Assembly (NCBI GenBank): GCA_020847545.1
Contig: JADLBV010000094.1
Location: 1 to 48,517 of the forward strand
Source: Phycisphaerales bacterium
GTDB taxonomy: Bacteria; Planctomycetota; Phycisphaerae; Tepidisphaerales; Tepidisphaeraceae
Direction: 5' to 3'
Length of the DNA: 48,517 bases
This document shows, piece by piece, positions 1-48,517 of this stretch (position 1 is the stretch's first letter; the number at the start of each line of letters is the position of its first letter). Made by a program: the position numbers and the translations under genes. A model generated the notes under the pieces. The model saw nothing but the letters and a program-made list of their open reading frames with translations, was not told the origin of the DNA and ran no database searches.

Positions 1-98
1 CCCGGTACTCCGGGGGAGGGTTAGGGTGGGGGTTTTTCCTCGAATTCGGCGATACGGCCCCCTCCCCAACCCTCCCCCGGAAATACCGGGGGAGGGGG
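1..98. repeat. G-rich imperfect palindrome with G-quadruplex motif
   Basis: Positions 1-32 and about 58-90 form imperfect inverted arms. The left arm holds four G-runs (12-16, 18-20, 24-26, 28-32) with loops of 1, 3 and 1 bases, a textbook intramolecular G-quadruplex pattern. The right arm carries the same pattern on the minus strand. Within the right arm, 70-80 and 86-96 make an 11-bp perfect stem around the loop AAATA. It lies just downstream of the minus-strand gene ending at 121, so it may help end that transcript. No T-run follows, so it is not a classical intrinsic terminator. Possibly a REP/MITE-like dispersed element; the window edge cuts it. Confidence 0.7.
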
Positions 99-120
99 AA
101 ATATAAATGCGTTTGCCCTG

Positions 121-837
121 TCAAAAACCACCCTGACGTAGACGATCCAGCGTTGATGCGAAGGGGTAACGTGCGAACAGGCCCACCTGCGGGGTGTGCC
201 ACATGGCCGGCGAGGGGTAGACATCGCCGGCGTAACCGGCCTGATACATCGTCCGCAGAACGCTTTCAAAGGCGGGTTCGCGGCCATTGGCATCGAGCAG
301 GCGATTGGCCCGCGCGCCCAGAAACGAGACCGATGCGGAAGGGAGCCGGTTGGATCGTCTGCCCAACATGCCGACGATCACCTTGAAGGCGCTTTCCAGG
401 TCAGCGATGGCCAGATGTTCCTGGCCGGCCGGGCGGAGGATCGCCAGCACCTCGACGGCGTCCATGTCATATTTCAACACCTTCACCCGGCCGGGAGCGG
501 CGGAGAATTGGCGGGCATATTCGCTGATCGAGGCCTGATCCCACTGGCTGGAGGGGAGCAACGCCGCCAGTTGCGCGATAATCCCGCTGCGGTTGTCCTG
601 CGCGTTGACGGCGCAGATCAGCGAGCGATATCGGCCGGCCAACAGGTCTTCCAGCAGGTGCTGGCCCCACATGATGCGAATCCGCGCTGTGGGGTCGGGT
701 GTTTTGGATGGCAGGGCATCGGGTACGAGAATCAGCCGTTCGTTGGCATCGGGTGGAGCGCCGGCCATCAGCCGGTCGCCATCTCCTTCGTAAATGCGCG
801 GGGCTTGTTCTTTTTCACGTCCTCGGGAACGGGTCAT
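121..837 (-). CDS. Hypothetical protein, 238 aa
   Basis: I do not recognise the family. There is no signal peptide and no clear membrane segment; the N-terminus is charged and arginine-rich. The sequence contains short stretches typical of a soluble alpha/beta protein. The ATG is preceded by a good ribosome site (GGAGAG). It overlaps the stop of the upstream secreted-protein gene by 4 bases (ATGA), so the two are almost certainly co-translated and may act in the same process. The opposite strand also has a long open frame, but it lacks any comparable start context. Function unknown. Confidence 0.7.
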   Translation of the reverse strand: MTRSRGREKEQAPRIYEGDGDRLMAGAPPDANERLILVPDALPSKTPDPTARIRIMWGQHLLEDLLAGRYRSLICAVNAQDNRSGIIAQLAALLPSSQWDQASISEYARQFSAAPGRVKVLKYDMDAVEVLAILRPAGQEHLAIADLESAFKVIVGMLGRRSNRLPSASVSFLGARANRLLDANGREPAFESVLRTMYQAGYAGDVYPSPAMWHTPQVGLFARYPFASTLDRLRQGGF

Positions 838-2045
838 GGTGTCTCTCCTGCATGGGCTTGAGCAACGATCGCCCAGTATATCGCCGAATCCAGCACGCCG
901 CTGGGTGGGAAGACGGGGATGTCATACCCTTCGATGCGAACGGCCGCATCGGGCAGATCCCACGCAGGGTCGATATAGCGGATATTGTCGGATGAGTCAT
1001 GGGTGGCGCGGGTGACGCTCATGTAGGCCAGATGAAACCCATCGGCCGAGGCCTGATCGACCAGTTTTTGGGGGGCCTGCTGGTATCCGACAAACAGCAC
1101 AAACCCATCGTGACCGAGTTCGACTTTGGCCGGGCCGTCGATGGGGGAACTCATCAATTGCATGGGTTGTGGGGCGCGGACATCCTGAAAATGGGCGGGA
1201 AACATGTGACCGATGAACCAGCATTGGGACTGGTCTTTGGGAGACTGGTGCAGCCATTGGGCGGCCGTGAGAATCGCCGGCATTTGTTGTGTGGTGATCC
1301 GCTTGAGGGAGAGTTCAATCGAATCGAGATAGGCGTTGCCGAGGGATTGGGCCGGCACGGGTTTCACCTGCATGTCGCTGTGGAATATCTGGCCTTCATA
1401 TTTGTTGTCGCGCTCGCGGCCATTGGGCATGCCGTAGCTTTGATACAGCACGGGCATCTTCCCGTGGCGGGTGCAGGCGGCAGTCAACTCGGCCGTCCAG
1501 GTCCACATCGCGGCGATGTTGACGATGCTGTCGATGGGGCAGATTTTCGCATCGACGCCGTCGCTCAATGGCAATCCCGGTGAGGTTCCGGTGTCGATCA
1601 GGGCATCGCACGGCAATATTTTATCGGTTGTGTTGGGCATGAACGCGACAACGTACACCCCATCGGCTTTGAATTTTGCCAATGTTTGCGCATCTTCTTC
1701 CGTAGGTGGGCCGATGCGGGCATAAAGCACCACGTCGCCGCGAACGGGGTTTGCACCGGCGAGCGATTTCATCCCCATCAACCCACCCGAACGGCCTCCC
1801 GCCTCGGCCGCGAAATCCACCTGTGGGCCGCCGCTGTATAAATGTCCGCCGGCCACCAGAAGGGGCGCGGCCGAATCGGCCGATTGGACGATTGAATCCA
1901 TCTGTGCGCGAATGCCGTGCAAACCTTTTTCCAGTAGCGAAAAATAGGCCTGTGCGGAGGGGGCTTGAGGGTGCGCTTGGGCCAATAGGGGCAAAACCAG
2001 CGACAAGACAATCGCAGGAACAATCCGCCGGGTGAGAGATTTCAT
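834..2045 (-). CDS. Secreted protein of unknown function, 403 aa
   Basis: The chosen ATG starts a clear Sec signal peptide (MKSLTRR followed by a hydrophobic run, cleaved near AQAH). A strong AGGAAAGGA ribosome site precedes it. A longer frame extends upstream, but only with unlikely sequence. The mature part is about 380 residues, with no motif I can name; it contains several cysteines and a hydrophobic core suggestive of a globular periplasmic domain. Its stop overlaps the start of the next minus-strand gene (ATGA), giving a two-gene operon divergent from the ABC exporter genes. Function unknown. Confidence 0.75.
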   Translation of the reverse strand: MKSLTRRIVPAIVLSLVLPLLAQAHPQAPSAQAYFSLLEKGLHGIRAQMDSIVQSADSAAPLLVAGGHLYSGGPQVDFAAEAGGRSGGLMGMKSLAGANPVRGDVVLYARIGPPTEEDAQTLAKFKADGVYVVAFMPNTTDKILPCDALIDTGTSPGLPLSDGVDAKICPIDSIVNIAAMWTWTAELTAACTRHGKMPVLYQSYGMPNGRERDNKYEGQIFHSDMQVKPVPAQSLGNAYLDSIELSLKRITTQQMPAILTAAQWLHQSPKDQSQCWFIGHMFPAHFQDVRAPQPMQLMSSPIDGPAKVELGHDGFVLFVGYQQAPQKLVDQASADGFHLAYMSVTRATHDSSDNIRYIDPAWDLPDAAVRIEGYDIPVFPPSGVLDSAIYWAIVAQAHAGETP

Positions 2046-2134
2046 CGACTTTGTCCTTTCCTGTATTTTTGGCCGGCCATTTTCAATTGATTCTTCCGAG
2101 GGTAGCATTCCACGCTGATTTATACATCACCGAC

Positions 2135-4099
2135 GTGAGCAAAAATACCACCGCCAGGGACGGCGACTCAACTTCTTCCAACGACCAACAGCTTTCGCGG
2201 GCACAACGATCCAGCGGCCGACTGGTGTTGTGGATGCTGGGCATGGGCATTCATTATACCTGGCGGTGCGCGTTGGTGCTGCTGTTGAATCTGGTGGTGA
2301 TGGGGTTGAGTCTGGCGGTGCTGACGGTCATGGGGCTGAATTTTGACCTGATCGGTCACGCCATTGCCCCGGAACACGCACAGGCGCCGCGGTGGTTTTT
2401 GGGATTGCATCCGCCGGCCGACTGGTCGCCGTTGAAGGTGCTGATTGTCATCAATGTCGTCCTGGGGGGGTTGGCGCTGTTGCGGGCGATTTTTCGGTTT
2501 GGGGCGGCGCTGTCGCAGGGTCATCTGATTCAGGCGATTTTGACCAATCTGCGGAAAAAGATTTACGACAAACTCCAGCGCCTTTCGTTTCGATTTTTTG
2601 ACGCCAACGAAACCGGCACGCTCATCAACCGGGGAACCAGCGACGCATCGGCCATTCCCGTCTTCATTGATTTCGCCATCGTGCAGGTGGTGATTTTGCT
2701 GATCTCACTGGGCGTGAATCTGACATACATGATCAACATCCAGCCGGGGTTGACGTTGATCTGTTTGATCACCACGCCGCTGCTGGGGGTGGCTTCGGTG
2801 ATTTATTCGCGCAAAGTCCGGCCTGCTTATGAGGAGAACCGCAAGCTCTTTGACCGGGTTGTTTTGCGTTTGTCGGAAAACATCCAGGGGCAGCATGTCG
2901 TCAAGGGGTTCGCGCTGGAACAGCATGAGATCGACCGGTTCGCACAGGCCAACGACGCCCTGCGGCGCCAACAACGGTGGCTGTTCAAACGAAGCAGCGT
3001 CTATTCCGCCACGGTCAACTTTTTGACCCAGCTCAACCTCGTGCTGGTGTTGCTGGCGGGCGGGTATATCGTCATTCGCGATTCGGGCAATCCCAACGGC
3101 ATGACCGTGGGTGAGTTGGTGGTTTTCGCGGGGTTGTTGCAGCAGATATCAACGCAGGTGGCGAGTATTTCCAACATCGCCAACACGTTGCAGGTGAGCC
3201 TGACGGCCGCCCAGCGCGTGCGCGAGGTGCTGACGATGCCGATGGAGGTGCAAAACCGGCCCAATCCGGTTGTACTGGACCGGCCGGCCGGGCGGATACG
3301 CTTCGAGAATGTCACCTTCGGCTATAAGCCCGATGAAACCATCCTGCACGAGATCAATCTGGAGGTTTCGCCCGGGCAGTGCATCGCGATTCTGGGAGCC
3401 ACCGGATCGGGAAAGAGCACGCTGTTGTCGCTGATTCCGCGATTTTACGATCCGTTGGCCGGGCGTATCACGCTGGATGGGCACGACCTGCGCGACATTG
3501 ATCTGAACGCGCTGCGCCGGAGCATCGGGCTGGTGTTTCAGGAGAGTTTTCTGTTTTCCAACACGGTGGCATTCAACATTGCATTTGGCAATCCATCGGC
3601 CACGCGCGAACAGGTTGAACAGGCCGCACGCATCGCATCGGCCCATTCGTTCATCATGGATTTGCCCAAGGGGTATGACACGGTCATCGGCGAATATGGG
3701 GCCACTCTTTCCGGCGGGCAACGCCAGCGACTGGCCATCGCCCGCGCGGTGCTGCCCAATCCATCCATTCTGATTCTTGATGATGCCACGGCCGCGATTG
3801 ATCCGGAAACCGAGTATGAAATTCATCAGGCGATGGACAACGCGATGTCCGGGCGGACGACTTTCATGGTCGCCCATCGACTCTCGACGCTGCGACGGGC
3901 CGACAAGATCATCGTGCTGGATCAGGGTCGCATCGTGCAGAGCGGAACCCACGATCAACTGATGCACAAACTGGGCCATTACAGCAAGATCGCGCGGATG
4001 CAACTGGTGGATGAGGAGAGCCGATACATCATCCAGGCACGGCGATGGTATGAAGGGCAGAGCGACACACCCCTGCCGCGGGAGGAGAACATCCCGTGA
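2135..4099 (+). CDS. ABC exporter half-transporter, degenerate-site subunit
   Basis: Type IV ABC exporter (MsbA/LmrCD fold): six membrane segments in the first ~340 residues, then one nucleotide-binding domain. Walker A GATGSGKST is at about residues 421-429, a canonical LSGGQRQR signature at 525-532, and Walker B ends ILILDD at 549-550. The usual catalytic glutamate is therefore Asp550. The switch His is present (VAHRLST). An Asp here plus a canonical signature is the pattern of the non-catalytic half of heterodimeric exporters such as TM287/288 and LmrCD. The GTG at 2135 is preferred because an earlier start would come within 5 bases of the divergent gene; no strong ribosome site marks it, so the start is uncertain. 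Overlaps its partner gene by 4 bases. Confidence 0.9.
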   Translation: MSKNTTARDGDSTSSNDQQLSRAQRSSGRLVLWMLGMGIHYTWRCALVLLLNLVVMGLSLAVLTVMGLNFDLIGHAIAPEHAQAPRWFLGLHPPADWSPLKVLIVINVVLGGLALLRAIFRFGAALSQGHLIQAILTNLRKKIYDKLQRLSFRFFDANETGTLINRGTSDASAIPVFIDFAIVQVVILLISLGVNLTYMINIQPGLTLICLITTPLLGVASVIYSRKVRPAYEENRKLFDRVVLRLSENIQGQHVVKGFALEQHEIDRFAQANDALRRQQRWLFKRSSVYSATVNFLTQLNLVLVLLAGGYIVIRDSGNPNGMTVGELVVFAGLLQQISTQVASISNIANTLQVSLTAAQRVREVLTMPMEVQNRPNPVVLDRPAGRIRFENVTFGYKPDETILHEINLEVSPGQCIAILGATGSGKSTLLSLIPRFYDPLAGRITLDGHDLRDIDLNALRRSIGLVFQESFLFSNTVAFNIAFGNPSATREQVEQAARIASAHSFIMDLPKGYDTVIGEYGATLSGGQRQRLAIARAVLPNPSILILDDATAAIDPETEYEIHQAMDNAMSGRTTFMVAHRLSTLRRADKIIVLDQGRIVQSGTHDQLMHKLGHYSKIARMQLVDEESRYIIQARRWYEGQSDTPLPREENIP

Positions 4100-5907
4100 A
4101 AAAACGCCCCGCCATCGCGATGCTGACGCAGGCAAACAAGGATGTGGACATTGAGCCGAATCGCCGGCCTTTGTCGTTGAATCTGTACAAGCGGATGCTC
4201 CGCTACACCAGGCCTTATCGGGGCATTTTCATCGCGTTGACCCTCGTTGTGATTGTCCGTGCCGCACAGCTTCCGTTGCTGGCGCTGGCGTTTTCGGCCG
4301 TCATTAACGGGCCGATCAAGAACAATCACCTGACGCAGTTGCTCTGGGGGGTGGGCGGGTATGCCGCGTTGGCGATTATCACCCAATACACGCTCTATCA
4401 CCGCCTGCATCTGGCGTTACTGGTGGGGGAAGGGGTGGTGCATGACCTGCGTTTTGACATCTTTTCGCATCTGCAACGCCTCACCAGCGGATTTTTCAGC
4501 AAGACGAAGCTGGGCCGGCTGATTTCGCGCATCACCTCGGATGCCGAGACAGTTCGGGCCGGAATACAGGATTCGATTTTCGCCTCGATGGTGGCCGGCG
4601 GGCAGATTGTCGTGGCGCTGCTGATCATGGCATTCAGTGATCATTGGCTCTTTCTGGTCGTTCTGGCGACCGCGCCTGCCTACTATGTCACCTACCAGTA
4701 TTTCCGTCAGAAACTGTCGATTGTTCACCGCGCCAACCAGGAGAGTTTTTCGCGGCTGACCTCGACGCTGGCCGAGTCGATCAGCGGCATCCGCGTGACG
4801 CAGGTCTTTGCCCGGCAGGATTCCAATGCCAAGATGTGGAACGCGCTGGTCAGCGACCACGCCGGGTACAATCTGGCGACCATCCGCACATCCGGGCAGT
4901 TTTCTCCCCTGTTGGAGTTGATCAACGCCCTGTTGACGGCGGCTTTGTTCATCATCGGCGGATGGCGCATCTTCCATCACTCCCCCGGCGCTTCGTTGGA
5001 AGCCTTGATCGCCTTCTTTTTTCTTCTCAGCAATGTGCTGGAGCCGGTTGGGATTCTGGGGACCATGTACACCACCGCCGTCAGCGCCATGGCCGGGGCC
5101 GAGCGCATCTTTTCGCTCTTGGATCGCAAGCCCGACTTTGCCGATCCACCCGATGCGCTGACTCCACAGCTCAAGGGGCGCGTGGAGTTTCGCAACCTCG
5201 GCTTTGGATACGATCCGGCCAAACCGATTCTGTGCGACATCACCTTCACCGCGCTACCGGGGCAGACCATCGCGCTGGTCGGCCACACCGGCAGCGGCAA
5301 GACCTCCATCATCAACCTGATCTCCAAATTTTATCTCCCCGATTCCGGCCGGCTTCTGGTGGATGACATCGACATCCGCCAGATCAACAGCACCTGCCTG
5401 CACCGGCAGATGGGGATCGTCCTGCAGGTCAATTATCTCTTTACCGGCACGGTGATGGAGAACATCCGCCTGGGCATGGATCGCACCGACCAGCAGGTGA
5501 TTCAGGCCGCCCGTGATCTGGATATTCTCGATTTGCTGATGGCGCTCCCGCAGGGTCTGGAGACAACCGTCGGCGAGCGCGGGGCGGGTTTGTCGCTGGG
5601 GCAGCGTCAACTGGTCTGTTTCGCACGCGCCATGCTGGCCGATCCGCGCATCATGATCCTCGACGAGGCGACCAGTTCGGTTGATTCATTGACCGAGATG
5701 CGCATCCAGCGCGCCTTGAACATCCTGCTCAAGGGGCGCACCAGCTTCGTCGTCGCCCATCGACTCTCCACCATCCGACAGGCCGATCAGATTCTGGTTC
5801 TCGATCACGGCCGGATCATCGAACGGGGCCGTCACACCGATCTGTTGGCCACCAGTTCGGTCTATTCCGGCCTGTATCAGCAATTTGTGCTGGCCAACGA
5901 AAGCTGA
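4096..5907 (+). CDS. ABC exporter half-transporter, consensus-site subunit
   Basis: Partner of the preceding exporter subunit, 603 aa, with six membrane segments and a C-terminal ATPase domain. Walker A GHTGSGKTS lies at 396-404. The signature is altered to LSLGQ (499-503). Walker B ends ILDE with catalytic Glu524. The degenerate signature here and the Asp in the other subunit fall in the same composite ATP site. The second site (this Walker A/B plus the partner LSGGQ) is fully consensus, so one site should hydrolyse and one should mainly hold ATP. The GTG start overlaps the previous stop (GTGA) behind a GGAGGAG ribosome site. The substrate (lipid, drug or peptide) cannot be told from sequence. 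Confidence 0.9.
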   Translation: MKKRPAIAMLTQANKDVDIEPNRRPLSLNLYKRMLRYTRPYRGIFIALTLVVIVRAAQLPLLALAFSAVINGPIKNNHLTQLLWGVGGYAALAIITQYTLYHRLHLALLVGEGVVHDLRFDIFSHLQRLTSGFFSKTKLGRLISRITSDAETVRAGIQDSIFASMVAGGQIVVALLIMAFSDHWLFLVVLATAPAYYVTYQYFRQKLSIVHRANQESFSRLTSTLAESISGIRVTQVFARQDSNAKMWNALVSDHAGYNLATIRTSGQFSPLLELINALLTAALFIIGGWRIFHHSPGASLEALIAFFFLLSNVLEPVGILGTMYTTAVSAMAGAERIFSLLDRKPDFADPPDALTPQLKGRVEFRNLGFGYDPAKPILCDITFTALPGQTIALVGHTGSGKTSIINLISKFYLPDSGRLLVDDIDIRQINSTCLHRQMGIVLQVNYLFTGTVMENIRLGMDRTDQQVIQAARDLDILDLLMALPQGLETTVGERGAGLSLGQRQLVCFARAMLADPRIMILDEATSSVDSLTEMRIQRALNILLKGRTSFVVAHRLSTIRQADQILVLDHGRIIERGRHTDLLATSSVYSGLYQQFVLANES

Positions 5908-5967
5908 ACCACGCCGCGGGATCGATTCCACTTTACATTGCCACCGGACGCTTTAGAGTGAACGCTG

Positions 5968-8373
5968 ATGCGTTGGTTCCTGTCGGGGATGCTGATTTTG
6001 TGGGGCGCCACAGCGCTTTTCGCGCAGGCCGCCGGCGAGGTGGAATCCATTGGCTTTGGCAACATCTATCGCCCCGGCTGCTGGACGCCGATGGTGGTGC
6101 GGCTGCACCCACAGGGGGGCCAATCGGCGATTTATCAGATTCGCATCATCCAGGAAGACCTCGACCGCGACCGTGTTCTCTTTACCAAAACCATCACCCT
6201 CGGCGGCGCTGTCGAGGGACAGATGGATGTCGATCAGCGGTTTTGGACCTATTTCATCCCACAACCAACTGGGAAGGGGCTGCCCGAACCGGCCGATGGG
6301 GTGCGGGAGTTGCAAAAACAGCTCAAAGTCCTTCTCTGCACGGCCGATGGCAAGCCGATCAGTCAATTGGCGGTCAATCACACGATCCGTTCGATTGAGC
6401 CGTATGCCACGCCGTTCCAACCTCAAATCGGTCGGAAACTGATCCTGGTCGTGGTCGACCGGCAGGCTCGGTCGGCCCCGGCGCTGGGCGAATTTCAAAA
6501 GAGTCTGGGATTGCTCGAAACCCCGCAGTTCGTGCCGATCACGCTGGATGACATTCCGGACAATGTGATCGGACTGGAAGGGGTGGATGCGATCTTATTT
6601 TCCGATGCCGACCCCGCCCCACCGGAGGTGGGAGATCGCAAAATCCCGATTCTTCGGCAATTTGTCCGCCAGGGTGGCCGGCTGATCTTGTGCCAATATT
6701 CACAATGGCAGCGGATGGGAGCGTTGGGCGATTTGCTGCCAGTGACATTCCCCAAGTTCGGCCAAGGTGATTCGACACTCCAAGGGATGGTGGATCGCTC
6801 CGATTTACACCCGCTGCGGGATCTGGTGATGCGCGACCCCACGATCGCGGCCGAATGGGATCGGGTCAAAGGGCCATTCAAAGTCTCACTGGCACAGGCC
6901 AAACCGGGCGCGCTTGTCGAGCAATGGATGGACTGGCAAGGGGCCAATTCGACGCCCGGCCTGCCACCCCGCACCCCTTGGCTGGTCCGACAGACCTATG
7001 GACTGGGATCGGTGACATGGGTGGCACAAAACCTTGGCGATCCGGCGATTGTCGGGCGAACACCAACGGGTTGGCTGACGGTTTGGGATGCCATCTTCGA
7101 CTGGAAAAACACACCCCTGCCGCTGTCGGATGATGCCAAGACGGCCGCCACACAAAACGACCTGTGGGGGGCGCGAAATTCCAGAGACCTTGGCGTCTTG
7201 ATGCTCGGCGGAATGGCGTTCAAGGGCAAATCGACCCTGTATATCCTGTTGGCGCTTCTCTTTTTTCTGCTCTATTGGATCGTCGCGGGGCCGGGGTCTT
7301 ATTTTTATCTGCGCAAAAAGAAGATGGCGGCTCTAAGCTGGTTGATTTACGCCGCCACGGCCATGGTCGCGACCGTGGTGACGATCGCCGTGGTGAGGTT
7401 GGTGTTGCGCGGCTCGCCGCAAATTCATCATTGGACGGTGGTGCGCACCGCGCCGGGCCAACCGGCCGTCATCCGAAGCCATTTTGGCCTGTACATCCCG
7501 CGCGGCGATGAACAACGGGTTCAGATCAAGGGGTTTGCACCCCGGTTGGACAGCACGCTGACGGCCTTTGCCATTCATCCGCAACATGTGGCGACCGGCC
7601 AGGAGTTTCCCGCGTACATGGAATATGCCATCCCCATCCCCGATGCGATGGCCGAAGAGCCGGTGGCGGTTGGGTTTCCCTATCGCAGCACATCAAAACA
7701 ACTGCAAGTCCAGTGGATCGGCGATTATGCCACCCGCATCGAAGGGTCGGCCCAACTGGTGGAGATGCAACAGGGAACCATCGCCGGAACCCTGACCAAC
7801 GGCACACCCTACAACCTGACCAACATCTACATCGCCTTTCGCCGTCCCCGGCCGGAGGGCCAAAGTGAAGATTGGCTGCTCTATCTGCCGAACTGGACCA
7901 AGGGGGCAAGTTTGGATTTGAACCGGGAATTTCGCGAGATGGGCAAGTCGTTTGTGCCGCAAGCCACCCCCGGCCCAAATCAGCGCGCTTATGGCCGCAT
8001 CGCCACGGGCAATGTGGCGATGGAATGGACCAATTACTGGTATGATCAGCTTCGCGCCGGGACGGGCGATTGGAATGATGATGGAAGGCCCACGCCGATC
8101 TCGATACCGATCCTGAGCCTCTTTGGTCGCCTGCCGACGCCGTCCAACACGGCCGCGCCGGGTGAACGAAGCAACCGTTTTGACCTGCTGCGGAACGGGG
8201 CGCGCCGGTTGGATATGTCGCAGGCATTGAGCGCGGGCGGATTGGTGGTGCTGGCCGAGGCGACTGGGCCGCTGCCCTTTCCATTGGAAGTTGAAGGAAA
8301 TCCAGTCGGCGGCGAGGGGACGATTTTGTATCAGGCGGTGATCCCGCTGGAACAACCCACCGCCGCACCATAG
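5968..8373 (+). CDS. Large membrane-anchored protein linked to ABC-2 transporter, 801 aa
   Basis: Not a family I can name. It has an N-terminal signal peptide (residues 1-22) and a long extracytoplasmic region of about 400 residues. That region includes a Rossmann/GATase-like stretch (roughly 160-260, beta strands such as LILVVV and ILFSD). Two membrane helices follow at about 425-475, separated by a basic loop (YLRKKKMAAL), and then another exported-looking domain of about 320 residues. The gene ends 9 bases before an ABC ATPase gene, which is itself 12 bases before an ABC-2 permease, so a three-gene transporter operon is likely. Comparable large partners occur beside gliding-type ABC systems (GldG-like), but that link is inference only. 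Confidence 0.75.
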   Translation: MRWFLSGMLILWGATALFAQAAGEVESIGFGNIYRPGCWTPMVVRLHPQGGQSAIYQIRIIQEDLDRDRVLFTKTITLGGAVEGQMDVDQRFWTYFIPQPTGKGLPEPADGVRELQKQLKVLLCTADGKPISQLAVNHTIRSIEPYATPFQPQIGRKLILVVVDRQARSAPALGEFQKSLGLLETPQFVPITLDDIPDNVIGLEGVDAILFSDADPAPPEVGDRKIPILRQFVRQGGRLILCQYSQWQRMGALGDLLPVTFPKFGQGDSTLQGMVDRSDLHPLRDLVMRDPTIAAEWDRVKGPFKVSLAQAKPGALVEQWMDWQGANSTPGLPPRTPWLVRQTYGLGSVTWVAQNLGDPAIVGRTPTGWLTVWDAIFDWKNTPLPLSDDAKTAATQNDLWGARNSRDLGVLMLGGMAFKGKSTLYILLALLFFLLYWIVAGPGSYFYLRKKKMAALSWLIYAATAMVATVVTIAVVRLVLRGSPQIHHWTVVRTAPGQPAVIRSHFGLYIPRGDEQRVQIKGFAPRLDSTLTAFAIHPQHVATGQEFPAYMEYAIPIPDAMAEEPVAVGFPYRSTSKQLQVQWIGDYATRIEGSAQLVEMQQGTIAGTLTNGTPYNLTNIYIAFRRPRPEGQSEDWLLYLPNWTKGASLDLNREFREMGKSFVPQATPGPNQRAYGRIATGNVAMEWTNYWYDQLRAGTGDWNDDGRPTPISIPILSLFGRLPTPSNTAAPGERSNRFDLLRNGARRLDMSQALSAGGLVVLAEATGPLPFPLEVEGNPVGGEGTILYQAVIPLEQPTAAP

Positions 8374-8382
8374 GACGAACAG

Positions 8383-9318
8383 ATGGCCACCGTGATAAAA
8401 ACCGTCAACCTCACCAAGCGATATGGCTCGCTGGTGGCGCTGTCGAATTTGAATCTCGAAATCGCCGAGGGGGACTGCTTTGGCTTCATCGGCCCCAATG
8501 GCGCGGGCAAGACGACCACGATCAAGATTTTATCAACCCTGCTGCAACCCACCTGGGGAGAGGCGCGCATCTGCGACCTGGTGATCGGCTATCAATCCCG
8601 CCAGATTCGGCCGTTGATCGGATACGTCCCGGACTATTTTGGCGCGTATGAGGACATGGTGGTGCGGGAATACCTCGAATTTTTCGCCGCCGCCTACAAC
8701 ATCAACGGCCCGGCCCGATCAAAAATCGTCAATGAAGTGCTGGAATTGACGGACCTTGGATACAAGCAGGATGCCCCGGTCGATGGCCTGTCTCGCGGCA
8801 TGAAACAGCGCCTCTCCATCGCCCGCGTGCTGGTACACGACCCCAAGGTGCTGCTGCTGGATGAGCCGGCCGGCAATCTCGACCCCCGCGCCCGCATCGA
8901 GATGCGCGAATTGCTCAAGGAACTCCGTCGGATGGGCAAGACCATTTTGATCTCCTCGCATATTCTTCCCGAACTGGCCGATCTGTGTAATACCGTGGGG
9001 ATCATCGAGCGCGGAGAGCTGCTCTATTCCGGCCCGGTGGCCGAGATTGTCCGCCGGGCGCGGGCCGGGACAGTGCTGCATGTGGCGGTGGCCGACAACC
9101 TGCCCGCGGCACAGGCGCTGCTGGCCAGGGACCCCAATGTCCAAAGCATCACCGCCAACAACGAACATCTTGAAATCGCCCTTAAAACCGGCATCACAGA
9201 CTATTCGTTCATCCCCCGGCAACTCGTCGCCGGCGGCTTCAAACTGACGCTGCTGAAGGAGGAGGATGTGAACCTCGAAACCGCCTTCATGCGGCTGACC
9301 AAAGGGATCGTGCAATAG
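8383..9318 (+). CDS. ABC-2 type transporter ATP-binding protein
   Basis: CcmA/GldA-type ATPase, 311 aa. Walker A GPNGAGKTT at about 37-45, signature LSRGMKQR from 136, Walker B LLLDEP with Asp160 and Glu161, followed by the switch sequence ILISSH. The C-terminal ~80 residues form the small accessory domain seen in this family. It drives the permease encoded directly downstream (12-base gap) and probably works with the large membrane protein upstream (9-base gap). Export rather than import is usual for this class. The substrate is unknown. Confidence 0.92.
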   Translation: MATVIKTVNLTKRYGSLVALSNLNLEIAEGDCFGFIGPNGAGKTTTIKILSTLLQPTWGEARICDLVIGYQSRQIRPLIGYVPDYFGAYEDMVVREYLEFFAAAYNINGPARSKIVNEVLELTDLGYKQDAPVDGLSRGMKQRLSIARVLVHDPKVLLLDEPAGNLDPRARIEMRELLKELRRMGKTILISSHILPELADLCNTVGIIERGELLYSGPVAEIVRRARAGTVLHVAVADNLPAAQALLARDPNVQSITANNEHLEIALKTGITDYSFIPRQLVAGGFKLTLLKEEDVNLETAFMRLTKGIVQ

Positions 9319-9330
9319 TTTTTTACCCCC

Positions 9331-11403
9331 ATGAACGCTCTGGCCCAATATGTCTGGAGACTCATCCCGGCCAACCCGATCCTGTTGCGGGTCGTCAAAG
9401 CCGGCGGCAAGCGTCGACGTGACCTGATGATCCGAACCGGATATCTGGGGTTATTGATCGCGGTGGTCTTCTTCTCCCTTTTGGCCTCCATCGGCGCGCA
9501 AAATCAGGACCTCTCGCAACTGGCCAAAACCAGCGCATCACTCTTTGAGAAGATGAGCATCCTGCAACTGGCGCTGGTGGCGCTGCTGGCCCCCATTTTC
9601 ACGGCCGGGGCGATCACACAGGAGAAGGACAGCCAGACCTACAACATTCTCCTTTCCACCCCGTTGACCAATGGCCAGATTGTGCTAGGATCCCTCTTTT
9701 CCCGATTGTTTTTCATCATCGCGCTGCTGATCAGCGGCATTCCCATCTTCTCGATCACGCAGATTTTCGGCGGCGTCGCCAACCGCTCAATCCTCCTCTC
9801 ATTCTCCATCGCCGCCGCCACCGCCTTCGTCACCGGCGCGCTCGCCATCGCCCTATTCATGGTCGGCTCGCGACGAACCCTCTTTGGTTTTTATCTCTTC
9901 ATCGTCATCTATGTGGTGGGGTTGTACGGGCTGGATCGGCTGGGGGCCTTTCATCCCGCCGACCTGTATGGTGTGCCGATTCAGACCAGTTGGCTGACCG
10001 GCCTTCACCCCTTTCTGGCGTTGCGCGTGGTCTTGAACGATCCGCAATATCTGCCGCCGCAACTCACCAGCCTGCCGCCGACATTGCGCTTCTGGCCGGT
10101 CGGGTGGTATTTAACCAGCCCGCACACCTTCTACATCGCCTTCATGTTCACCCTGAGCGTGGTTTTGGTGTTGCCTTCGGTCCTCTTTTTGCGGCGGATC
10201 GCCCAATCCACCCTTTCGATTCGATCCTGGATATCACTCAAATTCCGCCTCCCCCACCACGACCGCGCCCGCAAACCCCGGCCGGTCTGGTCCAACCCCA
10301 TCGCCTGGCGCGAAGCACGCACCAAGGCATCGAGCGCCCGCGCCTCGGTCGTGCGTTATGCCTTTATCATCACCGGCCTGATCGGTGCGATGATGCTGGT
10401 CCATCTCTATTCATCCACCCAGCCGGTCAACACGCGCCTCAATCGCACCGGATACGACCCGGTCCAGCATGAAGTGACGATCATCGACAATGACACCCCC
10501 ACCACCTATCGCATTGATGGCAAAACGCTGGTCACGCTGAATTCCAAACCCTATTCACTGGAGGCGGACCACCCGGAATTTCAAGTCGTCTCCTTCACCC
10601 TCGCCAACCCCCGCTCACGCACCCTTTTGACGCTGCAACTGGCCTCGCTTCCCCGGCGGATATCGGCCCCGCAGGCGCGTTCGTTTTTACTGGGGGCGAT
10701 GATGATCGAATTCGCGGCCATTTTGCTGATCGTCACCAATGCCGCCGCCTCCACCGTCACACGCGAAAAGGAGGATGGCACGCTGGACCTGCTGCTGGCC
10801 ACCCCCATCACCAGCCGGTATTACATCTGGGGAAAACTGCGCGGGCTGGTCAGTTTCATCCTCCCGCTGGCGGCGGTGCCGGTGCTGAGCGTGGGGTTGT
10901 TTGTTCTATACGACCTGTGGCGATTTACATTCCAACCTCACACCCGGGCCGATCAATGGATCGTCTTTCCCGAAGCGATTTTGATCCTGCCGGCGATTTT
11001 GATTGTCGTCTCCGCCTTCGCATCCATGGTGGGGATGCACATGTCGCTGCGATGCAGAAAGACCGTTGTGGCGGTGATGGCTTCGGTCGGCATCATGCTG
11101 GGGTTGTGCGGGGCGCTGGGGTGGTGCGGCTTTGTCCTGACCAGCGAGATGCGCGGCGCCAACCCCGTCCAGCTCCTCTTCGCCGGTTTCAGTCCGTTCA
11201 CGCTGCTGTCACTTCTGGTGGACCCCTATCGGCTGGGTGGACGAATCTTCGATCCTGCCGACCCTTCGGCGATGGTCACCGCGCGCATACAACTGCTGGC
11301 GTTTTCGCTGATGGCCTGTGGTGTATATTGCCTGGTGATCTGGCAATTGTACAAATACATGGTTAAAAACTTTGATATGACGATTCGTCGTCAGTCTCGT
11401 TGA
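9331..11403 (+). CDS. ABC-2 type transporter permease, 690 aa
   Basis: Double-length ABC-2 permease. Two sets of about six membrane segments (roughly residues 30-290 and 445-680) are joined by a soluble stretch at about 300-440 that includes an exported beta-rich part. Each half carries the family hallmark near its start: TQEKDSQTYNILLSTPLT in the first and TREKEDGTLDLLLATPIT in the second. The internal repeat shows that two single permeases were fused. It forms the membrane channel for the ATPase gene immediately upstream. The stop codon overlaps a possible TTG start of the next gene, but the next gene more likely begins at 11436. Confidence 0.88.
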   Translation: MNALAQYVWRLIPANPILLRVVKAGGKRRRDLMIRTGYLGLLIAVVFFSLLASIGAQNQDLSQLAKTSASLFEKMSILQLALVALLAPIFTAGAITQEKDSQTYNILLSTPLTNGQIVLGSLFSRLFFIIALLISGIPIFSITQIFGGVANRSILLSFSIAAATAFVTGALAIALFMVGSRRTLFGFYLFIVIYVVGLYGLDRLGAFHPADLYGVPIQTSWLTGLHPFLALRVVLNDPQYLPPQLTSLPPTLRFWPVGWYLTSPHTFYIAFMFTLSVVLVLPSVLFLRRIAQSTLSIRSWISLKFRLPHHDRARKPRPVWSNPIAWREARTKASSARASVVRYAFIITGLIGAMMLVHLYSSTQPVNTRLNRTGYDPVQHEVTIIDNDTPTTYRIDGKTLVTLNSKPYSLEADHPEFQVVSFTLANPRSRTLLTLQLASLPRRISAPQARSFLLGAMMIEFAAILLIVTNAAASTVTREKEDGTLDLLLATPITSRYYIWGKLRGLVSFILPLAAVPVLSVGLFVLYDLWRFTFQPHTRADQWIVFPEAILILPAILIVVSAFASMVGMHMSLRCRKTVVAVMASVGIMLGLCGALGWCGFVLTSEMRGANPVQLLFAGFSPFTLLSLLVDPYRLGGRIFDPADPSAMVTARIQLLAFSLMACGVYCLVIWQLYKYMVKNFDMTIRRQSR

Positions 11404-11435
11404 TTCTTGATACATCAATCGTGGCAGAGGCCCTT

Positions 11436-12299
11436 ATGGATCATTCCTTCTTGTCCAAAATCCCGTTGTTCGCAAAGCTCACGGAAGCTGAACTGGTCGA
11501 GCTGGCCGGGTATTTGCGCCAACAGGACGTTGAGGCGCAACACCCCATCGTCTGGATCGGCGAGGTGGGCACCGAATTTTACATCATCCAGCAGGGTCAG
11601 GCGGCCGTCGTCATTCCCGATGAATCGGGCAACGAAGTCACCTTGAGCGTGCTGGGGCCGGGGCAGTTTTTTGGTGAAATATCACTGATCGACGGGGGCG
11701 TCCGCACCGCCACCGTCCGCACCATCACCCCCGCCACGCTGCTGGTGCTGGGGCGCGATGAATTTCACCAGTTCATCCGCAAACACCCCTCGGCCGCCAT
11801 TCAGATGCTGACCATCCTCGGTCAGCGCCAGCGTGAGACGTTGGACAAACTCCGCGGCATCAAAAACGTCAACCAGGTGGTCGATGAACGCACCCCCGGC
11901 TGGCGTAAAATCTCACTGGTTGTCGCCTCCATGACCGCCTCCGAGGCGTTTATCCTGCTCAACATCGCCTTCTTCGCCTTCTGGATCGTCGCCAATATCC
12001 TCCGCGGAGCAGGAGCCATCGACCCGTTCCCCTTTGGCCTGCTGGGGTTCATCGTCAGCATCGAATCGCTCTTCATCTCGCTGTTCGTCCTCATCAGCCA
12101 GAACCGCGAAGGGGACCGCAACCGCATTCAGGCCGACCAGGATTATCAGGTGAACCGAAAAGCCCATCTAGAGGTGATGGGCCTGCATCAGAAGATGGAC
12201 CGCATTCTTACCAAACTCGCATCGGTGGAATCGGCCGCCGTGGAAAGCAATCCAACCGACACCGCGCCATCGGGCGCTAAACCCCCAACACGCGGCTGA
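11436..12299 (+). CDS. Cyclic-nucleotide-binding domain fused to DUF1003 membrane domain
   Basis: 287 aa. Residues about 5-125 form a CRP/PKA-type cyclic-nucleotide-binding domain. The phosphate-binding cassette is intact (FFGEISLIDGG, then VRTATV): the conserved Gly-Glu and the Arg that holds the cyclic phosphate are present, and Thr follows the Arg as in cAMP binders. Residues about 145-245 are a DUF1003 domain with two membrane helices (start IAFFAFWIVANIL; second near FIVSIESLFISLFVLIS). The C-terminal tail is cytoplasmic and helical. So it probably senses cNMP at the membrane. The ATG at 11436 has an AGAGG site, which decides it over the upstream TTG at 11400. It converges with the amidohydrolase gene, overlapping by 23 bases. 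Confidence 0.85.
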   Translation: MDHSFLSKIPLFAKLTEAELVELAGYLRQQDVEAQHPIVWIGEVGTEFYIIQQGQAAVVIPDESGNEVTLSVLGPGQFFGEISLIDGGVRTATVRTITPATLLVLGRDEFHQFIRKHPSAAIQMLTILGQRQRETLDKLRGIKNVNQVVDERTPGWRKISLVVASMTASEAFILLNIAFFAFWIVANILRGAGAIDPFPFGLLGFIVSIESLFISLFVLISQNREGDRNRIQADQDYQVNRKAHLEVMGLHQKMDRILTKLASVESAAVESNPTDTAPSGAKPPTRG

Positions 12300-13098
12300 G
12301 ATTCCCACCCAGCACCTTTTGCTGATCCTGTTCGCTCAATCCCAATTTCGTGCGGATCGTCTCCATGGCGATCATCGTCTCGCGCTCCTGATTGAATGGA
12401 AAATCCAGCCCGAAAATCATCTGGTCAACCCCCACCTGCGCGATCAGTTCCATGAGCTGCTGCGGACTTAAATACCAGAATCGATTCTGATGCTGCGTAA
12501 AAATGCTGGCCAGCCCCGCGTACAGGCGGTTTTCACCCGGTTTCCATGGCGGCGGCGTATTGTTGAACAACACCGCCAGCGCCTCATTGAAAAAATGATA
12601 CCCCCCAACATGTTCAAGGCTGAATCGCAGCCTGGGAAAACGGTGCGCCACCTCGTCAAAATCCAGCACCCCCATCCCCTTCATCCGATGGGCATGCACC
12701 CCGCTGTGAAATGTCACAAACAACCCCGCCTCCTGCGCTGACTCATACATCGCCAACCCCGCCGGCGACAAAATCTCAAAATCCTGTGATTGGGGATGCA
12801 GCTTTACCCCCTTAAACCCCAACTCCACCACCTCGCGCACCTGTTGACGGGCGGTCTTCTCATCTGGCCGAATCGTCCCAAACCCCACCAGATTTGGCCT
12901 GGATTTCAATTCATCAGCCAACCATCGATTGGGATTCCCCTCATGTTCCCCCCATTGATGCGGAAATGGCGCAAAACAAACCGCCCGCCCGATCCCGCAA
13001 GCATCCAGCAACTGCAGCAGCCGATCAATCGTCCCCCGCGGCATCAACCACTCAGGCCCCACATGGGCATGGTGTGCAAATACTCCCTTGTCACGCAT
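12277..13098 (-). CDS. Amidohydrolase-2 family metal-dependent hydrolase
   Basis: TIM-barrel amidohydrolase (COG2159 type), 273 aa. It has the N-terminal HAHVG metal motif (residues about 10-14), FHSGVH and LEHVGG histidine motifs on later strands, and FGLDFP near the C-terminus supplying the usual Asp. Family members hydrolyse or decarboxylate small organic acids; the substrate here is unknown. A GTG (13101) sits directly before the ATG chosen. It is the last gene of a minus-strand run (cyclase, SH3 protein, M48 peptidase, this gene), with about 20 bases to the peptidase stop. It overlaps the 3' end of the convergent DUF1003 gene. Confidence 0.85.
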   Translation of the reverse strand: MRDKGVFAHHAHVGPEWLMPRGTIDRLLQLLDACGIGRAVCFAPFPHQWGEHEGNPNRWLADELKSRPNLVGFGTIRPDEKTARQQVREVVELGFKGVKLHPQSQDFEILSPAGLAMYESAQEAGLFVTFHSGVHAHRMKGMGVLDFDEVAHRFPRLRFSLEHVGGYHFFNEALAVLFNNTPPPWKPGENRLYAGLASIFTQHQNRFWYLSPQQLMELIAQVGVDQMIFGLDFPFNQERETMIAMETIRTKLGLSEQDQQKVLGGNLSRVLGV

Positions 13099-13118
13099 CA
13101 CGATTCACTCATCACGTT

Positions 13119-13988
13119 CTATTTCTTCATATTTGCCGCAAACCGCTCGGCCAGTATCTGCCCCGAAGCACGATTGGCAGGCAACTGCGAAATCGCCTGT
13201 TGCACCTTGGCGACGCGCTCGGGTGAACTGGGGTGGGTCTTGACCGACTGATGAAGCTCGGCCGACCGTTGCAAAAATTGGAGATAGCATTTGGGGTCAT
13301 ACCCCGCCATCGCCATGTAGACCACACCCTTTTCATCGGCCGCCAGCTCATCCTCCTGACTGAACTGCTGGCCGACAATATCCACCACGCCATCGGCCAG
13401 CGCGTTGAACGCCAATTGCTCCTGCGCGTTGTCGGATACGCCCGAACTGAGCGCCTTGATCGCACCCGATGCCGTGCCTGATTTTTTCACCGCCTCCAAC
13501 CCATGTTGCAGGCTCACGTGGGCGATTTCATGACCCAAAACGCCGGCCAATTCGGCCTCATTTTTAAGATGAGCCAATGCCCCGCGCGTGATCATCACAT
13601 ATCCACCCGGCCCGGAGCAGGCCTCAATCTCACTTGAATTCAACACCCCAAAGACATAATCAAAGTCCGGCCGATCCGAATAGGTGGCGACCGTAATGCC
13701 AACCAGATTGACATACTGGTTCAACGGCACAGTGGCATCAAATCCGAACGTGTTGGTCGCCGCCACCGCCACCGACTGGCCCAGGGCAAGCTCCTGTTCG
13801 GGGGTGACCGTCTGTGCGTCGATCATCATCCCAAGCCCGCCGATCACACCGCCGGTCTGGCCACCGACGGCATTGCCGATGTCGGTGACGCATCCGCCCA
13901 TATTGAACGGAACCGTAGCCGCCAGGCCGGCCATCGCCAAAATCGTTCCACTGCCCAACAGACCGAGTTTTCGTAGTTTCTTTTTCAT
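13119..13988 (-). CDS. M48-family metallopeptidase, probable lipoprotein
   Basis: 289 aa. The zinc motif HEIAH is at about 153-157, and a downstream glutamate in DELAADEKG is the probable third ligand, as in M48 (BepA/YggG/Oma1-like) peptidases. The N-terminus has lysines, a hydrophobic run and NMGGC, a plausible lipobox with Cys33, so the enzyme is likely tethered in the periplasm. The usual job of this family is quality control of envelope proteins. A longer frame runs upstream through the SH3 gene, but the ATG at 13988 fits the signal sequence and the 8-base gap after the SH3 gene stop. No TPR domain follows the catalytic part, unlike BepA. Confidence 0.9.
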   Translation of the reverse strand: MKKKLRKLGLLGSGTILAMAGLAATVPFNMGGCVTDIGNAVGGQTGGVIGGLGMMIDAQTVTPEQELALGQSVAVAATNTFGFDATVPLNQYVNLVGITVATYSDRPDFDYVFGVLNSSEIEACSGPGGYVMITRGALAHLKNEAELAGVLGHEIAHVSLQHGLEAVKKSGTASGAIKALSSGVSDNAQEQLAFNALADGVVDIVGQQFSQEDELAADEKGVVYMAMAGYDPKCYLQFLQRSAELHQSVKTHPSSPERVAKVQQAISQLPANRASGQILAERFAANMKK

Positions 13989-13996
13989 GATGAAAC

Positions 13997-14524
13997 CTAT
14001 TTTGTAACCTGTGCCTCGCCGACCTTGCCCGCCTTTTGGAACGCCCGAAGCTGTTCGGGCGTCAGGCTGTTGCGAATCTCCACCATCTTGTTGGCATAGG
14101 CCGGGTTGAGATTTTTGGAAGTCGCATATGCTTCTGCCTCCGCCAGCAGTCCCTTGCCCGCCAACGCGGCCGACGGCGCATCCGCATCCCCACCGCCCGA
14201 ACCAAGCATGTCCAACGCGCTGTCCTCCACCGGCTTGGGAGAGAGCGCCGTCCCCATGCAATAGCCGGTGTAGGTCTTTCCTTCCTTATCCGTGAACTGC
14301 ACCTTCACCCAGCCGGAAGCATCTTCGGAGAGGATTTGCAATTTCGCCCCCTTGGGCACGCGGACAACCACCTTGCCCAATGAGGACATCTCCTCGCGGA
14401 TCGGCACGCTGGCCGTCTGCACATAGACCGTTTCGGCCGCCGCCGCGATGCAGATGAACGCCATCAGCGTCACCACCGCCGTTCGTATCGGGCGGGTTTT
14501 GATCCATTGTCCAAGCCGGTTCAT
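13997..14524 (-). CDS. Secreted SH3-domain protein, 175 aa
   Basis: An N-terminal signal peptide (residues about 1-30) is followed by a bacterial SH3 domain (about 31-90, with VPIRE, LGKVVVRVPKG and GWVKVQF). An Ala/Gly-rich linker and a helical tail come next (LTPEQLRAFQKAGKVGE). Bacterial SH3 domains bind cell-wall or protein ligands, so a periplasmic partner role for the M48 peptidase encoded next is plausible. The ATG at 14524 follows a GGGAG ribosome site and lies 16 bases after the cyclase stop; the frame upstream of it is part of the cyclase gene. Sure about the domain, unsure about the role. Confidence 0.85.
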   Translation of the reverse strand: MNRLGQWIKTRPIRTAVVTLMAFICIAAAAETVYVQTASVPIREEMSSLGKVVVRVPKGAKLQILSEDASGWVKVQFTDKEGKTYTGYCMGTALSPKPVEDSALDMLGSGGGDADAPSAALAGKGLLAEAEAYATSKNLNPAYANKMVEIRNSLTPEQLRAFQKAGKVGEAQVTK

Positions 14525-14540
14525 AATTTGACTCCCGCGA

Positions 14541-16589
14541 TTATTTGTCCTTGGCCACATACACCCCATCCCAATCGGGTGGCGGCGGCTCCTTGTGGAA
14601 TTTTGAAATGCGCGCCAGCAGCGTCGCCGATGGCCCATCATCCGCAAATTGTTGCAGCAACTCAAGTAAAATCTTTTCGGCCGAATCCCATTGCCGCTGT
14701 TGATATAAGACAAACGCCGATTGATATCGTTGGGCCAAATCGCGTAATTTGGCCTCGCCGGCCCCCTCATCCATCAATTCAAAGACCGCCATCGGCTGCA
14801 ATTTCCCCTTCACCCGCAACACATCCAACTGCCGCATCAGGAATTGGCCTTGAACCTGCCTGGCCGTACTCTCGGCCAGCATGATCCGCGTGCCGTAAAA
14901 CTTGTTGGCCCCCTCCAGTCTGCTGCCCAGGTTCACCGAATCGCCCAGAACGGTGTAGTTGAATTTTCGGCTCGACCCCATGTTCCCCACCGACATCGGC
15001 CCGGTGTTGACGCCGATGCGCGTAACCATTTTGCCCGCCCCCATTTGCCGCAATTGGTCCTGAATGGCCTCCTCCCGGCGTTTCATCCCCAACGCCGCCC
15101 GACAGGCCCGCACGGCATGGTCATCCTGCAACACCGGGGCACTCCAAAAACTCATGATCGCGTCGCCGACGTACTTATCCAACGTCCCATCGTGCTCGAT
15201 CACCACCGAGGACATCTCATCGAGATAAAAATTCAACAGTGCGCTTAGTTTTTCGACACTCAATGTCTCGCTGAGGTCGGTGAAGCCGGCGATGTCGGTA
15301 AACATCACCGTCATTTCCCGACGTTCGCCACCCAATTTGAGACTGTCCGGATTACGGGCGATCTGGGCCGCCACGGTTGGAGAGACATATTGCCCCAAAG
15401 CCTTCAAAACCACTCGGCGTTGACGGTCTTCGGTCAAATAGCTCCAAGCAAACGCCCCGATCGTCGCCAAAATCACCCCCATCAACGGGGCGGCCAAGGG
15501 CAACCAGACGATCTGAGAACCCCGAAACAACAGCAAACCCGTCGCCGACAACACGACAATCGCCACCACTCCCCATAAGAGCTTGATTGATACGCGCTTG
15601 GGGATCATCCCCCCCAATGACGCCAACAGGCACGCCGCCAGACCGATCAGGCCGGTTGATCCCGGCCCAAGCGGGCGGACGAACTGGCCATGCAGCAAAT
15701 TTTCGATGGCGGTCGCATGAACCTCCGTCCCGGGATAAATATCCGACAATGGCGAGGCTTTCAGGTCATACCCCCCCGCCGTGATCACCCCGATCAGGAC
15801 AATTTTGTCCTTAAACGTCTCCGGTGGAATGTCCTTCGGCCCTGGTTTGCCTTTACGCGCGCGCAAGGCCGACCCCACCACATCCACCGCCGACAGATAG
15901 CGGAATGTCCCCTTGGGGGTTTTCTCCGATTGCGTAGGACCATAATAATGGAGCAAAAACGGTCCGGCCGGCTGGTCCACCGGATGTCCCGTCGCGGCCG
16001 ATGCCATCGCCACCGCGAAGCTCGGTTTACCCTCAACTAGCGGCCAATAGGTTCGGATCACCGAATCATTGGAAGCGTTGGCCGCCCCAAAGATCGGATC
16101 GGGAATGGGCGGCGCGAAATTCCCCCATTTCCCATCGCGCACAACGGAAGCATAAATCACCGGCGCGGTCGACTTGGCCACCTGGGCGGCAAAATCCTCA
16201 TCATCGGGCGCCTCCTGCACATAACGGCTTTTTTCCGTAAACAGCAGGTCGATGCCGACCGCCTTCGCCCCGCAATGGCTGACATATTGAGCGATCAAAC
16301 CCCAATAGACCCTCGGCCAAGGCCAGCCATAGTCCATCAGGTCGCTCATCTCCTTGGTGCTGCGGTCATCCACCGCCACGATCACGATGTCCCCATCCAC
16401 CCTGCTTTGCGGCGAGCGCAGGGTGTACATCGAATCGTACAGCACGTTGTCCAGCTTTTTGAGCGGGATTGAAACGCCGGGTGTATATCGCAATCCCATC
16501 AGGACCGCGATTGCCACCGCCGCGACCACGACCGCCGACAGGATTTTCCGCGCCGGGGAATGTGAACTGATACGTAGCGGGATTCGCAT
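14541..16589 (-). CDS. CHASE2-domain adenylate cyclase
   Basis: 682 aa. One membrane helix (about 16-34), an extracytoplasmic CHASE2 sensor (about 40-290, with VIVAVDDRS and GIDLLF), three membrane helices (about 300-390), then a class III cyclase domain (about 420-600). Both metal aspartates are present (FTDIAGFT and YVGDAIMSF). The purine-selecting Lys (LDKYVGD) and Thr (NYTVLGD) indicate ATP rather than GTP. The transition-state Asn and Arg are intact (NLGSRLE). It should therefore make cAMP in response to an unknown envelope signal. A short TPR-like tail follows. First gene of the operon with the SH3 protein, peptidase and amidohydrolase. A cNMP-binding protein is encoded 2 kb away. Confidence 0.92.
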   Translation of the reverse strand: MRIPLRISSHSPARKILSAVVVAAVAIAVLMGLRYTPGVSIPLKKLDNVLYDSMYTLRSPQSRVDGDIVIVAVDDRSTKEMSDLMDYGWPWPRVYWGLIAQYVSHCGAKAVGIDLLFTEKSRYVQEAPDDEDFAAQVAKSTAPVIYASVVRDGKWGNFAPPIPDPIFGAANASNDSVIRTYWPLVEGKPSFAVAMASAATGHPVDQPAGPFLLHYYGPTQSEKTPKGTFRYLSAVDVVGSALRARKGKPGPKDIPPETFKDKIVLIGVITAGGYDLKASPLSDIYPGTEVHATAIENLLHGQFVRPLGPGSTGLIGLAACLLASLGGMIPKRVSIKLLWGVVAIVVLSATGLLLFRGSQIVWLPLAAPLMGVILATIGAFAWSYLTEDRQRRVVLKALGQYVSPTVAAQIARNPDSLKLGGERREMTVMFTDIAGFTDLSETLSVEKLSALLNFYLDEMSSVVIEHDGTLDKYVGDAIMSFWSAPVLQDDHAVRACRAALGMKRREEAIQDQLRQMGAGKMVTRIGVNTGPMSVGNMGSSRKFNYTVLGDSVNLGSRLEGANKFYGTRIMLAESTARQVQGQFLMRQLDVLRVKGKLQPMAVFELMDEGAGEAKLRDLAQRYQSAFVLYQQRQWDSAEKILLELLQQFADDGPSATLLARISKFHKEPPPPDWDGVYVAKDK

Positions 16590-16630
16590 GATATCCAGTT
16601 TACTTCAATTCCCACCGGAGTCATTCTCGC

Positions 16631-19600
16631 TCAACTGCAACCCATCGAGTTTCCACAATTGAGGCACTTGTAGCAGGTTCCGCTGCGGACGGTGATGCTG
16701 CCGCAAACATCGCACGCTGGGGCATCCGCCTGCATTTCCGAACCCTGCTGGCTGAGCGGATCGGCAACGATCGTCAGCCGCAAATTGGGGGCGGATTGAG
16801 CCGATTCGGCCGGCACATTTTGCGATGAACCACCCGCGGCATCCAATTGTTGCTGCAATCCTGAACCATAATCAAACGGCTTGGCGGTATCCGGCTCCAG
16901 TCGCGGGCCGTGGCCGTTGCCGCTTTTGTCGGCCGGCTCGGCGGCGGCCGGCGGATTAGGGTTTGATGAACCCTTGCCCTTGTCCCGTTTGGGGGCGTTG
17001 GTGGCGCGATAGCCGGGGATGAATTCCATCGCCAGCCAGCGGAAGATGTAATCGACCAGGCTCTTGGCGATGGGGATTTCCGGGTTGCGGGTCATGCCGC
17101 TGGGTTCAAAGCGCACATGCTCAAACTTGCGCACCAGCGATTCCACCGGCACACCATATTGCAGGCTGACCGAGACCAGCGTGGCGATGGCGTCCATCAG
17201 GCCGCCGATGGTGGAGCCTTCCTTGGCCATGGTGATGAAGACCTCGCCGGGCTGGCCATCTTCGTACAAACCGGCCGTCAGGTATCCTTCGTGACCGGCC
17301 ACATCAAACTTGTGCGTGATGGCGTTGCGCGTGTCGGGCAGCCGACGGCGCAGCGGGCGTTCGACGATCCGTTCGACGATCCGTTCGATGACGCGGGTGT
17401 GGGCCGGCTCGATGTTGTCGGCCGTCACCGCGGCCACCGCCTTGGCGGTGTCGGATGCCAGTTCGGCCTTGGCCGCCGCGACGTTCTGTTCATCATCATC
17501 TTCCGCCGAATCCAACTCCTGATCGCTTTTGACATTCAACGGCTGGCTGAGCTTGCTGCCGTCGCGATAAAGCGCGTTGGCCTTCAATCCAAGCTGCCAA
17601 CTGAGCCAGTAGGACTGTTTGATCTGGTCCACATCCGCTTCGTTGGGCAGGTTGATCGTCTTGGAGATCGCCCCGCTGATGAACGGCTGGGCGGCGGCCA
17701 TCATGCGAATGTGACCCTCGACCGCGATAAATCGCCGGCCGTGCTTGCCGCATTTGTTGGCACAATCAAAGACCGGCAGATGCTCGGCCTTGAGATGGGG
17801 CGCCCCTTCGATGGTTCCCCGGCCGCAGATGACATCGTTGGCTTCGTTGATCTGGCGATTGTTGAAACCCAGCCGTTTGAGCAGGTTGAACGATGGGGAC
17901 TGCCATTCGGCCGAATCAATCCCCAGTCGCTGGAGCGTTTGCTCCCCGATCGACCATGCGCTGAAGGCAAACCCGATCTCAAACACGCCCGGCAGGGATT
18001 GCTCGATTTTGGCCAGCTCATCCTCCGAAAAGCCCGCGCGTTTGAGGTTCTCCCAATTGATGTGTGGGGCATCGTGCAGCGACAGCGTACCCATGACATA
18101 TTTGAGAATGTCGTGGATTTCGTTGCTGGAATAGGCCAGATTGACCAGCGCCGGCCGCAATGATTGGTTGGCGATTTTGAAATATCCGCCGCCGGCCAGT
18201 TTCTTGAATTTGACCAGTGCGAAATCCGGCTCGACGCCCGTGGTGTCGCAATCCATCAACAGGCCGATGGTGCCGGTGGGGGCGATGACGGTGGTCTGCG
18301 CGTTGCGGAATCCGTGCCGTTCGCCCAGTGCCAGCGCCCGATCCCAGCATTCCTGCGCGGCCCGCAGCATCTGCGGACTGGCCAGCGCCTCGCCGGGGGC
18401 GAATTGCGGCAGGTCGATGCCGACCGGACGAATATCCAGCGATTCGTATTCGCCGTGGCTCTTGCGGGCATCGGCGTTGTGGGCCGCATCATAGGCCGCA
18501 CGACGGTGGTTGCGCATCACCCGCAGCATGTCGGCCTTGTTTGGCTCATAACCGGGGAACGCGCCCAGTTCGCAGGCCATTTCGGCGCTGGCGGCGTAGC
18601 TTTCGCCGGTCAAAATCGCGGTGATCGCGGCACAGATCGCACGTCCCTTGTCGCTGTCATATGGAATGCCGGCCTGCATCAACATCGCCCCCAGGTTGGC
18701 ATATCCCAACCCCAGGGTGCGATAGCGATAACTGAGACGGGCGATTTCCTCCGAGGGGAAACTGGCCATCAGCACCGAAACTTCCAGCACCATCGTCCAG
18801 AGCCGCGTCGCATGCTTGAACGCCTCGATGTCGAAGGTGCGCGTCTCGGCGTCGAAGAACGTCATGACATTGAGCGATGCGAGATTGCACGCGGTGTCAT
18901 CCAGGAACATGTATTCCGAGCAGTTGTGAACGGTCAGCCCGTTGGCGACAAACGAATGCGTCACCGGCTCGGTCAGGTCAAACACCTGCTGGCGGCCCAA
19001 TGAATCCAATCCCGCCACGCGGTCCCAATTGCCATCGTGTTCCGGCCGGGAAATCGCGTAGCTGATGGCGTCGGCGAGCTGTTCGTGCTTTTTGCCCGAC
19101 AGCAGACCGACGTATTTGGCAAAAGAGCGGAGACTGCCTGAGTCGATACGCAGGCCGTGGCGCGGTGTTTCCGCGTTGCCGCAATGCTTTCGCGGCCCGG
19201 GCAAATTCACCCGGCGACCAGGCAGTTCTCCGCTGGCGTTGGCTCCGCCATCGCCATATGAAATCAATGCGCTTTGCACCCCGAATCCCAGCAGCAACAT
19301 CTGCACATCCTGCAAAAGCGATGCGCTGTCGCACACCAGTTCCAGCGTGCCGTTGTGGATGCGGCCATCGGCCGTGAAGAGCGCCCGCAGCAGATGCCGC
19401 TGGGCGGCCAGGCCGGCCGTGAACGCATCGTCGCTCAGCCGTCGCTGGCCGGCGTCGTTGCGGACATAGGCCTTCAACCGGCTCATCAGCCGACGGTTGG
19501 TCAACGTGACGGTCAGCGTGTTGCCCGATTCCAATTCATCGCAGTCGCTGTTGTCCACCATCAATTGGTTGACGTAATCATCGGCGTAGCTGCGGGCGCC

Positions 19601-21745
19601 CCAGTTGTCGTGCACATAATGGGCATAATCCTCGACCAATGCCGGCTCGCGCAGGCAGGTCTCCAGATGCAACGAGGCCGAATCATCATTGGCGGCCGAC
19701 AGGAACAACCCCAGCAGATGGAAAAATCGCTGGTCCTGCGGCTCGCCGATCTCCTGCACCGCCGCCGGCCGGCTGGGCAGACGAACTTCATCGCCGCTGG
19801 TCAATTCCTCCGCCGCAATCCAGCCGCGTCGGCGGGTCCAGACCTTGTGGTCGGCGGTCAATTTCAGCCGGTATCCACCCACCGTGCGCAGTTCATACAC
19901 CTCACGGGTTCCGGTTGGGAAAGACCCTTCGGTGATGTGGATTTCCTGGTTCGACAAATTGGTCACCACGCGGCTGGGCAGATGGATCATCTGGTCGATC
20001 CGCCGCCAGATGCCGCCGGGAGTCAGGACGCGCGTGTCGCCGGTGACACACGGGTTGGAGGCGTTGATCCGCCCGCTTTTGGGGCAGGTGTGCCACTGGT
20101 TGATGGTGTCGTCAAACTGCACGCCCGGATCGGCACATCGCCACGCGGCGAAGGCGATCTGTTCCCACAGTTCGCGCGCCTTGATTTTGTGGGAGGTCTT
20201 GCCGTTGGTGCGGTTGGTCAGATGCCAGTCCCCATCCTCCTCGACGGCCTTGAAGAACCGATTGGGAATGCGGACCGAGTTGTTGGAATTTTGCCCCGAA
20301 ACGGTCGCGTACGCCTCGCCGTTGAAATCGTAATCCAGTTTCAATCCCAGTTTCGTCGCCAGATCACGCTGTTCCTGCGGCAATTGCTTGATCCCCTCGG
20401 CCAGCGCCGCCACTTTCAGCTCTTCGCGCACCTTCCAGTTGACGAACTGTTCGATGTCCGGGTGATCGAGGTCCAGACAGACCATTTTGGCCGCCCGACG
20501 GGTGGTCCCGCCGCTCTTGATCGCCCCGGCCGCCCGGTCGCCGATCTTGAGGAAGCTCATCAACCCCGAACTTTTCCCCCCGCCGCTCAACGGCTCATTT
20601 TCCCCGCGCAACCGCGAAAAATTGGACCCCGTCCCCGACCCATACTTAAAGAGCCGCGCCTCCCGCGTCCACAAATCCATAATCCCCCCGGAATTCACCA
20701 GATCATCGGAGACGGATTGGATGAAGCAGTTGTGGATGATGACATCGCCCGACAAATACTGGCCACTCGTCGTCTGGATATCATAAACTCGTTGAGGACC
20801 AATGCGTCTAATATTCGTAATTTTGACGCGAATCAAAGTTGTGCAGTAAGTTTCGACCGCAACTATGCCATGATCTTCCGGCTTGCAGGGCAACTCAATA
20901 CGTTTGAAAAGGAATTCACCAACACGAAGTTGGCCTAATTCACGCCACTCACCCTCTTCCACATTATCAGATGCAACCCAGACAAGATGATCTGCTGTCG
21001 CTTCAAGAACTTCATTACTACCATACCGCACCGCCCAAACATCTTTAATACCGTTATCAAGCACGGCGACTACGCGTGCAATGGCATCACCATCATATTG
21101 GCCATCAAATACTTCCAATCCGATCAAATTTTTCTCTACAATTTCCCCGATCGGAATCGGCCCCTGAGGCGTGGAGACCGGCGCATGATACGGCTGGCAC
21201 GCATGGGGTTGCGGGTGCGAATACGCATCCTTGGATTTCATCAATTCGCCGGATCGCGGGTCGCAGTAATAGTGGCCCTGGCTGGGGCCGGTGATGCCGT
21301 AGGCGAAATTCAGGCCGGTGTTGAACCATTGCGGGCTGTTGGGGGCGCACATCTGGTGCAACAGCATGTACGATAATTCATCGTAAAACGCCTGCGCATC
21401 CTCGGCCGTATCAAAATAGCCGTTCTTTTCGCCCCAATAGCGCCAGCAGCCGGCAAGGCGGTTGACCACCTGCTTCACACTTTTTTCCGGGCCGGTCACG
21501 ACATTGCCGGCGGCGTCACGCATCACCTGGCCGCTGGAGTCCACCTGCGGCACGCCCGCCTTGCGGAAATACTTGCTGACCATGATGTCGGTCGCCAACT
21601 GCGACCAGGTCTTGGGGATCTGGGCGTCGGTCATCTCAAACACGACACTCCCATCCGGATTGGTGATCCGGCTGGTGCGGTTCTCATATTCAACTGTCGA
21701 AAAGGGATCCGGTCCTGGTTTGGTAAATCGGCGCGTGATCTTCAT
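16631..21745 (-). CDS. nrdJ: B12-dependent ribonucleotide reductase with two inteins
   Basis: Class II (adenosylcobalamin) ribonucleoside reductase; makes deoxynucleotides without oxygen dependence. The precursor is 1704 aa; without inteins about 1171 aa, normal for the long planctomycete form. Family marks: [46 protein letters not shown], and a C-terminal zinc ribbon (CDVCG, then CYKCLNCG) preceding the end. Two inteins interrupt it at residues 183-339 and 566-941. The ATG at 21745 (MKITRR) is chosen because GGAAGG lies 9 bases before it; a TTG at 21754 is the alternative. About 40 bases separate it from the cyclase gene. dcd lies upstream on the same strand, giving a small dNTP cluster. I saw no cobalamin riboswitch in the 112-base leader. 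Confidence 0.95.
   Translation of the reverse strand: [1704 protein letters not shown]
18923..20050 (-). mobile_element. Intein 2 in nrdJ (376 aa, decayed LAGLIDADG endonuclease)
   Basis: Starts [10 protein letters not shown] and ends LTVHN, with Cys (CSEY) as the +1 residue, so splicing joins SNP to CSEY. Block B is [11 protein letters not shown], block F [9 protein letters not shown] then [12 protein letters not shown]. Between them, about residues 105-330 form a LAGLIDADG endonuclease domain. The second motif (LRALFTADG) keeps its catalytic Asp. The first (LLGLFLSAA) has Ala in place of the acid, so cutting activity is probably lost. Unlike intein 1, its base composition matches the host gene, suggesting longer residence or a high-GC donor. 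Confidence 0.92.
20729..21199 (-). mobile_element. Intein 1 in nrdJ (mini-intein, 157 aa)
   Basis: Coding segment from Cys (CQPYHAPVS) to the terminal His-Asn (DVIIHN), with Cys as the +1 residue (CFIQ). The splicing blocks are visible: block B [10 protein letters not shown] with the T-x-x-H motif, and block F [13 protein letters not shown], then IIHN. At 157 residues there is no room for a homing endonuclease, so it is a mini-intein. Removing it restores the extein QPHA/CFIQ. A hand count over 420 bases gives roughly 47% GC, against about 60% in the flanking extein, so it looks foreign. Confidence 0.93.
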
Positions 21746-21857
21746 CGTTATCAACCTTCCGTTGGCTTAAATTTCACTTCCAATATGAACCCGTGCGCCA
21801 CCCGTGATCCGGCGTGCCGCATGTCGGCGGCGCCGCGGATCGACCGGCGGCTTTGAT

Positions 21858-22301
21858 TTATCTCATTTGACCCAAAGGCGCCGGCGTGGTCGCCGGAGCG
21901 ACATCGTTGGCATTCCCCTCAGGCAACAGCGTGATGCGATACTCATCCGTCGCGGACAAGCCATCCAGCAACACCGCCTGATCGTTGTTGTTCAAGGATC
22001 GAATCAGCAATTTCTGGCTTTTGGCATCCAACACCAGCACTGATCCCTTTGAATCGCCCGGCAAATCGGCCGTATGAACCAGTGAACCGGTGGTCAAATC
22101 CCACACCTGCACCCGCGCCCCATCATCGGGGATCAGATAAGACAAGGGAGGAACCCCCTCCGCCACCACCTGCGACCCCGGCGGCAACATCCGCTGCTGG
22201 CGTTGTTCATCCATTTGTTGCCGCTGTTGGTCGGCGCACCCCCCCGCCGCCACCATCAGTGATGCCATCGTCCCCGCCGCGATGAGATGCAATTTGTTCA
22301 T
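21858..22301 (-). CDS. Small lipoprotein, 147 aa
   Basis: The N-terminus has a basic start, a hydrophobic stretch and a lipobox-like VAAGGC with Cys22, followed by a Gln-rich helix. The body includes VQVWDLTTGSLVHTADLPG, a single WD40/beta-propeller-like blade, so it may be a fragment-like beta domain. No known function. ATG chosen for its position before the signal peptide and a GCGGAG site; the longer frame upstream overlaps dcd and is rejected. It lies 26 bases after dcd and 112 bases before nrdJ on the same strand. Confidence 0.75.
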   Translation of the reverse strand: MNKLHLIAAGTMASLMVAAGGCADQQRQQMDEQRQQRMLPPGSQVVAEGVPPLSYLIPDDGARVQVWDLTTGSLVHTADLPGDSKGSVLVLDAKSQKLLIRSLNNNDQAVLLDGLSATDEYRITLLPEGNANDVAPATTPAPLGQMR

Positions 22302-22327
22302 GGCGATTCTCCGCAAAGTGCTGGTCT

Positions 22328-22888
22328 TCAATCCACCTTGGGCAACGTCAACCCGCCCTGGTCCTGGTACTTGCCTTTTTTGTCCGCATAGCTGATGGCG
22401 CAAACCCGATCCCCTTTGAGGAAGATGAGCTGCGCGATCCCTTCATTGGCATAAATCTTGGCCGGCAAAGGGGTTGTATTGGAAATTTCGAGCGTGATCT
22501 TGCCGCGCCATTCCGGTTCGATGGGGGTAACATTCACGATGATCCCGCAGCGGGCATAGGTACTCTTGCCGACGCAGATCGCCAGGCACCCACGCGGCAT
22601 CGAGACTGTCTCCACCGTTTCGCACAAGGCAAAGCTGTTGGGGGGGATCAACACATGGTCTTGGCCGGTCTGATCCGTATCGACCGTGACAAAAGAACGC
22701 TCTGAAAAGCGCTTGGGGTCAACGATTTCGCTATTGACGTTCGTGAAAATCTTAAAGACGCTCCCCACCCGCAGGTCGTAGCCGTAGCTGCTGACGCCAA
22801 AGCTGATTTTCCCCTGACGTTTGACATTTTGTTCAAAGGGTTCAATCCCGATCAGTTCTTGAATTTGAGTGTCGCACAGAATCGCCAT
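22328..22888 (-). CDS. dcd: dCTP deaminase
   Basis: Converts dCTP to dUTP, the first step towards dTTP. 186 aa, the usual length. Diagnostic motifs are [10 protein letters not shown] (about 35-44), [10 protein letters not shown] and [14 protein letters not shown], with the catalytic Glu in the last. The C-terminal [12 protein letters not shown] is also typical and closes over the nucleotide. Start taken at the second of two methionines (MAILCD). A probable promoter lies about 170 bases upstream (23061-23088). With nrdJ on the same strand 580 bases downstream, this gives linked deoxynucleotide supply genes. A bifunctional dCTP deaminase/dUTPase is less likely given the length. Confidence 0.96.
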
Positions 22889-23060
22889 AACCACCGCCGA
22901 TCACATTCAGTCCAAGGCGCACCCTCCCCCACCAAGGCCGCACCGATTGCTTGCCAAAACATCGCATCCAGCGACATGTGTTGTAATGGCGGCTCCGCCG
23001 CGCAATTTGCATTCCCCCCAACGCCCTTTGTCATTCCCGGCCCGCATTACAACGCAAGTC

Positions 23061-23088
23061 ACTATACACTATATCTTGTGTAGGTCAA
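23061..23088 (-). promoter_or_regulatory. Probable sigma70-type promoter for dcd
   Basis: On the minus strand, TTGACC (23088-23083) and TATAGT (23066-23061) are 16 bases apart. Transcription would begin near 23054, giving a leader of about 165 bases before the dcd ATG. Confidence 0.55.
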
Positions 23089-23283
23089 TCTAAACTTCAC
23101 TATTTGTTGGATAGTAAACCCTAAACTCGACCTAATGGCTTGCCCTGTATCGGCTTACAATTTATCACCGATCTTCCAACTTTTTGAATCGTCTTCGCGC
23201 CCGCTTCAGCTTATCCACCAGCAACGCTCCCGAACGGTGGAAAACCTTGTATGAAGACCATCGCATCACCCCTAAATGACGCC

Positions 23284-23289
23284 TATAAT
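23284..23289 (+). promoter_or_regulatory. -10 box for the quinone oxidoreductase gene
   Basis: A perfect TATAAT, 30 bases before the ATG at 23319. The -35 position is weak. The ribosome site AGGAAGG follows at about 23302-23308. Confidence 0.45.
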
Positions 23290-23318
23290 CCGGTTTCAAA
23301 CAGGAAGGAACCTTTAAT

Positions 23319-24284
23319 ATGCAAGCCATTCGCGTTCATCAGACCGGCGGGCCGGAAGAATTGAAGCTGGAGACAGTTCCCGATCCGGTGGCCGGGCAGG
23401 GAGAGTTGGTGGTCCGCCTGGCGGCCGTGGGGGTGAACCCAGTTGACACTTATATTCGGTCGGGGAAGAACAATTACGCCCCCAAATCACTCCCCTATAC
23501 CCCCGGCATCGACGCGGCCGGCACGGTTGAGTCCGTTGGCGCGGGTGTACATAAATTCAAACCGGGAAACCGTGTCTACGTCGGCGGCTCCATCAGCGGC
23601 GCTTATGCCCAAAAAGCCCTCTGCGCTGAGTCACAAGTTCATCCGCTACCGGACAATGTCACATTTGAACAAGGGGCGGCCGTCAATGCGCCTTATGTCA
23701 CGGCATATCATGCCCTGTTTGACCGGGGATGCGCGATCAATGGGCAGACGGTCCTCATCCACGGCGCCAGCGGCGGTGTCGGGACGGCGGCGGTGCAATG
23801 GGCGGTTTCCGCCGGGTTGCGCGTGGTCGGAACCGCCGGCACCGAGGCCGGATTGAAACTGGTTAAAAATCAGGGTGCCCACGATGTGCTGAACCATCAC
23901 GACGCGGACTATGTGCAAAAATTGCTAAGTCTAACCGAAGGAAAGGGTTATGATGTGATTGTCGAAATGCTGGCCAACGTGAACCTGAGCAATGATTTGA
24001 CATTGGTCGGTCGATGCGGTCGGGTGGTGATTGTCGGGTCACGCGGGAGGATCGAAATCGACCCCCGGCAACTGATGAGCAAAGGCAGTTCGGTGGTCGG
24101 CACATCGCTGATGAACGCCAGCGAGTCGGAGTTGCTGGCGATTCATACCGCGATATTCAGCTCGCTGAGTACAGGCGCGATCCACCCGATCATCCGCACC
24201 ACGATGCCGCTGGCCAAAGCCGCCGACGCCCACAAGCTGGTGATGGAGCCGGGCGCGCTTGGTAACATCATCCTATTGCCTTAA
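23319..24284 (+). CDS. NADPH:quinone oxidoreductase, MDR family
   Basis: 321 aa, zinc-independent medium-chain reductase (zeta-crystallin/Qor type). It has GNRVYVGG in the N-terminal catalytic domain, the NADP-binding GASGGVGTAAVQWA at about residues 148-161, and the usual C-terminal end of the family. The catalytic zinc cysteines of alcohol dehydrogenases are absent. It probably reduces quinones or enones using NADPH. Strong ribosome site AGGAAGG. The next gene starts 10 bases after its stop, so the two may be co-transcribed. Confidence 0.92.
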   Translation: MQAIRVHQTGGPEELKLETVPDPVAGQGELVVRLAAVGVNPVDTYIRSGKNNYAPKSLPYTPGIDAAGTVESVGAGVHKFKPGNRVYVGGSISGAYAQKALCAESQVHPLPDNVTFEQGAAVNAPYVTAYHALFDRGCAINGQTVLIHGASGGVGTAAVQWAVSAGLRVVGTAGTEAGLKLVKNQGAHDVLNHHDADYVQKLLSLTEGKGYDVIVEMLANVNLSNDLTLVGRCGRVVIVGSRGRIEIDPRQLMSKGSSVVGTSLMNASESELLAIHTAIFSSLSTGAIHPIIRTTMPLAKAADAHKLVMEPGALGNIILLP

Positions 24285-24294
24285 CGGCCTGTTC

Positions 24295-25158
24295 ATGGCG
24301 ACAGACAAACTGAAGCTATATACCCAGCACAGCCGAACGTGGCAGACTAACCGCTACGTCTATCCGGTGATCAGCCGGCGCAGCAAGGGCCTGTCAATCG
24401 GGGTCAATCTGAACCCCGACAAGGTTTGCAATTTCGACTGCATCTACTGTTGCGTGGATCGCACCGTGCCGGCGGATACCACGCATGTTTCACTCAATAT
24501 TCTGCGAGAGGAATTGAATCATCTGCTTGCGTTGGGTTTAAGTGGTCAGATTTTCCAGCAGCCGCCGTTTGATCAGACGCCGCCGGAACTGCGCAGGTTG
24601 ATGGATGTCGCCTTCAGCGGCGATGGGGAGCCGACCTCATTCAGGCAATTCGGCCTGGTCTGCCGGATGGTGGCGGAAATGCTCGAATCGCACGGCGGGC
24701 ACGGGGTAAAGATCGTCGTCATCACCAACGCCACGTTGCTGCAGCGACCTGCGGTGGCCGAAGCACTGGACTTTCTGGATCATCACAATGGCGAAATCTG
24801 GGCCAAGCTGGATGCGGGGACGGAGGCGCATTACAAGCGGGTGGTGCGATCCGGCACTCCGATGTCGCGCGTACTGGACAACATCGCCGGAGCGGGGAGA
24901 AAACGTCCGGTTGTGATTCAATCCCTGTTCATCAACATCGATGGACAGCCTGCGGATGATGCCGAAATCGATGCGTACATTCAGCGGCTAAATGATCTGG
25001 TTGCGCAAGGTTGTCAGATCAAGCTGGTGCAGGTCTATACGATAGCCCGCACAACCGCAGAGGCGTATGTGACGCCATTGAGCGATGCGGCAATCGACGC
25101 AATCGCAAACCGCATCCGTAAAACCGGCTTAAACGTCAACGCATTTTACGGCCCGTAG
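24295..25158 (+). CDS. Radical SAM protein
   Basis: 287 aa. The 4Fe-4S motif CNFDCIYC has the CxxxCxxC cysteines at residues 45, 49 and 52. FSGDGEPT is the glycine-rich SAM-binding motif seen in the COG0731 subset. VVITNATLL and WAKLDAG, on later barrel strands, match that group as well. COG0731 members include wyosine-type tRNA modifiers and uncharacterised Fe-S oxidoreductases; the exact reaction cannot be assigned. A further Cys (C53) follows directly. Start set at MATDKL, 10 bases after the previous stop; the frame upstream of it overlaps the quinone oxidoreductase. Confidence 0.88.
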   Translation: MATDKLKLYTQHSRTWQTNRYVYPVISRRSKGLSIGVNLNPDKVCNFDCIYCCVDRTVPADTTHVSLNILREELNHLLALGLSGQIFQQPPFDQTPPELRRLMDVAFSGDGEPTSFRQFGLVCRMVAEMLESHGGHGVKIVVITNATLLQRPAVAEALDFLDHHNGEIWAKLDAGTEAHYKRVVRSGTPMSRVLDNIAGAGRKRPVVIQSLFINIDGQPADDAEIDAYIQRLNDLVAQGCQIKLVQVYTIARTTAEAYVTPLSDAAIDAIANRIRKTGLNVNAFYGP

Positions 25159-25185
25159 GGTTGGGTTCATCCGTACTATTTTCGG

Positions 25186-27381
25186 CTACGGAACATCTCC
25201 CAACATCCGGGCGGCGGGTGATCCCGGAGCGATCATCGCGCTGCGCGGATCGGCTTTGCGGGAGGTTTCCAGCGCCTGGCGGAAGCCTTCGAGATTTTGC
25301 CAATCAACATGCCCGTCGCCGTAGAGGATGTTGGTCGCATCTTCGCTGAGCAGCGCCGCGCCATCGTAGGCAACGACGATTTCGGGGCTGATGTTCGTAT
25401 CCATGCCATCATAGTGGAGATAGACCATATCCTCGCCGGCCGGGTCTTCACTGTATGGGGAATGCAGGACATCCACCGTCAAATCCTGCGTCGCCAGCAG
25501 GGTTTTGAAATCGGGTGGATAGTTGCCTTTGTTTTCGTTGGAATACAAAAGCAATCCCTGGCCGATCTGGTGCAGATTGGAGGCACTGCGCGCCTGATCG
25601 GCGGAATGATCCTCCTGCAACATGGCCGGCAGAATGACGGATGCCCACAAACCAGGCGCGGTGATGGTCAGTGGGGATAGCAGAGGATTGTCGATGGATT
25701 GGGTGCGCCAGACTCCATCATCGGTGACATGGACCGACATCGCATCACCGCCGACATAGGTCAGCAGTCGTTGCATGGAGGGGAGCAGGTCGCCGGGGAC
25801 CATGCTCTGATCAAAGGCGCGAAACGCCGACACAATAACCAGCGCCAGTGGATAGATATCACGCACAACCTGCGGATTGGAGATGTAAACCAGTGGCCCA
25901 CCCTCCTGTGCGGCACGGGCGCGGGCGGTGGTGAACCGGGCATCCTGCAGGATATTTTCCTTCTGTTTCAGTTGACGAATGGCATCTTCCACCAATTGTG
26001 GATAAAGCGCCACGATGAATTTGTCTCCCGCCACCGCCCACGAACCTGAAAAGGGAACGCCGCCGGCGGCATCGATGTAATGAACCGTCACCCCATCGGA
26101 ATCGAATTCACGAATGGCGCCGCCGCGGCTGCCGGAGAGATCCTCGGAGATCATCTTGCCGATGATGTCCAGCGACCGGCCAAACCGCCGCGGATCATCC
26201 ACCGTCCCCACCAGCGTCCAGCCGGTCAGAATGAACCCGCCGGTGGAGGGGGCGTTGTAGATCACCCACTGGTCGCCGATGGGATCGAGAATGTCCTGCA
26301 AGGGGAGGCCCATTTTTTTGACATCCTCCTCAATCAGCTCGAAGGTGCGGTCGGCTTTTTCCGGATCGATCAATTGTGCGGCGGTTTTGACCTGTTCATA
26401 CAGCTTGGACAAATCCAGCCGCCACGCCGCCACGGCATACGCATCGGGCGGGACGGCCGCCAGCGTCGCATCATCCACCGCGGGCGACTTGAGCAGCGTC
26501 ATCAATCCATGCGGAGGGGTGGTGGTGCGCACCAGCGAGCGGGTGATGAAATGGCCATCGGCAACCACCGTTTTTTCGACAAAGGATCGCGCATCATCCA
26601 GGCCGGCCGCCTGTAATACCTTGGCCCAATTTTCCTTGAATTCGTGGAAGGGTGAATAGGTGTCATCAACCAGCATCCGTGCCAGAATATCCCGCGCCGG
26701 CTGGCCGCCGATGAAGGTGGTCACGATCGACTCGCCGGGGAGTTTGGCCATGGCGTCGACGAAATCGGGTGAATTTTTCAGTGATTTTTCCGGCTTGTCG
26801 CCGATCAGCGTGGGCAAAAAAGTCTCGGCGTTGGAACCCCAATAGGCGACAAACAGGTCGCCGACAAACCCCCAGACAAATCGCGGCCGGTCCTTGCGAT
26901 CCGCCTCCACCCAAAGCCAGGAATTTTCCAGCTTCATCATCTGCACGCGGTCGCCAAGACGATCCTTGAGGCGCTGGTGAATGGGCTGGAACAGTTTTTC
27001 AAATTCAGGTTTGCGCGCCGCCAGGTTGATCACCAGCACCGATTGGGTGATGGTTTTGCGTTTGTCCCTCTTCATGTCGAGCATGGCGAAGCACCCTTCG
27101 CATTGCAGGACATCCTTCAACATCGGCAGCACTTCATCGGCCGAGGCGGGAACCTCGCCGGTCTGGATGAAAATTTCATTGAGGATGGCGCGCCACGGCT
27201 TGACCACGCGCTGGTCTGCCAACATCCGCGCCGCGGCCGTGTCCTGCATCGACGCGTTGGGGGACCAGCCGATATACACCAGCGTCTCCGGCGGCATCCG
27301 GTCGGCCATCGGCTGGGCCATGGCCGTCGATGTGAGCAACGCAATGACGATTGAAAAAACCGAGAGACAAGCTGATTTCAT
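25186..27381 (-). CDS. Secreted DUF3352-like protein with pseudopilin-like C-terminal domain (copy B)
   Basis: 731 aa with a Sec signal peptide (cleaved near AMAQ). The N-terminal ~570 residues resemble DUF3352-type secreted proteins (MADRMPPETLVYIGW). The C-terminal ~140 residues resemble the soluble part of H-X9-DG pseudopilins: ASNLHQIGQGLLLYSNENK, then NILYGDGHVDW. The conserved His before DG is missing here. It is a diverged paralogue of the 736-aa gene upstream. Its ATG overlaps the preceding TAA by one base (TAATG), and GGAGG within the last codons of the previous gene serves as ribosome site. It is the last of three coupled genes. Function unknown; secretion and cell-surface contact are likely. 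Confidence 0.82.
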   Translation of the reverse strand: MKSACLSVFSIVIALLTSTAMAQPMADRMPPETLVYIGWSPNASMQDTAAARMLADQRVVKPWRAILNEIFIQTGEVPASADEVLPMLKDVLQCEGCFAMLDMKRDKRKTITQSVLVINLAARKPEFEKLFQPIHQRLKDRLGDRVQMMKLENSWLWVEADRKDRPRFVWGFVGDLFVAYWGSNAETFLPTLIGDKPEKSLKNSPDFVDAMAKLPGESIVTTFIGGQPARDILARMLVDDTYSPFHEFKENWAKVLQAAGLDDARSFVEKTVVADGHFITRSLVRTTTPPHGLMTLLKSPAVDDATLAAVPPDAYAVAAWRLDLSKLYEQVKTAAQLIDPEKADRTFELIEEDVKKMGLPLQDILDPIGDQWVIYNAPSTGGFILTGWTLVGTVDDPRRFGRSLDIIGKMISEDLSGSRGGAIREFDSDGVTVHYIDAAGGVPFSGSWAVAGDKFIVALYPQLVEDAIRQLKQKENILQDARFTTARARAAQEGGPLVYISNPQVVRDIYPLALVIVSAFRAFDQSMVPGDLLPSMQRLLTYVGGDAMSVHVTDDGVWRTQSIDNPLLSPLTITAPGLWASVILPAMLQEDHSADQARSASNLHQIGQGLLLYSNENKGNYPPDFKTLLATQDLTVDVLHSPYSEDPAGEDMVYLHYDGMDTNISPEIVVAYDGAALLSEDATNILYGDGHVDWQNLEGFRQALETSRKADPRSAMIAPGSPAARMLGDVP

Positions 27382-27905
27382 TACAGTCCTCCGTCTTTGG
27401 GCAGATTGGGGTTGGTTTTACTGGCTAAGATGATTTGATGCTTGGCTTCGGGCAGTGATTGAAACTCAACGTGCCCATCACCATAGCACAGGCACACACG
27501 CCCACGATGATGATCACGCAATTTTTCATAAATCAAAATCTGCTCAGGAGTCGACATATTGTCCAGGCCCGCGCCAGCATAAACATAATCGCTGTATTCA
27601 TTGACCCATTTGGCCATTTCTTCTTTACTCTTGAGATTTCCGGGAACCAATGTGCCGGATGAGGGGCAGACAAATTCATCAATCGTCACCTCCTGTGTCA
27701 ACAATAATGTCCCAAAATCGGGTGGGTATTTACCCTTGTTCCCTTGGGCATAAAACAACATCGCCTGTCCCAGTTGCCGCAGGTTGGAAGCACATACGAT
27801 GGGATTGGCAACATCGGGTGTGTGACGAAAGGAAGGCAGCAGCATCACGGCCACTATGATCAGGGCGATGGCGATTGTAATGATCGAGATGCTAGTTATC
27901 TTCAT
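27381..27905 (-). CDS. Stand-alone pseudopilin-like H-X9-DG protein, 174 aa
   Basis: One N-terminal hydrophobic helix (SIITIAIALIIVAVMLL), then [20 protein letters not shown] and an intact H-X9-DG motif (H, nine residues, DG; ends CYGDGHVEF). The prepilin peptidase motif (G-FTLIE) is absent, so it is probably a membrane-anchored derivative and not a processed pilin. After the first ~30 residues it is nearly the same as the C-terminus of the 736-aa protein encoded just upstream, including the closing LPKDGGL, which points to a recent tandem duplication of that domain. Coupled by TAATG overlaps on both sides. Confidence 0.85.
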   Translation of the reverse strand: MKITSISIITIAIALIIVAVMLLPSFRHTPDVANPIVCASNLRQLGQAMLFYAQGNKGKYPPDFGTLLLTQEVTIDEFVCPSSGTLVPGNLKSKEEMAKWVNEYSDYVYAGAGLDNMSTPEQILIYEKLRDHHRGRVCLCYGDGHVEFQSLPEAKHQIILASKTNPNLPKDGGL

Positions 27906-30115
27906 TACAGTCCTCCATCTTTGGGCAGATTGGTGTCGGTTTTGCCGGCCGATTCGATTTGACGCTGGGCTTCGTACAACGGTTGAAATTCAACATGCCC
28001 ATCCCCATACAGCATGTTCATCCCCTCGTGGTCATGGGCGGAGGATGATTCATGGATCAAAACCCGGTCGTACGGCGCTTCGTTGGTCAGGCCCGCGCTG
28101 GCGTAGACATAATCGCTGTGTTCATTGACCCACTTGGCCATTTCTTCCCTGTTTTTGAGGTTTTTGGGAATCGTTGTGCCGGAGGAGGGGCAGACAAAAA
28201 CTTCTAGAGTCAAATCCTGTGTCAATAACAATGTTCCAAGGTCCGGGGGATATTTACCCTTGTTTTCATTGGCATACAGCATCATGCCCTGACCCAGTTG
28301 CCGCAGGTTGGAAGCGCATTTGACGCGGTTGGCCGTCTCGCGGGCGCGACCAAACTCCGGCAGCATCACGGCCACCATGATCGTGGACTGGTTGTACATC
28401 ATGCTGCTGATCGGATCGATCACCAGCGACTCGCTGCCGGGGAAGGGGCTGATCGATTTGGCGTAAAAACCCTCATCGTCACTCCATGCGACCATTCCGG
28501 CCGGGGAGAGTTCGGCCATCAATTTTTCCAGCGGCGGAACCACCATCGCCGGCGCGGGGACGCCGAACAAATCCCCAAACCCCAGAATCGTCCGCGAGAG
28601 CATCAGCCAGGATTGATAACCCAGCGGCGCGGTGTGGGGCAGGTCGAGATATTGCAATGTTCCCGCCTTGGGCCGGCCGAGACGGTCGGCCAGGGCGTTG
28701 AATTTGGGGTTGTCCAGAATCGACCCTTGATCGGCCGGCCGTTGCGCCGCGGCGGCCACTACCTGTGGATAGAGGCCCAGATACAACACCCCATCGTGAA
28801 CCGTCCATGCCGGCGCGATGGCCGGTATGGCCAGATAATGAATCTCCAAGTTGCCGACATGGGTTTGTCGAAACGAAACTTTCACCTCATTGGTCAACTT
28901 GGCCATGAACCCATTGGCCGCGTTTGAAAGCTGATCCAGTGATTTGGCGATTTTGGCCGGGTCTTTGAGGCGATTGGCGAAGACAAGGCCCATCAACCCT
29001 TCGCCGCCGATGGAATCATCCGCAAAATAAGCCCATTCATCCCCCAGATTGTTCATCAGGTCCTGTCGAAGGTTAAACCCGACAGCCTTGTTGGCCTGCT
29101 GCATCCCCTGTTCAAAGTCGGCCAGCCAGTCCGGGTCCAGCGTGGCCAATGCCTGCTGAATCTCGGTCACGAGGCGTTCGGTGCTGAATGATAACGCCCC
29201 GGCCAAAAACGCATCCTTGGGCAGCAACGACAGGGTCTCCTTGGAGACCGGCATGGGATCAATGATCGCCAGCAATCCCCTGCGGGGTGCGGGGGCGGCA
29301 ATCCAGACCTGTTGGGCCCAGTCGCGCTGGTCGAAGCCGCAGGTCCAGATGATCTGGCGCAGGCCGTTCAATCCGAGTGCTTCGCGGATTTTGGGCCAGC
29401 GGGCGATGGTCTCCTTCTCCTTTTGGGCGTCGATCAGTTGGCCGACCATCGTCAGGACGGACTTGGCATTGATGTAAACCACCGCCGCGGGGGAGGATTG
29501 CACGCGGGAGGTTGAGTTTTTGAAGGTGTCGTCGGTGGCCAGAGAGGGGGCCGTGGCCGCGTTGGATGGCTGGTCGAGCAGCGCATCGATCGTTTCGCTT
29601 TGGCCAACCGTCAACGCGACGAATTGGCCGTGACGGGCGGCCTTGATGTCAATCGGCGTCGGCGGCAGCTTGCTGAGGATGATGTTGAGCTGTTTGAGCA
29701 GTTCAGGGGCCTGATCACCCGCATCGCAGATCAAAGCCAAGCGCACCTTGATCTGGTCGGGCGCTGCGGCCGGATCGGCGGGCAGGTCAATCCCGCCGAA
29801 ATAGAGCGCTGATGGATGTCGCCACATCAACGGAACCAGCGCCTTGGCGATCACCATCGCCTCGGCCGCATCCTGATCATCCCCGGCGATTTTGGTCAGT
29901 GCCTTGGGGATGAAATCCTCAAACACCTGGCGGATGTTTGAGGATTCAACCACCGCGCGCAGATGGGATTCCTGATAAGCGCCGGCCAGCGAGCGGCTCC
30001 CCTGCCAACCGATATACAGCATCGCATCGGCCGGCACACGGTCGGCCAGCGGCTGGGCCATCACAAGGGATGAAATCAGAATGCCAAAGACAAAAATGAT
30101 CCGACGAACCCACAT
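27905..30115 (-). CDS. Secreted DUF3352-like protein with pseudopilin-like C-terminal domain (copy A)
   Basis: 736 aa, signal peptide ending near VMAQ. The N-terminal ~560 residues look like DUF3352 (ADRVPADAMLYIGWQG). The C-terminal domain begins with the back half of a pilin helix (MVAVMLPEFGRARE) then [20 protein letters not shown] and NMLYGDGHVEF. It therefore carries the globular part of a pseudopilin in the middle of a secreted protein, with no prepilin signal. First gene of the array; the start has GGGAGG, and an inverted repeat lies upstream (30149-30168). The last codons (GAC GGA GGA CTG TAA) also form the ribosome site of the next gene. Confidence 0.82.
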   Translation of the reverse strand: MWVRRIIFVFGILISSLVMAQPLADRVPADAMLYIGWQGSRSLAGAYQESHLRAVVESSNIRQVFEDFIPKALTKIAGDDQDAAEAMVIAKALVPLMWRHPSALYFGGIDLPADPAAAPDQIKVRLALICDAGDQAPELLKQLNIILSKLPPTPIDIKAARHGQFVALTVGQSETIDALLDQPSNAATAPSLATDDTFKNSTSRVQSSPAAVVYINAKSVLTMVGQLIDAQKEKETIARWPKIREALGLNGLRQIIWTCGFDQRDWAQQVWIAAPAPRRGLLAIIDPMPVSKETLSLLPKDAFLAGALSFSTERLVTEIQQALATLDPDWLADFEQGMQQANKAVGFNLRQDLMNNLGDEWAYFADDSIGGEGLMGLVFANRLKDPAKIAKSLDQLSNAANGFMAKLTNEVKVSFRQTHVGNLEIHYLAIPAIAPAWTVHDGVLYLGLYPQVVAAAAQRPADQGSILDNPKFNALADRLGRPKAGTLQYLDLPHTAPLGYQSWLMLSRTILGFGDLFGVPAPAMVVPPLEKLMAELSPAGMVAWSDDEGFYAKSISPFPGSESLVIDPISSMMYNQSTIMVAVMLPEFGRARETANRVKCASNLRQLGQGMMLYANENKGKYPPDLGTLLLTQDLTLEVFVCPSSGTTIPKNLKNREEMAKWVNEHSDYVYASAGLTNEAPYDRVLIHESSSAHDHEGMNMLYGDGHVEFQPLYEAQRQIESAGKTDTNLPKDGGL

Positions 30116-30148
30116 ACATCCTCCCAGGTTGGATGGTCTTTGTAATTT

Positions 30149-30168
30149 ATATCCGGTTTGTCGGATAA
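30149..30168. promoter_or_regulatory. Inverted repeat upstream of the DUF3352 array
   Basis: TTATCCG and CGGATAA, perfect 7-base arms separated by 6 bases, 34 bases before the first gene of the array. A TATAAAT on the minus strand partly overlaps it. Possible operator; the regulator is unknown. Confidence 0.4.
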
Positions 30169-30215
30169 GCGGTAATTTTTGTTGATTTCAATGGCGGTAA
30201 TTCATCGATCCGCGA

Positions 30216-31070
30216 TCAATACTTGAAACCGATCCCGATCCCACCCCACAACTGTGTGTCGGCGTAGACATTCTGGTTGATCCCATCGGTGTAGAACAGA
30301 TACCCCTCCAGATTCCACTGGCCATACCGCTGCGGGACATTGAAAAGGGAGTTGAGCGAATAATGGCCGATCAGGCCGACATCATAATGCTGGAATCCGG
30401 TGTCTTCCGGGGTGACGAATCCGAATTGCTGTTCGATCCCCAGAATGTAGGCCACATCCGCCACGAACGACACGGTGACGCCCAAATCCTCGATCAGCAT
30501 GTCATGTCGAATCCCCACCTCAAAGTACCACCCATGGTTCAGGTCATAGTCGTATGCCGCCAGCGCGTAGGGTTGAAAGACCGGCTTTTCGGTGTGGAAG
30601 ATGAACGAATCATCCAGCGTGATTTTGCACCAGACTTCGCCGGTGTTTAAGCCGTCCCGTTCGGGGTAGATGTAAGTGGTGTTGCCGCCGGCGAAGGTGA
30701 ATGGCCGCAGGGGCAATTCCAAGCCGAAGTAGGGGCGAATCTCCTGAAACCGCGACAACGGGTCCGAATCGAACACATTGGCGAAGACCCCCACAAACGG
30801 ATGGGGCAATTTCCCCAGGTCAAATTCCAGCGCGCCATCGAATTGCAGGTTGGGGGCGTCTTCGGCGCCCCCCACTTCGCTGTGATCGATGCCGCGATAG
30901 ACGTAATCGGTCAGGTATTTAACCGTCAGGTCCAGATTCACGCCACCCTGATTGATCCCATCTTCCACGCGCGGCGGGGCCGGCGGCGCGTAGACGCTCT
31001 CCGGCTCCACTCCCCGCGCCACCCCGACGCCCAACATCCCAACGGCAGCCCACGCCAACACTTGTCGCAT
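30216..31070 (-). CDS. Predicted outer-membrane beta-barrel protein (TorF-like porin)
   Basis: 284 aa. Signal peptide cleaved near residue 20 (GVARG). The mature part alternates short amphipathic strands and ends in an aromatic residue (GFKY), as beta-barrels do. VKYLTDYVYRGIDHSE near the N-terminus matches the TorF putative porin family. The role is probably outer-membrane passage or structure. AAGGAG ribosome site. Same strand as the DUF3352 array but separated from it by 100 bases and its own possible promoter, so linkage is uncertain. Confidence 0.75.
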   Translation of the reverse strand: MRQVLAWAAVGMLGVGVARGVEPESVYAPPAPPRVEDGINQGGVNLDLTVKYLTDYVYRGIDHSEVGGAEDAPNLQFDGALEFDLGKLPHPFVGVFANVFDSDPLSRFQEIRPYFGLELPLRPFTFAGGNTTYIYPERDGLNTGEVWCKITLDDSFIFHTEKPVFQPYALAAYDYDLNHGWYFEVGIRHDMLIEDLGVTVSFVADVAYILGIEQQFGFVTPEDTGFQHYDVGLIGHYSLNSLFNVPQRYGQWNLEGYLFYTDGINQNVYADTQLWGGIGIGFKY

Positions 31071-31116
31071 AGTCGCTCCTTGCGGCTTTGGACTTTAACG
31101 GTGTTGCCGACAATTG

Positions 31117-32487
31117 TCACGATTGGGATGATGTATCGAGGCGATGAATTTCAATTTGCATCGCATCGACGATCCGCCGCAAGTCTTCCATTTCCAATGC
31201 CAATGGCGGCATGAGGACGATGGTGTCCGCCAGCGGGCGCAGAATGATCCCGTGTGACCGAATCCGCCGACAGACCTCCGCCCCCACCCGCCGATGTGGA
31301 TCGAACGGCCGGCGGCTTGTTTTGTCCTCCACCAGCTCAACACCAACCATCAACCCCTTGCGGCGAATGTCCCCGACATGCTTCAACGGCAGCAGGTTTT
31401 GCAACAGGATGTCCAATTCATCCCCCTTTTGTCGCACCTGTTGGACGAGATTCTGTTCCTCAAACAAATCCAGATTCGCCAACGCCGCCGCACAGGCCAG
31501 CGGGTTGCCGGTGTAGGTGTGGCCATGATAAAAGGTCTTCCCATCCCAGGGTTGACCCAGAAACGCATCGAAAATCGGTTGGGTGGCGAATGTCGCCGCC
31601 AGCGGCAGGTATCCGCCGGTGATTCCCTTGGCGACGCACATCAGGTCGGGTAGGACATCTTCGTGTTCCACCGCGAACATCCGTCCGGTGCGCCCAAAAC
31701 CGGTTGCCACCTCATCGCAGATCAACAGGACTTCATATTCATCCGCCAGCCGTCGAACTTCGCGCAGATAACCATCCGGCTGAACGATCATCCCCGCCGC
31801 CCCCTGCACAACCGGCTCAATGGTGATGGCCGCGATGCGCCGGCCGTGTTGTTGCAGAACTCTCTCCAGTTCCGCAAGGCAAAAATCCCGCACCTGATTA
31901 GCCGATGCCCCCTCTTTGACCCCCGCCGGCGGGCGATAGACAAATGGTGTGGGTGCGAAATGCGCCTTGAAAAGGAGCGGAAAATAAGGCTTGTGAAACG
32001 CCGTCGTCCGCCCCACCGACATCGCGCCGGTGGTGTCGCCGTGATACGCCTCGGCCAGGCCGATAAATTCGTTTTTCTCCGGCCGGCCGATGTTGTGCCA
32101 ATACTGCACCGCCAGTTTGAATGCGATCTCCGTCGCAGTCGCCCCGGCATCGGAATAAAACACCTTTTTCAGATTCCCCGGGACGATCCGCATGAGCCTT
32201 TCACCCAGCACAATCGACGGTTCGGATGCCAGCCCCAGCATCGTGGTATGTGCGACCCGATCCAGTTGGTCGCGGATCGCCTGATCGATCCGCCGCACCC
32301 GATGGCCATGCACGTTGCACCAGAGGGATGAAATGCCATCCAGATAGCGATTCCCATCCGAGTCGATCAGGTACATCCCCTGTGCCGATGAAATCACCAG
32401 CGGCTGGTCCTCCAACCACTGTTTCATGTGAGTAAAGGGGTGCCATAAATGGCGACGGTCCGATTCCTGTAACTGCTGCGTGTTCAT
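31117..32487 (-). CDS. bioA: Adenosylmethionine-8-amino-7-oxononanoate aminotransferase
   Basis: PLP enzyme of biotin synthesis; converts KAPA to DAPA using SAM as amino donor. 456 aa, the usual size. It has HPFTHM near the N-terminus, YHGDTTGAMSVG, the cofactor Asp in ICDEVATGFGRTG, and the Schiff-base Lys in VAKGITGGYLPL. FYHGHTYTGNPLACAAA is also typical. No other biotin gene is in the window. The upstream gene, a SAM-hydrolysing enzyme, ends 9 bases before it, so the two look co-transcribed. No clear ribosome site precedes the ATG. Confidence 0.95.
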   Translation of the reverse strand: MNTQQLQESDRRHLWHPFTHMKQWLEDQPLVISSAQGMYLIDSDGNRYLDGISSLWCNVHGHRVRRIDQAIRDQLDRVAHTTMLGLASEPSIVLGERLMRIVPGNLKKVFYSDAGATATEIAFKLAVQYWHNIGRPEKNEFIGLAEAYHGDTTGAMSVGRTTAFHKPYFPLLFKAHFAPTPFVYRPPAGVKEGASANQVRDFCLAELERVLQQHGRRIAAITIEPVVQGAAGMIVQPDGYLREVRRLADEYEVLLICDEVATGFGRTGRMFAVEHEDVLPDLMCVAKGITGGYLPLAATFATQPIFDAFLGQPWDGKTFYHGHTYTGNPLACAAALANLDLFEEQNLVQQVRQKGDELDILLQNLLPLKHVGDIRRKGLMVGVELVEDKTSRRPFDPHRRVGAEVCRRIRSHGIILRPLADTIVLMPPLALEMEDLRRIVDAMQIEIHRLDTSSQS

Positions 32488-32496
32488 TGCTGTGGA

Positions 32497-33336
32497 TCAA
32501 TGTAACTCAATGGTGTCATGGATGCGCAACCCCAGCACACCGGCGGCCGAACCATCCCGCACCGCAATTTCCAGCAATCCGGAACTGCCAATCAAAGCCA
32601 ACGGCTCGCCCGGAGCCACATCCGCGTATTTTTGCCGTAATGGGCCTATGGATTGCCCCTTGATGACAATCTGTCCCGGTTGTTCGCGTTCAAGCAATTC
32701 CTGTGGAATGTTGCTGGTGGCGTTGCCAAAATGATCGATATGGATGATCTCGCCTGATCGCCCATGACCGGCAAGAGCAACATTCAATAAAACAGGGTCG
32801 TGGATCGGTTGGGTGAAGGTGGAGATCGGTTCTCCCCGCGCGATCCGGCCGGCCGCCGGGGCCATGATGTCGCGGCCATGAAACACTTTACTGACCAAAG
32901 GCGGCCGCCAGATCAATTCGGACAGGATGACTTTCCCATCCGAACGCCCCCGCACCGACGGTTTGAGGGGGGCAAATTGACCCAGCAACCTCGGCAGTTG
33001 TGCCGGACCCTGCAATCGGCGTAAAGGCCAGGTGATCAGTCCGTTGTCAGGGCAAACCACCATCTGGTCATGGATTGCAACCACCAGAATCCGTCTGGAT
33101 GTCCCCACCCCCGGATCGACCACCGCCAGGTGGGTGGTGCCGGGCGGAAAGGATGAAATCGCCCGCTCCAGCATGATCGAACCGGCCAAGACATCCTGTG
33201 GTGGGACATGGTGGGAGACATCCACAAGTTGTGCATCGGGGCAATGTTGCAGCAGAACACCCTTCATCGCCGCGACGTAATAATCCTCCTGACCAAAGTC
33301 GCTGGTCAGGGTGATGATGGGCCTCACGGGTGACAT
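32497..33336 (-). CDS. SAM hydroxide adenosyltransferase (DUF62 family)
   Basis: 279 aa. Family marks are TLTSDFGQEDYYVAAMKG at the start, a DPGVGT motif (VVDPGVGTSRRIL) and IDHFGNATSNI in the C-terminal domain. Most bacterial members hydrolyse S-adenosylmethionine to adenosine and methionine; fluorinase and chlorinase are rare relatives, usually carrying a characteristic insertion, which I do not see. Start chosen at MSPVRPIITL, which begins the conserved strand; the frame upstream runs through the promoter of the divergent pcm gene. Located directly before bioA. Confidence 0.92.
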   Translation of the reverse strand: MSPVRPIITLTSDFGQEDYYVAAMKGVLLQHCPDAQLVDVSHHVPPQDVLAGSIMLERAISSFPPGTTHLAVVDPGVGTSRRILVVAIHDQMVVCPDNGLITWPLRRLQGPAQLPRLLGQFAPLKPSVRGRSDGKVILSELIWRPPLVSKVFHGRDIMAPAAGRIARGEPISTFTQPIHDPVLLNVALAGHGRSGEIIHIDHFGNATSNIPQELLEREQPGQIVIKGQSIGPLRQKYADVAPGEPLALIGSSGLLEIAVRDGSAAGVLGLRIHDTIELH

Positions 33337-33399
33337 GGATGGGGATTGTACCAAAACTCCACATTGGCCTTGGTGTCCCAAAGGCAAATTTCGTCTACA

Positions 33400-34077
33400 A
33401 TGAATGAAGATATGAGTTCAGTGAGTGAATTGACATCGTTGGAACAGATGATTCAGCAACAGGTTGTGGATCGCGGCATACGCGAGACACGAGTGCTGGA
33501 GGCGCTGCGACAGGTCCCCAGGGAACGATTTTTCCCCGCCGGTTCAAGGGATGAGGCGTATGCCGACCGGGCCGCCCCCATTGGCCATGGGCAGACCATC
33601 AGCCAGCCGTATATCGTCGCGTTGATGACCCAGCGTCTGGAGATTGAGCCGACCAATCGTGTGTTGGAGATCGGCACCGGCAGCGGGTATCAGACCGCGA
33701 TCCTGGCGCATCTGGCGGCCGAGATTTACAGCATCGAACGCGTTAAACCCTTATTGGATGAGGCTTTCGAGCGATTGATGGAACTGGGCATCCGCAATGT
33801 CCACCTGCAACTGGGGGATGGGACGATGGGTTGGCCTCAGCAGGCTCCCTTTGACCGGATTCTGATTGCCGCGGGTGCCCCCCAACTTCCACGGGCGCTG
33901 TTGCTCAATCAGCTCAAGGATGGAGGCATCGCCGTCTTGCCGGTCGGCACGCAGGAGGAGCAGATGCTGGTGCAGGTGAAACGAAACGGGCACGAGTTGG
34001 CGCAAAGCGAAATCTGCCCCTGCCGATTCGTCAAACTGATCGGCCAGGAGGGTTGGGCGCCGGAGGAGAAGGTCTGA
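33400..34077 (+). CDS. pcm: Protein-L-isoaspartate O-methyltransferase
   Basis: Repairs damaged aspartyl residues using SAM. 225 aa from this start. GHGQTISQPYIVA and the SAM motif VLEIGTGSGYQTAILA are diagnostic. The start may instead be the ATG at 33412: TACAAT at 33396-33401 would put transcription near 33408, almost leaderless. recG begins on the base after its stop, with GGAGGAGAAGG in the pcm tail as ribosome site, so the two are coupled. Confidence 0.94.
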   Translation: MNEDMSSVSELTSLEQMIQQQVVDRGIRETRVLEALRQVPRERFFPAGSRDEAYADRAAPIGHGQTISQPYIVALMTQRLEIEPTNRVLEIGTGSGYQTAILAHLAAEIYSIERVKPLLDEAFERLMELGIRNVHLQLGDGTMGWPQQAPFDRILIAAGAPQLPRALLLNQLKDGGIAVLPVGTQEEQMLVQVKRNGHELAQSEICPCRFVKLIGQEGWAPEEKV

Positions 34078-36138
34078 TTGTCCACGCTTGGCGCGCCCAT
34101 TGAATCGCTTGAGGGGATCGGCGAAACGCGGGCGACGGTGTTTCATGGGGTGGGGGTCCACACACTTGGGGGGTTACTGGATTATTTCCCACGGGACTAC
34201 CAGTTTGAATCCTCCGAGCTGGCGATTCGTGATTTAACCTCCGGGCCAATCCAGACGGCGCGCGGGGAAGTGACGGCCGTCAATTACGCCCCCACCCGCC
34301 CGCGACCACGATTTGAAGCAACCATCGACGATGGAACCGGCAAATGCGGGCTGGTCTGGTTTCATGGGGCCTATCTGCGGACCAAAATTCATCCCGGTTT
34401 GATGTTACGGGCCAAGGGGAAGGTTCGGCTCTATCACAACATGCCGCAGATGACCAACCCGAAATGGGAGGAGGTGGCCGCCGACACCGCCACCATCGAC
34501 CAGTCGCAATTTCGGGCCATCTATCCAGCCAGCGGCAAGCTGACCAGCGAGATCATCGGGAAGATCATTCAACAGAACCTCAAACAGGGGATCGATGCGA
34601 TCCAGGAGTGGTTTGAGCCGGAGATGCTCAAAAAACGCTCGTTGTTGTCGAGATCGGAGGCGTATCGACTGATCCATCAGCCGCCGGACCTGCGGCAGGC
34701 GATGAGGGCGCGGCGGCGGTTGATTTACGATGAGTTGATGCTGATGCAACTGGGATTGGGGATCAGCAAACGGATGCGCGATGGACGACTGACCGCGCCG
34801 GTCTTGCGGGTGGACAAACTGCTGGATGAGCGGATCGGTCGGCGGTTTCCATTTGTCATGACCGATCAGCAGCGCAACGCGGTGTATGACATCATCAAGG
34901 ATGTTCAAAGCGGCCGGCCGATGAATCGACTGTTGCAGGGGGATGTCGGCAGCGGCAAGACGGCGGTGGCGGTGTATGCCATGCTGATGGCCGTCGCCAA
35001 CCGAATGCAGGCGGCCATATTGGCCCCCACCGAAGTGCTGGCCGAGCAACATTATCTAACACTGGGCAACCTGTTGCGCGACTCCAGCGTCTCGATTGAG
35101 TTGATCACCAGCAGAACGCGTAAACGCGACAAAGGCGCGGTGTTGCGAAATCTGGCCGAGGGAAAGGCGCATCTGGCCGTCGGCACACAGGCGATGATTC
35201 AGGAAAAGATCGAGTTCGCCAATCTGGGATTGGTGGTGGTCGATGAACAGCACAAACTGGGGGTGCGGCAACGGGCGGTGTTGAAAGGGAAGGGTCTTTC
35301 GCCGCACTATCTGGTGATGACCGCCACGCCGATCCCGCGGACGCTGGCATTGTCCTATTTCGCGGATTTTGATGTCAGTACGATTGAGGGGTTGCCGCCG
35401 GGCCGTCATCCCATCGAAACCCGCTGGATGAGGCAAAAGGAGGGGGATCGCGCGTATGCGTTTATCCGACAACAAGTTGCGCTGGGCCGACAGGCGTACA
35501 TCGTGTTGCCGCAGATTGATGATGATGGGTTGGAGGAGAGCCGGTCGGTCTTGCGGCAATTTGAGGCCTTGGCGAAGGGGCCGTTGAAGGGGTTGAGATT
35601 GTCCATGCTGCATGGGCAGATGAGCACCGAGCAGAAGCAGGAGACGATGGGCGCGTTTCGGGATCGACAGGTGGATGTGCTGATCGCCACCACGGTCATC
35701 GAGGTGGGGATTGATGTCCCCAACGCCACGGTCATTTTGATCGATCATGCCGATGCGTTTGGGTTGTCACAATTGCACCAGTTGCGCGGGCGGGTGGGAC
35801 GAGGGGGCGAGCGGTCGTATTGTCTGTTGCTGGCCGATCCACCCAACCCGCAGGCCCAAAGCCGGTTGAACGCGATGACCCGCACCGGCGATGGATTCAA
35901 AATCGCGGAGATGGATTTGCAGTTGCGCGGGCCGGGGCATTTTTTCGGCACGCAGCAGCACGGTTTGCCGGAATTCAAACTGGCGGACATCACCAGCGAA
36001 ATGGAACTGCTTCAGCAGGCCAAAGACGATGCGATGGAGATTTTGAGCAAGGATCCGAAACTCGAACGGCATCCGGCATTGAAGCGGGCATTGGCCGAAC
36101 AACTGGGCGGCGATGTCATGCTGGCGCAGATCGGATAG
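34078..36138 (+). CDS. recG: ATP-dependent DNA helicase RecG
   Basis: Rescues stalled forks and branch-migrates junctions. 686 aa, close to the E. coli length. It has an N-terminal wedge/OB domain (about 1-200), Walker A GDVGSGKTA at about 288-296, motif II VVDEQHKLGVRQR with DEQH at 389-392, MTATPIPRTLAL as motif III, and QLHQLRGRVGRG with the GRVGRG arginine finger. The start is TTG immediately after the pcm stop. The 3' end is followed by a dispersed 98-bp repeat. All helicase motifs are intact, so it should be functional. Confidence 0.97.
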   Translation: MSTLGAPIESLEGIGETRATVFHGVGVHTLGGLLDYFPRDYQFESSELAIRDLTSGPIQTARGEVTAVNYAPTRPRPRFEATIDDGTGKCGLVWFHGAYLRTKIHPGLMLRAKGKVRLYHNMPQMTNPKWEEVAADTATIDQSQFRAIYPASGKLTSEIIGKIIQQNLKQGIDAIQEWFEPEMLKKRSLLSRSEAYRLIHQPPDLRQAMRARRRLIYDELMLMQLGLGISKRMRDGRLTAPVLRVDKLLDERIGRRFPFVMTDQQRNAVYDIIKDVQSGRPMNRLLQGDVGSGKTAVAVYAMLMAVANRMQAAILAPTEVLAEQHYLTLGNLLRDSSVSIELITSRTRKRDKGAVLRNLAEGKAHLAVGTQAMIQEKIEFANLGLVVVDEQHKLGVRQRAVLKGKGLSPHYLVMTATPIPRTLALSYFADFDVSTIEGLPPGRHPIETRWMRQKEGDRAYAFIRQQVALGRQAYIVLPQIDDDGLEESRSVLRQFEALAKGPLKGLRLSMLHGQMSTEQKQETMGAFRDRQVDVLIATTVIEVGIDVPNATVILIDHADAFGLSQLHQLRGRVGRGGERSYCLLLADPPNPQAQSRLNAMTRTGDGFKIAEMDLQLRGPGHFFGTQQHGLPEFKLADITSEMELLQQAKDDAMEILSKDPKLERHPALKRALAEQLGGDVMLAQIG

Positions 36139-36140
36139 AT

Positions 36141-36238
36141 AGAACATCCTTATCTCATTCGTGGCATTGTATTGAAAAGGCGCGCCCTGACTCGACGACG
36201 CGAGAAGGGGGATGAAGGCACTGGCTGCGTCATCGTCT
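36141..36238. repeat. Dispersed 98-bp repeat, copy 1
   Basis: Aligns without gaps to 44499-44596. Conserved cores are ATCTCATTCGTGGC at the left, then GGGGATGAAG, and CACTGGCTGCGTCATCGTCT at the right. By eye about 75-80% of bases match. Immediately after the recG stop. Confidence 0.8.
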
Positions 36239-36455
36239 CGGCTCCTTTCTGGACCTGCATCGTTTATGGCCCGGGCGATCCGCGAAGACTGGTCGGTGGA
36301 GAACAAGCCGCACTGAGTTCTGGACGTGGGCTTCAATCAGGATCAGGCAAGGCAAACGCCTCAATGCCGCCTGGGATCATGATTATTTGCTCAAATTTCT
36401 GACCGGATGAGAAGGCGGTTGCCCTGTTCGGACCTCCGGATCAGAGAAAATTTTC

Positions 36456-36484
36456 TTGACAATGACATTTTCTGTGGTATTAAT
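36456..36484 (+). promoter_or_regulatory. Promoter of the LacI-type gene
   Basis: TTGACA (36456-36461) and TATTAA (36478-36483) are spaced by 16 bases; alternatively ATTAAT with 17. Transcription would start near 36490, just ahead of the palindromic operator. Confidence 0.6.
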
Positions 36485-36494
36485 TAAACGTCGA

Positions 36495-36510
36495 GATTAA
36501 ACGTTTAATC
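36495..36510. promoter_or_regulatory. LacI-type operator palindrome
   Basis: GATTAAACGTTTAATC, a perfect 16-base palindrome with a central CG, the usual centre of LacI/GalR operators. It lies between the promoter and the ATG at 36527, so bound repressor would block its own gene. ATTAAACG also occurs at 36483-36490 as a half site. Confidence 0.65.
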
Positions 36511-36526
36511 ATCCTCTGAGCTTCCT

Positions 36527-37573
36527 ATGAGCGTTCGATTACAGGATATTGCGGAGCGGGTGGGGGTCCGGAGCAGCACGGTTTCGGTGGTGTTGAACAA
36601 CCGAAGCAGCACGGTTCGGGTGTCTGACAAGACCCGTCAGCGCATCCTCAAGACGGCGAGAGAGCTGGAATATCACCCCAATTCGGCCGCCCGGACAATG
36701 AAGACCAAGCGGACCGGGCAGGTCGGGTTTTTACTCTCCGATCAGGTGACCGGGGGCTTGGCGAACATGTACTTCGCTCAGCACCTGGTGGGGATTGAGA
36801 AGGCCTGCCGGTTGCGCGGATACGGGGTGAGCGTCAGTTTGTACAACCTGTCGAATATTGATTCGTTTGTGTTTCCGCCCAAGGTAGGCGAGCGGTCGGT
36901 GGATGGGTTGTTCCTGACAGGGTACGTACAGGCCGACGTGGTGGAACGGTTCAAGGAATTCGGCATTCCCTGCGTCTGCATAGGTGACAACCTGGAGGTT
37001 GCCGAGCTGATTCCTACCATCGCCTGCGACATCGTAGGCGGGTTTCACCAAGCGATCGTCCATGCCGCCTCGCGGGGGCACCATCGCATCGGCTTTTGCG
37101 AGGAGCCTGACCGTCGCGGTCGGGAGGTGGCGCAACTTCTATCCCAGCGAGTGGCCGCCGACCCGGCTACCGCCCACTGTGATTTTCGCATCATCCAGTT
37201 GCCGCAGGCTCGCAACGATTATTCCGACGCCCGTCCGCTGGCTGACTGGCTGATGGGTCAGCCGGCCCTGGAGCGGCCGACAGCGTTGCTGGCCACCGAT
37301 CAAACCTTAGTGGCGCTATTGGGCGAACTATCGCGCCGTGGGCTGCGTTGTCCGCAAGATATCAGCTTGATCAGCAACTGCGACACGGTGCTGTGCGAAT
37401 TGTGCGTGCCGCAACTGACGGCGGTGAATCAGAACATCGAGGCGCTGGGCGTTACCGCCGCCGAACTTTTATTGAATCATCTCGAGCATGGCGCGAAGCT
37501 CGATAAAAACGTTTCACGTAGTGATTTCGCGTGCAAATTGGTTGTGCGCGACTCGTGTTCCGGCGTGGTGTGA
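36527..37573 (+). CDS. LacI/GalR-family transcriptional regulator
   Basis: 348 aa. An N-terminal helix-turn-helix (residues 4-25, LQDIAERVGVRSSTVSVVL) and hinge (HPNSAARTM) precede a periplasmic-binding-protein-like ligand domain of about 280 residues (start of first strand GQVGFLL). The C-terminal core CPQDISLISNCD is typical. It probably represses the sugar locus that follows and itself, given the operator at 36495-36510. The inducer is likely a sugar released by the downstream glycosidases, but that is inference. The next gene begins 47 bases later. Confidence 0.93.
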   Translation: MSVRLQDIAERVGVRSSTVSVVLNNRSSTVRVSDKTRQRILKTARELEYHPNSAARTMKTKRTGQVGFLLSDQVTGGLANMYFAQHLVGIEKACRLRGYGVSVSLYNLSNIDSFVFPPKVGERSVDGLFLTGYVQADVVERFKEFGIPCVCIGDNLEVAELIPTIACDIVGGFHQAIVHAASRGHHRIGFCEEPDRRGREVAQLLSQRVAADPATAHCDFRIIQLPQARNDYSDARPLADWLMGQPALERPTALLATDQTLVALLGELSRRGLRCPQDISLISNCDTVLCELCVPQLTAVNQNIEALGVTAAELLLNHLEHGAKLDKNVSRSDFACKLVVRDSCSGVV

Positions 37574-37619
37574 CCACGCATCAACCGGGCCGGTTTCGGC
37601 CCCTACTGGAGGACTGGTT

Positions 37620-38402
37620 ATGTTGAAGCGAATGTCGCATTGTGCAGCAGCTGCTGCAGTTCTGGCGTGTGGATTGTCGGCGCATGCGTCGGTCATCTAC
37701 AGTGCCGATTTTGAAAGTCCCACCTATACGTTGAACAGCGCGATCGCGGGACAGGCAGGATGGACTGCCAGTTCTGGCAATGATCTGGTGCGAGGTTCAA
37801 GTTATGGAGGCGGCTGGGCGAGCAATGGCCAATATCTTGTGGTCAACGGGGATAATGATATCGCGAAGTCGCCCGCATTTACTTCCAATGGGCAGACGAC
37901 CACGACAATCAGCTACGATGTTCGCCCGGGAGATTCGGCAACATCGGTTGGGCAATCGGCCGGCACGCAATATATCATGGATAACGCCGTAACCACGCGC
38001 ATGATGTTCTCCATGTACTTCCGCAGCGACGGCAGCGGTGGCTCCAAGGGGACTATCTGGGCGGCCAATGGTGCTACCTATACCGACACGAATATCCCCT
38101 GGCAATTCGTCGATCACAACACGCTGTACCACATTGATGTGACGCTGGACAGCACGGCCAAGACCTGGTCACTATCGGTCAACAACGGGTCGGCAGTCAC
38201 CGGAAGTTTCAGCGCCGTGTTCGGCTTTTCGGCCAGTACGAGCGGAGAGCCGGGATCAGCCTGGTTGCGGGGAGGTAAGAACAACAACCCCGGCGGTCTG
38301 GTGGCGTATGACAATTTGACGGTGACGGCCGTTCCGGAACCTGCGGCAGGGCTGTTGATTATGGGCGGCTTGCTGCCGATGCTTCGTCGGCGCCGCCGCT
38401 AA
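37620..38402 (+). CDS. PEP-CTERM sorting-signal protein, 260 aa
   Basis: Signal peptide at 1-23 (cleaved near AHAS) and a beta-rich body with VIYSADFESPTYT near the start, like many carbohydrate-binding jelly-roll proteins. The C-terminus is an exosortase signal: VPEP, a hydrophobic stretch (LLIMGGLLPML), then five arginines. It should be cut and anchored or released at the cell surface. The ATG has GGAGG 7 bases upstream; the longer frame overlaps the LacI gene and is rejected. A strong hairpin follows. Possibly a surface binding protein for the locus. Confidence 0.88.
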   Translation: MLKRMSHCAAAAAVLACGLSAHASVIYSADFESPTYTLNSAIAGQAGWTASSGNDLVRGSSYGGGWASNGQYLVVNGDNDIAKSPAFTSNGQTTTTISYDVRPGDSATSVGQSAGTQYIMDNAVTTRMMFSMYFRSDGSGGSKGTIWAANGATYTDTNIPWQFVDHNTLYHIDVTLDSTAKTWSLSVNNGSAVTGSFSAVFGFSASTSGEPGSAWLRGGKNNNPGGLVAYDNLTVTAVPEPAAGLLIMGGLLPMLRRRRR

Positions 38403-38428
38403 GCTGACTGCGGAAGATTCTTGCACAG

Positions 38429-38464
38429 ACCTGGAGGGCGTCGCGGGAGCGACTCCCTCCAGGT
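38429..38464 (+). terminator. Strong stem-loop after the PEP-CTERM gene
   Basis: ACCTGGAGGG pairs with CCCTCCAGGT; inside, one mismatch and then GTCGC with GCGAC around the loop GGGA. No T-run follows, so it may be a processing or stabilising hairpin and not a full terminator. It would lower expression of downstream genes relative to the PEP-CTERM gene. Confidence 0.55.
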
Positions 38465-38543
38465 CGGCAAGGTCGGAGCATCGTCAGTGCGAATGCGGAT
38501 CGAGAATAGGCGATACACGCAGGGTATTTTGAAAGGAGTTGAC

Positions 38544-39206
38544 ATGTTTCGACGCTTTCGCAGTGCGTTTACGTTGGTTGAGCTTCTGGTCGTAATCGGC
38601 ATTATCGCCCTTCTTATCAGTGTCCTGCTGCCGGCCTTGCAGCGCGCCCGTCAGTCGGCCTTGACGGTTGCCTGCGCCAGCAACCTGCGGCAGTTGGGTA
38701 TGGCGATGCAGATGTACGCCAACGATTCCAAAGGCATGTTGCCCGCCCCGTTTCCACGCGACCCGAACAACTACACGCCGGACATTCCCGCAGGGATGAC
38801 CTACTGGTTTCTGGTCTTGGGGCCGTACGTGCATGTGAACTGGGGCTGGTTGCCGGGGTATTCAACTCTGCCGGCGGACAAGCCGTCGGTGTTCGCCGAT
38901 CCGGCGCGCGATCAACTGAAGTTGTACATTATAAACGGACTGCATTACGGCTTTAACGGGGAAATGGGAGCGCGGAAGCTGCCGCAAATACGTGGAAATC
39001 GCGTGCTGCTGGCGGACGCCACGGGGTATTTTTTCCTGAACAACCGCTGGTCGGCGTTTGTATCTCAGTATCATTGGAAGCTGGGAACGGTCATCACGCT
39101 GGATTACAAACGTCATCCCAAGGGATTGAATCTTTGTTTTACGGATGGACATGTGTCGTTTGTACGCCCCGATGAAGTCACCACTACGGTAATGGATGAC
39201 CAATGA
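38544..39206 (+). CDS. Pseudopilin with H-X9-DG domain
   Basis: 220 aa. Classical prepilin start: [15 protein letters not shown] with the conserved Glu, a hydrophobic helix to about 35, then [20 protein letters not shown]. The C-terminal motif is exact: His, nine residues, DG ([17 protein letters not shown]). Such proteins are processed by prepilin peptidase and packed into a type II secretion-like system; in planctomycetes and Lentisphaerae they often stand beside glycosidase genes. GAAAGGAG ribosome site. Its stop overlaps the start of the GH42-like gene (ATGA), which links it directly to sugar breakdown. Confidence 0.94.
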
Positions 39207-42154
39207 TGCGGCACGAAGCATTTGCCCGAGGGTTGTTCCGCGCGCTCGGCGCGCTGCTGGTGGTGTTGGTGCAAGGTTATGCGAACGCGGATGAGGCGCT
39301 GGACAGGCAATACATCCAGATTGCCCAGAAGATGGACGGCGCATACCAGTCGGCCGGTTCGCGCGTGGACATCGCGGGGTTTGATCTGGAGGAACTGACC
39401 CGACAGGGAAAGACGATCGACCCCAAGTTGCGGCAACAGGTGCAAGAGGCGGATCGGCGGCTTCGACAACAGTGGACTCAACTGGAAAACCGACGGCAGG
39501 AACTTCATCGGCATTTAGCGATGGCGATGGAGAAACCCATGGCTTATGTGCTTAGGGTGGAAAACCTGTCCGATGGTGGGTCGGGGGAGTCGGACTGGTT
39601 CGCGTTGCGCCGAGCGGTGGTGCGATTGCCTTCCGGCCAGACCATCAAGATGGAGCCTAAGCAATTTAGAGGAGCCACCTATCGGGAGAATTATTCGTAT
39701 CAATGCGAGCCTTCACCCATGACGGCGGTCTATGGGCGACAATCCAGCAACCATACGATGCAGGCCGGGTTTGATCTTCCGGCCGGGGCATCTACGGCGG
39801 GGTCAACACTCGAGATCAGCGGCTTGGACCAGGACAAGCCCGGCCAAACCCCCATCCGCATCTCGATCAACGGCGTGGAGTTGTTCAGCGGCCCCAATGG
39901 ATTTCAGAAAATCGGCTGGAGCGAAAAGGAATACGCTATTGCGGACGCCGCCTGGTCGGCCAAGGCCCCCGTGCAGACAAACGCCCAGGTGGAGGGGGAA
40001 CTGCAATCCTGGGGGAAGGAAGTGGAGGCGTTTGTTCAAGCCAGCGAGCAGATCGCCGAGAAAATCGATCTACTGACCAGCCCGGTTCGCCGGGGGCTGG
40101 CCTGGCGGAGGCGCGAATATTCCAAGGACTGGTGGAAGCAGGGATTTTTGCGCGGCATCTGCTATGAGTCCGACAGCACCTCCCGGCCGGAGCACAATCG
40201 GCCGTGGTTTCCCGATAACAAAGAGTATATTGCCAAGGCATTTGACGAGGCGGGGGTAAATCTCATTTATGATTATCCCTTCGGCGATTATGATGAACTG
40301 GGCGTGCGCGAATACAGCGCGTTGGCGCGATTCAACGACGCCATTGGCACGCCGGTGGTGCAGGTTTACTGGCCGCTGGCCCATCCGTTCGGGCAGATCA
40401 AAGACCCGGTCAAGGCGGCACGCTATTATCTCGACCCCAATGGGGCCGTGCAGGAGGCACAGTCGTATCTTTCTCGCCTGGGCGCGGGGGGAAATAACGC
40501 GAACACCCTACATGGCGTTGCCATCGATGAGCCACGTATCGGGAGCCAGGAGCATCTTCATAAAGTCCCCGAGATCGTTGCGGCGTTTCATGAATACCTG
40601 AAAGGTCGGCAGAAGGTTTTACATCAGGCGGGCATTGAGCTGGATGTGAACGCGCCCCCCGTCATCAAGGTCCAGACCGACGCCGACCTGCCGGCGTGGA
40701 TGGAATGGCAGTATTTTACGATGGATTACATCAGCGGATTTTATACGACGGTTTTCCGCAAGATGGAGGATTCCGGCCGGCTGGCGGTGCTGATCTCGCA
40801 GGATTATCTGGCGCACGAACCGCAGGTGGCCGCGTTTGTCGATTATGGCCGCAAGCTGCCGCTGGTCTGCACGGATTTGTACAACGATGCGGGCGTGAAT
40901 GAGGCGTTTGCGATGGACCTGCTGCGATCGGTCGCCTCCGGCAAAGCCATTTTGGTAAACGGATCCGGGTATTCAGCGCGCAACGACGACCGCTTTCACC
41001 GCACACTGGCCAACGGGATGCTCCGCGCCGACGGGGTGCTGACCTGGATTTACACCTATACCGCCAAATATCGCTATCGCTATTTCTTTATCCGGCCAGA
41101 CATGAAGGATGACCGGGGCCGCAGCATTCTCGATGCGTGGCGGCCGGAATATTGGGAAATTTTCCGCGAGGTCTATCGCGGCATGGCCCAAGCCGAGCCG
41201 TACCTGGCCGACACACAACCCGTGGCTCAGATTGGCGTGCTCTACAGCATGCGGTCGGTCATCGCGGAAAGTGCCCAGGGGAGTTTTTGGGGCAACCACA
41301 TCGCCCGCAACGGCCTGTACACTTACAATGCGCTGCTGGATTTGCACCGCCCAATCGAGGCGTGCATGGTCGAAGGTTTGACGCCGCAAAAACTCGAACG
41401 CTATCGCATCCTGTATCTGATCGACGCCTCCTGCCTGAGCGAAGAGGAGTGCAACACGATCCGCCAGTGGGTGCGCGGCGGCGGCACGCTGGTGGCCAGC
41501 GGCACCACTTCACTCAAGGATGAATGGGGGCGGCCCAGGAAAGATTATGCGCTGGCCGACGAGTTTGGTCTTCATTTTCAGGCCGGCGCCCAGGGCCAAA
41601 AACACTTTGCCCTCTCACTCCCTCAACTGGGGAAACTGGAGGTAAATTATGACCCCCAATTCACCTATGCCAAGGTGCGGCCCGCTGGGGCAACCGTGAT
41701 GTCGAAATGGGACAACGGCGATCCCGCGCTGTTGCGACAGAATATCGGTAAAGGGCGGGTCTATTTCGTGACCGCCGACCGGCCGGGGTATTACGCCTGT
41801 CAATCCGATCCCCTCTCGGGCCGCTATCAACCCACACAGGCCGGATTCCCGGACCTGCTGCGCTGGATCGCCACCCAGCACGTCCCGAAAGAACCGGTTG
41901 TGGTGGATGGGGCGTGCGACGATGTCGAGGTACAGCTGCGCAAAAAAGGGGATTGTTGGATCGTTCACCTGCTGGACTGGCGACAGGGGCGGGACTTGAC
42001 CGGCCTGAAACTGATCGTTCATCTGCCCGGCGACTGGCGGGCGTTTTATCCGATGGACGGCGCTGCCGCCGGAGCGATCAACGCACAAAATCCACTGCAA
42101 TTGCGGCCGATTCGCATTCATGACATGATCGTTCTGGAGCCGGTTCAACCATGA
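39203..42154 (+). CDS. GH42-like glycoside hydrolase, secreted, 983 aa
   Basis: Signal peptide (about 1-28, ending near YANA), an N-terminal ~300-residue helical and beta part, then a TIM-barrel region (about 310-690) and a flavodoxin-like segment (about 700-830, starts [17 protein letters not shown]). The last resembles the trimerisation domain of GH42 beta-galactosidases. On the strand where these enzymes have Asn-Glu, this protein has IDEPR, so the acid/base Glu is kept but Asn is replaced. The second catalytic Glu was not located. Activity on a beta-linked sugar is plausible but unproven. Overlaps both neighbours by 4 bases (ATGA). Confidence 0.75.
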
Positions 42155-43371
42155 TGACCAACTCCCTCCTGATGGATATCGACTACGCCGACCTGGCCTG
42201 GGCCGGCGATGGCAGCCGCGAGCAGCTTCGCATGTTGTGGGACAGGCTGGCGGAATGTGGCTTCGCCGGCGCGATTCAGGATTGTTTTTTCAACGGCCAA
42301 GCCCTATATCAATCATCGCGTTTTTCCTGGTTCAGCAACCCCCAGCGCGGGCCATACCCGCTGCTGGTGCGGCGTCTGCGCGAGTTTGACCCGCTGGCCG
42401 AATCGATTCGACTGGCACAGGAGCGCGGCCTTGAATGTTACCCCTACGTGCGCCTGGTGGATGAGGCATTTTCTTCGCCGTGCCACGCCGATGAACTGTT
42501 CGTGCGCAATCCGCGACTCTGGTATCAAACCCGCTGCGGCGGTTACTCGCTGACGGGGGTTCCCTGCTTCGCCTATCCGGAGGTGCGCAACCTGTTTCTC
42601 CGTCGCTGCGAGGATCTTGCCGAACTGGGGGCGAAGGGGTTCTTTTTTGGCGCTTCCCGGTCACATTCAGGCTTGTTTACACCCTACATCGGCCATGAGG
42701 GGTGGGACATCTGGGGATTTAATCCACCGATCACCGATGAATACCAGAATCGTTACGGCGTCGATCTTCGTCGCGTGGAATCGGTTCGTCGCGGCACCAG
42801 CGATGAGCCGCGCCTGCGGGGTTATCGTCTTCTGGAATATGAAGGCACGCAACCGGTGGATGAATCGCGATTCCGTGCGATTCTGGGGGAGGGCGTTGAC
42901 CTGTTTCTCCGTTGCATCCGGGCTCGCTTTCCCGATTTTCGCATTCTCATCGAATTGACCACGACCGCCATCTCCCCCGGCAGCAATTTTCCGCACAACC
43001 TGTTCACGCTGGACTTAAAACAACTGGTGCGCGACGGCATCATCGATGAATGGTATGTGCCGGGCAACTGGAAATCCCCCCAGGAGCAGCGACTGGAAGA
43101 CCTCCGGCTGCTTCATCCGTTCCTCCACGAATCCACCGCCCGCCTGGGCGCCTGGATCAACGACATTTTCATTCTCGATGGCGGTGTCGGAAGCCACGCC
43201 TCCGTGGAGGACGTCGAGGCATACCTGCGACGACTTGCTGAATGCCCGCTCGATCGGGCGATTGTCCATGAAGCGTTATTTTTGCTGAATCACCCGCAAT
43301 CCGCGACCATCTGGTCGATGTTCAAGCGTTTTGTTCCCAACCCGAAAGACACCATCCATGCACGAGCTTAA
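42151..43371 (+). CDS. TIM-barrel protein, probable glycosidase-like, 406 aa
   Basis: No signal peptide. The strand pattern and motifs ([32 protein letters not shown]) fit a (beta/alpha)8 barrel of the kind found among putative glycosidases in planctomycetes. I cannot assign it to a named GH family. Several acidic residues at strand ends (DEAF, IEL) could be catalytic. Start overlaps the stop of the GH42-like gene (ATGA) and its stop overlaps the GH130 gene by 14 bases, so it acts with them. Unknown substrate. Confidence 0.7.
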
Positions 43372-44323
43372 TCGACCCTTCCCCTGGCAGGATCGTCCGC
43401 AAGGATCGACAGAAATCATCTGGCGTTACAGCCAGAATCCAATCATCCAGCGCGACTTGCTGCCCACCTCCAACAGCATCTTCAACAGCGCCGTGGTCCC
43501 CTTTGGCGACGGCTACGCCGGCGTCTTCCGCTGCGATGACCGCCGGCGTCGAATGCTGTTGCACGCCGGCTTCAGCGCGGATGGCCTGCATTGGAACATC
43601 GACCATGCCCCCATCCGCTTCCAGTGCGACATCCCGGAAATCGCTGATTTTGAACAGGGCTACGACCCCCGCGTCGTCTGGATCGATGACCGCTACTACA
43701 TCACCTGGTGCAACATCTACCACGGTCCCACCATCGGCGTCGCGTGGACGAACGATTTCAAGACCTTCCACCAGTTGGAAAATGCCCTTTTGCCCTACAA
43801 CCGCAACGGCGTACTCTTTCCGCGTAAAATCAACGGCCGGTTCGCCCTGCTCAGCCGGCCCAGCGACCGCGGCCACACCCCCTTCGGCGACATTTTTTAC
43901 AGCGAAAGCCCGGACCTGTGCTACTGGGGAAAACACCGCCATGTGATGAGCCCCTTGCCCGACAGTTGGCAATCGACCAAAATCGGCGCCGGCCCGGCAC
44001 CAATCGAAACACCCCACGGCTGGCTGCTGATCTACCATGGTGTGCTGACGAGCTGCAATGGCTTTGTCTACAGCTTCGGCGCAGCCCTGCTCGACAAGGA
44101 CGAACCATGGAAAATCAAACACCGCGCCGCCCCCTACCTGATGTCGCCGCAGACCCTTTACGAGCTGGTCGGTGACGTCCCTTCGGTGGTCTTCCCCTGC
44201 GCTGCCCTGCTGGATGAACCCACCGGTCGACTGGCAATCTATTACGGCTGCGCCGACACCGTCACCGCCGTCGCCTTCGCCTACCTGGACGACCTGATTG
44301 CATTTGCGGGCCAAAACCCCTGA
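43358..44323 (+). CDS. Glycoside hydrolase family 130 protein (glycoside phosphorylase)
   Basis: 321 aa five-bladed beta-propeller. [17 protein letters not shown] matches the GH130 centre that places the catalytic Asp, and [20 protein letters not shown] is the typical downstream signature. GH130 enzymes phosphorolyse beta-mannosides, some being hydrolases. Start placed at MHELNRP; the frame begins earlier but only inside the previous gene. Cytoplasmic, without signal peptide. It would pass phosphosugar to glycolysis. Last gene of the tightly packed sugar locus. Confidence 0.9.
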
Positions 44324-44415
44324 TCAATCCATCCGCAGATCCTTCGGCGGGGGAAGGACCAGAAGAAGGGGTGCGGATGAAGGGGTGAGGGGGTGACAAG
44401 GAGAGTGGGAGAGGT

Positions 44416-44481
44416 AATCGTTCTTTGTGGGGAAGTCCAGACCCAAGTCGGACCATCCCTCACAACACCTCCCACCCCATA
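44416..44481. repeat. 66-bp direct repeat, left copy
   Basis: Matches 48104-48169 at all but about five or six positions by eye, without gaps. The core GTGGGGAAGTCCAGACCCAA is identical. The two copies bracket the whole defence block, so they may be sites of past recombination, or members of a dispersed family. Confidence 0.88.
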
Positions 44482-44498
44482 CCCCCCCGCCGGGGGAT

Positions 44499-44596
44499 AG
44501 AGCATCCTCATCTCATTCGTGGCGTTGTGTAGGAATGATGTGCCATGGCACGACGAAGCCAGAATGGGGATGAAGACACTGGCTGCGTCATCGTCT
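44499..44596. repeat. Dispersed 98-bp repeat, copy 2
   Basis: Second copy of the element at 36141-36238, same length and orientation. Begins a few bases after a G/C hairpin and ends 51 bases before the methylase remnant ATG. Confidence 0.8.
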
Positions 44597-44646
44597 ACAT
44601 CTCATCTTATTTGCCCGATCCTTCACCACGCCTTATCCTTGAGTCC

Positions 44647-45264
44647 ATGGCCAAAGCATCCCGCCTTGAAAGCGCGACGGCCTCCCAGCCCCTCAACCGC
44701 TCGCTCAGCGCCGCCAAAAAGGCCAAGCAGGATGAGTTTTACACCCAGCACAAAGACATCCAAAAGGAGATCGAGGCGTATCTGGAGTTCAACCCCGACA
44801 CCTTTCGCTCAAAGATAGTCTACTGCAACTGCGACGACCCCTTTGAAAGCAATTACTTCAAATACTTCGCCGCCAACTTCAACAAGCTGGGGCTGAAAAA
44901 GTTGATCACCACCAGCTACGACGGCTCCCCCATCGCCAACGCCCAGCTCACGTTCGAGGAATACCTCGCGGGCAACGGCAAGCGCCCAAAGCCCAAGGCC
45001 GTCGCCGTCATCGTCGATCATGTCAAGGATGAGGATGGGGATGGGGCGGCCAACATCGAGGATGTCAAACTCTTTCTCAAGAAGAACAAGGCCGCCCGCA
45101 TCCCGCTCAAGGCGGATGACCAATACCCCGGCGGCGATTTCCGCAGCGCCCAATGCGTCGAGTTTCTCAAAGAGGCGGATATCGTCGTCACCAATCCGCC
45201 ATTCTCACTGTTCACCTGGCTTCCCGCTCATCCCCACCGGCTTCTTTTTCGTCTTTGTAATTGA
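44647..45264 (+). pseudogene. EcoRI-type adenine DNA methylase, 3' half lost
   Basis: The first 189 codons are plainly M.EcoRI family: DEFYTQ, VYCNCDDPFESNYFKYFA, LGLKKLI, GDFRSAQ, and DIVVTNPPFSLF with the N6-adenine catalytic NPPF motif. M.EcoRI has about 326 residues and continues long after NPPFSLF. Here homology stops at about 45213 and 16 unrelated codons lead to a stop. From that base on, the DNA belongs to the restriction gene on the opposite strand. The ATG at 44647 is chosen because the upstream frame is made by the 98-bp repeat. It cannot be functional without the missing C-terminal half. Confidence 0.88.
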
Positions 45265-46360
45265 ACTCGACCTTGCTTTGAATGGTGATTTCTGAGATGA
45301 CATCGGTAAGTCGTCCGGCTTTGATTACTTCGTCAAACTTTTTCAACAGCATCGGGATGTTGATAACCTCTTCGATGCAGTTAATGTACCTTTCCACGAT
45401 CTTCCGAACGCGATAGAGCTTAAGTGCTTGCCGTTGAATCTCTTTTGTGACCTCCTCCGGCGACTTATTCGACTTGACAACAAACGTAATCGGGTAGCGT
45501 TGAATCTTGTCGATATCCAGAAAATACTTTTTCACGTCCAAGGTTTCGGTGACTTGAAAGAAACGCCCGAGTGGTTTCATCACGAAGTCGATGCCTCCGT
45601 CGTTGGCGTTGGTGCGTCCCGTCTTGTAAAGAATGAGGTAATCCTCCTTGACCGTCTCATACGTCAAGCCCCACCAAATCGATTGCCCGGCATATGCTTC
45701 TTTGAGAATCGCGTAGCTCACAATCTCAAAAATTCGCGCATCGACATTCGGCGCGAGCAATGCTCTGATGAACTCCATCGCGTGTTTCGGCTTTTCATTT
45801 TGGATCACTCCGAGTTTTGCCAAGTCTCCGATGAAAGTTTCAAAAGCATTTCGCTTAGCGGCGGCGTAGGCATCGATGATTTCCAGCACCGCTTGAGCAA
45901 TGTTGATTTTCACCTTGCCAAGGTCAACGATGAGCGCGTTTTCGTTGATCCAATACAACCCGTTTTGATCGTCACGAATAATTGGCTCATAACCGGCCTT
46001 CGGATAGAACTTCTTGAACTCATCGTTCAAGCGTGTGTTTAAGTGATGGTTCTGGAGCTTCGCGCCAAAAGGCAATTGCCGTTGCCTGTGAAACAGCGGA
46101 CTAAACTTAGCACCACCATAGTCTTTGTACTTGCCGCTCTTATGAAAGCCGCCTTTCACATAATCTTCGATGAGTACATAAAGAGCATAGAGATTGCCGA
46201 ACGATCCGCGCGACTTTGATCCGCGTGACGCCGCTTTGGTCTTGATATTCAGGTAACCAATGAGCGGACTTGCCGAGAAAACAGCCTGTGCGTATACCCT
46301 AAAGCGATTGTTGAGTATGCGTTTGATGGTCGGTGTGAAGTGATGCTCGGTTGTTCCCAT
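45212..46360 (-). CDS. Putative type II restriction endonuclease, 382 aa
   Basis: Its ATG overlaps the stop of the methylase gene (TGATG), the classical arrangement of a restriction pair, so it is most likely the cognate nuclease. No family name is recognised from sequence. A candidate PD-(D/E)XK-like centre is NDGGIDFVMKPLGRFFQVTE: an Asp and, about a dozen residues on, Q-V-T-E. Codon composition is AT-rich (roughly 45% GC), as for the methylase. The last codon sits on the junction with the EcoRI-type remnant, so its C-terminus may have been trimmed or altered. A GTG directly before the ATG is the alternative start. Confidence 0.72.
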   Translation of the reverse strand: MGTTEHHFTPTIKRILNNRFRVYAQAVFSASPLIGYLNIKTKAASRGSKSRGSFGNLYALYVLIEDYVKGGFHKSGKYKDYGGAKFSPLFHRQRQLPFGAKLQNHHLNTRLNDEFKKFYPKAGYEPIIRDDQNGLYWINENALIVDLGKVKINIAQAVLEIIDAYAAAKRNAFETFIGDLAKLGVIQNEKPKHAMEFIRALLAPNVDARIFEIVSYAILKEAYAGQSIWWGLTYETVKEDYLILYKTGRTNANDGGIDFVMKPLGRFFQVTETLDVKKYFLDIDKIQRYPITFVVKSNKSPEEVTKEIQRQALKLYRVRKIVERYINCIEEVINIPMLLKKFDEVIKAGRLTDVISEITIQSKVEFNYKDEKEAGGDEREAR

Positions 46361-47232
46361 CACACTAACTCAAAAAGTCCATTGTCGTTCGCAAAACCAC
46401 CCGCAACGGCACGACGCTTAAATGTTTTCCTGGGCGGCTCCAACGCCTTGCCTTGAAAGGTCGATGCGATGCCAAGCCTACGAAGACCGATTTCAACATA
46501 GTCCAATTCACGCTCTATGCCCACGCTGCGCCTTCCGAGCTTTTGGGCGACGGCACATGTGGTAAACGTGCCGCTGAACGGATCAAGCACAACATCGCCG
46601 GGGCGGCTTGACGCCTTGATGATCCGCTGCATCAAGCTTTCGGGCTTCTGGGTCGGGTGTTCCTCATACTCATCCATGCGATAGCGGACGCGGGAAAAGG
46701 TCCAGACGTTGCCAGGCACCTTGGTCGTGTTGTATTGAACGGGAACGGGCTTTCGATAGTCGATGAGTTTTCGTGTTGCCCCGGTGCGTGCTTCAACCTT
46801 TATTTCGTCGGCGTTAAACGTGTATTTTCTCACATCCTTCACGGCGAAGAGGATTGGTTCATACATCGAACCGAAGTATTTGCGCGCCTGCACTCCTGAG
46901 CTGTCGTAATGCCAGACAATCCTCGACAAGATTGTCGCCCGCGAGCGAAGGTGCAAATCCAGGTGAGGCATCGCTTGCGTGCTGGTCATCAAATATATAC
47001 TGCCCGTGCGCTTCAGCTTCTTCAAGCAAAGATCAATCCATTGAAAACACCAACTCGCGTATGCGGCATCAGACGGCCAGTGGTCGCGTGAATTACCGAA
47101 TCTCTTGCCGATGTTGTACGGGGGATCAGCAAAGATTAAATCAACCGACAGGTCGGCGATGGACTCTTTCAGCACGTCCAGCGCGTCGCCGTGGTAAATC
47201 GTTGTTGCGTCATTTCGGAAAACCTCGGTCAT
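46360..47232 (-). CDS. YhdJ-like adenine-specific DNA methyltransferase
   Basis: 290 aa, beta-class order: LIFADPPYNIG (catalytic motif IV) near the start, SAM motif at the C-terminus (VVLDPFSGTFTT then GIE). It shares long identical stretches with E. coli YhdJ as I recall it: YDSSGVQA, SMYEPIL, KVPGNVW, MDEYE then HPTQKPE. YhdJ methylates adenine in ATGCAT. Unlike orphan YhdJ, a likely nuclease gene follows with TGATG overlap. Start at MTEVFRND; a TATACT box at 47246-47241 would give an almost leaderless message. Confidence 0.93.
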   Translation of the reverse strand: MTEVFRNDATTIYHGDALDVLKESIADLSVDLIFADPPYNIGKRFGNSRDHWPSDAAYASWCFQWIDLCLKKLKRTGSIYLMTSTQAMPHLDLHLRSRATILSRIVWHYDSSGVQARKYFGSMYEPILFAVKDVRKYTFNADEIKVEARTGATRKLIDYRKPVPVQYNTTKVPGNVWTFSRVRYRMDEYEEHPTQKPESLMQRIIKASSRPGDVVLDPFSGTFTTCAVAQKLGRRSVGIERELDYVEIGLRRLGIASTFQGKALEPPRKTFKRRAVAGGFANDNGLFELV

Positions 47233-47278
47233 CTTGTAATAGTATAATAACGATTCGGTACGACGAAAGATGTAGGGG

Positions 47279-47290
47279 CGTCTTAAGACG
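47279..47290. promoter_or_regulatory. 12-base perfect palindrome upstream of the methylase
   Basis: CGTCTTAAGACG lies 46 bases before the methylase ATG, around its -35 region, and at the edge where the HNH remnant begins. Could be an operator, or coincidence from joining DNA. Confidence 0.35.
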
Positions 47291-47305
47291 ATCAACATCG
47301 CCGGT

Positions 47306-48040
47306 GTGCCCCTGAGCGATCAGGAACTGTTAAACGCGATCTACTCCGGCCCGTTCGTGACGGCGGCCAAGGCGCAATTTTCAAACAGCCAGAACGCGAA
47401 CATCCAGAAGTGGAGCGCGTATGTGAAGGGAAGCGCCAACCGGCAGGAGTTTCTTGAGGCGGCCCTCGACTGGGTGAGCAAGGGAGAGAAGGGGGGGATC
47501 GGCGGATACATGAGCGCCCACCGCAAGGACAAGAACATCAACGAACTGAAAAACCACTTCAACAGCGTGATCGACTGGGTTTCAACGGTGTTCACGGAGG
47601 TCATGGGGGAGATGAAGGGGCTGGAATGGGGGCGGCTCTATGAGGAATACCACGGCCGGTCGTACGACCCCAAAAAGATGGCCGGGGATGTGGCCAAGCT
47701 GGCCGCCGATGATGCCGTGACCAATCGCCGGGGGATTTATGAGTATTTATTGGGCGGGGCAAGTGACCGGACGCTGTTGGCCATCCGCGTGTTCGATGCC
47801 CGCGTGGCTCGGACGGCCTACGCGAAACAGACCAATGAGGCGCAGGAGAACGACAATTCCAACTGCCCCCTGTGCGCGACGGGGCATGATGCCAACCGAA
47901 AGCGGATAAACGAGTTTGACCGGATGGACGCCGACCACGTGGCCGTCTGGAGCAAGGGAGGCGACTCCACCGCCGCCAACTGCAGATGCTCTGCAAGTCC
48001 CACAACCGTTCCAAGGGGAACCGCTGAGGGGGATTGTTGA
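47306..48040 (+). pseudogene. DUF262/GmrSD-type HNH protein, 5' part lost and 3' end frameshifted
   Basis: C-terminal part of a DUF262-HNH protein. Reading upstream of the GTG, the codons still encode KTINIAGVPLSDQELLNAIY in the style of the DUF262 domain until a TAG at 47273, so the N-terminal nuclease domain is missing. The HNH centre is present (NCPLCATGHDANRKR, then MDADHVAVWSKGG). After the Asn-Cys codons at 47978-47983 one C is missing. Restoring it gives QMLCKSHNRSKGNR and a stop at 48025-48027, the normal end of such proteins; as written the frame runs to 48040. Proteins of this type often accompany EcoRI-type methylases, so this and the 44647 remnant were probably one system. Confidence 0.82.
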
Positions 48041-48281
48041 TCGAGTGCGTCGGGCGGGATTCATCCCTCCGATTGGGGAATTGATCGGCGACGTAGTTAG
48101 AGGAATCGTTCTTCGTGGGGAAGTCCAGACCCAAGTCGGACCACCTCTCACAACACCCCTCATCCCATAAAAACCCCCCGCCCGGCATTAAAAAACGCCC
48201 ATCCCATAAAATCCCCCCGCCGGGGGGTAAAAACCGCCAGCGGGTCCACCCCCTTTTGCCAGCAATGGAAGGAATCCCGCC
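48028..48281. other. Region between HNH remnant and minisatellite
   Basis: Holds the right 66-bp repeat (48104-48169) and G/C hairpins with runs of A, the clearest CCCCCC-GCC-GGGGGG near 48214-48228. No gene supported. Confidence 0.6.
48104..48169. repeat. 66-bp direct repeat, right copy
   Basis: Direct-orientation partner of 44416-44481. Lies 77 bases after the natural end of the HNH remnant. Confidence 0.88.
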
Positions 48282-48449
48282 GGCATTCCTTCCATTCCCG
48301 CCAGCATTCCTTCCATTCCTGCCGGCATTCCTTCCATTCCCGCCAGCATTCCTTCCATTCCCGCCAGCATTCCTTCCATTCCCGCCGGCATTCCTTCCAT
48401 TCCTGGCGCCATTCCTTCCATTGCCGGCGGCATTTATTCCATTGAAACG
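48282..48449. repeat. 21-bp tandem repeat (minisatellite), about eight units
   Basis: Units resemble GGCATTCCTTCCATTCCCGC plus C. Units 1-5 are almost identical, units 6-8 diverge. Period 21 keeps reading frame: on the minus strand it would give a Gly-Met-Glu-Gly-Met seven-residue repeat, on the plus strand a Pro-Ala-Phe-Leu-Pro repeat. Neither has a start context, so it is treated as noncoding. It lies at the end of the window and may continue a little beyond 48449. Confidence 0.88.
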
Positions 48450-48517
48450 GTCATAAAATCCATTGGAGGGGGGATTGATTTGATTCAAATGGGGAGGGAG
48501 GTTATCGGCCACAGCCC

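Follow-up and report, generated by a model that had tools for sequence, protein, structure and literature searches.

Three adjoining genes (A, B, and C) in a Phycisphaerales genome encode proteins that end in a domain homologous, as judged by profile comparison, to the H-X9-DG/DUF1559 pseudopilins. The explanation favoured here, considered reasonably probable as a whole, is that A and C are members of an old exported family whose pilin head serves in docking or binding, and that B arose by tandem duplication. What the sequence evidence itself indicates is narrower, namely that the domain has been kept without the parts for pilus assembly. The locus lies in a window of 48,517 nt (the whole stretch of DNA that was analysed, contig JADLBV010000094.1), and its features are collected in Table 1.

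Table 1. Features of the A-B-C locus and of other genes in the window (window coordinates).
Feature	Position	Strand	Description
Gene A	27905-30115	-	736 aa; Sec-type signal peptide, DUF3352-like body, C-terminal pilin head
Gene B	27381-27905	-	174 aa; free, putatively membrane-anchored copy of the head; chimera of C start and A end
Gene C	25186-27381	-	731 aa; paralogue of A, architecture shared with A
Pilin-type domain of A	27905-28390	-	About residues 576-736: helix remnant, globular part to GDGHVEF, short tail
Pilin-type C-terminal domain of C	25186-25650	-	33% identity to B, E 5e-22; from alignments
B codons 1 to ~17	27855-27905	-	From the start of the C signal peptide, without cleavage site; part of the hydrophobic helix
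Exported protein	30216-31070	-	284 aa; directly upstream of A
Ribonucleotide reductase	16631-21754	-	B12-dependent, 1,707 aa, with intein
Control pseudopilin	38421-39206	+	Ordinary H-X9-DG pseudopilin

The genes are transcribed in the order A, B, C, with 1-nt TAATG overlaps at the gene junctions, and the Sec-type signal peptide of A is MWVRRIIFVFGILISSLVMA-QPLADRVP. A and C can be aligned over their full length (23% identity, E 4e-52, blastp), and B aligns with the C-terminal 157 residues of A at 62% identity (E 9e-65). The window genome also encodes D, a third paralogue with this fusion (G000:C148; 36% over full length), and about 75 H-X9-DG pseudopilins. In Pfam, A matches DUF3352 (PF11832) over the cut-off (39.1 bits, gathering score 26.8) and SBP_bac_10/DUF1559 barely above it (24.0 bits); C matches DUF3352 alone (16.7 bits) and B matches SBP_bac_10 alone, both sub-threshold. 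The family profile A2, of whose 24 rows C is one, covers C end to end, and DUF3352 is matched at E 0.01 in 18 of 24 fused relatives. Within the DUF3352-like body, a repeat is weakly discernible (probability 60, E 9e-5; 0.3 for a reversed control). Two other genes of the window deserve mention. The exported protein upstream of A gave zero matches in Pfam and NCBIfam searches and has, by eye, the look of an outer-membrane barrel. The ribonucleotide reductase carries its intein at residues 597-944 (Pfam Intein_splicing and LAGLIDADG_3), and a shorter second intein-like insert was seen by eye near residues 189-341.

The original prediction, made from the DNA of this window, held that the C-termini of A and C match the post-helix part of H-X9-DG pseudopilins, and proposed profile searches, structure prediction, and a survey of planctomycetes as checks. 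When the C-terminal domains of the fused proteins were made into a profile and compared with 23 pseudopilins of the same genome using hhalign, the match extended over 140 columns (probability 99.95, E 3e-38), and the globular part alone, with the helix and the next segment removed, still matched the same pilins (97.6%, E 3e-12). The corresponding profile of the N-terminal body served as a control and gave 0.3%; chance similarity of the head to pseudopilins is thus ruled out by the profile comparison. Similarly, the AlphaFold2 model of B (pLDDT 81.5, pTM 0.73, 6 sequences), in which helices are followed by three strands, agrees with the type IV pilin fold of a long helix packed on an antiparallel sheet. 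Of 501 PDB chains aligned to this model with VIA-align, just three had Z >= 2, all of them type IV pilins or pseudopilins: PilA4 (Z 6.9, 119 of 125 residues), PAK (4.4), and the Xcp pseudopilus (3.9), values that are middling because they lie below 8. Foldseek by itself found no match at E 0.001 for the B model in the PDB and a viral library, and among solved structures the fused-family profile matched GspG only, marginally (E 0.09) and in the helix region. A full-length model of A had a pLDDT of 36 (4 sequences) and was not used. Among the 23 pseudopilins compared, the best match to the domain of A is C69 (E 5e-23; runner-up 5e-17), which has in common with A the segments RARETANRVKCASNLRQ(I/L)GQ, TQD(I/L)T, EVF-CPSS, and LFGDGH or LYGDGH, and which is placed within the fused clade of the domain tree with moderate support. 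On the strength of this E value and tree position, a pseudopilin of the C69 type is the likeliest type of donor.

The homology predicted for A and C therefore holds, but the term "post-helix" does not, because the match starts inside the helix. In an alignment of 25 fused proteins, the conserved part starts at about SILLPSLNRARE, past the midpoint of the pilin helix; the hydrophobic half of the helix and the prepilin signal have been lost at the join, and the C-terminal half of the helix has been retained. The helix remnants of the fused proteins are weakly hydrophobic (median KD17 1.56, versus 3.1 in prepilins), although 16 of 56 reach a KD17 of at least 1.8 and are hydrophobic enough for a membrane helix. 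As anticipated for A and C, no prepilin (class III, GFxxxE) signal was found in A, B, or C with Pfam N_methyl and TIGR02532, whereas the control pseudopilin has the prepilin signal and matches N_methyl and TIGR04294 above cut-off. The H-X9-DG motif model TIGR04294 remained below the NCBI cut-off (19 bits) in A (16.6) and B (12.6), and gave no match in C. The exact spacing is present in B (H133-X9-D143-G144), and in A it is X8 or X10 rather than X9.

B had been described as a duplicate of the domain with a new membrane anchor, and the origin of both parts can be traced. From nt 45 through the stop codon, the DNA of B can be aligned with the 3' end of A at 74% identity, and 34 of 51 positions are identical between nt 1-51 of B and nt 1-51 of C. 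When the first 33-48 nt of B were compared with every ATG of the window on both strands, none but that of C matched as well. Additionally, GGAGGACTGTAATGAA occurs at the junction of A with B as well as at that of B with C. These alignments show B to be a chimera of the C start and the A end. A tandem duplication spanning the A/C junction, running from the helix segment of A into the signal peptide of C, would have given rise to it; the observed arrangement, C[1-16]::A[579-736] flanked by complete A and C genes, is exactly what such a duplication yields. It follows from this chimeric origin that the helix of B (ISIITIAIALIIVAVML) is the core of the C signal peptide, with its cleavage site lost, joined to the pilin half-helix. 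Its KD17 of 3.14 equals prepilin strength. B offers a clear instance in nature of a new membrane protein assembled from the signal peptide of one gene and a domain of another.

In the congener Phycisphaerales bacterium SJ572, A directly abuts C, with no B between them. In a tree, B, A, and the congener orthologue of A are grouped with a support of 0.999, and the order inside this trio has a support of 0.32; loss of B in the congener through recombination between repeats is possible. The dS between A and B is 0.68 and the dN/dS about 0.36 (dS between A and its congener orthologue, 0.54-0.62), from which it follows that B is no assembly duplicate and is probably kept under selection. That B has instead no role and is decaying, having been produced as a by-product of the duplication, would fit its presence in only one of the two genomes seen in the genus and is a real possibility, though the lesser one, since its frame has stayed open across this divergence, its H-X9-DG spacing and DGH are intact, and its anchor is as hydrophobic as that of prepilins. 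Outside the host class, a free head (155-aa ORF) overlaps the start of two successive fused genes (L143:1806-6789, G395), and is possibly an independent case resembling B.

A and C each consist of a DUF3352-like body, possibly of two related halves, a short linker, and a head derived from an H-X9-DG pseudopilin. Their helix retains the portion packed against the head but has lost the portion that lies in the membrane and filament core, and the prepilin peptidase site is gone as well. The absence of these parts suggests that the head is located in the periplasm and remains unpolymerised. In B, the uncleaved core of the C signal peptide takes the place of the hydrophobic helix half, and B is therefore predicted to be a head tethered to the inner membrane. 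The head itself may most plausibly be a docking or ligand-binding module, either through head-head contact with real pseudopilins or through binding of the same targets as their heads. This prediction, like the location and topology proposed for the three proteins, is inferred. The neighbours of A-type genes (yidC, mnmE, and nfo) are housekeeping genes and are silent on pili. Of three Sec/SPI proteins with an SBP_bac_10 domain in Tuwongella immobilis, two occur in all cell fractions according to PMC8567305, which by analogy would be compatible with a soluble protein, though unspecific.

Alternatively, the head could be a fold that has merely been kept and contributes nothing related to pilins, the activity residing in the DUF3352-like body. 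Among the 147 body matches listed for the class, 31 end before the head, three members of the family are apparently truncated there, and C lacks the His of H-X9-DG. However, 112 of the same 147 extend through the head, the DGH end and other positions are nearly invariant among 24 fused proteins, and a pairwise comparison of the domain between congeners gives a dN/dS of about 0.3; a passive head is considered the less likely reading. More improbable still is that A and C are odd pseudopilins that have gained a large N-terminal extension and still assemble into filaments. The helix remnant and head are retained, some other fused proteins have a more hydrophobic remnant, and the host genome encodes several T2SSF proteins and an A24 prepilin peptidase, but the class III signal is absent, a Sec-type signal peptide occupies the N-terminus, and the helix half that forms the filament core is mostly gone.

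A docking or binding head could have a wider bearing. In Planctomycetota, the pilin head may be a portable periplasmic binding module that functions outside filaments in many architectures, with B as a case in which a captured signal peptide restores the shape of a membrane-anchored pilin without prepilin processing; this generalisation is offered tentatively, and is more doubtful than the explanation of the locus. Head-bearing architectures include DUF3352-like bodies, DUF4190 or plain membrane anchors, and malectin with two heads, and the stand-alone anchored heads, often in tandem, together with the two-headed malectin protein show the head to be widely mobile within this group. For the H-X9-DG pseudopilins that planctomycetes carry by the dozen, and whose role is unknown, a soluble exported head would be a simple reagent for finding head ligands.

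Several further head proteins were encountered. Genomes of the family (L071, L072, L083, and L085) have clusters of two to three short proteins with a plain membrane anchor and a pilin head, one anchor with DUF4190, and no prepilin signal. Two heads per protein are found at L073:526-3039 and at L074:2393-4405, the latter with malectin (E 3e-26) at its N-terminus. In the viral contigs searched, one stand-alone head was found (L125:1293-1988, IMG/VR contig 3300010396_000095), a protein of 231 aa with a zinc-ribbon-like N-terminus and a membrane segment; its gene adjoins that of a large protein resembling, by eye, a phage tape measure.

The A and C fusion, as judged from its distribution, is old and widespread in Planctomycetota. 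In the host family, a full-length fused protein is present in at least 17 of 26 genomes, and the architecture extends to about 20 families within the class and to other classes of the phylum. The planctomycete survey gave profile matches in 129 of 297 genomes of the class at E 1e-30, and outside the class there are bodies with a full-length DUF1559 domain (e.g., L131, 850 aa, E 2e-55) and a body with a short head (L142). Five genomes of the host family were without a match in the class survey, suggesting that the fused protein is dispensable. When A was scanned against genome contigs, the congener SJ572 was the sole match. Within the family, A-type genes lie between mnmE and nfo in several genera, often with yidC before them (yidC-mnmE-[fused gene]-nfo), and in L057 three paralogues in tandem, with 4-nt overlaps, directly follow mnmE. 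A second conserved neighbourhood, consisting of a class-I GATase-domain gene and a gene for a protein of ~490 aa without Pfam match, was seen for D-type fused paralogues (L075 and L081). Divergences of the N- and C-terminal parts are correlated within the class (Mantel rho 0.43, p 0.001). In two or three unfused members of the family, an -LP- remnant is found at the join, which suggests loss of the head rather than an unfused ancestor. The domain tree, of 141 columns, is too weak to give the number of fusion events, and in it the fusions with full-length DUF1559 from outside the class branch elsewhere. That the A and C fusions reflect recent domain shuffling in the host lineage, as the recent B between them might suggest, is so improbable that it can be dismissed, given full-length fused relatives throughout the family, class, and phylum, the conserved A-type synteny, and the correlated divergence of both parts. 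The idea of domain shuffling caught in the act therefore applies to B, with its chimeric junction, but not to A and C.

Parts of this architecture have counterparts in known systems. DUF3352 (PF11832) is a Pfam family of unknown function whose match covers only the body of A, with the head outside it; in the literature searched, no mention of DUF3352 and no paper on a fusion of a DUF3352-like body to a pilin head were found. Sec/SPI proteins with an SBP_bac_10 domain have already been noted in one planctomycete proteome, that of Tuwongella immobilis. They share with A and C a signal peptidase I signal and the identical Pfam domain; the section of PMC8567305 consulted presents them as one architecture class, gives data on their cell fractions, and contains nothing on a DUF3352 body, distribution, or origin. 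The planctomycete H-X9-DG/DUF1559 pseudopilins (PF07596; TIGR04294) have the same C-terminal helix half (RARExANRxKCASNLRQIG), YANENKGxYP, CPS, and GDGHV. The proteins described here differ from them in that the head is shorter, lacks a prepilin signal, and stands at the C-terminus of large Sec-exported proteins, and in that the hydrophobic helix half is missing (A and C) or replaced (B). Modular pilins, such as PilB of Streptococcus sanguinis (PMC8179133), similarly combine a pilin module with an unrelated module. In PilB, however, the pilin is N-terminal, carries a class III signal, and polymerises, whereas A and C have the reversed order without the polymerisation parts. A and C carry a pilin-type domain but, by the prepilin-signal test, would not be assembling pilins.
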